This document shows, in pieces, positions 1-64,000 of a DNA stretch of 64,000 bases. Position 1 is the first letter of the stretch. The number at the start of each line of letters is the position of its first letter. A model generated the notes under the pieces. That model saw only the letters and a program-made list of their open reading frames with translations, was not told the DNA's origin and did no database searches. Source of the stretch: an uncultured bacterium (GTDB lineage Bacteria; Bacillota_I; Bacilli_A; RFN20; CAG-826); the NCBI GenBank assembly GCA_949299195.1, contig CASFZN010000018.1, positions 186,001 to 250,000 of the forward strand, read 5' to 3'. Position numbers and translations under genes: made by a program.

Positions 1-1792
1 TAACTTTAAATGTTGGGGTTAAACAGTTTTCGTTTTTAGCGATAACTGAAATATCTCTACCTAAAACTTGAACCATTTCACCAGTTGCATGTAAAACATT
101 TTCTTTACTATCAGTTACATTGAATCCTTCTGGTCTAATAGCTACATAAACTTCTTGATCTTTTACATCGGTGGTAGTTTTATAAACTAAATCATCACCA
201 ATATATATACCCTTATCTTTAACGTGTCCTTTAAAAACGTTAATAGGTGGATTACCTAAGAATTGAGCAACGAATAAATTCTTAGGATTATTAAATACGT
301 TTTGAGGTGAATCAACTTGTTGTTTAACGCCATTTTTCATAACAACAATTTGATCTGAAATAGACATTGCTTCTTCTTGGTCGTGGGTAACGAAGATGGT
401 AGTAATGCCAGTATTTTGTTGAATTCTTCTAATTTCTTCTCTTGTTTGAAGTCTTAAACGTGCGTCTAAGTTAGAAAGAGGTTCGTCAAGTAATAAAACT
501 TTTGGTTTTTTAACTAAAGCTCTAGCGATAGCAACTCTTTGTTGTTGACCACCAGAAAGTTGAGCTGGTTTTCTTTCTAAATAATCTTCAATTTGAACTA
601 ATTTTGCAGTTTCGTTAACGATATCTTTTCTTTCGTTAGCGGTTAACATTCTATAAGCTAAAGCAACACTTGTTTTAACTTCTTCTTTTTTAACATCAAA
701 AGTATTTTTGACGATTGCTTTAACTTCTTCGATTTCGCTTGCTTTTAATTTTTTAATTAAGAAATAGAAAGAAGTATCGCCATTATCATCATATGCAGAT
801 AATTCTTTGATGTTTTTAGCATATTTATTTAAAGCGGATTTTAATTTTTTTCTAATTTCGCTTGGATCAACGATATCGATTCTTAAATGCCCATCGCATT
901 TGAATTCAGCTTTAACTGCCTCTAAAACTTCTAAAGCTTTAGCTTCGCTTTGTTTATTAACAGAAACTAATAAAATAGTTTTTCCTTTATTTTCATATGA
1001 AGGTGAATATGTGATTTTAAAGCCTTTACCTCTAATAAAATCAAGCATATCGGCGATTAAAATTCCACTTTCGCCCTTAGCTACATCAAGTTCAAAAACA
1101 TATTGTCCAGCGACAATTTTTTCTTCACTTGGGAGAGCATAAGAAAATCTCATTTTGGCATCAAATAATGCATCAGAAGTTTGTTTTTCTTCAACATTAA
1201 CTGTTTTTGGTTCAATAATTCTTGGGAAATTATCTATAAAAACATCTTTGTTTTTAGTGTTTTGATTAAATAATTCAACGAGTAAAGTTAAATCTTTTCC
1301 GTTAAGTGAAGAAGTAACTTTATATTGTTTTTTGGAAATACCAATCTTACCTAAAAGTGTTTTAGTAGATCTTACGATACCTTCAACATGATCATCTTCT
1401 TTCATTTCATACGAATATGTAATTTTATAATCAAAGAAAGTAACAAGAGGAACTTCAACCTTTAAATTTAAAAGTGGGAATTCAACATTCTTATAGATGG
1501 TCATATGAGGATAAAGTGCGTAGTTTTGGAAAACTAAACCAATTCCTCTTTTTTCAGGAGAAAGGTTGGTAACTTCTTCTTCACCAAACCAAACTTCACC
1601 ACTAGTAGGAGTTTGAAGACCTGAAACCATGTAAAGAGTTGTGGATTTACCACATCCTGAAGGTCCTAATAAACCAACTAATTTTCCATCAGGAACTACT
1701 AAATCAAAATCATCAACTGCAACAGTATCTTTGATATGTTTTTTAGGATTTCCTGGGAAGATCTTTGTTATACCTTTAAGTTTTATTTCCAT
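1..1792 (-). CDS. ABC transporter ATPase, MalK/UgpC type, with large internal insertion (partial)
   Basis: Energises an ABC importer, most likely for a sugar or glycerol-phosphate type substrate, at the inner membrane face. The ATG at 1792 starts the reading frame, which is open to the window edge, so the C-terminus is missing. Walker A (GPSGCGKS) is near residues 43-50, followed by a Q-loop region (FQNYALYPHMT) near 88-98. The signature LSGGQQQR only begins at about residue 412, then LLLDEPLSNLDARL and VTHDQEEAM, and a MalK-like regulatory region starts. In ordinary MalK proteins the signature is near residue 135, so about 275 residues are inserted between Q-loop and signature. From memory, some mycoplasma UgpC-like ATPases carry an insertion here too. 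The start is 12 bases after the stop of the upstream membrane protein, so they are probably co-transcribed. The family call is firm; the substrate is unknown. Confidence 0.88.
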   Translation of the reverse strand, partial: MEIKLKGITKIFPGNPKKHIKDTVAVDDFDLVVPDGKLVGLLGPSGCGKSTTLYMVSGLQTPTSGEVWFGEEEVTNLSPEKRGIGLVFQNYALYPHMTIYKNVEFPLLNLKVEVPLVTFFDYKITYSYEMKEDDHVEGIVRSTKTLLGKIGISKKQYKVTSSLNGKDLTLLVELFNQNTKNKDVFIDNFPRIIEPKTVNVEEKQTSDALFDAKMRFSYALPSEEKIVAGQYVFELDVAKGESGILIADMLDFIRGKGFKITYSPSYENKGKTILLVSVNKQSEAKALEVLEAVKAEFKCDGHLRIDIVDPSEIRKKLKSALNKYAKNIKELSAYDDNGDTSFYFLIKKLKASEIEEVKAIVKNTFDVKKEEVKTSVALAYRMLTANERKDIVNETAKLVQIEDYLERKPAQLSGGQQQRVAIARALVKKPKVLLLDEPLSNLDARLRLQTREEIRRIQQNTGITTIFVTHDQEEAMSISDQIVVMKNGVKQQVDSPQNVFNNPKNLFVAQFLGNPPINVFKGHVKDKGIYIGDDLVYKTTTDVKDQEVYVAIRPEGFNVTDSKENVLHATGEMVQVLGRDISVIAKNENCLTPTFKV

Positions 1793-1804
1793 ACTATTCT
1801 CCTC

Positions 1805-3361
1805 TTATTTACGAATAATTAATGTACCATCATCAATAACATCTTGATTGATTTTAAGCTTATCTCTTCTAACCTTTTCGCGATGATTTTTAAACATGAC
1901 TATGAAGTATCTAATGAAGTAACCAACTAAGATTATGCTCATTACTCCAAATACGATTATATAAACATCGGTAGGATTATAAATAATCAAGGCATTATCA
2001 ATGAAATTAACTCTTAATAATATGAACGAGAATAATAGTAAGAGCGATTCAATACATAAATAACCATAGGTTGCGGTTGTAAAGTATTGTTTAGTATTCA
2101 TTCTCTTAAATTCATCATTACGATTTTTCTTCTTTAAATAGAAGTAGCTAGGAATAACGATTCCAAAGAAGATTGCAGTAGATAATGTTGCGACTAGAAT
2201 TACGAATAAATCGCCATTAAAGTGAGGATAATCTTCCCCAACATCAAGAGCAACATTTCCGTTACTATCATATAAATCACTCATATGAGTATAAACTCTA
2301 CCAAATCTTTGGCTAAATGAAGTTCTTCCTAAAGCAGAATTAGTTTCGGTATTAAAGATTTCCATTTGATAATAGATATCTCTTATTTCAATATTTACGA
2401 TTCTATTAGCATCAATTCCTTCAAAAAGTAAGGCGATTTCTCCATTATGAGAGATATCTTGAGCTTTACTTGAAGAATTAATAACTTCTTCAGTTCCATC
2501 ATCATAAGTAAGGACAAACTGAGTATCGCCACCAAACGATAACTTACTTCTAATATAATAAGTTCCATTTTCAAGATTTCTAATATTAGTAGAATAAGCT
2601 CTATCGGTTGTAGCAGTTAAAGTTGGATATAATTCATCTCCATAATTTTCAACATCAAAAATAAATGATGAATAATTTGAGAAATTACTACTTCTATTGT
2701 AGGTGACTTTAAAAAAGTCAGTAACTTCATAGTGAGTAGGATAATATGGAGAGATTAAATCTTGATAATTACATTCAATATATGTTGGATTTTCTAAATC
2801 AACAGTTTTTGTATCTGGATCATAAGAAAAAACATTGATAAGTTGGAAGCCATTTTCAAATAAGACTTCTTCGCCATAATTTATGTTAATATCACAGAAA
2901 GTTGATAAAGAGTTATAACCTAAAGAACTTCCAATACCATCATAATAAGAGTTATCTTGAACTCTATTAATTAAAGCAGTACGTTTTACAATGTCGCCAT
3001 CACTTTCTTTTAAATCAAAAGATAATTGAGCGCCATAATTATCATATCCAGGAGCATAATAACCAACGTAATAGTTATTTGCTAAATTACCATCGCTTTT
3101 AAAACTAATGGATAATTGGAAAGAAGCTGTTAGATCAGTAACAGCATAATTTCTAACTCTTATTTCTAAATCGGAATTAAGAGTACCTAAAGAAGTATCC
3201 CCTTCATCGGAATAAACTTCAACATTATTTGTTTCAACAACACTATCATTATTTTTATATTCGTTATTAGTACCATTAGAGGTAAAAGAAGTGATACTTG
3301 TAGCTAATGAAACACCAATAACAAGGTATAAAAAACTCTTAGACAACTCTTTTAGTTTCAT
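1805..3361 (-). CDS. Membrane-anchored extracytoplasmic protein, function unknown
   Basis: A 518-residue protein I do not recognise. It has an N-terminal hydrophobic segment (about 10-28) that looks like a signal peptide or anchor. A long polar region rich in Asn, Tyr, Ser and Asp (about 30-375) should face outside. Three transmembrane segments follow near 377-400, 425-447 and 460-485, then a basic tail that should be cytoplasmic. It lies 12 bases before the ABC ATPase gene, so it may be an accessory or surface part of that importer; this is inference from position. The promoter fits TTGTTT, 17 bp, TATAAT, with the -10 box only six bases from the ATG and no Shine-Dalgarno sequence, suggesting a leaderless transcript. 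Confidence 0.7.
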   Translation of the reverse strand: MKLKELSKSFLYLVIGVSLATSITSFTSNGTNNEYKNNDSVVETNNVEVYSDEGDTSLGTLNSDLEIRVRNYAVTDLTASFQLSISFKSDGNLANNYYVGYYAPGYDNYGAQLSFDLKESDGDIVKRTALINRVQDNSYYDGIGSSLGYNSLSTFCDININYGEEVLFENGFQLINVFSYDPDTKTVDLENPTYIECNYQDLISPYYPTHYEVTDFFKVTYNRSSNFSNYSSFIFDVENYGDELYPTLTATTDRAYSTNIRNLENGTYYIRSKLSFGGDTQFVLTYDDGTEEVINSSSKAQDISHNGEIALLFEGIDANRIVNIEIRDIYYQMEIFNTETNSALGRTSFSQRFGRVYTHMSDLYDSNGNVALDVGEDYPHFNGDLFVILVATLSTAIFFGIVIPSYFYLKKKNRNDEFKRMNTKQYFTTATYGYLCIESLLLLFSFILLRVNFIDNALIIYNPTDVYIIVFGVMSIILVGYFIRYFIVMFKNHREKVRRDKLKINQDVIDDGTLIIRK

Positions 3362-3367
3362 AGATAA

Positions 3368-3396
3368 ATTATATCGATAACCCTTTCATAAAACAA
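3368..3396 (-). promoter_or_regulatory. Promoter of the 518-residue membrane protein, leaderless type
   Basis: On the minus strand TTGTTT (3396-3391), a 17-bp spacer and TATAAT (3373-3368) lie six bases before the ATG at 3361. A start point about seven bases after the -10 box would put the transcript start at or next to the ATG. No ribosome binding site is seen close to the start. Confidence 0.6.
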
Positions 3397-3414
3397 CCAT
3401 AATTGTATGTATTT

Positions 3415-3443
3415 TATAAAAATATTTCAGAAATATTTTTTAT
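3415..3443 (-). terminator. Weak hairpin with U-tract after the downstream RDD gene
   Basis: An A/T-only inverted repeat (AAATATTT, loop of three, AAATATTT) with A and T runs on each side lies about 100 bases past the stop at 3539. It could end that transcript, but with no G or C in the stem this is weak. The rest of the 3362-3538 gap is AT-rich and holds no gene I can see. Confidence 0.3.
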
Positions 3444-3538
3444 AAATTTATACTTAGAAAATACGATAAATATCGTTTAGTTGGAATACTACTATACAAA
3501 ATAAAATACTCAAAATCAATATCTAAAAATGACAAATT

Positions 3539-4612
3539 TTAACGAAGTTTAAAATCAACCGTGTTATCACGATTAGAATGTCCTATTGCATCAAACTTAT
3601 CTTTATAAATTTTAGTGCCATAAGTATCAACTTCAATAATTCCTAACATATAGTCATGGAAATTTTGTCTTTTTTTACTAAATGCCGACATTGATAAGGA
3701 AATGATTAAAGGAATCATAAATGTAAAGATAGAAAGAATAACTTCTAAAAATAAGAAAATTAAGAATCTTGCAGTAAATCTTCCAAATCTAACATTAAAT
3801 TTATCTGGTCCTAAAAGTCCAATTCTAAAAGCAAGTCTTCCCAAAGTCTTTCTTCCTCTAAAGAAAATTAAAGGAATAACATAAAAAGTTAGGGTTGCTC
3901 CTATTACGATTCCTAAAGGAATCTCTAAAAATAAAAGCATATTAGATTGATATCTTTGATAATCTAACACGTTTGGGGTTTTAATTAAAAATTGAGCTAA
4001 AGCAACTTGATCAATATAAACTTTATAAACATTATCTACATATGAGGAAGTAGGGATTAAAATAGCATCGTTTTTAACAATTTCGCCATCTTCATTTAAT
4101 ATAAAATAAGGTTGGTCATTATATAAAAGATTGTCATTAAGTAAGAATTCTTCATATTCTTTGGTTAGTTCACTTTTATATTCAGGTAAAGAATCAAAAA
4201 AGAGGTTAATGTGCTCAACTAAATAGGTTTCTTCTTCTATCGCACTTAAATCGCTTCGATAGTTAATATAAGTAACGATATCTTCGACTCTTTTTCTTTC
4301 ACTACTATAAGTATATAAAGAAGAGTTAAGTCGAGCGTTATCATACTTTTCGTTTATTTCTTGATAATAAGGAGTGGCTTCTACTATAGATTTAGTACCA
4401 AAAAATACTAAAAAACCTAAAAAAGCAAAGACAACAAAATCTAAGAGCATCGCTCCTAATTTTTGAGTGAATCTAGCTTGATAATAAGTTAATTCAATCT
4501 TGTTTTTCTTTTCACTAGTAAAGACATCATTACTATTAGTTGAAGTTTTTTTATTACTACTATTTTCACTTGTTTTACTATCTATATTTAAATCTTTTTC
4601 ATTATTTTCCAT
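3539..4612 (-). CDS. RDD family membrane protein
   Basis: A 357-residue protein with a polar, Lys/Asn/Ser-rich N-terminus (1-40). The RDD-type start follows (YYQARFTQKLGAMLLDFVVF, about 44-63), then a transmembrane segment, a long extracytoplasmic region (about 80-220), a second hydrophobic segment near 228-250, the family motif GRKTLGRLAFRIGLL near 253-267, and a third segment near 280-310. RDD proteins are small integral membrane proteins, some linked to ion or solute transport; the role here is unknown. The start overlaps the stop of the neighbouring RDD gene, so the two are translationally coupled. The long inserted loop between the first two membrane segments is not typical of the shortest RDD proteins. 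Confidence 0.75.
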   Translation of the reverse strand: MENNEKDLNIDSKTSENSSNKKTSTNSNDVFTSEKKNKIELTYYQARFTQKLGAMLLDFVVFAFLGFLVFFGTKSIVEATPYYQEINEKYDNARLNSSLYTYSSERKRVEDIVTYINYRSDLSAIEEETYLVEHINLFFDSLPEYKSELTKEYEEFLLNDNLLYNDQPYFILNEDGEIVKNDAILIPTSSYVDNVYKVYIDQVALAQFLIKTPNVLDYQRYQSNMLLFLEIPLGIVIGATLTFYVIPLIFFRGRKTLGRLAFRIGLLGPDKFNVRFGRFTARFLIFLFLEVILSIFTFMIPLIISLSMSAFSKKRQNFHDYMLGIIEVDTYGTKIYKDKFDAIGHSNRDNTVDFKLR

Positions 4613-5747
4613 ACTTTGCTAAATAATATTCATCTAAAACTTGAGAATCAACTACTATTGAATTGGTGGTTAATTCTTTTAATGAGGTGTTATATTTTGT
4701 AAATGCGACTAACGCTAAATTAATTAAAGACATTAATAATCCCATTAAAGAAGGAATAAGTAAGATATTCATCGAGAATAAATAAGTAAATCCAACCCTA
4801 ATAAATGGGATAAACATTAATAAAGTTAATGAATCAATTACCTTAAATAAATAAACACTAAAAAGAAATTTCTTATCAAGTAATCCTAAAGTAGTTTTAT
4901 TAATTCTTTCCAATTTTAAGACTCTTTCTCCTAGCGATGCCTTCTTTTTAGTAGTTAAAGGAATGATTAAAAATAATACTAATGTTGTAATAAAAAAGGA
5001 GATATAAGCATCAATTACATAAATATTTTTAATCTTATTTTCAGTTTCTTCTAAAACAGAATATATCGATAAATATGAGATTTGAGAGTTAGAAGAAGAG
5101 ATTAAATTATTAGTTCTTATATCAGTAAGAATATGATTATAAATAGGTAAAAATACGTTATTTATGAAGTTTTCATATTCGTTTTCGGCATTAGCACTCA
5201 TCTCATCGCCTTCAATATAGTTATGAGAAAACATCTCTTTAAAATCTTCTTTAAAAGAATAAGTATTTAAAGGCGTTAATGTATTTAAATCAAAATATCT
5301 AGATCCATATTCTTCTAAATAATTATTTAATGTATTAATAGAAGATGAACTATGTTCATCTTCATAATAATTAACATAATAATTATTGAATATATCGTAT
5401 TTATTTAATTCTTCATCTTCAAATACATAGTATTCAATATATTTAGATGCACTATATTCTAAAGAAGAATCAATATTATATTTCATTCCTTCTACTTCAC
5501 TATTAAAGAATAACAATTCTCTTTCATATAAAAGATCATAGATATCCTTTTGTGCTTTTAAGTTTTGAGCTTCTATACCATCATAATTTGAAATAGGACG
5601 AGATATTTGAAATATAACCAATTCAAAAAGAATAGTAGAAACAATTAAAGAGATAAAAATATCTGCAAGATATGCTAGAACTCTTCTTCCTACTTTAGAT
5701 GGATATATTTCAAATATAGTTTCTTTCTTTTCTACTTGTTCTTCCAT
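4602..5747 (-). CDS. RDD family membrane protein
   Basis: A 381-residue paralogue-like neighbour of the next gene. The N-terminal RDD motif is clear (PSKVGRRVLAYLADIFISLI, about 16-35). A long Glu/Asp/Tyr/Asn-rich loop (about 55-235) follows, then hydrophobic segments near 242-262, 295-318 and 325-350. The motif KKASLGERVLKLERI near 267-281 corresponds to the family's conserved TLGxRxLxL region. Its last bases overlap the start of the next RDD gene by 11 bp. A TATTAT box seven bases before the ATG and no Shine-Dalgarno sequence suggest a leaderless start, but the -35 region is poor. Function unknown; the pair may work as a complex. Confidence 0.75.
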   Translation of the reverse strand: MEEQVEKKETIFEIYPSKVGRRVLAYLADIFISLIVSTILFELVIFQISRPISNYDGIEAQNLKAQKDIYDLLYERELLFFNSEVEGMKYNIDSSLEYSASKYIEYYVFEDEELNKYDIFNNYYVNYYEDEHSSSSINTLNNYLEEYGSRYFDLNTLTPLNTYSFKEDFKEMFSHNYIEGDEMSANAENEYENFINNVFLPIYNHILTDIRTNNLISSSNSQISYLSIYSVLEETENKIKNIYVIDAYISFFITTLVLFLIIPLTTKKKASLGERVLKLERINKTTLGLLDKKFLFSVYLFKVIDSLTLLMFIPFIRVGFTYLFSMNILLIPSLMGLLMSLINLALVAFTKYNTSLKELTTNSIVVDSQVLDEYYLAKYGK

Positions 5748-5775
5748 TACTAGAATAATAATTTATCGTTAATGA

Positions 5776-5889
5776 TTATAGTTTAGCAACTAAATCTTTT
5801 CTTTTTGTTTCGTATTCTTCACTAGTAAGAATATCTTTATCTTTTAATTCTTTTAATTTTTCCAATTCAACATAAACATCTTCTTTTGA
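5776..5889 (-). other. Out-of-frame SHOCT-like tail
   Basis: Minus-strand codons here read SKEDVYVELEKLKELKDKDI, then LTSEEYETKRKDLVAKL and a TAA stop. This closely matches the short C-terminal SHOCT motif (L-x-K-L-K-x-L-x-D-x-G-I-[IL]-[TS]-x-E-E-[FY]-x-x-K-K-x-x-L-L). It has no ATG of its own and stops lie just upstream in this frame. It therefore belongs to the membrane protein before it and is reached by a one-base shift near 5889. Confidence 0.7.
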
Positions 5890-6455
5890 ATGATTTTATG
5901 TTTATTATTTTTATGATTTAATCGATTATTTTCAAATGTTTCAAAATCGATGTATGGATAAATAGAGAGTCTAAAAATTAAGATTATTTCAGTTAAAACA
6001 CCAAAAATAACAATAGCACTAGCGCCAGTTCCTAAATTAAATCCACTACTATTTGAAGTTAATGTTGTAAGACCGCTTAAAATGGTTATAACTCCTACAA
6101 TTACCATCATAATTATCGAATGAATTTTAAAATCTGGGATATCTTTATTTACTAAAATTCCTTTAATAGTTTTGATAAGTAAAACGAAGGAATAAATAAG
6201 TAATCCATAAATAAATAAAACAACAATTAAAGTTCCAATTAAAAATGGGAAATCATAATTATGTTGTGTTAAATCAAAAATTAATGAATATGCATCTAAA
6301 CTAACGCCTTCTCCTCTATATATTGCTTCTAAAAATGGGGCAAACAAACAGCAAAACATTATAAAAACAAATATAAATAATAAAGTAATAAGTCCTATAT
6401 CTGCGTATTTTTTCTTATTATTTGTTCCTTTTTCCATAACTATTAACAACCTCAT
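5853..6455 (-). CDS. Four-TM membrane protein, probably frameshifted before a SHOCT tail
   Basis: A 200-residue membrane protein with hydrophobic segments near 20-45, 65-90, 110-132 and 140-165, ending in a basic tail. I do not recognise the family. The second ATG at 6437 (MEKGTNNKKK) may be the true start, because residues 1-6 add nothing and a GAGG precedes it by 12 bases. The last 14 residues (from about IIQKKMF) look like out-of-frame read-through. In the next frame, codons from 5889 to 5776 encode a SHOCT-like motif. A missing T at the TTCAAAAG run would restore one product ending at 5776. Whether this is a real mutation, programmed slippage or a base-call error cannot be told here. Confidence 0.6.
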   Translation of the reverse strand: MRLLIVMEKGTNNKKKYADIGLITLLFIFVFIMFCCLFAPFLEAIYRGEGVSLDAYSLIFDLTQHNYDFPFLIGTLIVVLFIYGLLIYSFVLLIKTIKGILVNKDIPDFKIHSIIMMVIVGVITILSGLTTLTSNSSGFNLGTGASAIVIFGVLTEIILIFRLSIYPYIDFETFENNRLNHKNNKHKIIQKKMFMLNWKN

Positions 6456-6505
6456 AAATAATGGATATATTTAAAAATTATATCTAAAATAGTTGTTATT
6501 TCATT

Positions 6506-6985
6506 CTATTTTTTTAATACATCGTCGTATTGATCAATGGTTAATCTAAAATAGGTCCATTCATCTAATTCTTTAGCATTTAAAGAGTGGTAAAATCCTA
6601 AACTTGGGACATTCCATTTTAAACATGCCCATTCCAAGCGATAGCACTTTTCTTTTTTTGCTACTTTTACTACTTCTTTAAATAATAATTTTCCATAACC
6701 TCTGTTACGATATTCTTCATAAATAAAGAAATCTTCTAAATGAATACCAATTTTTCCAGTAAAGGTTGAAAAATTATAAAAATATAAAGCGAAACCTATT
6801 TCTTTATTATCTAAAAGAAGGAAAATAACCTTTCCAATTTTTCTATTAAATAAAGCTTCTATTAAATCCTCGTTTGTAGTTATAACTTCGTCAGATAATT
6901 TCTCGTATTCTGCTATACCTTTAATAAAATTTAAAATAATTGGCGCATCTTCTCTTGTCGCAATTCTAAAACTAATTTTTTCCAT
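6506..6985 (-). CDS. GNAT family N-acetyltransferase, SSAT-like
   Basis: A 159-residue single-domain GNAT enzyme that should transfer acetyl from acetyl-CoA to an amine. The pattern IRxATxEDAPxIxxFIxxxA near the N-terminus, LEDFFIYEEYRNRGYGKLL (about 83-101, containing the Q/RxxGxG acetyl-CoA loop as RNRGYG) and WNVPSLGFYHSLNAKEL near 124-140 closely resemble the spermidine/spermine or thialysine acetyltransferase branch. Substrate is therefore probably a polyamine or lysine analogue, by family only. It has no Shine-Dalgarno sequence; GATAAT lies nine bases before the ATG. It stands at the head of the minus-strand run with the RDD genes, 50 bases from the next gene. Confidence 0.85.
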   Translation of the reverse strand: MEKISFRIATREDAPIILNFIKGIAEYEKLSDEVITTNEDLIEALFNRKIGKVIFLLLDNKEIGFALYFYNFSTFTGKIGIHLEDFFIYEEYRNRGYGKLLFKEVVKVAKKEKCYRLEWACLKWNVPSLGFYHSLNAKELDEWTYFRLTIDQYDDVLKK

Positions 6986-7155
6986 AACTTTAATATTATC
7001 AAGGATAAAATTACTTAGTTAAAGAAAAATTTCTACTTTTCTTTCCCCAAGAATCAACTAGTTAGTAACTTGATGTTTACTAAGTAGTTCCTAGTTATTT
7101 CCTACCAATTTACCACAAGTTTACTAGCGTAGTACTAGAAAACTACTAGTAAAAA

Positions 7156-7171
7156 GTTTCCACGTGGAAAC
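7156..7171. promoter_or_regulatory. parS-like palindrome, copy 1
   Basis: Perfect copy of GTTTCCACGTGGAAAC between the divergent GNAT and esterase genes, flanked by AAAAA on the left and TTTTT on the right. The surrounding 6986-7255 gap holds no gene I can see; it is rich in CTAG (five copies in about 100 bp) and AT tracts. Confidence 0.7.
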
Positions 7172-7255
7172 TTTTTATAACGACATTTATCACATTTTTA
7201 AAATTCTCATTTAATTTTCTTTAATTTTTTAACGACTAAGTATATATTATTCTTT

Positions 7256-8218
7256 ATGAGATATTTTTTGTATAAACTTATGTATCGCTTAATGTGGAAA
7301 CATGTAAAAAAGAGCGATAAAAAAGCCAAGAAGAATGAGCCAATGCCCCTCAATGTATCAAAAGAGGCTTTTCTATGTAGGGTAAACTCAAAAGCCCAAA
7401 AGAAATTAGACTTTAATATATATTATAAGGATAGGGAACACATCAAAAGGCCAGTCATTTTAGATATTCATGGTGGCGGATGGGCTTATGGCGATAAAGA
7501 AAGTAATAATAACTTTTGTATGCACTTAGCAAATTATGGATTTAATGTTGTTTCTTTATCTTATTCCCTTGTTTTTAAAGGAAAACTTGAAGATATGATC
7601 TATGAAATCGCTAAATTAGTTGATTATTTATATAAATACCAAAAAAGATTTCATCTAGATTTTAATAATTTCTTTATTACCGGAGATTCAGCTGGAGGAC
7701 ATTTAACTACTTATTATACTTGTTGTTCTTTGTCTAAAAAATTAAAGAATATTTATAATCTCAATAACATTTATTTCCCTAAAATTAATGCTATTGCCCC
7801 TAATCACGGCGCTTTTTATATTAAAAGAATGAAATTATTCGAAGAAGATTCAAGTATGCAAAAAACTTCTAAGGCAGGTTCAAGAAGAATGTTATTTGGT
7901 AAAAACTATGAAGAGAGTGAGCAATTTAAATATTGCGATATTGATGAGCTTTTTGAACAACTTAAAAATGAAAATATGTTAGATAAATTCCCTCCTTGTC
8001 TTATTCTTACGTCAGATAAAGATGAATTTTTAACAGGTCAATCTTATCTACTTAAACAATTATTAAAAGAAAATAATCTAGAATGTGAACTTATTACTAC
8101 CCCTAATCTTACCTGTAACCATATCTTTAATGTCTTTTATCCATATAAAAGAGAAAGTATTAGATTTAATAATAAAATGAGAGATTTTTTCATCTCTTAT
8201 TTTAATAAATCTAATTAA
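7256..8218 (+). CDS. Alpha/beta hydrolase, HSL-type esterase/lipase
   Basis: A 320-residue carboxylester hydrolase of the hormone-sensitive-lipase type. The oxyanion-hole motif HGGGWAYGD is at residues 72-80 and the nucleophile elbow GDSAGG has Ser145. The acid is probably the Asp in LTSDKDEF and the base the His in LTCNHIFNVF near the C-terminus. The N-terminal 35 residues are basic and begin with a short hydrophobic stretch, so peripheral membrane contact is possible. Natural substrate unknown. The 3' end overlaps the convergent lipoprotein gene by four bases. TATATT lies seven bases before the ATG with no ribosome binding site, so the transcript may be leaderless. Confidence 0.85.
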   Translation: MRYFLYKLMYRLMWKHVKKSDKKAKKNEPMPLNVSKEAFLCRVNSKAQKKLDFNIYYKDREHIKRPVILDIHGGGWAYGDKESNNNFCMHLANYGFNVVSLSYSLVFKGKLEDMIYEIAKLVDYLYKYQKRFHLDFNNFFITGDSAGGHLTTYYTCCSLSKKLKNIYNLNNIYFPKINAIAPNHGAFYIKRMKLFEEDSSMQKTSKAGSRRMLFGKNYEESEQFKYCDIDELFEQLKNENMLDKFPPCLILTSDKDEFLTGQSYLLKQLLKENNLECELITTPNLTCNHIFNVFYPYKRESIRFNNKMRDFFISYFNKSN

Positions 8219-9156
8219 GATAAATATTCTAATAAAGTAGAACTACCTAAAATACAATCTTTAAACACATTATTTTCTACTATATATAAAGAAGGTATAT
8301 AAGCATAATATGTATCTTTTGTAGAAGATACCTTCTTTTCTTTCATTAAATTGATATATTCTTTAAATTCATCAGTACTTTCTACACTAGGAATGGTAAA
8401 GTAACTCCTATTAACTTTACCTTCTTCACTAGAAGATGGTTTCATGTCATAAAAATATAATTTAGAAGATTCAACATTTAAATTATCACGGATTTTATCC
8501 ATATAATTCATAACAACTCCTTTAATATTTCTACAATAAGGACATTCTAAAGAGAATAGATATACATAATAAATATCTTCTTCTTTTAAATAGAATTCTT
8601 CTAAATTGTTAAGATTAAACTCTTTAAAATCTTCACTATAACTTCTACTATCTAAGGTAGTTTCAAATATATATCGAATACATTCTAGTCCTTCTTGATA
8701 ATCAATAATTCTTCCATTAGAAATTACATATAAAGAAGGAACATTTTCAATAATTGTATCTTCAAGGGTACTTACCTTATTATTTACTAATTCATTTCTT
8801 ATTTCATCAACACTCATTCCTTCACCAGTTTTATATGTAATTCCTTCTGATTTTAAGTTAACAGTGTTATATAAATAGACCTTAAAATGACGGATATTAT
8901 CCTCATATTCACTTAAATAACCAAGTAAAGCATTCTTATTTTTATTACAAGCATCGCAGTCTACTCTATATAAATAAACTGCGTATTCATTTTCTTCCTT
9001 ATCATACATATCTTTTATAGAATCTAGATGATATTCATTAAAGATTGAATAATCTACATTTGGTTCTAACTCATAATAAGGTAAGGAATAACAAGAAGTT
9101 AGGATAAATAATGAATAAAATAAAATAGGTATTTTCTTTAAAAATGATTTTCTCAT
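8215..9156 (-). CDS. Lipoprotein with two thioredoxin-like domains
   Basis: A 313-residue exported lipoprotein with a lipobox ending at Cys22 (LTSC). Two thioredoxin-like halves each carry a CxxC: CDAC at Cys67-Cys70 (context VYLYRVDCDAC) and CPYC at Cys205-Cys208 (context VYLFSLECPYC). Each is followed by the family's later strand with a proline (NVPSLYVI near 139 and YIPSLYIV near the end). It probably acts on disulfides or thiols on the outer face of the membrane. The duplication inside one chain is unusual. It is divergent from the alcohol dehydrogenase fusion across a 30-bp gap with overlapping -10 boxes. Redox role is inferred from the motifs. Confidence 0.72.
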   Translation of the reverse strand: MRKSFLKKIPILFYSLFILTSCYSLPYYELEPNVDYSIFNEYHLDSIKDMYDKEENEYAVYLYRVDCDACNKNKNALLGYLSEYEDNIRHFKVYLYNTVNLKSEGITYKTGEGMSVDEIRNELVNNKVSTLEDTIIENVPSLYVISNGRIIDYQEGLECIRYIFETTLDSRSYSEDFKEFNLNNLEEFYLKEEDIYYVYLFSLECPYCRNIKGVVMNYMDKIRDNLNVESSKLYFYDMKPSSSEEGKVNRSYFTIPSVESTDEFKEYINLMKEKKVSSTKDTYYAYIPSLYIVENNVFKDCILGSSTLLEYLS

Positions 9157-9186
9157 AGTTAATCAATTATACTATAATTCTTTTAT
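9157..9186. promoter_or_regulatory. Compact bidirectional promoter, both starts nearly leaderless
   Basis: The 30-bp gap holds TATAAT on the plus strand at 9173-9178, eight bases before the ATG at 9187. A second TATAAT on the minus strand at 9171-9166 is nine bases before the ATG at 9156. The two boxes form the near-palindrome AATTATACTATAATT. Neither gene has a ribosome binding site, and the -35 regions are poor on both sides. Confidence 0.6.
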
Positions 9187-10899
9187 ATGGAACTAAAATT
9201 TAAAAAATCTATTACTTCAATAATTATTGAAGTATTGTTATCGCTTATCCTTATCTTTTTATTAATAATAAATGTTTATGCATTAATAAATTATAAGGAA
9301 GAAACATACCTATATTATTTAGTATCTATTTTAGGTTTCTTCCTTATAATTTTATTAATAAGAATCTTCTTATTTTTAATATGTGGAATATATCCTATTA
9401 AATTATATGAAGGATATATCATAGTTAAAAAATACTTTAAAAAGAGAGTTATTAAATATGATGAAATATATGGTTGCTACTCCTCTTTAGCAAGACAATC
9501 AATCGCAACAAGTGGCTATATAATAATCTATTTAAATAATGGAAAGAAGATAAAGGTAAATTACTTAAAACAAGCAAAAGATGTAAGAGATTTAATCCAT
9601 ATTAATTTAAAAGAAAATAAAGATTTACTTATAGGAAAAGAAAATAGAATTAAAAAAGTATTTATAAGAATCTTAAACTTTAACACTTATCTATTAACTA
9701 GAATCATAAACTTAAAAGAATCAAAAGTATTAACAAGTTTAGGTGAATTCGCACTTACTTATAAAGCTAATAATAAGAAAAATATTTTTATAGTTATATC
9801 TAATTCAATTTATAAAAATAAATCTTTTGAAGAATTATTTAAAAAATTTGATGAACTTAATATAAAATATGTTATTCGTCCTATATCTATTCATAATCCA
9901 GATATTGAAAGTGTATTAAAACTTAAAAATGAATATATTTTATCTTCTTCTGATAGTTTACTTGCTATAGGAGGAGGTTCTATTATTGATTTAACTAAAG
10001 CATTAGGAATAGCAGTAACAAATTTAGATAAAGAGTTATCTAGCTTTAAAGGTTATTTTAAGTTACATAAAAAAATACCTTTCTTTAATGCAATTGATAC
10101 TGTTAATGCTTCAGGAAGTGAAACAACTGGAGCATCAGTTATAAACTTTGAAAATAAAAAATGTGCGATATATTCTCCTAAACTAGTACCTTTATACACT
10201 TTTATAGGAAAAGAAAATATCGCGTCTCTTCCTTTATTAACATTAAAAAGATCTACTTTAGATACTTTAACTCATTCATTAGAAAGTTATTTTAATTTAT
10301 ATAGTTATAAAAAATATGATAAAAAAGCGATAGAATCTATCAAAATAGTATTCGATAATTATTTTGATTTAACTGAAAATCAAAATAATAATAGTGATAG
10401 TAGTTTTAATAATATAGATATAGAAAGAAGAATTAATCTTCTAAAAGCATCATATTTAGGTGGAGTTAGTTTTAATCATAAGTTTGTAGGTAATGTCCAC
10501 GCTCTTTCTCATCCTTTATCTTATAAATATAAATTAGATCATTCTTCTACAAACGGAATTATCTTACCTTTTATTCTTTCTTTATATAGATTTAATAAAA
10601 GATTTATGAAAAAAGCAGCGATATTAACTAAAGAATTAGGATTAATTAAAAAAGTAGATAAAGAAAAATATGAAGAATATTTAAATCTTTTATTAAATAA
10701 AATTAAAGAAATGGTAAAGGGTGCTAATCTTCCTACCTATATTGATGAAATTAAAGGAAAAGATTTAGAGGAATTAGCAACTATGGCATATAAAGAAGCT
10801 GTTCCTTTATATCCAACTCCAATTATTTATAGTAAAAGAGAATTCATGATGCTTTATATTAATCTTAAAAATAATAAAAATAACGATAGTTTAAAATAA
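9187..10899 (+). CDS. Iron-type alcohol dehydrogenase fused to an N-terminal membrane/PH-like module
   Basis: A 570-residue fusion. Residues 1-75 hold two hydrophobic helices (about 10-33 and 41-70). About 75-150 looks like a small bacterial PH-like beta domain (YEGYIIVKKYFKKRVIKYDE, then GYIIIYLNNGKKIKVNYLKQ). From about 168 on it is a group III iron-containing alcohol dehydrogenase. The NAD(P) motif GGGSIIDLTKALG starts at Gly262, metal-site TLDTLTHSLESY follows, and VHALSHPLSYKYKLDHSSTNG carries the later His ligands. It should oxidise or reduce an alcohol/aldehyde or a polyol phosphate with NAD(P), held at the membrane face. Membrane anchoring of this enzyme class is unusual. It is followed 28 bases later by a DUF2804 gene. 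Domain calls for the C-terminus are firm; the PH call is tentative. Confidence 0.8.
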   Translation: MELKFKKSITSIIIEVLLSLILIFLLIINVYALINYKEETYLYYLVSILGFFLIILLIRIFLFLICGIYPIKLYEGYIIVKKYFKKRVIKYDEIYGCYSSLARQSIATSGYIIIYLNNGKKIKVNYLKQAKDVRDLIHINLKENKDLLIGKENRIKKVFIRILNFNTYLLTRIINLKESKVLTSLGEFALTYKANNKKNIFIVISNSIYKNKSFEELFKKFDELNIKYVIRPISIHNPDIESVLKLKNEYILSSSDSLLAIGGGSIIDLTKALGIAVTNLDKELSSFKGYFKLHKKIPFFNAIDTVNASGSETTGASVINFENKKCAIYSPKLVPLYTFIGKENIASLPLLTLKRSTLDTLTHSLESYFNLYSYKKYDKKAIESIKIVFDNYFDLTENQNNNSDSSFNNIDIERRINLLKASYLGGVSFNHKFVGNVHALSHPLSYKYKLDHSSTNGIILPFILSLYRFNKRFMKKAAILTKELGLIKKVDKEKYEEYLNLLLNKIKEMVKGANLPTYIDEIKGKDLEELATMAYKEAVPLYPTPIIYSKREFMMLYINLKNNKNNDSLK

Positions 10900-10927
10900 A
10901 TAGGAGGCAAAAAAATAAAAAATACAT

Positions 10928-11953
10928 ATGGAACAAATTAAATTAGGTGAAGGTAGATTACTTGATTATGAAGGTAATCTCAACGATTCAGGATATAACA
11001 CATATTTATCAAGAGCTTATAGAAGGAGCGATATTATTGGACTTAAATCTCGTATTAAAGAATGGGATTATTATGCAGTTTTAACTAAAGACTATGGAAT
11101 TTGTCTAACAATCTCCGATTGTTCGATGTTTTCTTTAGTTTCTGTTACAACTTTAGATTTTGCACATAAAGAATTTACCACTAAAACCGACATCAACTTC
11201 TTTACTTTTGGAAAATTAAATCTTCCTTCTACTTCTGTTATTGGAGATTTAATTTATAAAAAGAAGAATTTTAAGGTTTATTTTTATAATGACGGTAATG
11301 TTAGACATTTAAAAGGATTTGTTAAAAACTTTAAAGATAAACACGATCTAAATTTTGATCTTATCTTAAATGAAACAAGTAAAAACTCGATGGTTATCGC
11401 AACTCCTTTTAAAAAGAAAAAACATTTCTACTATAACCAAAAGATTAATAACCTTGTTTCTAATGGCTACTTTAAAATCGGACCAAAACTTTATTCAATT
11501 AAAGATGGTTTAGGTGTTTTAGACTGGGGAAGAGGCGTATGGACTTATTCAAATACCTGGTATTGGGCTTCTTTATCTACTAAAGATAAGGATGGCTATA
11601 AAGGCTTTAACTTAGGTTATGGATTTGGAAATAACGATAAAGCTACCGAAAATATGCTTTTCTTAAATAACGAAGCTTATAAATTAGATGATGTTAAATT
11701 TTTATTCACCTCTCAAAAAAATTCGAACAAAATCGACTTTTTAAAGAAAATAGTCATAACTTCAAGCGATAAAAGTGTCGATTTAACATTTACTCCAATC
11801 TTAGATCGACACGATAACTTAAACGCAGTCGTTATTGCTTCTAATCAACATCAAGTTTTTGGAGTTTATAATGGCAAAATAAAGGTAGAAGATAAGATTA
11901 TAACCTTTAAAGATGCGATTGGATTCTTAGAAAAAGTTAAGAATAGATGGTAA
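10928..11953 (+). CDS. DUF2804 family protein
   Basis: A 341-residue protein matching the DUF2804 pattern: an N-terminal GEGRLLDYEGNLNDSGY and RAYRRSDIIGLKSRIKEWDY (about 27-46), then alternating beta-strand-like segments and the mid-domain signature GVLDWGRGVWTYSNTWYW near 198-215. The family is found beside lipid or surface-related genes but has no assigned reaction that I know of. AGGAGG at 10902-10907 is 20 bases before the ATG, too far to be ideal; an in-frame TAA at 10916 rules out a longer ORF. Probably co-transcribed with the dehydrogenase fusion. Confidence 0.75.
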   Translation: MEQIKLGEGRLLDYEGNLNDSGYNTYLSRAYRRSDIIGLKSRIKEWDYYAVLTKDYGICLTISDCSMFSLVSVTTLDFAHKEFTTKTDINFFTFGKLNLPSTSVIGDLIYKKKNFKVYFYNDGNVRHLKGFVKNFKDKHDLNFDLILNETSKNSMVIATPFKKKKHFYYNQKINNLVSNGYFKIGPKLYSIKDGLGVLDWGRGVWTYSNTWYWASLSTKDKDGYKGFNLGYGFGNNDKATENMLFLNNEAYKLDDVKFLFTSQKNSNKIDFLKKIVITSSDKSVDLTFTPILDRHDNLNAVVIASNQHQVFGVYNGKIKVEDKIITFKDAIGFLEKVKNRW

Positions 11954-11960
11954 AAATAAA

Positions 11961-11991
11961 AGAGTTCGCGAATACCACGAACTCTTTTTTA
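11961..11991. terminator. Bidirectional Rho-independent terminator
   Basis: Stem AGAGTTCG (11961-11968) pairs with CGAACTCT (11978-11985), followed by TTTTTT; the opposite strand also reads into a T-rich run. It serves the DUF2804 gene and the convergent ABC-2 operon. Confidence 0.85.
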
Positions 11992-12008
11992 TTTACCACT
12001 ATTTTTAA

Positions 12009-12701
12009 CTAAAAATCTTTCTTTTTAAAGTTCGTTAGTGCTAAGAAATAGAATAAAACACCAAAGCCAACCCCAAAAATTAAGAAACAACCTAATGAAA
12101 TATAAACTAAATATGGATAAACGGATTCAATTAATCCTAAGAATAAACAACCTAATGGAATAAAGAGTAAAAGCATGCTGCCAAAAGATGAAATAACTGC
12201 AGCTTTCGCACTTCCAAAGACATTACAGATCAACATATTGAATGTGCCGCCAAGTAAAGAACACGTTAATACTGTAATTGAAGCGGCAATAAGTAAATAG
12301 GTTTCTTTTACGTAACTTGCCATAAAAATCATTCCAAGAATAAATAAAACCATATAAATTAAAGTTGAAATAGTTTCCATGACAATTTTAGATAATAAAA
12401 TAGTACTTTTCTTAACTCCACAAGTTAAAATAAATGGATTCCATCTAGCTTTTTCGTCTAATTGATATGAGATAATTACAAGCATCGCAGGATAATATCC
12501 ACATAAAAAAGTTAAAGGCGCAATCACTGATAAGCTTGATCCAAAAGTTGCAGCCCAAGCAGGAACTTCTTCTCCTGGAAGAGTTGATTCACCAGTAGAA
12601 CCAGGAATTGCAAAAACTACAACTAAAACTAAAGTTACTACTAAATAGATAATAAAATTTGTCTTTAAAGAATAAAATTCTTTGATTAATAAGCCTTTCA
12701 T
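12009..12701 (-). CDS. ABC-2 type exporter permease
   Basis: A 230-residue integral membrane protein with six predicted hydrophobic segments (near 13-35, 55-80, 100-125, 133-160, 165-190, 195-222) and no other domain. Its start overlaps the stop of the ATPase gene by four bases, so the two proteins form one exporter. The layout matches YtrB/YtrC or BcrA/BcrB-like systems that move small hydrophobic molecules or antimicrobial peptides, but the substrate cannot be read from sequence. It ends just before a shared terminator. Confidence 0.8.
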   Translation of the reverse strand: MKGLLIKEFYSLKTNFIIYLVVTLVLVVVFAIPGSTGESTLPGEEVPAWAATFGSSLSVIAPLTFLCGYYPAMLVIISYQLDEKARWNPFILTCGVKKSTILLSKIVMETISTLIYMVLFILGMIFMASYVKETYLLIAASITVLTCSLLGGTFNMLICNVFGSAKAAVISSFGSMLLLFIPLGCLFLGLIESVYPYLVYISLGCFLIFGVGFGVLFYFLALTNFKKKDF

Positions 12702-13540
12702 AACGTTTTACCTCTAACAATCATGATCATGATGTCGTTTAAACTAATATCGGTTTTCCCAGGAATATCGTATTTTCCTTTAGGAGCCATAAATCTAATA
12801 CAGTTTAAACCTTCCTCTTTATATTTAAAGACAAATTCTTTATTTAATTCATTCCATTCGTTCATAGAAACTTCAAACATATCATATAAATTTAAAATTT
12901 CAGATTTAGAATCATCTAAAATGATCTTTCCTTGATGAATAAAGATAATTTGGTCACAAATTCTTTCTAAATCTTCAACTATATGGCTAGAAATAAAGAC
13001 AGTTCCGCCGTTTTGAGCGTGTTCTAAAAATAAATCTAAAGTTTCATCTCTAACAATCGGATCAAGTCCATTGGTAGGTTCATCTAAAATTAAGACTTTT
13101 GCTCCATGAGATAAAGATAAAGCTAGATTAACTTTAACCTTCATACCTTTAGATAATTCGCCGCATTTTTTCTTTTTATCAATATTATATTTTTCTAAAA
13201 ATGAGAAAAACAATTCACTATTCCAATTTTTAAAAATATTCTTTAAGATTTTTTCAATTTGATAAACTCTATAAGATTCTGGGAAATTAAGTTCATCCAA
13301 AATAAAAGCGACATCTTCTTTTTCAAGTGATGTAAACTTTTGGATATTTTTACCTAAAACATATGCTTCGCCACTAGTAGGTTTAGAAATATCGGCGATT
13401 AATTTCATTGTTGTTGATTTGCCAGCACCATTTTCGCCGATAAATCCACATATTTTTCCTTCTTCAACACTAAAAGAAATGTTATCTAGTTTAAAAGATT
13501 TATATTCTTTTGTGAGATTTTTAACTTCAATTGCTTTCAT
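12698..13540 (-). CDS. ABC exporter ATP-binding protein, BcrA/YtrB type
   Basis: A 280-residue ATPase. Walker A is GENGAGKST near residues 36-44, the signature is LSKGMKVKVNLA near 133-144 (Lys replacing the second Gly of LSGG), Walker B is KVLILDEPTNGLDP, and the switch His is in ISSHIVEDLE. The C-terminal 80 residues are the divergent tail seen in this exporter class. It pairs with the overlapping permease downstream and follows a degenerate hydrolase gene by nine bases, so the three may be one operon. A GntR-type regulator often found with YtrB-like genes is absent here. Confidence 0.88.
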   Translation of the reverse strand: MKAIEVKNLTKEYKSFKLDNISFSVEEGKICGFIGENGAGKSTTMKLIADISKPTSGEAYVLGKNIQKFTSLEKEDVAFILDELNFPESYRVYQIEKILKNIFKNWNSELFFSFLEKYNIDKKKKCGELSKGMKVKVNLALSLSHGAKVLILDEPTNGLDPIVRDETLDLFLEHAQNGGTVFISSHIVEDLERICDQIIFIHQGKIILDDSKSEILNLYDMFEVSMNEWNELNKEFVFKYKEEGLNCIRFMAPKGKYDIPGKTDISLNDIMIMIVRGKTL

Positions 13541-13549
13541 ATTTTTAAT

Positions 13550-14104
13550 TTATTCCATATAAAATGAAGAATCTAACGTAGTTAATGCTTCGTTTATGAC
13601 ATCTTTAACTATTTTTTTGTTGACTTCTTCATCACTAGTTTCTAATCTTTCGTTTGCCCCCTTGATAATAGATAAATTTACATACCTGAATTTAAGTTTA
13701 TCACGACACTCTTCTTTAAAAAAGGAGTTGTTGGTTCCATAGACTATATAATCTACTTGAGATAATTTTTCTATTGGTCCATTGACAGGATTTATTGCAA
13801 TAATCTTTGTATTTTTAGGAGAAATCATTGTTCTTAATGCAATAGAAAGATATACGCCTTCTCCAAATCCAATTGCGATTATTTCTTTATATTCATCTAA
13901 ATTAATAGACTTTACGATATTAACAAGTTCTAAAAATGCAAAATCATATTCATAGATATCGTTAGTTTTGTCTTCATATAATGAAGAAAAATCGTCAACT
14001 ATCTTGTCGTAATCGATACTTTTAATAAGTCCTTCTTTTATAATTTTATTTACGTATTTATCTTTGCCTTCAAAGACAAAGAGTAATGTTTTATTGAGTT
14101 TCAT
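13550..14104 (-). CDS. Alpha/beta-hydrolase-like protein lacking the nucleophile
   Basis: A 184-residue cytoplasmic protein. The pattern EYKEIIAIGFGEGVYLSIAL (about 76-95) has the strand-elbow-helix shape of an alpha/beta hydrolase, but the GxSxG elbow reads GFGEG, with Glu in place of Ser. Later segments TKIIAINPVNGP and VDYIVYGTNNSFF fit strands 6 and 7 of the fold. It is thus probably a non-catalytic relative, or an unrelated Rossmann-like protein. It lies nine bases before the ABC ATPase gene. No SD-like sequence precedes the ATG. Function unknown. Confidence 0.55.
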   Translation of the reverse strand: MKLNKTLLFVFEGKDKYVNKIIKEGLIKSIDYDKIVDDFSSLYEDKTNDIYEYDFAFLELVNIVKSINLDEYKEIIAIGFGEGVYLSIALRTMISPKNTKIIAINPVNGPIEKLSQVDYIVYGTNNSFFKEECRDKLKFRYVNLSIIKGANERLETSDEEVNKKIVKDVINEALTTLDSSFYME

Positions 14105-14195
14105 ATTCTTTATTTTTAATACCCACTATTTTATTTAATTTATCCTATATTTTTATTTATTACTATTTTAATGAATTTATCGAGATAATTTATAT

Positions 14196-14714
14196 TTACT
14201 TATTTATAAAATCACCACTTTGTTTAATAAGCTTAGTGTATTCATTAATCTCTTCATTAGTTAAGATTTTCTTTCTACCTTTAATTGATTCTTTAAAAGT
14301 ATGAAGAGTATGGATTTCTTCTTCTATTTCTTGTTTATCTAACTTTAAGTTATCAAATATTGGATAAATATAAATTGGAATAAAGTCTTTATCTAAGATC
14401 TTTTCTAATTCTTTTTTAACTCCATTTAAATTAATAAATGGATTTAAAAAAGATGATACTTCTTCTTTTACTACATTGTTACCTTGATCAACATTAGTGA
14501 CTTCAATCCACATATCATCTTCTTTTTTACCTTTAATTACTCCTTTTATAGAGTAAATTAAAAATAAATAGATACCAGTTGAAGTAACAATTATTAAATC
14601 TACATGATAATCATTAATTTTATATTCATAAATAACATTCTCTTTATCAAAGAATGAGTTCCATAACTTAATAGATATTTTATCTTTATAACTTTTTTTA
14701 AACATTGAAAACAT
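14196..14714 (-). CDS. NERD-like (nuclease-related) protein, catalytic residues lost
   Basis: A 172-residue protein whose first half fits the nuclease-related domain: YEYKINDYHVDLIIVTSTGI (about 34-53) matches the xIDHVVVxxxGI strand pair, followed by a KGVIKGKKEDDMWI segment. The usual catalytic ExK after that strand is not there; the aligned stretch is LFLIYSIKG. The second half is Lys/Glu-rich and helical. An AAAGGGG motif lies 15 bases before the ATG; a second ATG at codon 4 is also possible. Degenerate NERD proteins are common in Bacilli, and function is unknown. Confidence 0.5.
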   Translation of the reverse strand: MFSMFKKSYKDKISIKLWNSFFDKENVIYEYKINDYHVDLIIVTSTGIYLFLIYSIKGVIKGKKEDDMWIEVTNVDQGNNVVKEEVSSFLNPFINLNGVKKELEKILDKDFIPIYIYPIFDNLKLDKQEIEEEIHTLHTFKESIKGRKKILTNEEINEYTKLIKQSGDFINK

Positions 14715-14748
14715 AATCTAAATTTTATTCCCCTTTTATTTAAATTAA

Positions 14749-15297
14749 TTAATTATTTTTATTCATCTTTTTAAGGGTATACAGATAAAATGCAGTAACA
14801 GTTTTCCCATCTGTTATCTTATTATTAAGAATTAATTCTTCAATTTCTTGATAAGAAGCCACAAATACTTCTAAAAATTCATTTTCATCTAAATGTCTTT
14901 CTTTTAAAGTTAAGTTACTAGCATAATATAAATCAATAACTTCATTTGTATATGCAGGAGAAGGATAAAAAGAACCTAAAAATTCGATATTTTCAGCTTT
15001 ATATCCAGTTTCTTCTTCTAATTCTCTTGTTGCAGTTATTAAAGTGTCTTCATTTTCATCACTCTTTCCTGCAGGAAATTCGATTAAAGTATCGTTAAAA
15101 GGATAGCGAAATTGTTTTTCTAAAATAAACTTATTATCGCTAGTTTCAGCAATTACGCATGCAGCCTTACATTTATTTATATATTCTCTAGTTGATTCAT
15201 GGCTATTAGGACAAAAAACCTTATCACAATGAACCTCAAGAAGTTTTCCATTATAAACAACGGCACCTTCTATCTTTTTTTCTTTTAAATCACTCAT
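14749..15297 (-). CDS. NUDIX hydrolase, ADP-ribose pyrophosphatase type
   Basis: A 182-residue NUDIX enzyme expected to cleave ADP-ribose or a related nucleoside diphosphate derivative to AMP plus a sugar phosphate. The Nudix box is complete: G(x5)E(x7)REL(E)EETGY across about residues 77-99, preceded by EFPAGKSDENEDT. FRYPFNDTLIEFPAGK and the later SPAYTNEVIDLYYA are typical of the ADPRase group. It precedes a 204-bp AT-rich divergent gap and lies 34 bases from the NERD-like gene. Confidence 0.88.
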   Translation of the reverse strand: MSDLKEKKIEGAVVYNGKLLEVHCDKVFCPNSHESTREYINKCKAACVIAETSDNKFILEKQFRYPFNDTLIEFPAGKSDENEDTLITATRELEEETGYKAENIEFLGSFYPSPAYTNEVIDLYYASNLTLKERHLDENEFLEVFVASYQEIEELILNNKITDGKTVTAFYLYTLKKMNKNN

Positions 15298-15314
15298 ATA
15301 TTCTTTCTTCTTTT

Positions 15315-15347
15315 AAAACTTGTCTATTATTTTAAAATAATAAGTTT
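15315..15347. repeat. AT palindrome in the nudix-trxB gap
   Basis: TATTATTTTAAAATAATA at 15325-15342 is a perfect 18-bp palindrome, flanked by AAACTT and AAGTTT arms. It lies between divergent genes, so it is not an obvious terminator. The rest of 15298-15501 is almost pure A/T with no gene. Confidence 0.4.
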
Positions 15348-15501
15348 CTAAATAAAAGATTAGATATTCATCAATATAAAATTAAGTAATAATAAATAAA
15401 TGTAGATTTAATCAATATTTTGTTTAATAAAAATGTATATTCATTTAACTTTTAATTAATTTAATAGATAATATAAAATTAATAAAGAAAAGGAAAAAAG
15501 T

Positions 15502-16410
15502 ATGGAAAAATTTGATGTAATTATTATTGGAGCAGGTCCAAGCGGAGTTACTGCCGCTATATATGCCGAAAGAGCAAATCTTAGTTATCTTTTACTTGAA
15601 GGATCAAGTATTGGTGGAAAGATTATTAATGCATATGAGGTCGAAAATTATCCTGGATTTTCTAAAATAGGAGGTGCTGAACTTGCACTTACTTTTAGAA
15701 AACAAGTAAAGGATTTAAATCTTTATTTTAAAAAAGAAAAGGTAGTAAGAATCGATAAATTAGATAAAAATTTCTTCGTTACAACCTCAAAAGATAAATA
15801 CCAAACTAGAAGTGTAGTTTTAGCAATTGGTACTAAAGAAAATAAACTTAATCTTCCTAAAGAAGACCGCTTTATGGGAAGAGGAGTTTCTTTTTGCGCA
15901 ACTTGTGATGGTGCTTTTTATAAAGATAAGGATGTTGTTGTTTATGGGGGCGGAGATAGTGCGATAACTGAGGCATCTTTTTTAGCACCAATTGCTAAAA
16001 CTGTTACTATTATTTCTCGTCATAAATTAAGAGGAGAAGATAAAAATATTAAAAAATTATTATCTCATAATAATGTTACTTCAATTCCTGATGCTACTAT
16101 CATCGAACTCATTGGTGATGAAACTTTAAAAGGAGTTAGAATTCAAGAAACATTAACAAAAGAAATTAAAGAAATTCCTTGTGATGGAGTATTTGTTTAT
16201 ATTGGATCTAAACCAGATGTTAAATCAATTTGTTATTTTGATATTTTAAAACCTAATGGTTATATCGAAGTTGATGATCATTTTAGAACTTCTACTCCTA
16301 ATCTTTATGCTATTGGTGATTGTATTGATAAAGAAGTTAGACAAATTGTTACGGCTACTGGAGATGGGGCTAACGTTATTCATACAATCATTAATGATTT
16401 AGATTTATAA
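15502..16410 (+). CDS. trxB: Thioredoxin reductase
   Basis: A 302-residue flavoprotein that uses NADPH to reduce thioredoxin. FAD motif GAGPSG is at residues 11-16, the redox centre CATCD is near 132-136, and the NADPH motif GGGDSA follows near 149. The C-terminal FAD contact LYAIGDCIDKEVRQIVTATG is intact. Length is close to the normal 305-320. AAAAGG precedes the ATG by eight bases. It is monocistronic, with a terminator just behind it. It could supply reducing power that reaches the double-thioredoxin lipoprotein, but nothing in the sequence links them directly. Confidence 0.95.
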   Translation: MEKFDVIIIGAGPSGVTAAIYAERANLSYLLLEGSSIGGKIINAYEVENYPGFSKIGGAELALTFRKQVKDLNLYFKKEKVVRIDKLDKNFFVTTSKDKYQTRSVVLAIGTKENKLNLPKEDRFMGRGVSFCATCDGAFYKDKDVVVYGGGDSAITEASFLAPIAKTVTIISRHKLRGEDKNIKKLLSHNNVTSIPDATIIELIGDETLKGVRIQETLTKEIKEIPCDGVFVYIGSKPDVKSICYFDILKPNGYIEVDDHFRTSTPNLYAIGDCIDKEVRQIVTATGDGANVIHTIINDLDL

Positions 16411-16416
16411 AGTGAT

Positions 16417-16447
16417 AAAACTTCCCTAAACATGGGAAGTTTTCTTT
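16417..16447 (+). terminator. Terminator of trxB
   Basis: AAAACTTCCC (16417-16426) pairs with GGGAAGTTTT (16434-16443) and is followed by a T-rich tract; it lies seven bases after the trxB stop. Confidence 0.85.
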
Positions 16448-16449
16448 AT

Positions 16450-16593
16450 TTATAAATCTTTAAGTAGAAAGTTTTTTAGTGAAATTACTTCAATTATTTT
16501 TCCTTCTATTTCTAAAGTTTTATCTTCATCATAAGTGACTATAATCAATTTATGTCTATCAAATATAACCTTTTTTAAAACTTCTTTATTCAT
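16450..16593 (-). CDS. 47-residue protein under a double operator
   Basis: A small ORF of 47 codons plus TAA. It starts MNKEVLKKVIFDRHKLIIV and ends ISLKNFLLKDL, with a central TLEIEGKIIEVISL that looks like a short beta-hairpin. The AGAGG ribosome binding site at 16605-16601 is well placed before the ATG, and a TATACT -10 box sits upstream, so it is probably a real gene. The segment GKIIEVISL vaguely recalls YolD-like proteins but at less than half their length, so I do not assign it. Two equal operator dyads lie over its promoter and ribosome binding site, suggesting tight repression. Confidence 0.55.
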   Translation of the reverse strand: MNKEVLKKVIFDRHKLIIVTYDEDKTLEIEGKIIEVISLKNFLLKDL

Positions 16594-16603
16594 AGATATT
16601 CCT

Positions 16604-16656
16604 CTGTCGAGTATATTCGACAGATTTCATATGATTTTGTCGACCATAATCGACAA
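16604..16656. promoter_or_regulatory. Two TGTCGA-N6-TCGACA operator dyads
   Basis: Dyad 1, CTGTCGA-GTATAT-TCGACAG, is at 16604-16623. Dyad 2, TTGTCGA-CCATAA-TCGACAA, is at 16637-16656. Their centres are 33 bp apart, about three helical turns, so two repressor dimers would lie on one DNA face. Dyad 1 contains the minus-strand TATACT box of the 47-residue gene and touches its ribosome binding site. The motif is not the standard Bacillus LexA box (CGAAC-N4-GTTCG). Confidence 0.7.
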
Positions 16657-16711
16657 GTTAATACTAAAAAATCACCAACAATTTCATTAGTCGTTTTCTT
16701 GTAATAAAAAA

Positions 16712-16727
16712 GTTTCCACGTGGAAAC
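16712..16727. promoter_or_regulatory. parS-like palindrome, copy 2
   Basis: Perfect GTTTCCACGTGGAAAC preceded by an A run but followed by AAATTTT rather than a T run. It therefore does not make a usual terminator for either strand. Confidence 0.7.
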
Positions 16728-16767
16728 AAATTTTCTTGATAATCATCAATGTTTTATTTTAATAATA

Positions 16768-16792
16768 AAAAAACTGGTCTTCCGACCAGTTA
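16768..16792 (-). terminator. Terminator of lysS
   Basis: On the minus strand AACTGGTC, loop GGAA, GACCAGTT, then TTTTTTTATT, starting four bases past the lysS stop codon. Confidence 0.88.
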
Positions 16793-16795
16793 ATT

Positions 16796-18280
16796 TTATT
16801 TATCTCTCATTGTTGGGAATAAGATGACCTCTCTAATTGATGGCATATTGGTCATAATCATGATTGTTCTATCAATTCCGATACCAATACCGCCAGTTGG
16901 AGGTAATCCATAATCCATTGCTTCTAAGAAGTCTAAATCCATTTCGTTAGCTTCATCGTCGCCTAATTCTTTTGCTTTTAATTGAGCTTCAAATCTAGCT
17001 TTTTGATCAATTGGATCGTTAAGTTCGGTGTATGCATTAGCCATTTCCCAACCATTTACATAAAGTTCGAATCTTTCAACAAAACGAGAATCTTCACTTT
17101 TTCTTGTTAATGGAGAAAGTTCAATTGGATGATGATAAACGAATGTTGGTTGAATTAATTCTGCTTCACATAATTCTTCAAATAAAGCATTTAAGAAATA
17201 ACCTGTGCTTGTCCAGTGAGATTCAACTTTAATTCCGTACTTTTTACATAATTCGCTAGCTTCCTCGATTGAAATATCACCTTTAAAGTCAACGCCTGTT
17301 TTTTCTTTAACAAGTTCACTCATTTCAACCCATCTCCATTTATTGGAGAAATCAATCATTTTTCCTTGATATTCAATAACTCTTGAGCCAACTACTTTAT
17401 CTAAAATTTCTTTATATAATCCTTCGACTAATTCTCCCATAGTCTCTAAATTACCGTAAGCTTCGTAAATCTCTACTGTTGTGAATTCAGGATTATGGCG
17501 AGTATCCATACCTTCGTTTCTGAATAATCTACCAAATTCATAGACCTTTTCTAAACCACCAACAATTAATTTTTTAAGCGGTAATTCAGTAGCAATTCTT
17601 AAATAGAAATCCTTATCTAAGGTATTATGATGAGTAATAAACGGTCTAGCATTAGCACCACCTAAAATAGGTTGTAAAACCGGAGTTTCAAATTCAGTGT
17701 AACCTAAATTATCAAGATAATTTTGCATTGTTCTGATAATTTTTGGTCTTGCTAAAGCGACTTTTTTACTTTCTTCATTCATAATTAAGTCGACATATCT
17801 ATGTCTATATCTTTCTTCAATGTCGGTTAAGCCATGGAATTTTTCAGGTAATGGTCTTAATGATTTAGTTAAGAAAGTGAATTTTTCTACCTTAATAGTA
17901 AGTTCGCCGGTTCTTGTTCTCATTAAATGACCTTCAAGTCCAACGATATCGCCGGTATCACATAATTTAAAGATTTCGTATGATTTTTCACCAACACTAT
18001 CGATAGAAATATATCCTTGAATCTTGCCTTCTTTATCTTGGATTGTAATAAAAGATGCTTTACCCATCTTTCTTAAAAGCATGATTCTTCCTGCAACAAT
18101 AACATGTATTGGAGAAGCTTCTAAATCTTCATTGGTTTTTCCTTCGCTTTTTGCTCTACAAGATGAAGAACTATCGGTTCTATCAAATCTTTTTCCATAT
18201 GGGTCAACACCTAAATCAATGAGTTTTTGTAACTTTTCTCGTCTTGATTTCTCTTGATCGGTTAATTCTATTTCTGCCAT
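16796..18280 (-). CDS. lysS: Lysyl-tRNA synthetase, class II
   Basis: A 494-residue enzyme that charges tRNA-Lys. An OB-fold anticodon-binding domain spans about 55-170 (VAGRIMLLRKMGKASFITIQ). The class II catalytic domain follows with motif 2 FGRLFRNEGMDTRHNPEFT near 245-263 and motif 3 GIGIGIDRTIM near 472-482. Length is normal. AAGGAG and AAAAGG lie just upstream of the ATG. It is the last gene of the minus-strand pth-to-lysS block, 88 bases after dusB, and has its own terminator. No T-box leader is visible upstream. Confidence 0.97.
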   Translation of the reverse strand: MAEIELTDQEKSRREKLQKLIDLGVDPYGKRFDRTDSSSSCRAKSEGKTNEDLEASPIHVIVAGRIMLLRKMGKASFITIQDKEGKIQGYISIDSVGEKSYEIFKLCDTGDIVGLEGHLMRTRTGELTIKVEKFTFLTKSLRPLPEKFHGLTDIEERYRHRYVDLIMNEESKKVALARPKIIRTMQNYLDNLGYTEFETPVLQPILGGANARPFITHHNTLDKDFYLRIATELPLKKLIVGGLEKVYEFGRLFRNEGMDTRHNPEFTTVEIYEAYGNLETMGELVEGLYKEILDKVVGSRVIEYQGKMIDFSNKWRWVEMSELVKEKTGVDFKGDISIEEASELCKKYGIKVESHWTSTGYFLNALFEELCEAELIQPTFVYHHPIELSPLTRKSEDSRFVERFELYVNGWEMANAYTELNDPIDQKARFEAQLKAKELGDDEANEMDLDFLEAMDYGLPPTGGIGIGIDRTIMIMTNMPSIREVILFPTMRDK

Positions 18281-18368
18281 ATATACCTTTTCTCCTTTTT
18301 AAAAAATAATTTCTAATCTATATAAATCACCCTATTTTATTAAATAATAGAGATAAAATAAAGGTAAT

Positions 18369-19346
18369 TTAGTGATTTTTTAAGTATTCATCAATAATTT
18401 TAAAGATTGAATCTACTGAGTCAATTGAAGTTGATATCTTAACCTTTAATTCTTTCAACTCTTTAAAATTATTGAAAAATTTAGGTGCTAAACCTCTAAG
18501 AATTGAAGTTGCTCTTTGATCGCCATATTCTTCTTTTAATAAAGATGAAAACTCTTTTAAATATTCAATTTGTTCTTCAATAGTATAAGTTTTACGTTCA
18601 TTTATATTATTTAAATAGTTATTTATATCAATAATTAGGTTTGGATTTCCTATTGCTCCACGAGCTATCGCAACTGCATCAGCTTTAGTAATTTCTAAAG
18701 CTTTTATCGCATCTTCTAAGGTAAATATATTACCGCTTACCGCATAAGGAATTTTAATATAATTCTTTAAATCAGAAAGTGCTTCATAATGAGGAGTTCC
18801 ACTATATAATTCTTTTTTAGTACGACAGTGGATTGTTAAAAAAGATACTCCTGCTTCTTCTAATGCTTTAGCAATTTCAATCACGTTATTTTCTTCATAT
18901 CCTAATCTAATTTTGGCACTTACTGAATGAGATGATTTATTTACGACTTTAATCATCATTTCCTTCATTTTATTAACATCTTTTAACCAAGATGAACCAC
19001 CATTATTTTTAGTGACCTTAGGAACTGGACATGCAAGATTAATGTCTAAAATATCATAGGTAACATCGCTATTTTCTAAGATTTCAATTCCTTTAAGAAG
19101 GGTTTCTTCGCTTCCTCCAAAAAGTTGAATTGCAAGTGGACGATCACTACCATCACTTTTAATCATAGTAAACGTTCTTTTATTATTATAAATTAAACCA
19201 CAATCACTAATCATTTCGGTGAAAGTTAAACCTATATTATATTTAGATAAAAACTTTCTATAAGAAAAAGAAGTTATCCCTGCCATAGGGGCAAGGATAA
19301 CTCTACTTTTTAATTCGATGTCTTTAATTTTTAAAGTTTCTTTCAT
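18369..19346 (-). CDS. dusB: tRNA-dihydrouridine synthase
   Basis: A 325-residue FMN-dependent enzyme that reduces uridine in the tRNA D-loop. A TIM-barrel start VILAPMAGITSFSYRKF is near residues 16-32. The catalytic Cys lies in INLACPVPKVTKNNGGSSWL (about 101-120), and AVAIARGAIGNPNLI near 225-239 is the phosphate-binding end of the barrel. It begins five bases after the ftsH stop, so it is in the same operon. DusB is the Bacilli-type orthologue by length and order next to lysS. Confidence 0.94.
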   Translation of the reverse strand: MKETLKIKDIELKSRVILAPMAGITSFSYRKFLSKYNIGLTFTEMISDCGLIYNNKRTFTMIKSDGSDRPLAIQLFGGSEETLLKGIEILENSDVTYDILDINLACPVPKVTKNNGGSSWLKDVNKMKEMMIKVVNKSSHSVSAKIRLGYEENNVIEIAKALEEAGVSFLTIHCRTKKELYSGTPHYEALSDLKNYIKIPYAVSGNIFTLEDAIKALEITKADAVAIARGAIGNPNLIIDINNYLNNINERKTYTIEEQIEYLKEFSSLLKEEYGDQRATSILRGLAPKFFNNFKELKELKVKISTSIDSVDSIFKIIDEYLKNH

Positions 19347-19351
19347 TAAAT

Positions 19352-21448
19352 TTATTCTTTTTCTTCAGTTTTTGTAGTTTCTTCTTCTACTTTGGTATCT
19401 TCTTTTTTATCCATATTATTTTCTGGATTTTTAGGGGTTTCTTCTTCAACTACTGGAGTAACAATTATAGTTTCGTCCTTTTTAACTTCTTCAGTCTTTA
19501 CTTCCTCTTTTTTTGCCTCTTCTTTTAAGTGGTTAGTATCTTCAGGAAGTTTACGATATTTAAGTAAATAGTCAATTTGTTCTTCAGTAATAGTTTCGTT
19601 TTCTAATAAAGTTTTAGCAATTAATTCAACATCTTCTTTTCTTTCAGTGATAATTTTGGTTGCTAATGCATGAGCATCATCAATAATTTTTCTAACTTCA
19701 GTATCAATTTGATTAGCAACTTCACTTGAGAAGTTCTTTTGAGTGTTAGTGTAATCTCTTCCTAAGAAGACGTTTCCGCTTGGTTTTTCATATTGAATAG
19801 GTCCTAATGTAGACATACCATATTCAACAACCATTCCTCTAGCAATATATGTAGCTCTTTCAATATCGTTACTTGCACCAGTTGAGACATCTTGAAGGAA
19901 GATTTCTTCACTAGTTCTACCACCTAAAAGGCCACAAATTTCAGCTTCTAACTCTTTTTTAGTTAATAAGAATCTATCTTCATCTGGTCCCATTAAGACG
20001 TGTCCACCAGTACTTCCTCTAGGAATAATGGTGATTTTTCTAACCTTATCTGCGTGAGGTAAAGTTAAACCAATAATTGCGTGACCGGATTCATGATATG
20101 CGACTCTAATTCTTTCTTGTTCGCTTAAGCCATGACTACTTTTTGCAGGACCTGCAATTCTTCTATCAATAGCTTCATCAATATCTTTTAATGTAATCCA
20201 TTCGTTCTTTTCTCTAATTGCTAAAATTGCTGCATCGTTAAGAATAGAGGCAATATCAGCACCCGAGAATCCAACAGTTCTTTTTGCTAAGAATTCGAAA
20301 TCAATTGAAGGATCAATTTTTTTATTTTTAGCATGTACTTTGAAAATAGCTTCTCTTCCCTTTTTATCAGGTAAAGAAACAGTAATTTGTCTATCAAATC
20401 TACCAGCTCTTAATAATGCTGGGTCAAGAACATCGTCTCTATTAGTAGCAGCAATAACGATAATACCACTATTTTCTTCAAATCCATCAAGTTCAACTAA
20501 TAATTGGTTGAGGGTTTGTTCTCTTTCATCGTTTCCACCACCAAGTCCAGCTCCTCTTTGTCTACCAACGGCATCAATTTCATCAATAAAGATGACACAA
20601 GGAGCATTTTGTTTAGCAGTTTTAAATAAATCTCTAACTCTACCAGCACCAACACCGACGAACATTTCAACGAAGTCAGAACCGGAAATAGAATAGAAAG
20701 GAACTCCTGCTTCTCCAGCTACTGCTTTAGCAAGTAAAGTTTTACCAGTTCCAGGAGGGCCAACTAATAAGACACCTTTTGGTAATTTAGCGCCATATTT
20801 TGTATATTTTTTTGGATCTTTAAGATAGTCAACAATCTCAACCATCTCACTTTTTTCAGCATCGCATCCTGCAACATCATTAAATTTAACCTTACTATCA
20901 TCAACTCTTCTTGCTCTCGATTTATTAAAATCCATAGCTTTTTGGTTTCCACCAGCACTACTCATTAATAATCTAAAGAAGAAAATAGCAATTGCCACCA
21001 TTACAATAGTAGAAATAATAGTAGGTAACCAAGTAATGAACCAGTTTTCGGTATAAATTCCACTTACTACATATGCGTCAGGATTACCGGTTGATTCTTG
21101 AATTTGACTAACTAAAATAACATCAAAATTACTTGCTTCGCCATTATAGTAATATGTACCGTTATAATAACTTTCTGCACTCATTGAGAAAGTATATTTA
21201 GCACTATCTCCATAAGGTTCATTAAGAGTGATATTAACAACCATATCATCTCCATTTTGATAGGTTTCAGCTGCAACAACATCGTATTTATCTTGACTAT
21301 TAACAACTAAATTAACACCATCTTTTGTTGAAATACTTCTATATTCTTGATTAGTATAACCTACAAGGAAATAAATCATTAAACCTAAAAAGGCGAAGAT
21401 AATAATATAAATTAAGATATTAAACCAACTTGATCTTTTTTTCTCCAC
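19352..21448 (-). CDS. ftsH: Membrane-bound ATP-dependent zinc metalloprotease FtsH
   Basis: A 698-residue membrane quality-control protease. Two transmembrane helices (about 9-30 and 138-160) flank an extracytoplasmic domain. The AAA+ module has Walker A GPPGTGKT from Gly230, Walker [10 protein letters not shown] and the second-region-of-homology arginines (LLRAGRFDR). The zinc site is HESGH at His452-His456. The tail after about 640 is a long Glu/Lys/Thr-rich disordered stretch. It starts at GTG, preceded by AAGGAG at a good distance. It lies 53 bases after tilS, the same neighbourhood as in Bacillus, where hprT usually sits between them; hprT is absent here. Confidence 0.97.
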
Positions 21449-21501
21449 TTTTCGTTTCTCCTTAATAAATTCGAATTATATTGTAATATAAATTAAGAAA
21501 T

Positions 21502-22746
21502 TTAAATAGTAAAATTACTCGCATTTTTTATCTTTTCGATGTCGAAAATTAAAATTGACTTATTAGTGTAAGTCACCTTTTCTTGATATTTTGGAACGTA
21601 TAATAATTCTCCAGTTAAAGAATAAATTCCTGGCCAGATTTTTCTTAAAGAAGAAGGAAGTTTCATATCAATAAACATTCTAGATATTTTTTTAGAATAA
21701 TTATTTCTTCTATAGACGTCATTTTTATTAACATTTTGAATAATTACTTCCTTATTATTTTTAAATATTTCATTAAAAATTTCAGAATATCGAATAAATT
21801 GGAAGTATTTATTGCCTTTTTTAGTTAAAACATACATATATTTGTTGTTATATATCTTATCTATTTTTAGATAACCATATTCAATAAATACGTAATATTC
21901 GGTATTAACAATCTTTATTTTTATATTCTTAGAAAGATAAGTTTTTAAATAGATATCTTCAATAAAACTCTTGGAGATATCTTTTAAAAACTTAAAGTTA
22001 TTGATGATATATAAATAAAATAGGTTGATAAATTCTTCTTTAGATAGACTTTTAATTGACTTGATGTCAATCTTAGAATTTTTAATAAATTTTGATAAAT
22101 ATTTAATTTCTTTCGCCTTAATTATGTTCTTTTCTTTAATTTCTTTAAGGAGTTTTTTACGTTCTTTGTTTTCTAAATTTTTAACTATTTTATTCCTTAA
22201 ATAGTTTCTTCGAAATTCTAAATTATTATTAGATAGATCATAAGAAAAGGGGATTTTATTTTTTAAACAATAATCCATTAATTCTTGTTTTGGATATTTT
22301 ATTAATGGTCTAAAGTATTTGATGTTATTTTTAATAGTTAAAAAAGGTAAGCCATAATATTTAACATAATTATTTCTTTCTTTTTGAAGAAGATAAGTTT
22401 CGATTAAATCATCTTCATTATGAGCGATTAAAACTCCTTCATATTTATATTTTTTTGAAAGAGATTCAAAAAAATTATATCTTTCTTTTCGGCACCATCC
22501 TTCCATATTGCCATCACTTTCTTCATAATAAACTTGTTTAACAAAGAGTTTTTTATTATATTTTTTACTAAATTTTATAAGTTCAATCTCTTCATCATTA
22601 GCTTCAAAGCGGATATGATAATTTACTAAAGCAACATCAAAATCAATATCATTTTCAATTAATAAATGATATAGGGCCATTGAATCAGGTCCAAAAGAAC
22701 ATCCTAAAAGATATTTTTTATTTTTATTTAGTTTCGTTAATTTCAT
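21502..22746 (-). CDS. tilS: tRNA(Ile)-lysidine synthase
   Basis: A 414-residue ATP-dependent enzyme that converts C34 of the minor tRNA-Ile to lysidine so that it reads AUA. The N-terminal PP-loop is GCSFGPDS (residues 15-22), slightly unlike the usual SGGxDS. It is followed by IAHNEDDLIETYLLQ near 108-122 and by KYFRPLIKYPKQELMDYC, both typical of TilS. The C-terminal substrate-binding region ends in KIWPGIYSLTGELLYVPKY. Its start lies inside the end of rqcP (23-bp overlap), so translation is coupled. Codon ATA is used freely in this window, consistent with need for the enzyme. Confidence 0.92.
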   Translation of the reverse strand: MKLTKLNKNKKYLLGCSFGPDSMALYHLLIENDIDFDVALVNYHIRFEANDEEIELIKFSKKYNKKLFVKQVYYEESDGNMEGWCRKERYNFFESLSKKYKYEGVLIAHNEDDLIETYLLQKERNNYVKYYGLPFLTIKNNIKYFRPLIKYPKQELMDYCLKNKIPFSYDLSNNNLEFRRNYLRNKIVKNLENKERKKLLKEIKEKNIIKAKEIKYLSKFIKNSKIDIKSIKSLSKEEFINLFYLYIINNFKFLKDISKSFIEDIYLKTYLSKNIKIKIVNTEYYVFIEYGYLKIDKIYNNKYMYVLTKKGNKYFQFIRYSEIFNEIFKNNKEVIIQNVNKNDVYRRNNYSKKISRMFIDMKLPSSLRKIWPGIYSLTGELLYVPKYQEKVTYTNKSILIFDIEKIKNASNFTI

Positions 22747-22987
22747 CTTTTAATACTTCATAAAGATCATTAGCTTCATTCTTTAAGCAATGGTCCTTAA
22801 TTTCTTTAACTCTTATGAGTAAATGGTGTCTTCCTAAGGTTAAGTCGATTATGTCTCCTACCTTTATTTCTTTAGAAGGTTTTGCAACCTTATCATTAAC
22901 TAAAAATAGGTCTCTAGAAACTAATTCTTTTGCGACACTTCTTCTTTTTATAAGTCTAGTAAGTTTTAAATATTTATCTAATCTCAT
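22724..22987 (-). CDS. rqcP: S4-domain ribosome quality-control factor RqcP
   Basis: An 87-residue RNA-binding protein with a full S4 domain (MRLDKYLKLTRLIKRRSVAK to KVGDIIDLTLGRHHLLIRV). In Bacilli RqcP (YabO) works with RqcH to add alanine tails to nascent chains on stalled 50S subunits. Its start overlaps the end of mfd by 14 bp and its end overlaps tilS. The order mfd-rqcP-tilS matches Bacillus with the sporulation genes between them removed. Confidence 0.9.
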   Translation of the reverse strand: MRLDKYLKLTRLIKRRSVAKELVSRDLFLVNDKVAKPSKEIKVGDIIDLTLGRHHLLIRVKEIKDHCLKNEANDLYEVLKDEINETK

Positions 22988-25900
22988 GTTTTAAGGCCTC
23001 ATCGTGGATAATTTTTAAGATATTAAGGACTAAATCATCAATATTTCTTTCGTTTTCATCCTTAATGATAACGGTTATATATTTATTAGTATATGTTATT
23101 TTTATTTTATTAACATAGTTAATAAGTGCTAAAAATAGGTCGGTTCCGATACTTTTTATATTAGAAAAATCTTTTGAAAGGATAATATTTACGCTTTTTC
23201 CTGGATATTCAATATTTTCAAACTCTTTAAAAGAAAGATAAATATCGATTCTTCTTTGTTTTAAAAGATTATTAAAAGATTGAGGAATGTTGTTGCCATA
23301 AATATCTAAAATATATTTATTGAGTTCATCTAATTTTTCAAAATTATCAGCTTCATTAATTTTTTGATATAACTCAAGTTTTTCTTCGTTATTTGCGAAA
23401 TTATTAGGAACATAGCTTGAATTATGCATTTTAATTGTCTTTTTCTCTTTCTTTTCTTCTTTTACAATTCCAGTTTTCTTAAGTTCAATAGCTTCATTTA
23501 AAAGTTTTAAATATAAATCAATTCCAACATCATCAATAAATCCAGCTTGTTCTGGACCTAAAATTTCTCCAGCTCCACGAATAAGTAAATCTCTTTGAGC
23601 GATTTTATAACCACTTCCTAGTTCTGTAAAATCTTGAATTGCTTTAAGACGTTTTTTAGCATCATCATTAAGTTCTTTATTTTGATCAACAAGTAAATAA
23701 CAATAAGCAATTCTATCTCCTCTACCTACTCTTCCTTTAATTTGATAAAGTTGAGCAAGCCCAAATCTATCGGCATTATCAACTAAAATAAGGTTAGCAT
23801 TTCTAACATCAATTCCATTTTCAATAATAGTTGTTGCAAGTAAAAGATCAAGTTCGCCTAAATAAAAGTGAGTCATAATGTCTTCAATTTCGCGTTTATC
23901 CATTTTTCCATGGACAACTCCAATTCTTAAATCGGGTATTAAGGCTTCGAGTTCATGAGCAAGTTCATAAATTGTAAAAATATTATTATGAACATAGAAA
24001 ATTTGGCCGTTTCTAGCTAATTCTCTTTCGATAATTTCTTTGATAACCTTTGTATCTTTTTGAATTACATATAGTTGAATAGGTAATCTTTCTTTTGGAG
24101 GAGATTGAATGGTTGAAACGCTTTTTAAACCTATTAAAGAGGATTGTAAAGTACGAGGGATTGGCGTTGCAGAAAGAGTTAAAACATCAATATTTTGGTT
24201 AGAAATTTTGATTTTTTCTTTTTGTTCAACTCCAAAACGTTGTTCTTCATCAATAATTAATAGTCCTAAATCTTTAAAGACTAAACTTTTTGATAAAGCT
24301 TTATGGGTTCCAATAACAAGATGGATTTTTCCACTTAATACTTCTTTTAAAATTCTATTAACTTCTTGAGTTGCTTGGTTTCTAGTTAAAAGAGCGATTC
24401 TAACATCAAATTTTCTAAATCTAGAAAGTGCTACTTCATAATGTTGTTTAGCTAAAAGAGTTGTTGGGGCAATCATCAAAACTTGTTTTCCAGCTAAAAT
24501 TGCTTTAAAAGCTGCACAAAATGCAATTTCGGTTTTACCAAATCCAACATCGCCGCATAAAAGTCGATCCATTGGAGTTTCGCTTTCCATATCTTCTTTT
24601 ATTTCATCTAAACTTCTTTTTTGGTCTTTAGTTAATTCATGAGAAAACTCTCTTTCAAAAGCTTCTTGAAGCTCATCATCTTTTGGATAAGCAAAACCTT
24701 TAATCAAACTTCTATTTTTATATAAATTAAGAAGTTTATCGGCTAAATCATTAACTTTATTTTTAATTCTTTCTTTAGTTTTATTCCATTGGTCACTATG
24801 GAGTTTTGATAATTTTGGAGTTCTTCCGTCTTTTCCTGCATATTTTCTTATTAAATTAAAAGAATATAAAGGTAAAAGAAGAGAATCGTTATTAGCATAT
24901 TTAATTTCAAGATAATCTCCGGTTTTATTTTGTAAGGTTAATTCTTTTATTCCAATAAATTGGCCTATTCCATATTTTTCATGAACAACATAATCGCCTT
25001 CTTCTAAATCTAGATAAGAACCTAAAATTACGCCTTCTTTAAATTTTGAAGAATATGCGAAATTTGGAACTTTTGTATTAAATAAAATTGAAGAAGAAAT
25101 AAGTGCGAAAGAATCTTTTTTATCTTCAATAGATAAAGAAATATCTGATACTAAAATTGATAAATCTTGTGTTAATTCATCATTAATTGAATTGATAATT
25201 TTATAATCTTTATTTAAAAAATTAAGATAATCTTCAACCTTTTGGAGTTCGCCTTTGTTTTTTACATTAAAAATTATTGTTTTATAATCATTTAAATAAA
25301 AATCAATTATTTTTTGATACTCTAATCCTTTTTTAGAACTTATTAAAATAGGAGAAATATCTATTTTTTTATAATTTTTAGTGGCTAAATCTAAAAAGGA
25401 AATATAGTAATTTTTCTTAGAATTTTTATTAGTTATAGATAATGAATTGTTAAATAATTCGAGTCTAGATAAAGATTTACCATTTTCAAATAAATCACTT
25501 AATAAATCATGAGATTCGTAATATAAATTTTCTTTTGTTTCTAAAAATTTATCTTTTTCTAGATAAATAAGGGAATAATTAGAGATATAGTCTAAAAGGG
25601 ATGAGGCTTCTTCTTTTAAATATCCATAATATTTATAGAGTCTTGAAGAATGATTAAAATTAACTAAATCAAGAGTATCTTCTTCGATTTGCTTTAAAAA
25701 ATAGTCCCTATTTGATGGATCAAGATGCGTTAAATCTTCTTCTTTCCTTTTTTCCATCTTTTCTTTTATTAGTGAATTCTCTTTTTCGTTAAAAATTAAG
25801 GAAGTTGCAGGTAAAATCTCTACCTCTTTTAAAGAGTCAAAAGAAAGTTGGTTAGAAATATCAAAATATCTAATTGATTCAATAACATTATCAAAAAATT

Positions 25901-26225
25901 CGATTCTTATCGGATATTCATAGTTTATAGAATAAATATCTATGATGTCGCCTCTTGAAGCAAATTGGAGGGATTGATCAATTTTAGAAACTTTATAGTA
26001 TCCTAAATTAACTAGTTTAGTTTTTAATCTTTCAAAATCTACTTCTTCATCTACTTTTAACTTTATAAAAGAATCTAAAAAATCTTCTTTTTTAGGGTAG
26101 AATCTATAAAAAGATGAAGGGGTAATGATAAATATTTTATGTTTTCCTTCAATCATTTCTTTAAGAGCATAAATTCTATTAGCAATGATATCTTTAGATT
26201 CACTAATATATTCAACTCTTATCAT
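22974..26225 (-). CDS. mfd: Transcription-repair coupling factor Mfd (first ATG; true N-terminus lies further upstream)
   Basis: A DNA translocase that removes stalled RNA polymerase and recruits UvrA. From the ATG at 26225 the product is 1083 residues. It has part of the UvrB-like region, an RNA-polymerase-interacting domain (EGDYVVHEKYGIGQFIG), Walker A GDVGFGKT from Gly558 of this numbering, IDEEQRFG, the translocase motif region and the C-terminal TRCF domain. The frame stays open upstream to a TGA at 26480, and those codons encode Mfd-like sequence, so about 80 more residues belong to it, giving roughly 1165, the normal family length. The stretch has no ATG, GTG or TTG. Confidence 0.93.
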   Translation of the reverse strand: MIRVEYISESKDIIANRIYALKEMIEGKHKIFIITPSSFYRFYPKKEDFLDSFIKLKVDEEVDFERLKTKLVNLGYYKVSKIDQSLQFASRGDIIDIYSINYEYPIRIEFFDNVIESIRYFDISNQLSFDSLKEVEILPATSLIFNEKENSLIKEKMEKRKEEDLTHLDPSNRDYFLKQIEEDTLDLVNFNHSSRLYKYYGYLKEEASSLLDYISNYSLIYLEKDKFLETKENLYYESHDLLSDLFENGKSLSRLELFNNSLSITNKNSKKNYYISFLDLATKNYKKIDISPILISSKKGLEYQKIIDFYLNDYKTIIFNVKNKGELQKVEDYLNFLNKDYKIINSINDELTQDLSILVSDISLSIEDKKDSFALISSSILFNTKVPNFAYSSKFKEGVILGSYLDLEEGDYVVHEKYGIGQFIGIKELTLQNKTGDYLEIKYANNDSLLLPLYSFNLIRKYAGKDGRTPKLSKLHSDQWNKTKERIKNKVNDLADKLLNLYKNRSLIKGFAYPKDDELQEAFEREFSHELTKDQKRSLDEIKEDMESETPMDRLLCGDVGFGKTEIAFCAAFKAILAGKQVLMIAPTTLLAKQHYEVALSRFRKFDVRIALLTRNQATQEVNRILKEVLSGKIHLVIGTHKALSKSLVFKDLGLLIIDEEQRFGVEQKEKIKISNQNIDVLTLSATPIPRTLQSSLIGLKSVSTIQSPPKERLPIQLYVIQKDTKVIKEIIERELARNGQIFYVHNNIFTIYELAHELEALIPDLRIGVVHGKMDKREIEDIMTHFYLGELDLLLATTIIENGIDVRNANLILVDNADRFGLAQLYQIKGRVGRGDRIAYCYLLVDQNKELNDDAKKRLKAIQDFTELGSGYKIAQRDLLIRGAGEILGPEQAGFIDDVGIDLYLKLLNEAIELKKTGIVKEEKKEKKTIKMHNSSYVPNNFANNEEKLELYQKINEADNFEKLDELNKYILDIYGNNIPQSFNNLLKQRRIDIYLSFKEFENIEYPGKSVNIILSKDFSNIKSIGTDLFLALINYVNKIKITYTNKYITVIIKDENERNIDDLVLNILKIIHDEALKHEIR

Positions 26226-26471
26226 TTCATTCTCTAAGAATAAAATGATATCTTCTTTATCAACTAGATTTGATAAAGAAGAATAAATCTTATTAGCTTT
26301 ATAAGAGTTAGATACTAAAATAACGATATTATTCGTATTATTTTCAATATATTCTTTATATGTTAAAAGGGTTGCACCAATAATTTCATCAACATCAAAA
26401 AAGACCTCTTTATCATTAGAGGTGGGGGTATCAAATTGAATAAGTATGTCATTAAATCTTTTAATTTCGAT
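26226..26471 (-). other. In-frame N-terminal extension of mfd without a standard start codon
   Basis: Minus-strand codons in the mfd frame run from a TGA at 26480-26478 to the ATG at 26225. They encode segments such as NIVILVSNSYKANKIYSSLS and DIILFLENEM, which fit the first strand-helix-strand of Mfd. Candidate starts are ATA (26477), ATC (26471) and ATT (26465) behind a GGAGAGG ribosome binding site located inside the end of pth. An ATG overlapping the pth end opens a different frame that stops after six codons. Either a rare start codon is used or a one-base frame error is present. Confidence 0.65.
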
Positions 26472-26473
26472 AG

Positions 26474-27043
26474 TTATTCATCCTCTCCTTTTTGATTATA
26501 AATAGACATTGCCTTATTAAACGATTCTTTAATAGATATTTTTAATGCATCAACTGCATTATTAAAGGCTTTATCTAATTTTTCTTGATCTTCTTTTGAA
26601 GGTTTCGATAATACAAAATCAATAACATTTTGAGGTTTAGGACCAATTCCTACTCTTACTCTTTTAAATTTTTGAGTACCTAAATGATTAATAATTGATT
26701 TAATCCCATTATGTCCAGCGCTTCCGCCTTCATTTTTAAGTTTTAATTGTCCTAAAGGGATATCCAAATCATCATATACAACAATAATATCTTCAATATC
26801 GATATCAAAATAATCCACTATTTCTCTTACTGCAAGACCACTATTATTCATATAAGTAATTGGTTTAAGTAAATAAATAGTTTCATCCCAATAAGTTACT
26901 TTTGCATACCATGAGTGAAAACCTTCTTTTTCAATATTTTCACCTAAAGATTCAGCAAATTTATCAACTACATCAAAACCAGCGTTATGACGTGTATGAT
27001 TATATTCTTTACCAAAGTTTCCTAATCCGACTATTAATTTCAT
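26474..27043 (-). CDS. pth: Peptidyl-tRNA hydrolase
   Basis: A 189-residue esterase that frees tRNA from prematurely released peptidyl-tRNA. The signature FGKEYNHTRHNAGFDVVD (about 9-26) contains the catalytic His, and DIIVVYDDLDIPLG and GGSAGHNGIKSIINHLGT are intact. It is the first gene of the minus-strand block ending in lysS. No Shine-Dalgarno sequence is seen; TAATAT lies close to the ATG, so a very short leader is likely. Confidence 0.95.
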   Translation of the reverse strand: MKLIVGLGNFGKEYNHTRHNAGFDVVDKFAESLGENIEKEGFHSWYAKVTYWDETIYLLKPITYMNNSGLAVREIVDYFDIDIEDIIVVYDDLDIPLGQLKLKNEGGSAGHNGIKSIINHLGTQKFKRVRVGIGPKPQNVIDFVLSKPSKEDQEKLDKAFNNAVDALKISIKESFNKAMSIYNQKGEDE

Positions 27044-27121
27044 ACCGTGATATATATTACATTATTTTTTGATTTTAGAATAATTAAATAATTTCTAAGT
27101 TTTTCTTTATATCCAAAAAAA

Positions 27122-27137
27122 GTTTCCACGTGGAAAC
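27122..27137. promoter_or_regulatory. parS-like palindrome, copy 3
   Basis: Perfect GTTTCCACGTGGAAAC with A run before and T run after, in the 441-bp gap between divergent pth and tetR. Confidence 0.7.
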
Positions 27138-27278
27138 TTTTTGACATTTTATAGACTTAAAAATATATTTTTTGAGGGTAAATTAACTATTTTTTTAAAT
27201 TAAAAATAACTCTAGTTTTTGATTGATAAAATTATTTATTTCTTGCGCCTATTTTTAAAGCTTACTAAGCATTAAAAT

Positions 27279-27293
27279 GTTTCCACGTGAAAC
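27279..27293. promoter_or_regulatory. Imperfect parS-like site with 5-bp centre
   Basis: GTTTC-CACGT-GAAAC: the left half follows the window's motif (GTTTCCAC) and the right half follows the classical Bacillus parS (GTGAAAC). The arms are five bases apart, between the classical four and the six of the local motif. CTTACTAAG lies just before it at 27261. Confidence 0.5.
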
Positions 27294-27381
27294 GATTTTT
27301 ATTTGATAACACCGAAATTTTTAAAATTGAGAAAAAAGTCAATGAAAAACTAAAAATAAGGTAATATTCTCTAAATTTGAA

Positions 27382-27450
27382 TTGACAAATTTATAATGAA
27401 AAAATTGACAAAATTTATTTATTGACTAATTTGTTAAAGATTATTATTAT
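27382..27450 (+). promoter_or_regulatory. tetR-exporter promoter and probable operator
   Basis: TTGACT (27422-27427), 17 bp, TATTAT (27445-27450) form a promoter in front of tetR. TTGACTAATTTGTTAA at 27422-27437 is an imperfect 16-bp palindrome over the -35 box, and two further TTGACAAA-type half-sites lie at 27382 and 27405. This looks like a TetR autoregulatory operator. The rest of the 27044-27484 gap is AT-rich with two parS-like sites. Confidence 0.55.
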
Positions 27451-27484
27451 TGATTCAATTTTTCAATAAGGAGGTTTAAGAAAA

Positions 27485-28081
27485 ATGCCTAGAACGCCGG
27501 AAGCAAATGAATTTGTAAAGGAAACAAGAAGGAAACAAATATTAAAAGTTTCCCTCAAACTATTTTGTGAATATGGCTATGATGCAGTAACTATGGATCA
27601 AATAGCAAAAGCATCTAATATCTCACATGGACTTGTTTACCACTATTTCACAAAGAAAAGCGACATTCTCGCAAACTTAATGAAAATAAGCACAGAAAAA
27701 TTCGATGCCCTTATAGATAAGGAAGCCCTTAAAACGGCAAGTGGATATGAATTCTTTGAAAAATTAACAGAATTTATCATCTCTTCTATCACAATGGGTG
27801 AAGAATACGCTTATTTCATTAATCTTTTCTTAAGTTTTAGAATGTCACCAACACTATATGCTCAATTTGGAGAAACTCCACTTATTGGCAAAATTGAAGA
27901 AAACTTCAGAAAAGGCCAAGAAGACGGAATTTTTGCTAAAGGAAATCCAAGAGAATTCTTATTATGTTATTTCTATTTAGTAAACTCCATAGCTGTTAGT
28001 TCAATTAAAAAGGAAAAAGACGCAATAATTCCTTCTGCAAGAGTAGTCCTTAATATATTAAAAAGGAGCTACGATGAATGA
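27485..28081 (+). CDS. TetR/AcrR family repressor of the adjacent exporter
   Basis: A 198-residue regulator. The N-terminal helix-turn-helix is clear: RRKQILKVSLKLFCEYGYDA, TMDQIAKASNISHGLVYHYF and TKKSDIL (about 16-65). The remaining helical half is the ligand-binding and dimer domain. AAGGAGG lies ten bases before the ATG. It ends in TGA overlapping the ATG of the first exporter subunit, so it is co-transcribed and likely represses its own operon in the absence of a drug-like ligand. Confidence 0.92.
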   Translation: MPRTPEANEFVKETRRKQILKVSLKLFCEYGYDAVTMDQIAKASNISHGLVYHYFTKKSDILANLMKISTEKFDALIDKEALKTASGYEFFEKLTEFIISSITMGEEYAYFINLFLSFRMSPTLYAQFGETPLIGKIEENFRKGQEDGIFAKGNPREFLLCYFYLVNSIAVSSIKKEKDAIIPSARVVLNILKRSYDE

Positions 28082-30255
28082 TAAAACTATTTAAAATTGT
28101 TGGAAAAATTTGGTATTTCCTAATCATTGCGCTTGTTTTTATTGTTGCACAAGTCTGGTTCCAATTATTGCTACCAGAATTCATGGGAAATATCCAAACC
28201 ATTATTTCATGTACTGAAGCCAGTTATATAAGTAGTGCTGGAATAACAATCACCAACCCGCTTACCTATCAAGATACAACCATTACTCAAGCATTAACCG
28301 ATTCAGAAATGATTAACTTAGTCTTAATTAATGGTGGATGGATGACATTATGCTGCGTTGTTATTGTTGTTTGTGCTGCTATTCAAAACTATAGTGCTGC
28401 TTTCATTGGATCATTTGTTGGTAAAGAACTAAGAAAAGAGATGTTTGAGAAAGTCAATTCTTTATCACTTTCTGATTACAATAAATTTGGTACTTCTACT
28501 TTAATTACTAGAACCACCAACGATATTGAACAACTTAAAAACTATATCACCATGTTTGTAAGAATCATTATTATGTCTCCTACTTACATGATTGTTGCTT
28601 TAGCTAAAGCGGTTGCTTTACCTGATCCAGGAGCTAAATTAACATTGGTTCTATTAGTAACAATCCCATTAATTATTATCTTAATAATCGTACTTTTTGC
28701 CCTTGTTATGCCTTTATTTAAGGTTATGCAACAAAAAATTGATAATGTTACCACCGTTTTAAGAGAATGCCTTACTGGTGTTAGAGTCATTAGAGCCTAC
28801 GATCAACAAACTACAGAAGCAGAAAAATTCCATAAAGTTAACGAAGATATGAAGAAAATTACCATTAAATCTGGAAGAATCATGTCTGCTGCTAACCCAT
28901 TTATTCAAGTTATATTTAACCTTTCATTTATTGGGGTTTATGCCTTTGGTTTCTATTTATTAACCGAAATTACAGCTTCAAATTTAACTGAATTCCAAGT
29001 TGCTGTTTCTCAACAAATAACTGTTATCTCAGTTGTTGCTCAATACGCAATGCAAATCATGAACTCATTCTTAATGTTTGCAATGATTTTAATCATGATT
29101 CCTCAAGCTAGCGCTTCATATAAGAGAGTCTATGAGGTCTTAGAAACCAAATCTAAAATTGATGATAGTGAAGCTATTAAATTCGCTGAAGAACAATATG
29201 AATATCATCTTCAAAGACTCGAATATAAATTTAAGGAAGATTATAAAGTAACCCATAACGGTCAAGTATTCTCCTATTCTTTATTAAAAGAAAAATATAA
29301 AAATATGAGTGAAGAAGATAGAGAAAAAGATCCTCAATATCAAGACTATAAAGCTTATTTAGATATTAGAGAGTCAAGAAAACCTATTTTAGCCGCAATT
29401 AAGGATGAAAATAGTGGGGAATATATTAAACAACTTAATAATCATTTCCATTTAAATGAAAAACATGGAGAAATTGAGTTTAGAAACGTAACCTTCACTT
29501 ATCCTGATGCAAATACCCCTACAATTTCTGATATTTCTTTCAAAACTAAACCTGGAACTACTACTGCAATTATTGGTTCAACAGGTAGTGGAAAATCTAC
29601 TTTAGTAAATTTAATTCCTCGTTTTTATGATGTTAGTGATGGAGAAATTTTCTTTGATGGATATAACATTAAAAAATTGCCTCAAAGTTTCTTAAGAGGA
29701 AAAATTGGTTTTGTTCCACAAACTGCGGTTTTATTTAGTGGAACAATCAAAGATAATCTCTTATTCGGTAATAAAGAAGCAACTGATGAAGAATTGCATG
29801 AAGCTTTAATGGTTGCTCAAGCTGAAAACTTTGTTTCAAAACTACCTAAAGGAGTTGACACCTTCGTTTCTCAAGGTGGTAAAAACTATAGTGGTGGTCA
29901 AAAACAAAGATTATCTATTGCTAGATGTTTAGTTAAAAAGCCAGAAATCTACGTATTTGACGATAGTTTTAGTGCTTTAGACTTTAAAACCGATGCTGCG
30001 CTCAGAGCGCAACTTAAAACTTATACCAAAGATGCATCAGTAATTGTTGTTGCTCAAAGAGTTTCTTCAATTATCGATGCTGACAATATTATTGTTTTAA
30101 ATGAAGGCAAATGTGTTGGGCAAGGAACACATGCTGAATTATTAAGCAGTTGCGAAGTTTATCAAGATATTGTTAGATCACAACTCGACCCTGAAGAAGT
30201 TGATAAAACTATCAAAATGAATCAGGTTGCTCTTTTAGAAGGAGGTAATAACTAA
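28078..30255 (+). CDS. Heterodimeric ABC multidrug exporter subunit, degenerate-site half
   Basis: A 725-residue type IV ABC half-transporter. Six transmembrane helices (about 10-345) include a long external loop after TM1. Between membrane and nucleotide domains there is an unusual charged linker of about 100 residues (about 370-465, rich in Glu, Lys and Tyr). Walker A GSTGSGKST starts at Gly500, the signature is YSGGQKQR, and Walker B reads VFDDS with Asp629 where the catalytic Glu should be. An Asp here is the mark of the non-canonical half in heterodimers such as BmrC/BmrD or TM287/288. It overlaps the next subunit by one base and presumably exports drugs or lipids. Confidence 0.9.
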   Translation: MIKLFKIVGKIWYFLIIALVFIVAQVWFQLLLPEFMGNIQTIISCTEASYISSAGITITNPLTYQDTTITQALTDSEMINLVLINGGWMTLCCVVIVVCAAIQNYSAAFIGSFVGKELRKEMFEKVNSLSLSDYNKFGTSTLITRTTNDIEQLKNYITMFVRIIIMSPTYMIVALAKAVALPDPGAKLTLVLLVTIPLIIILIIVLFALVMPLFKVMQQKIDNVTTVLRECLTGVRVIRAYDQQTTEAEKFHKVNEDMKKITIKSGRIMSAANPFIQVIFNLSFIGVYAFGFYLLTEITASNLTEFQVAVSQQITVISVVAQYAMQIMNSFLMFAMILIMIPQASASYKRVYEVLETKSKIDDSEAIKFAEEQYEYHLQRLEYKFKEDYKVTHNGQVFSYSLLKEKYKNMSEEDREKDPQYQDYKAYLDIRESRKPILAAIKDENSGEYIKQLNNHFHLNEKHGEIEFRNVTFTYPDANTPTISDISFKTKPGTTTAIIGSTGSGKSTLVNLIPRFYDVSDGEIFFDGYNIKKLPQSFLRGKIGFVPQTAVLFSGTIKDNLLFGNKEATDEELHEALMVAQAENFVSKLPKGVDTFVSQGGKNYSGGQKQRLSIARCLVKKPEIYVFDDSFSALDFKTDAALRAQLKTYTKDASVIVVAQRVSSIIDADNIIVLNEGKCVGQGTHAELLSSCEVYQDIVRSQLDPEEVDKTIKMNQVALLEGGNN

Positions 30256-32093
30256 TGCCACCACGTAACACACCAAGCGAAAGAAAGGCTAAAAATTTTA
30301 GCGGAACTGCTAAAAGAATGATGGCTGAATTCAAAGATCAATGGTATTTAATCGTTATTATCTGTATATTCGCCATTTTCTCAGCCGTTTTATCAGTTCT
30401 TTCCCCTTCCTTATTAAGAGATGTATTAAGTGAAGAATCGATAGCAGAAATGTTTACTATCGATGCTCAAAATTTAAAAATTATTCTCAATTGGTCAGTA
30501 TTTTTAACTAAATTCGGTACCATTTTAGGAGTTTATGTACTTGCTGCTTTATTACTCTATTTATCAGAGTTCTTAGCAGTCTCGATTTCTGGAAAATATT
30601 CCTATAATATGAGAAAGAAAGTTCAAGCTAAATTAGACAGAATGCCTCTTTCTTATTTCGATAGAGTTCCTTATGGAGATACATTGTCTGTTGGAACCAA
30701 TGATATTGATAATATTTCTAGAAACCTTCAATCAATTATTACTCAAACATTTACTAACTCAACATTATTAATTGGTTCTTTAATTGCAATGTTAGTTATC
30801 GATTGGAGAATTGCTTTAGTCGCTATTGCTACATTACCTTTATCCTTAATAATTGTTGTTATTATCTCTAAATTCTCCGGTAAACAATTCGTAAAATATC
30901 GTAAGGATTTAGGTTTATTAAACGGCAAAATTGAAGAAAATTATGCTGGTTATAAAATTATTAAATTATTTAACAAAGAAGAAGACGTTACCGCTGATTT
31001 TGAAATTACCAATGAACAAATGGGTAAAAGTGATAAGATGTCTCAATTCTTATCAGCGTTAATCTTCCCAGCAACTTATTTTATTAATAATGTTTGTTAT
31101 GTAGGAATTGCTGTTTTAGGGGGAATTGTTGCAGATGCTGCAACAATGATTACCTTCTTCTTATATTTAAACCTCTTCACTAGACCTATCCAATCAATAG
31201 CTCAAATATTCAATGTTATTCAATCAGTTATTGCATCTGGAGAAAGAATCTATGAATTACTTGATGAAGAAGAAGAAACTCCAGATAGAGAAGGTGCTAT
31301 TAATATTGAAGATGATATTAAAGGTAGTTTCCAATTCGAACATGTTGACTTCTCATATAATCCAGAAAAACCATTAATCGAAGATATGAATTTAAATGTT
31401 AATACCGGAGATATGGTTGCTATTGTTGGCCCTACTGGTGCTGGAAAAACCACGATGGTTAACTTAATTATGAGATTCTATGAAACAAATGGAGGAGCCA
31501 TTAAACTAGATGGAGTTCCTATCACAGATTACACACGTGATACCCTTAGAGGATCTATTGGAATGGTTTTGCAAGATACTTGGTTATTTAAAGGTACTAT
31601 TAGAGAAAACTTATTATTTGGTAATCAAAATGCTACCGAAGAAGATATCATTGAAGCTTGTAAAGAAGCCCATATTTATCACTTTATTGAAACTTTACCT
31701 GGTGGATTTAACTTCATGTTAAATGAAGATGGAAATAACCTCTCCCAAGGTCAAAGACAATTATTAACAATTGCACGAGCTATTATCTCAAAACCTAAAA
31801 TCTTGATTTTAGATGAAGCAACTAGTAGTGTCGATACAAGAACTGAGCAATTAATCCAAGACGCTTTAGATAACATTATGAAAAATAAAACTTCTTTCGT
31901 TATCGCGCACCGTCTGTCTACTATTAAAAACGCTAAGATGATTATAGTTATGAAAAAAGGTCATATTGTTGAAACTGGTAATCATAAAGAATTACTTAAA
32001 AAAGGTGGATTCTATGCTGATCTATATAACTCTCAATTCTCAGGGGTTAACCCAATGGCTAAACCTGATGAATCAACTGTCTTAGAAAGTTAG
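30255..32093 (+). CDS. Heterodimeric ABC multidrug exporter subunit, catalytic half
   Basis: A 612-residue partner of the preceding gene. Six transmembrane helices lie in about 30-330. Walker A is GPTGAGKTT near 398-406, the signature LSQGQRQLL near 504-512 and Walker B ILILDEATSSVD carries the normal catalytic Glu. AHRLSTIKNA gives the switch His. A conventional short linker joins the domains, unlike the first subunit. GGAGG lies just before the ATG, which is inside the end of the upstream gene. A strong terminator follows. Confidence 0.93.
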   Translation: MPPRNTPSERKAKNFSGTAKRMMAEFKDQWYLIVIICIFAIFSAVLSVLSPSLLRDVLSEESIAEMFTIDAQNLKIILNWSVFLTKFGTILGVYVLAALLLYLSEFLAVSISGKYSYNMRKKVQAKLDRMPLSYFDRVPYGDTLSVGTNDIDNISRNLQSIITQTFTNSTLLIGSLIAMLVIDWRIALVAIATLPLSLIIVVIISKFSGKQFVKYRKDLGLLNGKIEENYAGYKIIKLFNKEEDVTADFEITNEQMGKSDKMSQFLSALIFPATYFINNVCYVGIAVLGGIVADAATMITFFLYLNLFTRPIQSIAQIFNVIQSVIASGERIYELLDEEEETPDREGAINIEDDIKGSFQFEHVDFSYNPEKPLIEDMNLNVNTGDMVAIVGPTGAGKTTMVNLIMRFYETNGGAIKLDGVPITDYTRDTLRGSIGMVLQDTWLFKGTIRENLLFGNQNATEEDIIEACKEAHIYHFIETLPGGFNFMLNEDGNNLSQGQRQLLTIARAIISKPKILILDEATSSVDTRTEQLIQDALDNIMKNKTSFVIAHRLSTIKNAKMIIVMKKGHIVETGNHKELLKKGGFYADLYNSQFSGVNPMAKPDESTVLES

Positions 32094-32100
32094 TTTTACT

Positions 32101-32135
32101 AAGGCTGACTAGATGAAAGTCTAACAGCCTTTTTA
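32101..32135 (+). terminator. Terminator of the tetR-exporter operon
   Basis: AAGGCTG (32101-32107) pairs with CAGCCTT (32125-32131), with an inner GACT/AGTC extension, followed by TTTTA. Confidence 0.85.
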
Positions 32136-32293
32136 TATTGACAAAAAGCGTTTAGTTTCTAAATATATGAGGTTTAGTAACTATCAGATTCACCATTTTT
32201 ATGTTTTCTTAAATATTACTTCTTAAATTCTTTTTAAATTTAATGCTCATTGTGTCCTTCTTTTTAAAAAAATAAGAATAGTAGACTTTAAAT

Positions 32294-32309
32294 GTTTCCA
32301 AATAGAAAC
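32294..32309. promoter_or_regulatory. Decayed parS-like site
   Basis: GTTTCCAAATAGAAAC matches the perfect motif at 13 of 16 positions, losing only the central CGTG. CTTAGTAAGCATTAAAA follows at 32319. The rest of the 32136-32431 gap holds no gene I can support, only AT-rich sequence and the kinase terminator. Confidence 0.35.
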
Positions 32310-32348
32310 ATTTTATTTCTTAGTAAGCATTAAAAATTTGCATTAATA

Positions 32349-32378
32349 AAATAGCAACCGAATTTTGGTTGCTATTTA
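32349..32378 (-). terminator. Terminator of the FGGY kinase gene
   Basis: AATAGCAACC (32350-32359) pairs with GGTTGCTATT (32367-32376). On the minus strand it is followed by a TTTATT run. It lies about 55 bases past the kinase stop. Confidence 0.7.
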
Positions 32379-32408
32379 TTAAATATGCGATAATAATCGA
32401 TATATTTT

Positions 32409-32424
32409 GTTTCCACGTGGAAAC
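32409..32424. promoter_or_regulatory. parS-like palindrome, copy 4
   Basis: Perfect GTTTCCACGTGGAAAC, eight bases past the kinase stop. T-run on both sides rather than A then T, so the outer stem of a hairpin is not kept. Confidence 0.7.
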
Positions 32425-32431
32425 TTTTTGT

Positions 32432-33994
32432 TTATTCAATACCTCTCTCGTTATTTGATGTAAGATAATCTGTTAAATTCCCATAAACTTTCTTAAGTTT
32501 TGGATAAACTTTTGAATAAACATTATTAAATAAATATTCATATTTTTTAACAGCGTCTGGATTTGGTTGGAATTTCTTTACATATTTAACCATAGCTTTT
32601 TTAGCTTCAATTTCATCTTTAAATACCTTTAAAGATATAAATTGGCTCATAGCACATCCCAAAGATGAGCATTCATAATTTTCAGGTCTATAAACTGGGA
32701 GATTTAAAATATCAGATGTAATTTGACAAATTGCATCACTTTTTGATCCACCACCAGCAATAGTTACATATTTACATTTCTTTTTACTTCTTTTTTGGAT
32801 TCCAATTAATCCTTCTTTCAATGCATAGCCTAAACCTTCAATAATTGCACGATAAATATGATATTTGGTATGAACATCATAGAACCCAATCATCGATCCT
32901 TTTCCTAATGGTCTATCAAGTTGAGGCCCCCAATAAGGTTGTACAACAAGGCCGTTACTTCCAGGAGGTATATCCATAATTTTCTTATTTAAAACTTCTT
33001 CTGGCATTATTTTTTCAATTTCTGCCACTGTCATATCTTCTTTTGCAAATTCCTTAGAGAACCAAGTTAACATCCAACATCCTCTATAAATTTGAACTTC
33101 GCCCGAATAATATCCAGGATAAGCAGTAATATATGAAGGTAAAAATCTAACTGGTTCGAAATATTTTTTACTAACCATTGCAATGGAACATGAAGTTCCA
33201 AAAGAAGCATGAGCAGCATAAGATTCAATAGATCCACTACCTAAAGCTTCACAAGATTTATCGTTACCAGTTGCAATATAGCTTAATCCAATAGGTAAAC
33301 CGCTTGCTTTAGATCCTTCTTCAGTAATTGATCCAATTATTTCTCCAACACCAAATACAGCAGGAATCATTCTAGGATCAACACCATAAATACATCCTTT
33401 TAATGCATTTTTTCCATATACTTTTCCAGTTTTAAATCTAACAGGAAAATGTCCAATCATATTTGAAGGAGAATCTCCTAAAACACCAATAAGTTTATAG
33501 TTCAAATAAGAGTTTAAAGGGGCATAATATACAGCTTTTCTCCAGTTTGTAGGTTCGTTTTCTTGAAGCCATAAAGCAGTAGTTCTTCTTCTATTTAATT
33601 TTACAGTTTCACCCATTCCTGCAATCCAGAAAGCAAGACTATAAACTAAAGGTATCTTTCTTTCTAACTTTGCTTGTCTTTGATCAAGCCAAATTATTGC
33701 AGGTCTAATAGGTTTTAAATTCTTATCTAAAATAACTGCAGTGTCCCTAAAACATGTTGAAGAAACACTCTTACAGTCGCTTAATAATTCTTTATTTTTC
33801 TTTGATAATCTTCTAGCAGCCTTACACATTGATTCAAAATAATAATCGGCGTCTTGTTCGCAATATCCTGGCTTAAGTGAGAAATATGGTTCTTTATATT
33901 TCTCTTGTTCAAAGGCTAAAAACTTGCCATCATCACTTATAACAGAAACTCTAACAGATTGAGTTCCATAATCAATACTTAGTACGCAACTCAT
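32432..33994 (-). CDS. FGGY family carbohydrate kinase
   Basis: A 520-residue sugar or polyol kinase. The N-terminal ATPase fold starts LSIDYGTQSVRVSVISDDGK with the phosphate-1 loop. PAIIWLDQRQ near 97-106 is the substrate-side motif seen in xylulokinase and related kinases, and the C-terminal adenosine region VTIAGGGSKSDAICQITSDI (about 423-442) is typical of FGGY. Substrate is likely a ketopentose or polyol but cannot be fixed. Promoter TTGATA, 17 bp, TATAAT lies six bases before the ATG with no ribosome binding site, so it is probably leaderless. It diverges from ppdK across 119 bp. Confidence 0.85.
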   Translation of the reverse strand: MSCVLSIDYGTQSVRVSVISDDGKFLAFEQEKYKEPYFSLKPGYCEQDADYYFESMCKAARRLSKKNKELLSDCKSVSSTCFRDTAVILDKNLKPIRPAIIWLDQRQAKLERKIPLVYSLAFWIAGMGETVKLNRRRTTALWLQENEPTNWRKAVYYAPLNSYLNYKLIGVLGDSPSNMIGHFPVRFKTGKVYGKNALKGCIYGVDPRMIPAVFGVGEIIGSITEEGSKASGLPIGLSYIATGNDKSCEALGSGSIESYAAHASFGTSCSIAMVSKKYFEPVRFLPSYITAYPGYYSGEVQIYRGCWMLTWFSKEFAKEDMTVAEIEKIMPEEVLNKKIMDIPPGSNGLVVQPYWGPQLDRPLGKGSMIGFYDVHTKYHIYRAIIEGLGYALKEGLIGIQKRSKKKCKYVTIAGGGSKSDAICQITSDILNLPVYRPENYECSSLGCAMSQFISLKVFKDEIEAKKAMVKYVKKFQPNPDAVKKYEYLFNNVYSKVYPKLKKVYGNLTDYLTSNNERGIE

Positions 33995-34000
33995 GGGTTA

Positions 34001-34029
34001 ATTATAATCTTGTTTGATATCTATATCAA
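34001..34029 (-). promoter_or_regulatory. FGGY kinase promoter with overlapping palindrome
   Basis: Minus-strand TTGATA (34029-34024), 17-bp spacer, TATAAT (34006-34001), ATG six bases later. TTGATATCTATATCAA at 34014-34029 is a near-perfect palindrome covering the -35 box and may be an operator. It also sits upstream of ppdK on the other strand. Confidence 0.6.
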
Positions 34030-34113
34030 AACAAAAACAAATTTGATACAATATTACCGCTAGGGTTGAAAAACCAAGTACTAGACATATTTTAGGAGGA
34101 AATTAAAGAAAAT

Positions 34114-36771
34114 ATGGCAAAAAAGTATGTTTACTTATTTAAAGAAGCCACACAAGACCTCGGCAAAGAAATCCTCGGAGGTAAGGGCGCTGGTTTAGCA
34201 GAAATGACCAGAGTAGGTATCCCAATTCCACCTGGATTCACTGTTACAACAGAAGCTTGTACACTCTACTATCAAAACGATAAGGCAATGCCTGATTACT
34301 TAATTGCTCAAGTTGATGAAGGTATTAGAGAAGTTGAAGCACAAACAGGAAAATCATTCGGAGGAAAAGACCCAAGTAAAGTCCCATTACTCGTCTCTGT
34401 TAGATCCGGTGCAAGAGTCTCAATGCCAGGTATGATGGATACCATCTTAAACTTAGGTTTAAACGATGAATCAGTTGTTACTTTAGCAGAAAAAAGTGGT
34501 AATGAAAGATTCGCTTATGACTCATATCGTAGATTTATCTTAATGTTCACTAACATTGCAAAAGGACATCCAAGAACTGACATGGATAAAATGTTGGAAG
34601 AATTAAAAGAAAAGAACGGTTATAAACTCGATAGTGAAGTTACTGCTGAACAATTAAAAGAATTAGTTAAAGAATATAAAGCATACTATAAAGCAACATT
34701 TGGTGAAGAATTCCCTTCAGATCCATATGTTCAATTACATGAAGCTGTTGAAGCAGTCTTTAGATCCTGGGATAACCCAAGAGCTAACGTTTATAGAAAA
34801 ATGAACGGAATTCCATATGAATGGGGTACTGCTGTTAACGTTCAATCGATGGTTTTCGGTAACTTAAACGAAAATTCCGGTACTGGTGTTGCATTCTCAC
34901 GTGACCCATCAACTGGTAAAAAAGAAATCTATGCTGAATATTTACCTGTCGCTCAAGGTGAAGACGTTGTCGCAGGTATTAGAACTCCTCTCCATATCAA
35001 TGCATTAAAAGAAAGAATGCCAGAAGTTTACGAACAATTCGTTAAAACTATCAAAGATATGGAACACCACTATAGAGATATGCAAGATATGGAATACACC
35101 GTTGAAGACGGAAAACTCTATTTCTTACAAACTCGTAATGGTAAAAGAACAGCTCAAGCATCATTACAAATCGCATTTGATTTAGTTGATGAAGGCTTAA
35201 TTACTGAAGAAGAAGCTGTCTTAAGAGTCGAACCACAATTATTAGACTCATTATTACACCCAACTTTCGATAAAGAAGACTTAAAGAAAGCAACTCCTAT
35301 CGCAAGTGGTAACCCAGCATCTCCAGGTGCAGGTGTTGGTAAATGTGCATTCGATGCTAAAGAAGCAGAAAGAAGACACTCTTTAGGTGAAAAAGTTGTC
35401 TTAATCAGAGCTGAAACATCCCCAGAAGATATCGAAGGTATGGTCGCAGCAGAAGGTATCTTAACCATGAGAGGTGGTATGACTTCTCACGCTGCAGTCG
35501 TTGCTAGAGGTATGGGTAAATGTTGTATTACTGGTTGTAGTGCAGCTATCGTTGATGAAGAAGCAAAAACAGTTACAATCAATGGTGTCGTTTATGGAGA
35601 AGGTGATACCTTATCATTAAACGGTTCTACTGGTGAAGTTTATGCTGGTGCAGTTAAATTAGTCGAACCAGATACCTCAAGTGGCAACTTCGGTAGATTA
35701 ATGGCAGCTGCTGATAAATATAGAAGATTAAAAATCAGAACCAATGCTGATACTCCACGTGATGCTATCCAAGCTGCAAAATTTGGTGCTGAAGGTATCG
35801 GATTATGTAGAACAGAACACATGTTCTTCGATAAAGATAGAATCTTCCATATGAGAAAGATGATTCTTGCTGATACAGTCGAAGAAAGAGAAGCAGCATT
35901 AGCTGAACTCCTTCCATATCAAAGAGAAGACTTCTATGGATTATATATGTCCATGAAAGATTTAGAAGATATCAATGTTAACGTCAGATTATTAGACCCA
36001 CCTCTTCATGAATTCTTACCTCAAGAAGAAGATAAGATTGAAGAATTAGCAAAAGCTACTAATAAAACTGTCCAAGAAATCAAAGATAGAATTTCTTACT
36101 TACATGAGTTTAACCCAATGATGGGCCATAGAGGATGTAGATTAGACGTCTCCTATCCAGAAATTGGTAGAATGCAAGCAAGAGCTATCATTGAAGCTGC
36201 TATTAAAGCAAGCAAAGAATTAGGTAGAGAAATCGAACCAGAAATCATGATTCCATTAACTCTCGACTTAAAAGAATTCAAATTCGTTAAGAAAATCATC
36301 ACTGATGAATGTGATAAAGTTATCGCTGAAAACGGCGTAACAATGAAATATCATGTCGGTACCATGATTGAAATTCCTCGTGCTGCTTTATTATCAAGCG
36401 AAATCGCTACTGAAGCTCAATTCTATTCCTTCGGTACTAACGATTTAACCCAAATGACCTACGGTTTCTCAAGAGATGACGCTACAAAATTCTTACCAGA
36501 CTACTATGCTAATAAGATTTTTGAAGATGATCCATTCCAAACTGTTGACCAAAAGGGTGTTGGTAAATTAATTAAGATGGCAGTTGAAGATGGTAAAGCT
36601 ACAAGACCTACATTAATGACTGGTGTTTGTGGTGAACATGGTGGTGATCCAAGATCAATCGCATTCTTCAATAAAGTTGGATTAGATTATGTTTCTTGTT
36701 CCCCATTCAGAGTCCCAATTGCTAGACTCGCAGCTGCTCAAGCTGAAATCTTATTAAAAAGAGGAAAATAG
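34114..36771 (+). CDS. ppdK: Pyruvate, phosphate dikinase
   Basis: An 885-residue enzyme that interconverts pyruvate, ATP and phosphate with PEP, AMP and pyrophosphate; in fermentative Bacilli it can replace pyruvate kinase in the energy-yielding direction. The N-terminal ATP-grasp part starts YLFKEATQDLGKEILGGKGA. The swivelling phosphohistidine domain has GGMTSHAAVVARGMGK with catalytic His459. The C-terminal PEP barrel has GLCRTEHMF and GVCGEHGGDP with the catalytic Cys. Length is typical. AGGAGG lies 14 bases before the ATG. Codons ending in C (ATC, TTC, CTC, GAC) are much commoner than in neighbouring genes, consistent with high expression. A terminator follows. Confidence 0.97.
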   Translation: MAKKYVYLFKEATQDLGKEILGGKGAGLAEMTRVGIPIPPGFTVTTEACTLYYQNDKAMPDYLIAQVDEGIREVEAQTGKSFGGKDPSKVPLLVSVRSGARVSMPGMMDTILNLGLNDESVVTLAEKSGNERFAYDSYRRFILMFTNIAKGHPRTDMDKMLEELKEKNGYKLDSEVTAEQLKELVKEYKAYYKATFGEEFPSDPYVQLHEAVEAVFRSWDNPRANVYRKMNGIPYEWGTAVNVQSMVFGNLNENSGTGVAFSRDPSTGKKEIYAEYLPVAQGEDVVAGIRTPLHINALKERMPEVYEQFVKTIKDMEHHYRDMQDMEYTVEDGKLYFLQTRNGKRTAQASLQIAFDLVDEGLITEEEAVLRVEPQLLDSLLHPTFDKEDLKKATPIASGNPASPGAGVGKCAFDAKEAERRHSLGEKVVLIRAETSPEDIEGMVAAEGILTMRGGMTSHAAVVARGMGKCCITGCSAAIVDEEAKTVTINGVVYGEGDTLSLNGSTGEVYAGAVKLVEPDTSSGNFGRLMAAADKYRRLKIRTNADTPRDAIQAAKFGAEGIGLCRTEHMFFDKDRIFHMRKMILADTVEEREAALAELLPYQREDFYGLYMSMKDLEDINVNVRLLDPPLHEFLPQEEDKIEELAKATNKTVQEIKDRISYLHEFNPMMGHRGCRLDVSYPEIGRMQARAIIEAAIKASKELGREIEPEIMIPLTLDLKEFKFVKKIITDECDKVIAENGVTMKYHVGTMIEIPRAALLSSEIATEAQFYSFGTNDLTQMTYGFSRDDATKFLPDYYANKIFEDDPFQTVDQKGVGKLIKMAVEDGKATRPTLMTGVCGEHGGDPRSIAFFNKVGLDYVSCSPFRVPIARLAAAQAEILLKRGK

Positions 36772-36794
36772 TAATTAACAAACTACTCAAAATT

Positions 36795-36825
36795 AAGGGC
36801 TATCTATAAAGGATAGTCCTTTTTA
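36795..36825 (+). terminator. Terminator of ppdK
   Basis: AAGGGCTATC (36795-36804) pairs with GATAGTCCTT (36812-36821, one G-U pair), followed by TTTTAA. Confidence 0.85.
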
Positions 36826-36911
36826 ATGCCTACTATTTTGTTCGTAATATCTTTAAATTTATTCAATTATTCCTTATAATTTTTATTAATAAAGTAATGG
36901 AGGTTATAACA

Positions 36912-37307
36912 ATGCCTTTTTGTAGATATTGCGGTCAAGAAATAAGAGAAACTGATAAATTCTGTTTTAAATGTGGAAAATCAGTTAATGAATATCCAAT
37001 TCATACAGAACATAAAGAAGAAAATATTGAAATAGTAGAGAAAAAACCTATCCCTGAAGAAAATGAAGTTAAAAACTCAGATGGAACTGGAATTGCTTTA
37101 GGACTTATTTCGTTTATTTCTTCGTTCTTTTTCCTTTTCCCTGTTTCAATTATTTGTGGAGCAATTACCTTCCCTAAGAAAAGATCAGGAGTTGCTAAAG
37201 GATTTGGTGTTGCAGGATTTGTTATTGGTATTTTAGAAATATTATTCTTATTAGGAATTTTTATTTTATTTTTAATAGATCCTAAAAACTATCATTTTTA
37301 TAGTTAA
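36912..37307 (+). CDS. Zinc-ribbon membrane protein
   Basis: A 131-residue protein from the ATG at 36912. An earlier in-frame ATG at 36897 is less likely because GGAGG lies between the two, eight bases before 36912. The start MPFCRYCGQEIRETDKFCF (then KCGK) is a CxxC-x14-CxxC zinc ribbon. A charged linker follows, and two transmembrane segments near 60-82 and 95-125 resemble the DUF4190 layout (GIALGLISFISSFFFLFPVS, GVAKGFGVAGFVIGILEILF). Zinc-ribbon plus DUF4190-like proteins are common in Bacilli; function is unknown. Confidence 0.78.
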   Translation: MPFCRYCGQEIRETDKFCFKCGKSVNEYPIHTEHKEENIEIVEKKPIPEENEVKNSDGTGIALGLISFISSFFFLFPVSIICGAITFPKKRSGVAKGFGVAGFVIGILEILFLLGIFILFLIDPKNYHFYS

Positions 37308-37331
37308 TATTTAAGTAAATCAACTAATAAA

Positions 37332-37363
37332 ATAGGATTTCAGAATATTCTTAAATCCTATGT
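37332..37363. terminator. Hairpin between convergent zinc-ribbon gene and ispE
   Basis: ATAGGATTT (37332-37340) pairs with AAATCCTAT (37353-37361), followed by GTTTTATTT on the plus strand and A/T-rich sequence on the minus strand. Confidence 0.65.
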
Positions 37364-37364
37364 T

Positions 37365-38222
37365 TTATTTATTAGGTAATATTTTAGTAATGTCTACTTG
37401 TAAGCCCTTAGAATCAAAGTACCTAGCGGCTTTTTTTAATGCTCTTTTATTTTTACTAATCGCATATAAACAAGATCCACTGCCGCTCATTTGAACTACT
37501 TCAAAGTTAAATGTTAATAGAATTCTATAAGTTACTTCGATTTCTGGTAATAATTTAGTTGCAGGTAAAAATAAGGAATTAAAAGTAGCATTTCCTAAAC
37601 CTTCTAAATCGTTATTTTGAACACATCTTAATACTTCACTAGTTTCTCCATGAGGTAATTCTAAAGTGTCTGCGAGTTTATAAACTTCTTCTGTTGAATT
37701 TCCTTTAGGAGGCTTAACTAAAAGAACAGAATAATTAAAATTATGATCAAAATTTTCAATTATTTCTCCTCTTCCTTTCATAATTGCAGAGTGATTATAG
37801 TATTGAAATAAAACGTCACTTCCGATTTTATTACAAATTTCTTCAATTTCCTCTTTTTTAGGATTGAGTTTATAAAGTTTAATAATTCCTCTTAAACATG
37901 CAGCGGCATCAGCACTTCCGCCACCAAGTCCTGCTTGAACATATATATTTTTATGAATTTTGATATTTAAATGGTCTTTAAAACCAAATTTTTCACGACA
38001 TAAATCAATAGTTTGGTGGACTAAATTATATTTAGATATTTTAACTAAATATTGATCACAAACTACAAAATCATCTGGAGTTGTTGGTGGAAGAATTGAA
38101 ATTTCTAAAGTGTCATGAAGTTCAATTGGAACTACAACACTTTCTAAATCATGATAACCATCTTCTCTTTTTTTAATACAATCTAATGAAAGATTTATTT
38201 TTGCATAAGCTTTTTCTATCAT
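37365..38222 (-). CDS. ispE: 4-diphosphocytidyl-2-C-methyl-D-erythritol kinase
   Basis: A 285-residue GHMP kinase of the non-mevalonate (MEP) isoprenoid pathway. The N-terminal AYAKINLSLDCIKKREDGYH and the GHMP ATP loop QAGLGGGSADAAACL (about 92-106) are diagnostic. SGSGSCLYAIS is the C-terminal motif 3. Presence implies the organism makes isoprenoids by the MEP route. It lies 12 bases after rsmA and ends the mnmE-tatD-rnmV-rsmA-ispE run. Confidence 0.95.
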   Translation of the reverse strand: MIEKAYAKINLSLDCIKKREDGYHDLESVVVPIELHDTLEISILPPTTPDDFVVCDQYLVKISKYNLVHQTIDLCREKFGFKDHLNIKIHKNIYVQAGLGGGSADAAACLRGIIKLYKLNPKKEEIEEICNKIGSDVLFQYYNHSAIMKGRGEIIENFDHNFNYSVLLVKPPKGNSTEEVYKLADTLELPHGETSEVLRCVQNNDLEGLGNATFNSLFLPATKLLPEIEVTYRILLTFNFEVVQMSGSGSCLYAISKNKRALKKAARYFDSKGLQVDITKILPNK

Positions 38223-38234
38223 ATCGACATAATT

Positions 38235-39056
38235 TTAGTATGTAATTGCTCCTATTTTCAATAATTCGTTTACTAATTTTTCAATTATTTTTAAATTTAA
38301 TTCTTCTGCTCTTGTGGTAAGTTTTAAATTGAGTGAATTAATTAAATTTTTAAGTGTTTCATCATCAATATTTAATACTTTTAAGTTGTTATAAATGGTT
38401 TTTCTTCTATTTTTGAATAGAATAGTAGACACTTTATAAATTAATAATGAATCTTCATAAGATGAATTTTCTTTAACATTAATTTTAAATACGATTGAAT
38501 CAACATTTGGTTCAGGGAAAAAGTTATTTCTTTTAACAATAAATAACTTTTTTATATTAGTTCGATAATCTAAAAGAATGTTTAAAACATTAAAATCTTT
38601 TCCGAATTTAGCCATAATTCTATCTAAACATTCTTTTTGGACCATAAAGACTCCTTCTTTTAAATCTTTATAGTTAAGCAAAATATATTCAATAATGTCG
38701 CTTGTAATATAATATGGAAGATTACCAATAATCTTACTAAATGAATAATCTTTAAAATGCAAAATATTAGATTTAACGATATTTATCGAAGAATTTTCAA
38801 AGTTTTTTGTTAAAAAATTAACAAATTTATGGTCATATTCAACAACAGTTAAATTATTTGTTCTTAATAATAATTCTTCAGTTAAAGAACCTAATCCTGG
38901 ACCAATTTCTAAAACTTTGTCGTTTTTATTTATCTCCAAAGAGTTAACAATATCTAAAACTACATTCTTACTAATTAAAAAGTTTTGACCTAATTCTCTT
39001 TTTGCATGACTTGATTCTAAAATAAAAAAATCTTTAATTTCATCTTTAGTTAGCAT
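38235..39056 (-). CDS. rsmA: 16S rRNA dimethyladenosine transferase
   Basis: A 273-residue SAM-dependent enzyme (KsgA) that dimethylates two adjacent adenosines near the 16S 3' end. RELGQNFLISKNVVLDIVNS (about 20-39), the SAM loop VLEIGPGLGSLTEELL and catalytic motif IGNLPYYITSDIIE are intact. Its start overlaps the end of rnmV by 11 bases, as is common in Bacilli. Confidence 0.95.
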   Translation of the reverse strand: MLTKDEIKDFFILESSHAKRELGQNFLISKNVVLDIVNSLEINKNDKVLEIGPGLGSLTEELLLRTNNLTVVEYDHKFVNFLTKNFENSSINIVKSNILHFKDYSFSKIIGNLPYYITSDIIEYILLNYKDLKEGVFMVQKECLDRIMAKFGKDFNVLNILLDYRTNIKKLFIVKRNNFFPEPNVDSIVFKINVKENSSYEDSLLIYKVSTILFKNRRKTIYNNLKVLNIDDETLKNLINSLNLKLTTRAEELNLKIIEKLVNELLKIGAITY

Positions 39057-39606
39057 CTTTTAATACCTCTTCTAATTCTTCATAACTTATATTTAAAAGG
39101 TTCAACTTCTTTAATAATTGTTTAGAATTGTTAAATCCTAAATAATATTTCTTAGAAATAATTTCTTTCTTTTTGTTTGAATCTTCTTGACCTGTTAATC
39201 CTAACTTATATAAATCAAAATGCGATAAAATAGGAGTTTTCAAGTTTCCACGTGGAAACTTTTTATATATAAAACGGTTATTTAGTGCATTTAATATATC
39301 TTCTTTATCGCCTTCTGCAACACCAACTTTATTCTTTTTAATAGATTTTTCTTTTGTAACATAAGCTTCGCTTACACCTTCACAATGTTCTTTAATTTTA
39401 TTTCTAATTTGAGCGCCTGGAAAATCAGGATCAGTTAATACGATGACTTCAATGCCTTTTTTCAAAACTTCATTGATATAATCATAATCTTTTTGTGAAA
39501 TCGAAGACCCATTTACACTATAAAATTTAGCATCAATGAATGAGCTTAAAAAATCGATATCAGTTTTACCTTCTACAACTAAAAGTGCGTTAATTATCGT
39601 CTTCAT
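39046..39606 (-). CDS. rnmV: Ribonuclease M5
   Basis: A 186-residue Toprim-domain nuclease that matures 5S rRNA. LLVVEGKTDIDFL has the first catalytic Glu (Glu12) and VLTDPDFPGAQIR the DxD pair. Its start lies inside the end of tatD (17-bp overlap) and its end overlaps rsmA. Residues 116-121 (KFPRGN) are encoded by a perfect copy of the GTTTCCACGTGGAAAC palindrome, including the CGT codon, which is rare beside AGA in this window. The DNA motif may therefore be conserved inside the gene. Confidence 0.92.
   Translation of the reverse strand: MKTIINALLVVEGKTDIDFLSSFIDAKFYSVNGSSISQKDYDYINEVLKKGIEVIVLTDPDFPGAQIRNKIKEHCEGVSEAYVTKEKSIKKNKVGVAEGDKEDILNALNNRFIYKKFPRGNLKTPILSHFDLYKLGLTGQEDSNKKKEIISKKYYLGFNNSKQLLKKLNLLNISYEELEEVLKDAN
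39244..39259. promoter_or_regulatory. parS-like palindrome, copy 5, inside rnmV
   Basis: Perfect GTTTCCACGTGGAAAC within coding sequence, so it cannot be serving as a normal terminator for rnmV. Left flank is CAA, right flank TTTTT. Confidence 0.7.
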
Positions 39607-40384
39607 AAGTTTCCACGTGGAAAGTTTTTAAAGAATTTTGGTATACAATTTCTTCAAATTTTGAGTTTTCAATACCTAATAAATTGGAGGCAAAATAAGA
39701 AATTAATTTTATGAATTTTGGTTCATTTAATTTACCTCTATTTGGCATTGGAGCAAGATAAGGAGCATCGGTTTCTAAAACAATATCTTCTAAATTTATT
39801 CCTTTCAAAACTTCTTTAGAAATAATTGAGTTTTTAAATGTTAAAACTCCACCAAAAGCAATCTTATATCCTAACTTAATAAATTCTTTTGCCATTTCTA
39901 AACTACCTGAATAGCAATGCATCACACCTTTATTTTTAACAGGATAAGCTTTTAAAATATCGTAAGTATCTTGAATTGCATCTCTACAGTGGATAGAAAT
40001 TGGAAGGTTAAAATCGTTAGCAAGACTTATTTGTCTTATAAACATTTCTTTCTCTTTTTCTTTGATTTCTTCTTCTTTTTCCCAATAATAATCGAGTCCA
40101 ATTTCTCCGATGGCTACAACTTTTTTACAATTTTTAATAAGTTTAATTAATTCATTAATTGAATTTTCTCCCTCCCACTTTTTATGTTCAGTAGGAATAA
40201 ATCCAATTGCTGCATAAACTTCTTTATATTTATTAGAAAGTTCACATGCTAAAATCGATGATTCTAAATCATAACCAACGCAAAGAAATTTGTTTACACC
40301 AACTTCTTTAGCTTCTTCAATATATTTATCTAAATTCTCTAATATTTTTCCATCATTTAAATGAATATGAGTATCAAAAATCAT
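39590..40384 (-). CDS. tatD: TatD family metal-dependent hydrolase/DNase
   Basis: A 264-residue TIM-barrel hydrolase (YabD/YcfH type). IFDTHIHLND at the N-terminus gives the HxH metal ligands. AIGEIGLDYYW near 92-102 has the Glu, PISIHCRDA the next His, VMHCYSG the following one, and LETDAPYL near 203-210 the Asp. These proteins act as metal-dependent nucleases or deacylases; the cellular substrate is uncertain. It lies two bases after mnmE and overlaps rnmV. Its last residues (FHVET) are encoded by a one-mismatch copy of the parS-like palindrome. Confidence 0.9.
   Translation of the reverse strand: MIFDTHIHLNDGKILENLDKYIEEAKEVGVNKFLCVGYDLESSILACELSNKYKEVYAAIGFIPTEHKKWEGENSINELIKLIKNCKKVVAIGEIGLDYYWEKEEEIKEKEKEMFIRQISLANDFNLPISIHCRDAIQDTYDILKAYPVKNKGVMHCYSGSLEMAKEFIKLGYKIAFGGVLTFKNSIISKEVLKGINLEDIVLETDAPYLAPMPNRGKLNEPKFIKLISYFASNLLGIENSKFEEIVYQNSLKTFHVETYEDDN
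39609..39624. promoter_or_regulatory. parS-like palindrome with one mismatch, inside tatD end
   Basis: GTTTCCACGTGGAAAG: only the last base differs. It lies in the tatD 3' coding region a few bases upstream of the rnmV start codon. Confidence 0.6.
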
Positions 40385-40386
40385 AA

Positions 40387-41721
40387 TTATTTACCTACAC
40401 AGAAACGAGAGAATATTTCGCTAGCAATGTCAAAATCGTGATCTTCTCCGGTTAAAGATAAAACAAGAAGATACATTTCTTTAATATCAGCACTTAAAAG
40501 GTCTAAAGAAACACTATTTTTTGCATCTAATCGTACTTTTTCCATAATTTCCAGGATGGATTCCAATACTCCAAGCTCTCTAACATTAGAAATTGATGGA
40601 TTTTCATAATTTTCTTTATCTAAAGAAAGGAATGAAAGGATAGCTTTTTTAAGTTCTTCAACCTCTTTATTTAAAGCAGAAACATTGATTTCTTTTTCAC
40701 CACTATTATCTTTCTTTTCGCTTATTAAGTCTGTTTTATTTCTTACTATTATGTGTTTTTTATCTTTAATTAAGTCCATAATCTTTTGATCTTCTTCATC
40801 AAAATTAGAGTTATCAAAAACAGCAATAATAAGGTCTGCTTTTTCAAGTTTATCGATACTTTTATTAATACCAATTCCTTCGATTAAATCCTCACTTTCT
40901 CTAATTCCTGCAGTATCAAAAAGATTAATTAAAATGCCGTTTAAAATAAACTTTCCTTCAACAATATCTCTAGTAGTTCCTTTGATATCACTAACAATGG
41001 CCTTATCTTCATTAATTAAAGCATTGAGAATCGAAGATTTACCAACATTTGGTTTCCCAACAATTGCGATACTTATTCCATCTCGAATGATGTTTCCTTT
41101 TTTGCCATCTTTAATAAGTTTGCGAATATAATCGATATTTTTGTCCATCAATTCGATTATTTTTTCATAGTTTACTTCTTCTAAATCTTCATATTCTGGA
41201 TAATCAATATTAACTTCAATCAAACTTAATAAATATCCTAAATCTTCTTTAATTGGTTTAATTAAAGAAGATGTTCTTCCATCTAAACTCATTAAAGATA
41301 TCTTTTTAGATTCTTTAGTTTCAGCATTGATTAAATCATTAATGGATTCTGCTTGAATTAAATCCATTTTATTATTCATATATGCTCTAGAAGTATATTC
41401 ACCTCTTGTAGCAAGTCTAGCTCCATTTTTTAATGCTAATTCGATAATTTCATTAAAAATAATTGGAGAACCATGAGAGATGATTTCAACACTATCTTCA
41501 CCTGTAAAAGAATTTGGTCCTTTATAAGCTAGTAAAACCACTTCATCAATTATCTCATCATTATCTTTTATATATCCATGCATAATTGTAGATTTAGTAA
41601 CATTTATTTCTTTAGAAAAAACCTTAGAGACGATTTTAAATGATTCATCTCCACTTAATCTAATAATAGCAAGGGCACTTCTTAAAGGTGGGGTAGCTAA
41701 GGCAACGATAGTATCTAACAT
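40387..41721 (-). CDS. mnmE: tRNA modification GTPase MnmE
   Basis: A 444-residue GTPase that with MnmG forms the cmnm5 group on wobble uridine 34. It has an N-terminal tetrahydrofolate-binding domain (ATPPLRSALAIIRLSG), helical domain, and G domain with G1 GKPNVGKSS (about 217-225), G3 DTAG and G4 NKTD, and ends in FCVGK, the usual C-terminal Cys motif. In Bacillus it is followed by mnmG; here tatD follows after two bases, so mnmG must lie elsewhere. A terminator separates it from jag, and it has its own AT-rich promoter region. Confidence 0.95.
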   Translation of the reverse strand: MLDTIVALATPPLRSALAIIRLSGDESFKIVSKVFSKEINVTKSTIMHGYIKDNDEIIDEVVLLAYKGPNSFTGEDSVEIISHGSPIIFNEIIELALKNGARLATRGEYTSRAYMNNKMDLIQAESINDLINAETKESKKISLMSLDGRTSSLIKPIKEDLGYLLSLIEVNIDYPEYEDLEEVNYEKIIELMDKNIDYIRKLIKDGKKGNIIRDGISIAIVGKPNVGKSSILNALINEDKAIVSDIKGTTRDIVEGKFILNGILINLFDTAGIRESEDLIEGIGINKSIDKLEKADLIIAVFDNSNFDEEDQKIMDLIKDKKHIIVRNKTDLISEKKDNSGEKEINVSALNKEVEELKKAILSFLSLDKENYENPSISNVRELGVLESILEIMEKVRLDAKNSVSLDLLSADIKEMYLLVLSLTGEDHDFDIASEIFSRFCVGK

Positions 41722-41780
41722 ATTCTTTTTCTTTTTATATCCTTATTTTATATATATTAATAACTTTAATTTATTATAGT

Positions 41781-41810
41781 AAAAAAGGAGAATTTTATCT
41801 CCTTTATTAC
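41781..41810 (-). terminator. Terminator of the rpmH-rnpA-yidC-jag operon
   Basis: On the minus strand AAAGGAG, loop, CTCCTTTTTT, with an outer AGTAA/TTACT extension, about 15 bases past the jag stop. Confidence 0.85.
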
Positions 41811-41824
41811 TATATTTTATTAAT

Positions 41825-42490
41825 TTATTCTTTATTTTCTTTGTTTTCTTGAGTTTTATCAAATTTGATGTTGGTTGTAGGAGTGTTTTTTCCAATGTAT
41901 TTAACAACTATTGCTCTATCTTTGCCATCACCAATTGATTCAGTTTTTAAGTTTTTCCAAGTTGATAAGGCGTTATGAACCTTTTTTCTTTCATCTGGAG
42001 TCATTGGATCAAGTTTAATATCAACATGTGTTTTTAAAACTTCTTTAGCTGCTTTTTTAGCAAGTGAAATAACTCTACTATATTTTTTATCTTTATAGTC
42101 TCCAATATCTAAAAGAATTCTGAATTTTCTTTTAAATTTTGAACTAACTGCGAGTTTTGTTAATTCATTTAATGCTTGTAAAGTAGCACCATTTTTACCA
42201 ATAAGAAGAGAATTTCTATCGGTTTCAATTAAGATTTTAATTAAACTATTTCTATAGAATGCTTGTAATGAAATATCGATATTTAAGGATTTTTTTACGA
42301 TTGTTTCGATATATTCTTGAGCATATTCAATAACGTCTGCAATATCATAAGTAGCAATAACTACTTTTTTAGTAAATAAGCCCTTCTTTTCTTCAACAAC
42401 TTCATAAATCAATTCTTCTTTTTCAATATTTAATTCCTTTAAAGCACTATTAATAGCGTCATCTAAAGTTTTAGCAACAAATTGTTTCAT
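41825..42490 (-). CDS. khpB: KhpB/Jag RNA-binding protein
   Basis: A 221-residue RNA-binding protein (Jag, EloR). It has an N-terminal Jag domain (KTLDDAINSALKELNIEKEE ... KKGLFTKK), a KH domain (LLIGKNGATLQALNELTKLA, about 105-124) and an R3H domain (MTPDERKKVHNALSTW, about 170-185). With KhpA it binds many RNAs and affects cell elongation in streptococci. It starts six bases after the yidC stop. The tail after about 208 is Asn/Lys/Glu-rich. Confidence 0.93.
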   Translation of the reverse strand: MKQFVAKTLDDAINSALKELNIEKEELIYEVVEEKKGLFTKKVVIATYDIADVIEYAQEYIETIVKKSLNIDISLQAFYRNSLIKILIETDRNSLLIGKNGATLQALNELTKLAVSSKFKRKFRILLDIGDYKDKKYSRVISLAKKAAKEVLKTHVDIKLDPMTPDERKKVHNALSTWKNLKTESIGDGKDRAIVVKYIGKNTPTTNIKFDKTQENKENKE

Positions 42491-42496
42491 AATAAA

Positions 42497-44305
42497 TTAT
42501 TTACGCTCCTTTTTACTTCTTTTAGTTAAAATTGCCTGCATAATGATGGTTTGTAAAATTGAGAATATTGCACCTGCAAACCAATAAACTCCCATTGCAG
42601 CTGGAAGAGTAAAACCCATAATAACAATGAAGATAGTCATACCCCATTGCATATATTTAGTTTGTTTAGCTTGTTTTGTTTGAGCTTCACTAACAACTGT
42701 TTTAGCAACATTCTTTTGTCTTCTCTTATTAAGTAAATTTGGGATAATAATCGAAAGAATTTGTGCTGCAGACATTAATATAATTAAAACTAATGCAGTC
42801 CGCCAACCTGGATTAGATGGCCAGCCACTAAAGTTAGATAAAACACTCCATATTGAATCAGAAAGTTTTAATCCTAAAACAGCATCTGATGATAATGAAG
42901 CACTTCCTCTAAATGCATTCCAAACACTAATAAATAATGGGAATTGAATGATCATTACTAAGAATGGTGTCCACATATTAACCTTATGTTTCTTATATAA
43001 GGCTCTTTGTGCTTGTAATAATCTTTGCTTATCATATTGATTTGTATCAGAATTTGGATATTTTTGTTGTAATTTTGCAAGTTCTGGTTGTAATAATTGC
43101 ATCTTTTGTTGTGATAAAGATGAAGGTAAGGTAATAGCCATAAATAATAATCTAATGGTGATAGTCATAATTAAAACTGCACCAATTTGGCCCCAACCAT
43201 TCATACCTAATGCGTGGGATAAGTTTTCAATTCCTACAGCAATAGGATAAACAAGTAATCCTTCTAAGAAACCGTGTTCTGTAAATGCTCTACCCCAGTC
43301 TCCCCAGAAGTCTTCTGCTTTTCCTTCAATTAAAACGGTACTATTGAGTGGATCGTTAGATAAATTGCCATAGAATCCATCTTCAACAGTAACACAGGTT
43401 TGAACACTTGCAACTCTATTATTTAAATTAGTTTCATAGATTTTAATGAAATTATTAGACATTACTGCACTACTTCCTAAAGTAGCTCCAATTTCATCAT
43501 TCCAATCTTTAACTCTTTGATAATAATCAACAGTTTCATTACCGTTTTCATCAGTAATAACTGAATAATGTTTTAAATAACCATAATGTGCTAAAAGGGA
43601 ACCTTGTTCTCTTTTTTTAATCATTGTGTCTTCTAAAATATCTTTTTCAGCTCCATTTTCCATAGATCTATAACTTTTGAGTTCGCTTTCGCTATATCCA
43701 TATAAATTTTCAAAAGTTAAGTTTGAAAAATCTTCTGCTATTGGAGTTGAAATAATACGATTTTCTTTATTAGCAGTTTCAACGATTAATTCTAATGTTT
43801 TCTTATCTACTTCTTCAAAATATGCATAGCTAGGAAGCATAATGTTACTATTTTGAGCGGTTGTAAATAAACTAGTAGTAAATTCACTTAAACCAATAAA
43901 GTATGAATATGTTGTTTCATTTTCATCAGTTTCGTTAACCTTTATTGATGCGCTTAAAGTTCCTGGATTTACACATACTAAATTATCATTAATGGTTGTA
44001 AATGCACGTGCTAAAAATTCTTCAGAATTATCACTATATTTAACTGAAGAATTGTCATCATAATTAAAAGTTAAATCTCCTAAGGTTACTTGGGATTCAC
44101 TTAAACCACTATTTGATAAGAAAGTATTATAAATATCATCTAATCCACTTTCTGTTGAAGTATAGAAAGTTGTATTTATTGGATCATATGCATATCTAAA
44201 ATGGGAAGTATCTGAAGCGCTACAAAAAGAATTACAGGAAGTAAAAATACCTACGCCGATAACACCAATTGTAGCTATTAATGTATTTCTTATACTTTTT
44301 TTCAT
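42497..44305 (-). CDS. yidC: Membrane protein insertase YidC, with very long extracytoplasmic domain
   Basis: A 602-residue insertase. It has an N-terminal lipoprotein signal (GIFTSC, Cys24), as in Gram-positive YidC/SpoIIIJ. About 330 residues of Ser/Thr/Asn-rich extracytoplasmic sequence (about 25-350) follow. The conserved insertase core is near 370-595 (ITIRLLFMAITLPSSLSQQK, FPLFISVWNAFRG, MGVYWFAGAIFSILQTII). Bacillus orthologues are about 260 residues, so the extra domain is unusual. AGGGGAT precedes the ATG. It lies between rnpA and jag as expected. Confidence 0.93.
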   Translation of the reverse strand: MKKSIRNTLIATIGVIGVGIFTSCNSFCSASDTSHFRYAYDPINTTFYTSTESGLDDIYNTFLSNSGLSESQVTLGDLTFNYDDNSSVKYSDNSEEFLARAFTTINDNLVCVNPGTLSASIKVNETDENETTYSYFIGLSEFTTSLFTTAQNSNIMLPSYAYFEEVDKKTLELIVETANKENRIISTPIAEDFSNLTFENLYGYSESELKSYRSMENGAEKDILEDTMIKKREQGSLLAHYGYLKHYSVITDENGNETVDYYQRVKDWNDEIGATLGSSAVMSNNFIKIYETNLNNRVASVQTCVTVEDGFYGNLSNDPLNSTVLIEGKAEDFWGDWGRAFTEHGFLEGLLVYPIAVGIENLSHALGMNGWGQIGAVLIMTITIRLLFMAITLPSSLSQQKMQLLQPELAKLQQKYPNSDTNQYDKQRLLQAQRALYKKHKVNMWTPFLVMIIQFPLFISVWNAFRGSASLSSDAVLGLKLSDSIWSVLSNFSGWPSNPGWRTALVLIILMSAAQILSIIIPNLLNKRRQKNVAKTVVSEAQTKQAKQTKYMQWGMTIFIVIMGFTLPAAMGVYWFAGAIFSILQTIIMQAILTKRSKKERK

Positions 44306-44315
44306 TTTTTATCCC

Positions 44316-44648
44316 CTATAAATAAATATCTTTAAAGAGATTAGTTAATTGTTCCTTATTTTTAATAAATTCATGTATATCGTAATTTTTAGAAATAACT
44401 ACGATTAAATCTAAACTTTTTGAATAATCTTTATTAATGATTTCATCAATCATTGCTCTTACTTGTCGTTTTATCTTATTTCTAGTAACGGCATTACCAT
44501 TTCTTTTTCCAACAAGTAAACCAATTCTAGTATAGTTAAATTCACTATCTCGATAGTAGATAGTGAATAAATAATTTCTTCTATATTTTCTTAAATCTAA
44601 AATCTCTTGATATTCTTGATATTTTTTAATTACGTTTCTTTTTTTCAT
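44316..44648 (-). CDS. rnpA: Ribonuclease P protein component
   Basis: A 110-residue basic protein that supports RNase P RNA in trimming tRNA 5' leaders. The family signature GKRNGNAVTRNKIKRQVRAM near 63-82 is intact. It starts three bases after rpmH and precedes yidC by ten bases. Confidence 0.94.
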   Translation of the reverse strand: MKKRNVIKKYQEYQEILDLRKYRRNYLFTIYYRDSEFNYTRIGLLVGKRNGNAVTRNKIKRQVRAMIDEIINKDYSKSLDLIVVISKNYDIHEFIKNKEQLTNLFKDIYL

Positions 44649-44651
44649 TAA

Positions 44652-44792
44652 TTATAAGGAAACTACTAATTGTTTTCTTCCTTTTTTTCTTCTAGCAGCT
44701 AAAACCTTTCTTCCATTAGCTGTTGCCATTCTTGCTCTAAAACCATGAGTTCTCATTTTATGTAATTTAGATGGTTGATAAGTTCTTTTCAT
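44652..44792 (-). CDS. rpmH: Ribosomal protein bL34
   Basis: A 46-residue ribosomal protein starting [20 protein letters not shown] and ending [10 protein letters not shown], with the family's [15 protein letters not shown] core. AAAGGAG lies nine bases before the ATG. It is the first gene left of the origin, transcribed away from dnaA, with a good promoter at 44854-44825. Confidence 0.97.
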
Positions 44793-44824
44793 TTCGTATT
44801 TCTCCTTTCGTTAAAGCATTTAAG

Positions 44825-44854
44825 ATTATATATGTATATATACATATATGTCAA
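44825..44854 (-). promoter_or_regulatory. rpmH operon promoter with palindromic spacer
   Basis: Minus-strand TTGACA (44854-44849) and TATAAT (44830-44825) are separated by 18 bp. The 22-bp stretch at 44828-44849, only A/T plus one G and one C, is a perfect palindrome filling the spacer. Confidence 0.75.
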
Positions 44855-44859
44855 ATCTT

Positions 44860-45180
44860 TATAAGTTAGCTAAACCTGTAAAATTATATGATAATTTAAT
44901 CTCTTTTTGAAATTAATTTTGATTAAATTTATTTAAATTAATAAATTGTTAAAACTGTGTATATCTTTATAAAATTTGAATTTTATCTTTTTTTTGGTTG
45001 TTTATAACTTTTAAAATGTTGAAAAGTTAAAGAAAAATAATGTGGAAAAAATAATTTTCCACATTTCTTTCCACACTTTTCCACATAAAATTTTGTTGAA
45101 ACTCCATTTTTGACCACTAAATAAGCGTTTTAAAACAAAAATAGTGTTGAAAACTTTTTTTTGACCAATATTTTTCTTTC
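44860..45180. other. oriC, upstream part: DnaA-box cluster and AT-rich region
   Basis: The gap between rpmH and dnaA holds four TTTTCCACA-type DnaA boxes close together: 45041-45049 (minus), 45055-45063, 45067-45075 (CTTTCCACA) and 45077-45085 (plus). A weaker box lies at 44956-44964 (minus, ATATACACA). The sequence at 44870-45000 is strongly AT-rich. Position between rpmH and dnaA is that of the Bacillus origin. Confidence 0.8.
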
Positions 45181-45234
45181 TATATTTCTAAATAATGATA
45201 AAATAGATAAAAATCGTTAAGTAAAGGTAAAATT

Positions 45235-46599
45235 ATGGGTTTAACTATCAATGATAATAGACTCTTATGGAGTAATGTTTTAAAAGTCTGTCAAACTAAG
45301 ACTAGTGGATTAAAAAATATCTATGAATCTTATTTTAAAAAGACTTTTTTAAACTCAGTTCAAGATGATACCTTAATTGTTGGAGTTGAAAATGCTTCTA
45401 CTTGTACCATTATCAAAAATTCTTTTTCAGATATTTTTAGTGCTGCAGTTTATGAAGTAACTGGATCAAATTTTAAACTTCTTTTTGTTCCTTTAAATGA
45501 ATTAACTCAAAAAAGTAATAAAAATGACTATTTAAAAGATATTCCTACTTATTTTTCATCCACAAATATCTTACAAAAACAATTTACATTCTCTAATTTT
45601 GTTGAAGGACCATCAAATAAACACGCTAAAACAGCTGCAATGTATATTTGTGGATCTTTAGGAGATAAATATAATCCTTTATACATTCAAGGTCATTCAG
45701 GATTAGGAAAAACACATTTATTACATGCAATTGGTAATCAAATTAAACAAAATAGCCCAGAAAAGCGAATTTTGTATGTAACCAGCCAAGACTTTGTTAA
45801 TGAATATGTAAATTTTACTAAAAATAGTACTGCTTCTGTTTCTCTTGAAGAGTATATTAGAACCTTTGATGTACTTTTAATTGACGATATTCAACAATTA
45901 AGAAATAAAGAAAAAACACTAGATTATTTTTTCAATATTTATAATTATTTTATTGCAAATAATAAACAAATTGTTATCACTTCCGATTGTTTACAAAACG
46001 AACTTATTGGAATTCCGGAAAGATTAATTACAAGATTCTTATGTGGATTAACAGCTTCAATTACAACTCCAGATTTCCAAACTTGTAAAGAAATTTTCCT
46101 CAAAAAATGCGAATTTAATTCAATTAATATTCAAAATATCAGTGATGAAGTAATCGATTATATTGTCACTAATAATTCTTCATCAATAAGATCATTAGAG
46201 GGAATAATTTTACAAATTTTATTTAAAACAACGACCAATCCAGATATTGTTTTAACTTTTGATGAATTAAAAGACATTTTACATATTGAAAATTTTTCAA
46301 TTGACAATAATAAAAAGACAGATGCTAATAAAATTATCAATGTAATTTCTACATATTATTCCATTCCGACTGACCAATTAACAGGTAATACCAGAAAAGC
46401 ACAGGTAACCTTAGCTAGACAAATAGCAATCTATCTTCTTAGAGATGTCTTAGATATGACGTATAAGGAAATCGGTAAAATTTTCTCGAATAGAGATCAT
46501 GCTACTATTATTCATTCGATTAATAAGATTGAAGAATTGTTAAAAACTAACACCAATGTGCAAAACGTTGTTAATTCAATTAAACAAAAAATTGCCTAA
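45235..46599 (+). CDS. dnaA: Chromosomal replication initiator DnaA
   Basis: A 454-residue initiator ATPase. Domain I spans about 1-90. The AAA+ domain has Walker A GHSGLGKTH at 153-161, Walker B VLLIDDIQQL and a sensor I region. Domain IV at the C-terminus has the DnaA-box binding helix FSNRDHATIIHSINKIEEL (about 419-437). AAAGG precedes the ATG. TAAAAT with a TG extension at 45196-45204 is a likely -10 box, about 30 bases upstream. Confidence 0.97.
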   Translation: MGLTINDNRLLWSNVLKVCQTKTSGLKNIYESYFKKTFLNSVQDDTLIVGVENASTCTIIKNSFSDIFSAAVYEVTGSNFKLLFVPLNELTQKSNKNDYLKDIPTYFSSTNILQKQFTFSNFVEGPSNKHAKTAAMYICGSLGDKYNPLYIQGHSGLGKTHLLHAIGNQIKQNSPEKRILYVTSQDFVNEYVNFTKNSTASVSLEEYIRTFDVLLIDDIQQLRNKEKTLDYFFNIYNYFIANNKQIVITSDCLQNELIGIPERLITRFLCGLTASITTPDFQTCKEIFLKKCEFNSINIQNISDEVIDYIVTNNSSSIRSLEGIILQILFKTTTNPDIVLTFDELKDILHIENFSIDNNKKTDANKIINVISTYYSIPTDQLTGNTRKAQVTLARQIAIYLLRDVLDMTYKEIGKIFSNRDHATIIHSINKIEELLKTNTNVQNVVNSIKQKIA

Positions 46600-46752
46600 A
46601 TTATCGAATATTTCAAACTTATCAACATTTCAACTTTCTATATAATTATTATTAATAAATATATAAATAAAAAATAAATAAAATAAAAATTTAATTATTA
46701 AAATAAATTACTTAAAATATTAACTAGTATTCTAAAAGGAGTAACATTCATT
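46600..46752. other. oriC, downstream part: probable DNA unwinding region between dnaA and dnaN
   Basis: TTATCAACA at 46619-46627 is one base from the DnaA-box consensus. Then 46639-46710 is 72 bp of pure A/T, a good candidate for DNA opening. In Bacillus the unwinding site is likewise between dnaA and dnaN. AAAAGGAG before dnaN is in the same gap. Confidence 0.65.
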
Positions 46753-47874
46753 ATGAAATTTACAATTAATAGAGAAGAATTTTTAAAAGCTATTCTTACA
46801 AGTGGTAAGGTTGCTTCACCATCTCCAGAAGATCCAATTTTAGCTACATTAAAATTAGAAGTTTTTGAAGATAGATTAGAAATTATCGGATCAAATGGTG
46901 AAATTTCTATCAAATCAATTGTTCCTAAATTTAAAGATGATAAGGAAATTTTAAGAGATATTAAAGTAGGTTCTATTTTAGTTAATTCTAAAATTTTAAC
47001 CGATGTTATTCGTAATTTAGAAGATAACGAAATCACTTTTCCAGTAGAAGATAATGCTCTTGTTAGAATTCAAAATAATAGATTTTCTTATAATTTAAAT
47101 GTTATTAGAGGCGAAGAATATCGTGATATTGATTTTGATGAATCTGGAATTAGAGTTGAATTAACTGCAAGAGATTTAATAGATGCTGTTAACCAAACTG
47201 CATTCTCTGCATCAATTAAAGAAAGAGCGGTTTTAACTTGTTTAAATATAGAATCTAACGGAAATAAGGTATATTTTACTGCTACAGATGGAGCTAGATT
47301 ATCTAAAAAAGACATTACAATTGAAGAAGAATTACCTAAATTTTCAATCAATGTTAACGCTAAAATCTTCTCTGAAGGCATTAAAACTATTACAACAGAA
47401 GAAAAAGTAATATTATTTATTTCAGATAGAAATTTAGTCTTAAAACTCGATAATATTGTTATTTTATTTACTTTAACAGTTGGGGATTATCCAAATACAA
47501 AGAATATCATTCCTCATAATTTCTTCTATAAATTAGAAACACAAGCAAATGAATTATTAAAGGTTCTCACAAGAGTCGTTTTATTCTCTGGAGAACGTGC
47601 AAATATTGTTAAATTAACTATGAGTGATAGTGAAGTAGTAGTTTCTTCTAAATCTTTACAAGTTGGTGACGCTTCTGAAAAGCTAAGTTTATATCAATAT
47701 ACTGGAGAAAGATTGGAAATCTCATTTAATGTTAAATATGTTAGTGAAGCAATTAGATCTTTAAAAGATGAAACTATCGTTTTAAGTTTTATGGGTGAAA
47801 TGAAGCCATTTACAGTCACTTCAAAGAATGATGATAGTGTAATTCAATTAATTACACCAGTTAGAACTTATTAA
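46753..47874 (+). CDS. dnaN: DNA polymerase III sliding clamp
   Basis: A 373-residue beta clamp that tethers DNA polymerase III to DNA. Three repeated clamp domains of about 120 residues are evident, starting MKFTINREEFLKAI, then ARDLIDAVNQTAFSASIKE near 140, and ending LITPVRTY, the typical last residues. Length is normal. It follows dnaA across the AT-rich part of the origin. Confidence 0.96.
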   Translation: MKFTINREEFLKAILTSGKVASPSPEDPILATLKLEVFEDRLEIIGSNGEISIKSIVPKFKDDKEILRDIKVGSILVNSKILTDVIRNLEDNEITFPVEDNALVRIQNNRFSYNLNVIRGEEYRDIDFDESGIRVELTARDLIDAVNQTAFSASIKERAVLTCLNIESNGNKVYFTATDGARLSKKDITIEEELPKFSINVNAKIFSEGIKTITTEEKVILFISDRNLVLKLDNIVILFTLTVGDYPNTKNIIPHNFFYKLETQANELLKVLTRVVLFSGERANIVKLTMSDSEVVVSSKSLQVGDASEKLSLYQYTGERLEISFNVKYVSEAIRSLKDETIVLSFMGEMKPFTVTSKNDDSVIQLITPVRTY

Positions 47875-47877
47875 AAA

Positions 47878-47893
47878 GTTTCCACGTGGAAAC
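47878..47893. promoter_or_regulatory. parS-like palindrome, copy 6
   Basis: Perfect GTTTCCACGTGGAAAC, four bases past the dnaN stop, A-run before and T-run after. It could also serve as a dnaN terminator. Confidence 0.7.
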
Positions 47894-47990
47894 TTTTTAT
47901 TTCGATAATTATCGTAAATGTAAAAATTTTCATTAAATTTTCATAAATTTATAAAATATAAAAATAAGTATTAAAGTAAGTATTAAAAAA

Positions 47991-48006
47991 GTTTCCACGT
48001 GGAAAC
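47991..48006. promoter_or_regulatory. parS-like palindrome, copy 7
   Basis: Second perfect copy only 113 bp from the previous one, in the dnaN-yaaA gap and followed by a T run. Two copies in one gap with no gene between them argue against a purely terminator role. The remainder of 47875-48164 is AT-rich with nothing else visible. Confidence 0.7.
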
Positions 48007-48164
48007 TTTTTTATATTTAATGGATAAAATTTTAATAAAAATTAAATACTTTAATCATGTTAATAATTTCTTATTAAAAAAATATTTAAAATAACCCACA
48101 AAAAACTTAAATAAAATAGATTTTTAATCTCCTTTAATATATAATATTAAAGGAGTTAAAATCA

Positions 48165-48398
48165 ATGAATAAACAAGCTTTAAATGTTATTAAAATAAGT
48201 AGTGAATTTATCACTTTAGGACAGTTCTTAAAATATGTAGATCTAATCTCTAGTGGAGCTGAAGCAAAGATTTATATTAATGAACATGAAATTTTAGTAA
48301 ACAATACACTTACTAAAGAAAGAGGAAAGAAATTATATCCTTCCTATAAGGTTTCAATTGATAACTCTTTGTTCTTTGAAATTCAAAATGATAATTAA
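48165..48398 (+). CDS. yaaA: S4-domain protein YaaA
   Basis: A 77-residue S4-type RNA-binding protein that usually sits between dnaN and recF in Bacilli. FITLGQFLKYVDLISSGAEA and INEHEILVNNTLTKERGKKL fit the family. AAAGGAG precedes the ATG. Its last codons overlap the recF start. Confidence 0.9.
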   Translation: MNKQALNVIKISSEFITLGQFLKYVDLISSGAEAKIYINEHEILVNNTLTKERGKKLYPSYKVSIDNSLFFEIQNDN

Positions 48399-49479
48399 AA
48401 ATTTAAAATTATTAAACTATCGAAACTATAAAAAACTAACAATTGATTTTAATAACAAAATCAATGTTTTTTATGGCCGAAATGGCGTAGGTAAAACAAA
48501 TATTGTTGAAGCTATATATTATTTATCTTTAACTAAATCTTTTAGAACAAACAATGAATTAGAATTAATAAAAATAAATGAAAAAGAAAGTTTAATTCAA
48601 GGAAGATTTAATTTTAATTCATTAATTGATAAAGAAATTGAAATTTATCTATCAAAAGAAGGTAAAAAGATATCTATAAATAATGAAAGAATAAATAAGA
48701 TATCCGATCTAGCAAGTTTAATAAATATTATTTATTTCATTCCTAAAGATGTCTTATTACTTAAAGATTCACCTAAAAATAGAAGAAAATTCTTAGATAT
48801 ATCTATTTCAAGAATAAATAAAGAATATTTATTAAATTTTTCTTTATATTCAAAAGTACTAAAAGATCGAAATAATCTTTTAAAAGAAGAAGTTATTAAT
48901 AAAGATTTATTAGATATTTATACTTCAAAATTAATTGAATACTCTGAAAAGATTTATAAGGTAAGAAAAGAATATATAGATGAATTAAATAAAGTTATAT
49001 CGAAAGTATATTTCAATATTTCTAAAAAAGAAGATTCGTTAAAGATAATTTATATCCCGTTAATTGATAAAAATAGTGGTAATAAAAATTATTATGAAGA
49101 ACTTTATCAAAAATATAAAAATAACGAAGAAAACGATATAAAAAGTAAAAGAACTACTATCGGAATTCATTTAGAAGATTTCTATATAACTTTAAATAAT
49201 AAAAATGTCGGTAGTTATGGATCTCAAGGAGAAAATAGATTAAGTGTTTTATCACTTAAACTCTCGCAATATTACCTCGTAAAAGAAGAAAAAAATAAAC
49301 CAATTATCATTTTGGATGACGTATTAAGTGAACTTGATGAAATTCATAAAAATAATTTACTTAATTATTTAAATAACGAATTTAATCAAGTATTTATCAC
49401 ATCAACAACTCCAATAAACTATTTTAATTTCAAAAATTATTTAATTAAAGATCAAGAGTGTTACAAGGAGGTTAATTAA
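48388..49479 (+). CDS. recF: DNA replication and repair protein RecF
   Basis: A 363-residue SMC-like ATPase that helps load RecA at gaps. From ATG 48388 (MIIKNLKLLNYRNYKKL) the Walker A FYGRNGVGKTNIVEAIYYLS is at about 28-47. The signature region YGSQGENRLSVLSLKL and Walker B PIIILDDVLSELDE are intact. An upstream in-frame TTG at 48358 is less likely because the family starts exactly at MIIKxLxLxNYRNY. It overlaps yaaA by 11 bases. Confidence 0.95.
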   Translation: MIIKNLKLLNYRNYKKLTIDFNNKINVFYGRNGVGKTNIVEAIYYLSLTKSFRTNNELELIKINEKESLIQGRFNFNSLIDKEIEIYLSKEGKKISINNERINKISDLASLINIIYFIPKDVLLLKDSPKNRRKFLDISISRINKEYLLNFSLYSKVLKDRNNLLKEEVINKDLLDIYTSKLIEYSEKIYKVRKEYIDELNKVISKVYFNISKKEDSLKIIYIPLIDKNSGNKNYYEELYQKYKNNEENDIKSKRTTIGIHLEDFYITLNNKNVGSYGSQGENRLSVLSLKLSQYYLVKEEKNKPIIILDDVLSELDEIHKNNLLNYLNNEFNQVFITSTTPINYFNFKNYLIKDQECYKEVN

Positions 49480-49481
49480 AT

Positions 49482-51608
49482 ATGGCTATAAAAGAAGAGA
49501 AAAGCACTACTAAAGAACTTTTACTTGATGAAAGTGAAGAAAAAGAAGTAAAAGAAGAAAATTTAACAGTCAGCGAAGATGAAGGTTTTACATCTAGTGA
49601 AAAAAAGTTAGATGAAAAAATCTCAAAAGATATTATTGATATCACTGATGAAAAATCTTTAGAAAAAGGTAGTGAAAACTATACAGGTGCTGATATTACA
49701 GTTTTAGAAGGTTTAGAAGCTGTAAGAATGAGACCTGGTATGTATATTGGTTCCACTTCAATTACCGGTTTACATCATCTTATTTGGGAGATTGTAGATA
49801 ATGGAATTGATGAAGCTTTAGCAGGATTTTGTGATACTATCAGTGTTGATATTAATGAAGATAATTCAATTACTGTTACTGATAATGGTAGAGGAATTCC
49901 AGTTGATACTGTTGATAAAACTGGCATTAGTGCTGTAGAAACTGTTTATACAAAATTACACGCAGGTGGTAAATTTGGTTTAACTAGTGGATATAAAGTT
50001 TCAGGTGGATTGCATGGTGTTGGTGCAAGTGTAGTTAATGCATTAAGTGAATGGCTTGAAGTTACTGTTTATAGAAATGGAGGAGAATATTTCATCCGTT
50101 TTGAAAATGGTGGCAGTAAAACAACTCATCTTAAAAGAGTTGGAGATAGTGATAAAAAAGGAACTAAAGTTACCTTTAAACCAGATCCATTAATTTTTAG
50201 AGAAACTACCGAATTTAGCTATGAAACTATAAAAAATAGAATTAGACAAATGGCATTTTTAAATAAAAGTGTCAGATTTATTCTTACCGATAAAAGAGTA
50301 GAACCAAATAAGGTTAGAGATTTTAAGTTTGATGGTGGTATTAAAGAATATGTTTCTTATATTAATAAAAACTATACCCCATTATCAGATCATGTTTTTT
50401 ATTGTGAAGGAGCCCAAACTTTCACTGAAAACGATAAAAATATGGATATTGTCGTAGAAGTTGCTTTCCAATATATCACTCAAGATAACTATAATATCTA
50501 TTCTTTCTGTAATAATGTTTCAACTGGAAATGGCGGAACTCATTTAGATGGATTTTATTTAGCATTAAATAGAGTTTTTAATAACATCGCTAGAAAATTA
50601 TCCATTTTAAAGGATAAAGATAAAGAAAGATTCTCAAATGAAGACTGTAGAAAAGGAATTACTGCAGTTATTTCAGTTAAACATCCTAACCCAGAATATG
50701 AAGGTCAAACTAAAGGAAAATTAGGTAATGCCGAAGTTAAAAAGATTGTTTCTAATGTCTTTGGTGCTCATTTAGAAAGATTCTTTACTGAAGAAAAACA
50801 AGAAGCTTTATCAATTTTAAATAAGGTTAGATATAACTATGATAACCGTTTAAAACTTGCTGCTTATGAAGAATCAATGAAGAAAAAAAGTGGCTTAGAA
50901 CTTACTAATTTACCTGGAAAATTATCTGATTGTTCTTCTTCAAATCCTGAAGAATGTGAATTATTTATTGTAGAAGGTAATTCTGCAGGAGGTAGTGCAA
51001 AACAAGGTAGAGATCCAAAAATTCAAGCTGTTTTACCTTTAAGAGGTAAGATTTTAAATGTTCAAAAAGCTCAAGATCATAAAATTTATGAAAATGCCGA
51101 AATCGGTAGTATGATTAAAGCTATTGGTGGTGGATTTGGTGATAGTTTTGACGTTACTAAAATTAGATATCATAAAGTTATTATCATGACCGATGCTGAC
51201 GTTGATGGTTCTCATATTAGAATCTTACTTTTAACATTCTTTAATAGATTTATGAAACCATTAATTGAAAATGGATATGTATATATCGCTCAACCACCTC
51301 TATATAAAGTTGAATATAAAGGAAAAGCATACTATGCATATAACGATTATCAATTAGCAGTTATTCGTAAAGAATTAGATTTAAAAAATAACTATCCTTT
51401 CCAAAGATATAAAGGTCTTGGTGAAATGGATCCAGATCAACTTGAAGAAACAACTATGGATCCAAAGGTTAGAAAACTCGTTAGAATTACAATTGAAGAC
51501 GCTAATATTGCAGATGAATTATTCACAGAACTCATGGGTGAAGAAGTTGCACCAAGAAATGAATTCTTAAGTGAAAATGCAAAATACGTTAAAAATCTTG
51601 ATATTTAG
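49482..51608 (+). CDS. gyrB: DNA gyrase subunit B
   Basis: A 708-residue type II topoisomerase ATPase subunit. The GHKL domain begins at about 70 (TVLEGLEAVRMRPGMYIGST), with EIVDNGIDEALAG and the GGLHGVGASVVNA loop. The Toprim part has EGNSAGGSAKQGRDP and DADVDGSHIRILLLTFF. The first about 65 residues are an acidic, Glu/Ser/Lys-rich extension not usual in GyrB. AAGGAGG is eight bases before the ATG, two bases after recF. Confidence 0.97.
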   Translation: MAIKEEKSTTKELLLDESEEKEVKEENLTVSEDEGFTSSEKKLDEKISKDIIDITDEKSLEKGSENYTGADITVLEGLEAVRMRPGMYIGSTSITGLHHLIWEIVDNGIDEALAGFCDTISVDINEDNSITVTDNGRGIPVDTVDKTGISAVETVYTKLHAGGKFGLTSGYKVSGGLHGVGASVVNALSEWLEVTVYRNGGEYFIRFENGGSKTTHLKRVGDSDKKGTKVTFKPDPLIFRETTEFSYETIKNRIRQMAFLNKSVRFILTDKRVEPNKVRDFKFDGGIKEYVSYINKNYTPLSDHVFYCEGAQTFTENDKNMDIVVEVAFQYITQDNYNIYSFCNNVSTGNGGTHLDGFYLALNRVFNNIARKLSILKDKDKERFSNEDCRKGITAVISVKHPNPEYEGQTKGKLGNAEVKKIVSNVFGAHLERFFTEEKQEALSILNKVRYNYDNRLKLAAYEESMKKKSGLELTNLPGKLSDCSSSNPEECELFIVEGNSAGGSAKQGRDPKIQAVLPLRGKILNVQKAQDHKIYENAEIGSMIKAIGGGFGDSFDVTKIRYHKVIIMTDADVDGSHIRILLLTFFNRFMKPLIENGYVYIAQPPLYKVEYKGKAYYAYNDYQLAVIRKELDLKNNYPFQRYKGLGEMDPDQLEETTMDPKVRKLVRITIEDANIADELFTELMGEEVAPRNEFLSENAKYVKNLDI

Positions 51609-51635
51609 TACTTAATGGAGGTAATAAAAAGATTT

Positions 51636-54146
51636 ATGGCAGAAGAAAATAAAATTGAAAGTGGCATAGTCCCTTCATTAACTGATACTGAAATTACTAC
51701 TGAACTTAAAACTGCATTCTTAGATTATGCGATGAGTGTCATTGTTTCTCGTGCTCTTCCAGATGTTAGAGACGGACTTAAACCTGTTAATAGACGTATA
51801 ATCTATGCAATGAATAAAGCAGGATATACTCCTGATAAACCATTTGTTAAAAGTGCAAGAATCGTTGGTGATACCATGGGTAAATATCACCCTCACGGTA
51901 ATTCATCAATTTATTATGCTTTAGTTAGAATGGCTCAAAAATTCTCGCTTAGATATACTCTTATCCAAGGTCATGGTAACTTTGGTACTATGGATGGAGA
52001 TGATCCAGCAGCAGAAAGATATACTGAAGCTAGACTTGAAAAATTAGCTGCAGAAATGGTTAGAGATATTAATGCTGACACTATCGATTTTATACCTAAC
52101 TATGATGGTACTGAAGAAGAACCAACAGTCTTACCTTCTAGATTTCCTAACCTTTTAGTTAATGGTAGTGAAGGTATTGCAGTTGGTATGGCAACTAAAA
52201 TGCCACCTCATAATTTAACTGAAATTATCGATGGAATTTTAGCTTATACCAAAAATAAAGATATAACCGTTGAAGAATTAATGAAAATTGTTAAAGGACC
52301 AGATTTTCCTACAGGTGGTATAATCTATGGACTTAACGGCATTAGGCAAGCATATGCAACAGGAAGAGGTTCTTTTAAAATTAGAGCCAGAACTCATATT
52401 GAAGAAGAACCAAACGGAAAAAGTAAGATTATTATCACTGAAATGCCATATGAGGTTAATAAAAGTGATGTTGTTAAAAAGATTGGTGAACTTTATAGAG
52501 ATAAAAAGTTAGATGGAATTACATCTGTTAAAGATTTCTCTAAAGTTGATGTTCATGTTGAAATTGAATGTAAAAAAGATGCTAATCCAAATGTTGTTTT
52601 AAATAAATTATTTAAAATGACTGCCTTAGAAACTTCATATGGAATTATTAATCTTGCAATTGTTAATGGCGAACCAAAAATTCTTACTTTAAAAGATTTA
52701 TTCGATAATTATCTTGATTATCAAATTGAAGTTATTAGAAGAAGAACTGAATGTTGGCTTAAAAAAGATGAAGAAAGAAAGCATATTATCGAAGGTTTAA
52801 TTATCTGTAGAGATAATATTGACGAAATTGTTCATATGGTTAAAGAATCTGAAAATAAAGAAGATTTTATCCGTAGAGCAATGGAAAGTGTCTTTAAATT
52901 TAGTGAAAGACAAGCTGAAGCAATCTTTAATTTACAACTTGGTAGATTAACTCATCTTGAAAGTGATAAGTTAATTAACGAAAAGTTACAATTAGAGAAA
53001 AATATCGAAAATTATCATCATATTTTAGCTTCTAAAGAAAACGAACTTGAAGTAGTTTTAACTGAATTAGAAGAAATTAAACGTAAATTTGGTGATGAAA
53101 GAAGAACTGAAATTTCTACTGAAATTGTTTCAATTGAAGATGAAGATTTAATTCCAGAAGAAAACGTTGTTATAACTTTAACTAATAAAGGTTATATCAA
53201 ACGTATGAATGTTAACGAATTTAAAGCCCAAAGAAGAGGTGGAAAAGGTGTTAGAGGAGTTAAAACTTATGATGACGATGGTGCAGATAAGGTAATTTAT
53301 GCTAACACTCATACCGATTTATTATTCTTCTCAAATTTAGGTAAGGTTTACCGTAAAAGAGGTTATGAAATTGAACAAGGATCAAGAACTTCAAAAGGTC
53401 AATTTATTAAATCAGAATTGAATCTAGAACAAAACGAAGAAATTGTTGCGTTAATTCCTGCAGATACTTATGAAAATAAATATTTATTCTTTGTAACTAA
53501 ACACGGAATTGTTAAACGTACCGCAATGGAAGAATTTATCCGTATCAATGCTAATGGTAAAAAAGCAATAAGTTTCAAAGAAAATGATAATTTATTAGAT
53601 GTTAAAGTTACTGATGGAAACGCTTTAATTTTAATTACTAATAATAAAGGAAGACTTGTTAAATTCCATGAAACTGATGTTAGAAGCATGGGAAGAACTG
53701 CAGCGGGTGTTAGAGGTATGAATTTAGGTGATGCGAAAGAAGTTGTATCGGTTGCTACCTCTTTAGAAGGTAATAGAGTCTTCGTTGTTAGTGAAAAAGG
53801 TTTAGGTAAAATATCAGATATAGAAAGTTATCGACTTACAAAACGTGGTTCAAAAGGTGTTATTACAATTAAAATAACTGAAAAAACCGGCGAATTATGT
53901 GCTATGAAAGTAGTAAGTGGAGAAGAAGATTATTTAGCAATTTCTTCTAAAGGGGATATTGTTAGAGCTTCACTTAAAGATGTTAGAGAAACTGGAAGAA
54001 ACGCTAGCGGAGTCCATTTAAAACGTTTAAATAGTGAAGATGAAGTGGTTGTTTCAGTTGCTATTGTTCCTCATTATGAAGAGGAAGAAACTGTAACTGA
54101 AAACACTGAAGAAGTTACGAAAACTGAAGAAAAAGTAGAAAACTAG
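51636..54146 (+). CDS. gyrA: DNA gyrase subunit A
   Basis: An 836-residue breakage-reunion subunit. [10 protein letters not shown] starts the protein at 51636; an in-frame ATG at 51615 is unlikely because the GGAGG ribosome binding site overlaps it. The quinolone-determining region [20 protein letters not shown] and catalytic Tyr129 ([10 protein letters not shown]) are present. The GyrA-box lies in [14 protein letters not shown] near 532. The six-bladed C-terminal wrapping domain follows and the tail is Glu/Thr-rich. Confidence 0.96.
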
Positions 54147-54166
54147 TAGTTAGTAAAAAGGAAAAA

Positions 54167-54182
54167 GTTTCCACGTGGAAAC
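54167..54182. promoter_or_regulatory. parS-like palindrome, copy 8
   Basis: Perfect GTTTCCACGTGGAAAC, 20 bases past the gyrA stop, A-run before and T-run after. CTTACTAAG follows at 54191. Confidence 0.7.
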
Positions 54183-54231
54183 TTTTTTACCTTACTAAGA
54201 AATAAAAACTTATATAATATAAGGTAAGAAG

Positions 54232-55257
54232 ATGAACCCATTAATATTATTTGAAACAAAGGAAAAATACATTAATTTTGAAGCTAATCGAATTAAAAAA
54301 TCTTTAATTTATTGCTTACGAATGTATAACGAAAGATATGTTTCATCAACCTATGATGAAACATATGATCTTGTACATTATGTTTTAGTAAGCGATATTG
54401 CTAGATATAGCGAAGAAATTAAGAAAAACACTAAAATAGTTCTTTCTTTATTAAGCAGTGAAGAAGATTATAAAGGAAGATTATTAAAAAAAGTTAGAGC
54501 TAAAGACGAAATAGAAAAATATGAATATATTGTTTCAAAAAGCGATATAGAACTAATAAATAAAGTTGATTTAGTTTTAACTCCTTCTAAAAAAGCATCA
54601 GAATTTTTAATTTCTCAAGGAGTTAAAACTAATATTAAAGAATTTATGATTCCTGTTAGAACTTCTAATTTTGATCTTAAAAATAGTGTTTTAAAAAACG
54701 CAGTTTATCGATATTTATCACTTCCTGAAGATTCTATAATTGGTTTTGCAACACTTCATAACGAAGATTATGAAGGCTATCAAAAGATTAAAGAATTAGC
54801 GATTTCTTATCCAAAAATAAAGTTTATTGCTATTTCACACGTAAATATATTTAGTGGATTGTCATTAAAATTTAAAAGATTATTTAAAGATAAACCATCA
54901 AATTTAATTCTTACCACCCCATTAAATGAAGATATTTATTGTAGTTTACTTTATAATTCTAAGTTCTTTATTAATGTTGCTTCTAGTTATGGAAATGATC
55001 AAGCTTCCCTTGAAGCAATGGCATCAAAAACACAGATTTTTGCCTTAAAAACTAGTGTTTTTCCAGATATCGTAATTGATAATGAAACTGGATATATTTA
55101 TAATGATATCGATTCTTTGAAGAAAGGCTTTGGGTTATATTTAGATGGTTTACTCGAAGATACGACCCACAAAGCTTATAAGTTTGCAAAAGAGGTTAAC
55201 TTAGTTAATTGTGGTGAAAAATTGATTAAGATTTATAAGGAATTATTGGAGGAATAA
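54232..55257 (+). CDS. Glycosyltransferase-like protein, GT-B fold
   Basis: A 341-residue protein resembling family 4 type glycosyltransferases. An N-terminal Rossmann-like half contains VDLVLTPSKKASEFLISQGV (about 111-130). The C-terminal half carries YCSLLYNSKFFINVASSYGN and DQASLEAMASKTQIFALKTS (about 258-278), the usual ExxxxE-type sugar-nucleotide site, then ETGYIYNDIDSLKKG. It probably adds a sugar to a lipid or surface polymer; donor and acceptor unknown. TATAAT at 54213-54218 leaves at most a very short leader; AAGG lies seven bases before the ATG. Confidence 0.78.
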   Translation: MNPLILFETKEKYINFEANRIKKSLIYCLRMYNERYVSSTYDETYDLVHYVLVSDIARYSEEIKKNTKIVLSLLSSEEDYKGRLLKKVRAKDEIEKYEYIVSKSDIELINKVDLVLTPSKKASEFLISQGVKTNIKEFMIPVRTSNFDLKNSVLKNAVYRYLSLPEDSIIGFATLHNEDYEGYQKIKELAISYPKIKFIAISHVNIFSGLSLKFKRLFKDKPSNLILTTPLNEDIYCSLLYNSKFFINVASSYGNDQASLEAMASKTQIFALKTSVFPDIVIDNETGYIYNDIDSLKKGFGLYLDGLLEDTTHKAYKFAKEVNLVNCGEKLIKIYKELLEE

Positions 55258-55262
55258 ACAAA

Positions 55263-56543
55263 ATGTTAGATATTAATTACATTTTAGAAAATAAAGAAGA
55301 AGTAAAAGAGTTATTAAAAAGAAAAATGTATGAAGCTGATATCGATGAATTATGCGATAAAGTCTTAGAAAAAAGAAAAATTCAAAGAGATGTTGAATTA
55401 AATAAATCTGAACAAAATAAATTATCAAAATCAGTTCCGGAAGTTAAAAAAAGTGGTGGCGACGTTAATGAAATCTTTAAAAAAGTAAAAGAATTAGCTG
55501 CTATTAATAAAGAAAAAGAAGAAAAACTTAAGGTTTTAGAAGAAGAAATTAACGAAGTTATGATTTCTTTACCAAATCTACCTGATAAAGACTTACTTGA
55601 AGGTGGTAAAGAAAATAATAAACCTATCTATTTTTATAAAGAAAAAAGAGATTTTAGCTTCAAAATCAAAGATCATGTTGAATTAGCAGAATCTTTAGGA
55701 TTAATCGATTATGAAAGAGGCGCTAAAGTTAGTGGTGCTGGAACTTGGTTTTATACTAATTTAGGCGCACAACTTGAATGGGCTTTAATTAATTACTTTA
55801 TTTCTACACATATCAAGGATAATTTTGAATTTATGCTTCCTCCACACATTTTAAATTATGAAAGTGGATATACTGCAGGACAATTCCCTAAATTTAAGGA
55901 AGATGTCTTTAAACTTGATATCGAAGATTCCTTTAAATTCTTACTTCCTACAGCTGAAACTGCATTAATTAACTATTACCGTAATGAAATCTTAAAAGAA
56001 GAAGATTTACCTAAAAAATTCTTTGCATATACTCCTTGTTACCGTAAAGAAGCAGGTACTAATAGAATCGAAGAAAGAGGTATGATCAGAGGTTATCAGT
56101 TCAACAAAGTTGAAATGGTTGAATTTACAGCAGATAACGATAGTGATCGTGCTTTCGAAGAATTATTAAATAAAGCAAAAGCTTTAATTGAAGGTTTAGG
56201 ATTACATTATAGAGTTTCTAAACTTGCTGCAGCCGACTGTTCACATTCAATGGCTAGAACCTATGATTTAGAAATTTGGATTCCTTCAATTGATATTTAT
56301 AAAGAAGTTTCATCAGTTTCTAATGCTAGAAGTTATCAAGCAAGAAGAGGAATGATGAGATATAAAGATAAGGAAGGAAAAATGCATTATATGCATACTC
56401 TCAATGGTAGTGGACTTGCTACTTCTAGAATCTTCCCAGCATTACTTGAACAATATCAAAATGAAGATGGTTCAGTTACAATTCCAGAAGTCTTAAGACC
56501 ATTCATGGGTGGATTAACTGTTTTAAAACCAATTAAAAAATAA
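55263..56543 (+). CDS. serS: Seryl-tRNA synthetase
   Basis: A 426-residue class II synthetase. An N-terminal long coiled-coil tRNA-binding arm lies at about 30-105. The core has FKFLLPTAETALINYYRNEI, motif 2 CYRKEAGTNRIEERGMIRGY and motif 3 LNGSGLATSRIFPALLEQYQ (about 377-396). GGAGG lies just before the ATG, within five bases of the glycosyltransferase stop, so the two are co-transcribed. No T-box leader is seen. Confidence 0.96.
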   Translation: MLDINYILENKEEVKELLKRKMYEADIDELCDKVLEKRKIQRDVELNKSEQNKLSKSVPEVKKSGGDVNEIFKKVKELAAINKEKEEKLKVLEEEINEVMISLPNLPDKDLLEGGKENNKPIYFYKEKRDFSFKIKDHVELAESLGLIDYERGAKVSGAGTWFYTNLGAQLEWALINYFISTHIKDNFEFMLPPHILNYESGYTAGQFPKFKEDVFKLDIEDSFKFLLPTAETALINYYRNEILKEEDLPKKFFAYTPCYRKEAGTNRIEERGMIRGYQFNKVEMVEFTADNDSDRAFEELLNKAKALIEGLGLHYRVSKLAAADCSHSMARTYDLEIWIPSIDIYKEVSSVSNARSYQARRGMMRYKDKEGKMHYMHTLNGSGLATSRIFPALLEQYQNEDGSVTIPEVLRPFMGGLTVLKPIKK

Positions 56544-56552
56544 TATAATACT

Positions 56553-56640
56553 AATCGCCATCGCAATTTATTACTTCGAACCAGGTCAGGATGGGAACAT
56601 AGCAGCCTTAAGATGATTTATAATTGTGCGGTGGTTTTTT
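56553..56640 (+). ncRNA. ffs: Signal recognition particle RNA, small bacterial type (4.5S)
   Basis: The conserved helix-8 core CAGGTCAGGATGGGAACATA followed by GCAGCC lies at about 56582-56607, with a GGAA tetraloop closed by ATG/CAT. Outer arms pair from CCATCGCA (56558-56565) to TGCGGTGG (56627-56634), and a T-run follows as terminator. It is the RNA of the signal recognition particle with Ffh. The serS-ffs-tadA order fits the Bacillus serS ... tadA-scr region with genes removed. Confidence 0.92.
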
Positions 56641-56646
56641 ATTTAT

Positions 56647-57105
56647 ATGAAAGAAATTTATAAAAAATACATGGATTTAGCTTTAAAAGAAGCTGAAAAA
56701 GCCTTAAAAAATAATGAAGTTCCTGTTGGAGCGATTTTAGTTGATGAAAACGGGAAAGTTGTAGCAAAAGGCTATAATAAAAAAGAAAAAACTAACGATG
56801 TTACAATGCATGCCGAAATTGTTGCAATTAGAAAAGCTAGTAAAATCTATAAAAATTGGAGACTAAATAACTTAACTTTATATGTAACTTTACTTCCTTG
56901 CTTAATGTGTGAAGGAGCAATAATTTCTTCTAATATAAAAAAGGTAGTTTATGGAGCAACTGATCCAAATTTATTAAATCATGAACTGGTTATTAGAAAA
57001 GATGAATACTTCAATAATAAGGTAGAACTTATTGGTGGAATAGAGAGCGAAAAATCCCAACACTTATTATCGAAATTCTTTGAAAACAAAAGAATTTATA
57101 AGTAA
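56647..57105 (+). CDS. tadA: tRNA-specific adenosine deaminase
   Basis: A 152-residue zinc deaminase that makes inosine at position 34 of tRNA-Arg(ACG). The zinc and proton-shuttle motif MHAEIVAIRKAS (about 59-70) and PCLMCEGAI (about 90-98) are intact, and VPVGAILVDENGK is typical. I chose the ATG at 56647 because an upstream in-frame GTG at 56626 lies inside the SRP RNA stem. No ribosome binding site is visible since the RNA's terminal stem and T-run end just before it. Confidence 0.92.
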   Translation: MKEIYKKYMDLALKEAEKALKNNEVPVGAILVDENGKVVAKGYNKKEKTNDVTMHAEIVAIRKASKIYKNWRLNNLTLYVTLLPCLMCEGAIISSNIKKVVYGATDPNLLNHELVIRKDEYFNNKVELIGGIESEKSQHLLSKFFENKRIYK

Positions 57106-57132
57106 AAAATTCCCATTTTATGGGAATTTTTT
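57104..57132 (+). terminator. Terminator of tadA
   Basis: AAAAAATTCCCA pairs with TGGGAATTTTTT around a five-base loop, overlapping the tadA stop codon. Confidence 0.88.
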
Positions 57133-57217
57133 AATATTTATATTACATTGTAAAAAAATATTAATATATTTATTTTAAATAATAGTATAAAATCTTGATA
57201 AAAGGTTGTTTATTATT

Positions 57218-59962
57218 ATGTTAAAGTTAGTTAATATTGAAAAAGTATACGAAACCGGTTCATTAAAATTTAAAGCCTTAAAAGGCATAAATATCGAATT
57301 CCCAGAATCAGAATTTTGTTCCATTTTAGGTCCTTCTGGAAGTGGAAAAACCACTCTTTTAAACTTAATTGGAGGATTAGACCACTATACTAGTGGAGAT
57401 TTAATTATCAATGGTGTTTCTACCAAAGAATATAAAGATGTTGATTGGGATAATTATAGATCCAAAAGAATTGGATTTGTTTTCCAACACTATAATTTAA
57501 TCAATCATTTATCTATATACGAAAATTTAGAATTATCTTTAAAAATTAATGGATATACTCATAAAGAAAGAAGAAAAAGAAGCGACGAAGTTTTAAAAAT
57601 GGTTGGCTTAGGAGATCAAGGAAATAAAAAACCTAATCAACTTTCAGGAGGTCAACAACAAAGAGTCGCTATTGCTAGAAGTTTAATTAATAATCCTGAA
57701 ATTATTTTAGCTGATGAACCAACTGGAGCTCTTGATAGTGAATCTTCAGTTGTAGTTATGGAATTATTAAAAGAAATTTCTAAAACCAAACTTGTAATTA
57801 TGGTTACCCATAACGAAACTTTAGCAAAAGAATATTCTACTCGTATTATAAGAATTAAGGATGGAATGCTTGATAAAGACGAAGTTTATCATGAATTAAA
57901 AGAAGAGGAAGAAGTAATTGAAAATAAAAAAGCAAAAAAATCTCGTTTAGGATTTTTCACTGCTTTAAATATGTCTATAAAAAATGCATTAACTAAGATG
58001 TTTAAAACCTTAATGACTTGTTTAGGTTGCTCTTTTGGTATTGTTGGAGTCGCTTTAGTTTTATCTTTATCTTTTGGGGTTGAAAATTATATAGGAAGAA
58101 TTGAATCTCAAGCTGCTACAATGCTACCGATTACTATATATTCAAGCGCAGTTACCTATGAAGAAGTAGATATTTCAAAATTAAATCCGCAATATCCTGA
58201 CGATAATTTATTAAAACCATATATTTCTCCTGCAGTCTCAGGTAGTTCGCAAAAAATCAATATGATTAACGATAAATATCTTAATTATCTTGAATATATT
58301 AAAAATGAAGAAGACTTAATTAATAATTATTTTATTACTAGAAGTTCATCTTATTCTTACAATTTAACTACTGAATTTCCTGATGGAACAATAAAAATGA
58401 TTGATAATACTGCTTCAGTTGGTTCTTCAATGCTAGATACTATAACTTCTGCAGTATCTTTCCCAAATACTCCATTCCATCAACTTTTAGGTGGCAAAGA
58501 GTTTATTGAAGAAACCTATGAACTTATTTATGGAGAATTTCCAAGTAGTGACAATCCATATGAAATTGTTTTAGTAGTTGATCAATATAATTCTATTCCT
58601 TTAACAACTTTACAAGCTTTAGGAATATATGATTCTTCATATACAGATCCTATTGTTGCGGCTGAAAATCCTATTAGTTTTGATGATATTTTAAATAAAA
58701 AATATAAGATATTCTTTAATGATGAGTTATATGATGTTACAACAAGAAGAACTGTTAACGATGCTAAAGGATATCAAAGAGTTATTATTAGTGGCAATCA
58801 AAAGAACTTAACAACCATATTTAATAATGACTCAATTGGTCATGAATTAGAGGTAGTTGGAGTTTTAAGACCTAGAGAAGGTGTCGCTTTACCAGCTTTA
58901 GGCACTGGACTTTGCTATCAAATATCTTTAGGTGAAGAAATTTCTAGTAAAAATGACGAAAGTCAAATTTCTACCAAAGGAAAAGATAATTTTTCATTAA
59001 AAAGATATGCCGATTATAATCAATTTAGAACCGAATTTTTAAGTTATATAAATAGTATCGATATGTCTTCTATTATGGATGATTTAGATGCTGCAAAAGA
59101 AATAATCGCTCAAATTAATCGTATTTTTAATAAATATTTTGATTTTTATTCCTTATATAACGGCTCAGTTTTATCTAATGGAGTTTCCGATTTTATTAAT
59201 GAATTATCGATTTTTGGAATCGACGTTAACACTTATCGTCTTGTAACCGATGGTTTAGAAAATGTCGTTATGGGGATGTTAACCGCTTATAGTGAAGGAG
59301 ATGTTGACGATTTCTATGATGATTTTATTTTAGTCGCATCCTATTTTAACAATTACACTAAGATTGAGAGTGTTGTCATCTATCCTAAAGATTTGGGTGC
59401 TAAAGATCAAATTTTAGATCTTTTAGATGAATATAATAAAATAAGTTCAATTCCTAATGATCCATATCATGCAACCAGTGAAGAAGAACAAGTTTATTAT
59501 ACTGACATTGTTTCAACATTTACTGATTCTATTTCACAAATGGTCGATGTTGTTTCGATAGTTATGGTTATTTTTTCATCAATTTCACTTATTGTTTCTT
59601 GTATTTTAACAGCGATTATTACTTATAGTAGTGTCGTGGAAAGAACGAAAGAAATCGGTATTTTAAGAAGTTTAGGAGCTAGAAAACAAGATGTTGGATT
59701 ATTATTCCAAGCTGAAAGTATTATGACTTCTACAATCGCTTGTATAATTGGCTTCTTATTCTCGTATTTATGTATTTTCCCATTAAATTATTTCTTAAAT
59801 TTAGCATATCCTGAATATTTCTTAGGGAATATTGCACAATTAACTATATATCATTTTTTAATTTTAATAGTTGTTTCAATCGTTATTGGATTCTTATCAG
59901 GCTTAATTCCTTCTAGAATTGCTGCAAGAAAAGATCCAGTCGAGGCTTTAGGTACTGAATAA
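57218..59962 (+). CDS. MacB-like ABC ATPase-permease fusion
   Basis: A 914-residue protein with an N-terminal LolD/MacB ATPase: Walker A GPSGSGKTT at 38-46, signature LSGGQQQRVAIARS near 143-156, Walker B IILADEPTGALD and THNETLA. A transmembrane helix near 270 and a long extracytoplasmic domain (about 290-770) follow. Three C-terminal helices end in the FtsX/MacB region (ILRSLGARKQDVGLLFQAES). Start taken at ATG 57218 (MLKLVNIEKVY) behind AAAGG. Such fusions act as mechanotransmission ABC proteins, often for antimicrobial-peptide or surface functions; the substrate is unknown. It heads an operon with the P-type ATPase and TetR gene. Confidence 0.88.
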   Translation: MLKLVNIEKVYETGSLKFKALKGINIEFPESEFCSILGPSGSGKTTLLNLIGGLDHYTSGDLIINGVSTKEYKDVDWDNYRSKRIGFVFQHYNLINHLSIYENLELSLKINGYTHKERRKRSDEVLKMVGLGDQGNKKPNQLSGGQQQRVAIARSLINNPEIILADEPTGALDSESSVVVMELLKEISKTKLVIMVTHNETLAKEYSTRIIRIKDGMLDKDEVYHELKEEEEVIENKKAKKSRLGFFTALNMSIKNALTKMFKTLMTCLGCSFGIVGVALVLSLSFGVENYIGRIESQAATMLPITIYSSAVTYEEVDISKLNPQYPDDNLLKPYISPAVSGSSQKINMINDKYLNYLEYIKNEEDLINNYFITRSSSYSYNLTTEFPDGTIKMIDNTASVGSSMLDTITSAVSFPNTPFHQLLGGKEFIEETYELIYGEFPSSDNPYEIVLVVDQYNSIPLTTLQALGIYDSSYTDPIVAAENPISFDDILNKKYKIFFNDELYDVTTRRTVNDAKGYQRVIISGNQKNLTTIFNNDSIGHELEVVGVLRPREGVALPALGTGLCYQISLGEEISSKNDESQISTKGKDNFSLKRYADYNQFRTEFLSYINSIDMSSIMDDLDAAKEIIAQINRIFNKYFDFYSLYNGSVLSNGVSDFINELSIFGIDVNTYRLVTDGLENVVMGMLTAYSEGDVDDFYDDFILVASYFNNYTKIESVVIYPKDLGAKDQILDLLDEYNKISSIPNDPYHATSEEEQVYYTDIVSTFTDSISQMVDVVSIVMVIFSSISLIVSCILTAIITYSSVVERTKEIGILRSLGARKQDVGLLFQAESIMTSTIACIIGFLFSYLCIFPLNYFLNLAYPEYFLGNIAQLTIYHFLILIVVSIVIGFLSGLIPSRIAARKDPVEALGTE

Positions 59963-59975
59963 TAAAGAAAATAGT

Positions 59976-62486
59976 ATGGAAAAGAAAAAGAAAAAAGTTG
60001 AAGAAATTAAAAGAGTAAACGCTAAATATAACCGAGGCTTATCAACCTACCAAGTGAATAAGCGTATTTCTATGGATCTTGTTAACCAAACAAAGATCAA
60101 AGTTTCTGCAACTTATTTAAAGATTATTGTAAAAAACGTTTTTACATTCTTTAATATTCTTCTTATTACCATTGGTATTATCTTAATAATTTTTAATCTT
60201 TGGTCTTCAACAGTATTTTTAGTAATTCTTTTACTTAATACAACTATTGGTTTGGCTCAAGATATAAGAGCAAAAAGAGCAGTAGATAAACTTAATTTAA
60301 TTGAAGACGATAATGTTACTGTTATTAGAGATGAAAAAGAGGTAGTTATCAGCAGTAAAGATGTTGTTTTAGATGACATTATATATTTAGAAAGAGATTC
60401 AAAAATTCCTTGTGACTCGATAGTTATTAAAGGGGAAGGAAGTGTAAATGAATCTTTAATTACCGGAGAATCTTTACCTGCAAAAAAGACGATGAATTCT
60501 GAAGTTCTAAGTGGAACATATGTCACAAGTGGAGCTTTTTATGTTCGTGCGATGAAGGTTGGAAAAGAAAATTATGTTTCTAAGCTTCAAATGAAGAGTA
60601 AAGAATATAAAAAACCTAATTCCAAAATGTTCGTTCAGCTTAATAAATTATTTAAAATTATTTCGATATTTGTCATCGTTTTAGGATTTTTAGAATTAAT
60701 TGAATTTGGATTAATTTCAATTTTTACAATCGATTTTGAATTAGATGATATTTACGAATTTTTAAGAAATAATGTTATTTTACAACTTGCTGGAAGTTTA
60801 GTTTCTATGATTCCTTCAGGAATGTATTTATTAACTTCAACCGCTTTAACAGTTGGTGTTCTTATTTTGGCTAGAAAAAAGGTCTTAATTAAAGATATGT
60901 ATTCTCAAGAAACTCTCGCTAGAGTCGACACTTTATGTATTGATAAAACTGGAACTATTACAAGCGGAGAATTATCTGTTTTTAAATATCAAATTATAAA
61001 CGATGCCATGAATGAAGACCGTTTTAAAGCTTTAATTGCATCTTACTGTACTAAACTTGGTGAAGATAATGAAACCTCAAAATCACTATTAAATTATTTC
61101 CATTCATCGATGATTTTTAATGTTCAAAACTATATTCCTTTTGATAGCGTTAATAAATATAGTGCTGCAGAAATTCAAGATAATGGTACTTTAGTAATTG
61201 GAGCTTATAACTTCTTTGATTTAGAAAATCACGATGAAATCGAAGAAGATGTTAATAAATATTCTCTTGCAGGATTTAGAGTAATTGTAGTTGGATTAAG
61301 TCCTAAACCAATTGGGAAGAATAATAGATTACCAAAAAATATTAAGGCGATTGGCTTAATTTATCTTCAAGATCATATTCGTGAAGAAGCAAAAGAATCC
61401 TTAAAATGGTTTAATGATAATGATGTTGACGTCAAAGTTATTAGCGGCGATAACCCTTTAACTGTTTATAGAATTGCTGAAGCAGCAGGGGTAATTAACG
61501 CTAAAAGTTATATTTCTTTAGAGGGTAAAAGTGATGAAGAAGTTAAAGAATTGGCTTCACAATATACCGTTTTTGGAAGAGTTAAACCTGAACAAAAAGA
61601 ATTAATTATTAAATCTTTAAAAGAAAATGGCAAAACTGTTGCAATGGTTGGTGATGGAATTAATGATGTTTTATCTTTAAAAACTGCCGATGTTTCTATT
61701 GCTTTAGAAAGCGGATCAAAAGCTAGTAAAGATATTTCGAGTTTAGTCCTATTAAATGATGATTTTACTAAACTTCCTGATGTTGTTTATGAAGGTAGAA
61801 AAGTTATTAATAACCTTCAAAGAACTTGTTCTTTATTTTTAACTAAGACAGTTTTCGCAGTATTTTTAAATGTTTTCTTCCTCCTTTATGGTCTTGCAAC
61901 AGCATTTGGAGATAGAAATGCTCAATTATGGCCTTTTGCTACCAACAATTTCTATATTTGGGAATTAATCACGATTGGTATTTCTTCTTTCCTTTTAGCA
62001 GTTGAACCTAATATTCAAATAGTTAAAGGTAACTTTATTACCAATATTTTAAAAAGAGCTCTCCCTAATGGATTAATTATGGGATTACTTGTTTCTGGAA
62101 TCTATTTATTTAACTTTACAGATGTCATTAATTTTAAAGATTATGAGATGTTGAATATTGCAACACTTTTCATATCTTTTGCTTCATTTATACCTTTGAT
62201 TGACGTTTCAATACCTCTTAACAAATATAGAAGAATTGTTGTAATTATCGGTATAGTTTTAGCCACTTTAATATTCATTTGGACTATTTATGGATTTAAC
62301 TGGTTATTTATTAATGGACCACATTCATTACCTCCTAGATATATAACAGTTAATGAAATTGTAACCATTATTGTAATGATTTCTTTATATGTTGTTCTTT
62401 ATACTTTATATAGAATAACTGCTAATTATTGGGATAAAATGAATAAAAATGTAATAAAATTAGGAAATAACGAGAGTAAAGAATAA
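59976..62486 (+). CDS. P-type cation-transporting ATPase, CtpE/Exp7-like
   Basis: An 836-residue membrane ion pump. The actuator loop GESLPAKK, phosphorylation motif DKTGTIT with Asp323, and hinge MVGDGINDVLSLKTADVSIA (about 555-575) are intact. Around ten hydrophobic segments are seen. The M4 ion motif reads MIPSGMYLLTSTA, with PSG where P2-type calcium pumps have PEG. This is like the actinobacterial CtpE and pneumococcal Exp7-type pumps as I recall them, some linked to calcium. Ion is therefore only suggested. It starts 13 bases after the ABC fusion gene and precedes tetR by two bases. Confidence 0.88.
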   Translation: MEKKKKKVEEIKRVNAKYNRGLSTYQVNKRISMDLVNQTKIKVSATYLKIIVKNVFTFFNILLITIGIILIIFNLWSSTVFLVILLLNTTIGLAQDIRAKRAVDKLNLIEDDNVTVIRDEKEVVISSKDVVLDDIIYLERDSKIPCDSIVIKGEGSVNESLITGESLPAKKTMNSEVLSGTYVTSGAFYVRAMKVGKENYVSKLQMKSKEYKKPNSKMFVQLNKLFKIISIFVIVLGFLELIEFGLISIFTIDFELDDIYEFLRNNVILQLAGSLVSMIPSGMYLLTSTALTVGVLILARKKVLIKDMYSQETLARVDTLCIDKTGTITSGELSVFKYQIINDAMNEDRFKALIASYCTKLGEDNETSKSLLNYFHSSMIFNVQNYIPFDSVNKYSAAEIQDNGTLVIGAYNFFDLENHDEIEEDVNKYSLAGFRVIVVGLSPKPIGKNNRLPKNIKAIGLIYLQDHIREEAKESLKWFNDNDVDVKVISGDNPLTVYRIAEAAGVINAKSYISLEGKSDEEVKELASQYTVFGRVKPEQKELIIKSLKENGKTVAMVGDGINDVLSLKTADVSIALESGSKASKDISSLVLLNDDFTKLPDVVYEGRKVINNLQRTCSLFLTKTVFAVFLNVFFLLYGLATAFGDRNAQLWPFATNNFYIWELITIGISSFLLAVEPNIQIVKGNFITNILKRALPNGLIMGLLVSGIYLFNFTDVINFKDYEMLNIATLFISFASFIPLIDVSIPLNKYRRIVVIIGIVLATLIFIWTIYGFNWLFINGPHSLPPRYITVNEIVTIIVMISLYVVLYTLYRITANYWDKMNKNVIKLGNNESKE

Positions 62487-62488
62487 AT

Positions 62489-63010
62489 ATGTATAAAACA
62501 GAAAAAAGGATTCAAAATACTTTCTTTAAATTATTAAAAACTTATGAGATCAATCAAATTGATGTCACTAAGATTTGTAAGGCTTCAAAGATCACTAGAC
62601 AAACATTTTATTATCATTTTGAGTCTGTTTATGATCTAATTTTTGCTATATATATTGACAAAAATATTGAATCTAAAAATAGTTCCTCAATTAAAGATAT
62701 AGTCAGTGATTTTGTTTCATTTTTATATGAAGATGAAAAATTTAATAAAGATGTTGTTGAATCTAATGCATCAAGTGTATTAAGTGAAGTATCGTTCTCC
62801 TTTCTTTTTCAAACCATTTTAAAGTATTTAAAAAAATACGATATTGATGGAGAAAAAAAGAGATTTGTTGCTAGATTTTTAGCAAGGGCAATCGGAGAAG
62901 AAATCCTTTATTTATTTTCTTTAATTACCACTAAAAAAGAGGATATTGTCGAAGAAATTAATAAATTAGTTAATGAAAATATGATTAAAGGATTAATCTC
63001 TAAATTTTAA
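62489..63010 (+). CDS. TetR-like transcriptional regulator
   Basis: A 173-residue regulator with an N-terminal TetR helix-turn-helix: KRIQNTFFKLLKTYEINQID, TKICKASKITRQTFYYHF (about 6-44). The rest is a helical dimer/ligand domain similar to the DhaS-like TetR group. It is two bases after the P-type ATPase, so it probably regulates its own operon; no operator is obvious in front of the MacB-like gene. Confidence 0.85.
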   Translation: MYKTEKRIQNTFFKLLKTYEINQIDVTKICKASKITRQTFYYHFESVYDLIFAIYIDKNIESKNSSSIKDIVSDFVSFLYEDEKFNKDVVESNASSVLSEVSFSFLFQTILKYLKKYDIDGEKKRFVARFLARAIGEEILYLFSLITTKKEDIVEEINKLVNENMIKGLISKF

Positions 63011-63032
63011 AAGATAATAATAGCAATGAATA

Positions 63033-63151
63033 TGCTATAATAATTAAGTTGTAGTTCTCTTTTTTACTAATTACATTTAATAAATTTAGATACACGTTGG
63101 ATGATCTAATTGTTTATATAAAAGAGATTATCAAAAAAGGAGAAAACTTAC
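63033..63151 (+). promoter_or_regulatory. Extended -10 promoter and long leader of the M50-like gene
   Basis: TG-C-TATAAT at 63033-63041 is an extended -10 box. The leader of about 100 bases has CTCTTTT (63057-63063) able to pair with AAAAGAG (63120-63126), enclosing a 56-base loop just before AAAAAAGGAG. I recognise no known riboswitch class in it. Confidence 0.45.
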
Positions 63152-64000
63152 ATGAAAAAAGAAGATATTATTTCAACATTGGTCTACTTAGTAATGCTAG
63201 TTGTAGTATTTTTAGTTGGCTTTTTTGTCGTTAGTGCTAATTCTAGCGCAATTGTTGATAGTTTAGGTGGCAATCAAAGTTTGATTTATGTTTTTATCAT
63301 TTTAGCTCTACTTTTAGGCGTTTTATTTAATGTTTTATTAGTAGAAGTTGGACATGCAATTGGAGCTAAAATGGGTGGATATAATATCCTTTCATTTAAT
63401 GTTTTTGGATTATGTATTTATAAATATTTAGATAAGGAAACTAACAAATTAAAAACTAAATTTGGCTTTAAATCCTTTGATGGATTAGCAGGAGAAACGA
63501 TTGTTACTCCTAATAAAAATAAGAAAAAGAATAGCCCATTCCCATATTTATTAATGCCTTTTGTATTAATTTTATTAGAATTTTTAGGTCTTTATATGTG
63601 TTATGTATTCATTCCTGATAGTAGTAGTGCTGCTTTTATTAAATATGGTATGGTTTTATTTTCAACAATTGGTGGTATTTTTGTTTTATATAATTATTTA
63701 CCAGTTAGACTTGATTCAACAACCGATGGATATCGTTATACTTTATTAGTTAAAAAGGTAAATATTGATGCATATAATGCTAAATTAACCATTCAATCTG
63801 ATTTATTATTAGGTAAAGAAATCGAAGAATATCCTCAATTTGATGAAATTACTGATTTTACTGCAGAAGTTAATAGTTTAAAAATCTACGATAATTTATT
63901 AAATAAGAATGATTTTGATGGATCTATTGAAATTTTAGATAAAATTATTAATTTTGATGGAAAAATTAGAGGAGAAACTAGAACAAAAGCAAAAATTTGG
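63152..64000 (+). CDS. M50-like membrane protein, incomplete at window end
   Basis: An open frame of 283 codons from ATG 63152 with no stop before 64000, preceded by AAAAAAGGAG. Transmembrane segments lie near 9-29 and 46-66, then LLVEVGHAIGAKMGGYN (about 66-82). That is the site-2-protease helix pattern HExxH followed by G-G-Y, but the first His is Val (VEVGH). Two more membrane segments lie near 130-150 and 165-185. A soluble tail with LLGKEIEEYPQFDEI may be TPR-like. It could be an inactive intramembrane protease relative. The 3' end is outside the window. Confidence 0.7.
   Translation, partial: MKKEDIISTLVYLVMLVVVFLVGFFVVSANSSAIVDSLGGNQSLIYVFIILALLLGVLFNVLLVEVGHAIGAKMGGYNILSFNVFGLCIYKYLDKETNKLKTKFGFKSFDGLAGETIVTPNKNKKKNSPFPYLLMPFVLILLEFLGLYMCYVFIPDSSSAAFIKYGMVLFSTIGGIFVLYNYLPVRLDSTTDGYRYTLLVKKVNIDAYNAKLTIQSDLLLGKEIEEYPQFDEITDFTAEVNSLKIYDNLLNKNDFDGSIEILDKIINFDGKIRGETRTKAKIW

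Follow-up and report, generated by a model that had tools for sequence, protein, structure and literature searches.

Two exact TGTCGA-N6-TCGACA dyads stand upstream of a 47-codon open reading frame (ORF) in the window, the whole 64,000-nucleotide stretch of DNA that we analysed (positions 186,001 to 250,000 of contig 18 in genome G000, which comprises 1.17 Mb in 22 contigs). These dyads are probably a pair of operators that belonged to an AAA_14/DUF4143 ATPase gene acquired horizontally; it is likewise probable that the family is self-repressing and that the locus is a relic of such a gene after an in-frame deletion.

The ORF (P0001; 16450-16593, minus strand; 47 aa) lies between genes that we take, from their sequences, to be trxB (15502-16410, plus strand) and lysS (16796-18280, minus strand). 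When its product is aligned with six full-length ATPases, codons 1-14 (16552-16593, minus strand) match ATPase residues 1-14, the start of an N-terminal helix that spans residues 3-19 in the structural model, and the final 33 codons (16453-16551, minus strand) match residues 385-417, the end of the C-terminal domain. The closest full-length ATPase (L200; 70% identity) has 417 aa. Because only these two ends align, the ORF lacks about 370 of the 417 codons, with the frame preserved. A tblastn control recovered the N- and C-terminal ends of the ATPase separately at the ORF, and alignment and tblastn together support common descent of the remaining ends with AAA_14/DUF4143 ATPases. When 96 genomes were searched with the ORF product, three frames of 424-481 aa outside G000 matched strongly at their C-terminal end, and two of them also matched at the N-terminus; Pfam identifies the matched frames as AAA_14/DUF4143 ATPases. 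Searches of Pfam, NCBIfam and PADLOC with the ORF itself gave no family, and PHROG gave a single weak match (E 0.028). The AAA_14 domain, with Walker A and B, is absent from the ORF, that region having been deleted. A YolD/UvrX-like SOS protein was considered as its identity and rejected for want of a family match. The first-pass annotation had suggested a tiny stress peptide, toxin or regulator and had named a lack of conservation of the peptide as refuting it. That reading is not supported: the ORF is two ATPase ends joined in frame and not a conserved peptide, and the strong matches in the 96 genomes are parts of larger frames. The ORF is most likely the gutted relic of a common, uncharacterised ATPase gene.

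We consider it quite unlikely that the 47 residues make up a small protein with a function, such as a dominant-negative or decoy, that remains under the old control. The frame, start codon and ribosome-binding site have been kept and both dyads are perfect, all of which would suit a working gene. However, the product lacks the AAA+ core, the winged helix and the greater part of the C-terminal domain, the putative -10 is weaker than in relatives, and the junction had one chance in three of being in frame. Moreover, none of 25 sibling genomes holds an intact counterpart; the best match (E 0.0056) has a stop inside. Since the binding and catalytic parts are gone in G000, the operators appear to be orphans, and the stub probably lacks a function.

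The dyads and the ORF occupy a 385-nt gap between trxB and lysS (16411-16795) that is much shorter in some siblings. Among 26 genomes of the genus that were searched, 22, G000 included, have a lysS match. In four siblings lysS adjoins trxB, with about 40 nt between the stop codons and no dyads; in the remaining 17 genomes trxB is not beside lysS within the stretch read, which in one case is just 93 nt. Given the empty site in four siblings, the dyads and ORF are best read as an insertion. An erroneous join in this metagenome-derived genome might mimic the deletion, which is seen in one genome only, but we regard this as very unlikely: the ORF is closed and in frame, and no piece of the missing middle was found anywhere in G000, where the search returned one distant family member (33% identity) and none at E<=1e-70. 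A relic produced by genuine deletion remains our reading of the locus.

The proximal dyad, TGTCGAGTATATTCGACA (plus strand; 16605-16622), and the distal dyad, TGTCGACCATAATCGACA (plus strand; 16638-16655), have centres 33 bp apart, which confirms the dyads and the 47-residue gene described in the first-pass annotation. At two or fewer mismatches the window is expected to hold 0.74 such places; both observed copies match exactly, and they stand side by side a short way upstream of the ORF. The first dyad had been described as covering the -10 box and touching the ribosome-binding site. The contact stands, in that AGAGGA (16600-16605, minus strand) overlaps the proximal dyad by one base, and overlap with the -10 box is plausible. 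In the best promoter, aligned with those of relatives, the putative -35, TCGACA, is the right half of the distal dyad (16638-16643, minus strand) and is separated by 17 nt from a putative -10, TCGAAT (16615-16620, minus strand), which reads TATAAT or TAGAAT in three relatives (L017-L019). Helical phasing had also been proposed, and 33 bp amounts to 3.14 turns of 10.5 bp; strict phasing is not a general rule, because other spacing classes of this architecture, 28 and 40 bp, correspond to 2.67 and 3.81 turns. A separate regulon was to be sought by a genome-wide motif search. In G000 the only exact matches are this pair, the single place with one mismatch lies inside a reading frame, and places with two or fewer mismatches number 23, against 12 for a reversed control. 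There is no other credible copy of the dyad in this genome, and a separate regulon of the TGTCGA motif within it is therefore not supported.

The dyads could in principle function as RNA hairpins (an attenuator or a structure hiding the ribosome-binding site) or as terminators. A terminator-like stem is called at 16603-16624, and single TGTCGA-N6-TCGACA dyads at gene ends in siblings, with flanking A/T runs, are apparently terminators (L050, L051, L052). This explanation is nevertheless highly improbable for the present pair: the distal dyad is upstream of the likely transcription start, and many members of the ATPase family carry direct repeats, for example CCACTTTTTTGAAGT and ATTTGGTGCAAA, that have the same spacing, are not palindromic and would form no such hairpins.

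A different perfect palindrome, GTTTCCACGTGGAAAC, occurs close by at 16712-16727 and again at 7156, 27122, 32409, 39244, 47878, 47991 and 54167, usually with A-runs and T-runs on its flanks. G000 has 37 exact copies, mostly on contig 18, and each of 25 sibling genomes has at most one. The copy at 39244 is inside a reading frame, so the palindrome is not only a terminator. It has the look of parS or Noc sites, or of a hairpin element that spread recently.

Conservation of the dyads with full-length genes, at the same spacing and position, argues that they are operators of the gene they precede, as the first-pass annotation had supposed. Eight homologues were collected at E<=1e-70, six from 392 genomes (L055, L335-L339) and two from 96 relatives (L056, L057); L335 is identical to L200. 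In each of the six closest, which share about 46% identity or more among themselves, one TGTCGA-type site lies at -62 to -66 from the start codon and another at -29 to -33; the spacing is exactly 33 bp, and a site differs from the motif at 0-3 positions. The dyads in G000, at -62 and -29, fit these positions. One homologue from the same family as the window genome (L337) encodes an intact ATPase behind three TGTCGA-type operators, each 33 bp apart, from about -97 to -14. Two homologues with 39-40% identity (L338, L339) have no TGTCGA; in the same place they have TATGCAAA twice, 33 bp apart as counted by eye.

We also searched from the motif: genome_contigs, with genomes of about 85,000 species, was scanned for dyad pairs with a spacing of 23-43 bp. 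At least 117 stretches were found, a number that includes seven multi-copy arrays (Lachnospiraceae NK3A20, Actinomycetes coding repeats), Stenotrophomonas repeats and coding-region matches. Linkage was scored when an ORF matching a profile built from the ATPases lay within 400 bp downstream of the dyad pair. An ATPase is directly downstream in 45 of the 117 stretches listed, counting one weak, partial member of 181 aa with four half-site mismatches (L182), and just six further ATPase ORFs occur elsewhere in the loci of these stretches. Among the matches listed, linked pairs have spacings of 27-29 bp (12), 32-33 bp (23) or 40 bp (10) and no other, whereas those of unlinked pairs are scattered from 24 to 43 bp. 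By record title, linked loci include both bacteria and archaea, among them Bacillota, Treponema, Bacteroidota, actinobacteria, gamma- and deltaproteobacteria, Planctomycetes, Opitutia, Methanobrevibacter and Methanomethylophilaceae. Site copies lie over the gene's own promoter and are conserved with the gene in six of six closest relatives, and across the family repeats are in excess over control genes.

No adjacent ATPase was found in 72 of the 117 stretches listed, many of which are repeat arrays or coding repeats. The arrays of Lachnospiraceae NK3A20, with TGTCGA-type dyads about 41 bp apart, extend over many contigs of one genome and are not beside ATPases (L101, L107, L115, L168, L184, L189, L191, L205). 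Some well-formed dyad pairs also precede no ATPase, and 16 of 20 unlinked regions examined retain no trace of the gene. These pairs are mostly intergenic (L106, L123, L127, L128, L143, L171, L175 and others) and suggest that the dyads may also have a role independent of the ATPase. When 14 genomes with orphan pairs were searched for relatives of the ATPase, six contained none at E<=1e-8. The remaining eight provided 30 ATPase loci, out of 34 places listed, and none of these 30 has a TGTCGA pair; one unrelated place with two mismatches was seen. Sister ATPases as trans-partners of orphan pairs were rejected on the strength of those 30 loci. Orphan pairs are either relics that are common and long-lived or pairs with another role. 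Two dyad matches on viral contigs (L215, L216) have no ATPase.

More divergent ATPases (about 30% identity) have no TGTCGA pair; many have other repeats over their promoters. We compared 114 ATPase genes at 90 loci with 108 other genes that have at least 100 nt free upstream. A repeat or palindrome with z>3 precedes 44 of the ATPase genes and 10 of the controls (Fisher 1.9e-7), and the difference persists after removal of similar proteins (26/81 vs 10/107, p 9e-5). Strong direct repeats (score of at least 11) precede 27 of 114 ATPase genes and 4 of 108 controls; about three quarters of the ATPase genes (87/114) have none at this threshold. The spacing of the strong repeats is 33 bp in eight, 39-42 bp in 16 and other in three, so that 24 of 27 fall at 33 or 39-42 bp; the four controls, at 21, 22, 23 and 54 bp, do not. 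With three TGTCGA members excluded, five of 24 repeats are at exactly 33 bp, a distance fixed beforehand by the finding in the window, and these five sequences are unrelated (binomial p 1.3e-4). An independent replicate from other phyla, using the loci found in the search of genomes with orphan pairs, and from viral contigs gave strong repeats in 10 of 52 ATPase genes, all at 32-34 or 39-41 bp, and in one of 88 controls, at 40 bp. The W class of N-termini (9 genes) has its peak of mean self-similarity at 33 bp, and the Y class (86 genes) at 40-41 bp. These classes are crude patterns that left 16 of 114 genes in 'other' and placed L059 and L270, Y-type by our judgement, in the W class; L179, L125 and L192 have Y-type N-termini yet 33-bp spacing.

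The upstream sequences diverge steadily with the protein. As protein identity falls from at least 80% to below 35%, the share of sampled pairs with a strong upstream match drops through 97, 57, 23, 10 and 4%. Members of one genome have different private repeats; G069, G064 and G093, for example, each contain several such members. A near-fixed distance combined with a freely changing sequence is what a regulator coevolving with binding sites at its own promoter would leave. A separate host repressor could instead control the ATPase genes and the stub, with the ATPase not binding its own promoter, and the recurrence of the TGTCGA motif across several subfamilies would agree with this. We think it rather unlikely. 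Different sites among the members of one genome make a single host regulator an improbable source, the motif accompanies the ATPase in both bacteria and archaea, and the genome of the window offers such a repressor no other credible copy. Self-control by the ATPase is the reading we retain.

The full-length relatives provide a candidate means of DNA binding. All three that were scanned (L017, L018, L048) pass both Pfam cut-offs, for AAA_14 (PF13173) and DUF4143 (PF13635), and match the PADLOC model PDC-S01 at E 1e-85 or lower. In the L200 model (mean pLDDT 92.7), an AAA+ core at residues ~34-153 is accompanied by a C-terminal alpha/beta domain. Helices at 227-239, 247-256 and 263-275, with strands at 279-284 and 297-300, are predicted to follow the order of a winged helix. 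A fold search, which covered mainly residues 4-337 of this model, gave as top VIA-align hits the archaeal AAA+ proteins 2qen and 2fna (Z 14.8 and 14.7; rmsd 4.2-4.4 over 262-263 residues, through residue 311). Plant NLRs and CED-4 came next, and Cdc6/Orc1 bound to origin DNA is among the Foldseek matches. The full-length relatives retain Walker A and B. Of the nuclease motifs, the glutamate and aspartate are kept, whereas motif III usually reads Q-x-[A/S/T/C]; counting the commonest types listed, 9 of the 114 relatives and 1 of the 38 dyad members have its lysine. The full-length relatives therefore generally lack the motif III catalytic lysine that marks an active PD-(D/E)XK nuclease. Placement of the C-terminal domain in that superfamily follows the motif columns and PMC12988326, which describes PDC-S01 as a fusion of an ATPase with a domain of the PD-(D/E)XK superfamily, ranks it fourth in frequency among prokaryotic defence systems (candidates) and states that validation is pending for most such candidates. 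According to PMC13356809, PDC-S01 is the individual locus found most often in rumen genomes, and in PMC4406477 a Thermus member, TT_P0211, appears among tabulated plasmid-dependent expression changes, annotated with 'HTH motifs' and an entry for transcription regulation. Our literature search on the family and the TGTCGA motif found no report of private paired operators of AAA_14/DUF4143 ATPases.

These observations suggest a mechanism. The parent ATPase would bind both dyads through its predicted winged-helix domain, and the bound copies, overlapping the -35 and -10, would shut off its own promoter. Each subfamily would have its own operator sequence and a near-fixed distance from copy to copy. 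In G000, an in-frame deletion would have removed the codons for the AAA+ core and the winged helix, among others, and left the operators with the stub. With somewhat less assurance, we lean towards extending this model to the AAA_14/DUF4143 ATPases as a superfamily of self-controlling AAA+ switches: each would have two or three private operator copies in its promoter, at a distance largely set by protein subfamily (32-34, 39-42 or 27-29 bp) and with a sequence free to diverge along with the protein, a nuclease-like domain mostly without the catalytic lysine, and a tendency to leave orphan operators upon gene loss. If this is true, the conserved geometry of private operators would provide a first testable molecular activity, sequence-specific binding to the own promoter, for the PDC-S01 family. 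Genome data alone would suggest operator sequences for many members, and operator swaps could be tested. The locus also advises caution, since a tiny ORF behind strong operators can be what a deletion has left.

Several known systems invite comparison. The Bacillus LexA/SOS box is likewise a palindromic operator over the promoter of a small gene, but its sequence is unlike the dyad in the window and G000 has no regulon-like set of dyad copies. SSO1545 (2fna), PABY2304 (2qen), Orc1/Cdc6 and the STAND ATPases share the predicted arrangement of an AAA+ core followed by a winged-helix unit. Identity is only about 15%, and the ATPase described here adds a C-terminal domain and sites at its own promoter. 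Compared with PDC-S01 and other AAA_14 plus DUF4143 ATPases, the ORF in the window keeps just the two ends and matches none of their models. Restriction-modification controller (C) proteins, toxin-antitoxin repressors and phage repressors are self-controlled modules. Like the ATPase genes, they have paired sites over their own promoter, and each module has a site sequence of its own. Their regulators are small proteins that bind DNA, whereas the sole candidate in the module described here is an ATPase of about 400 aa.
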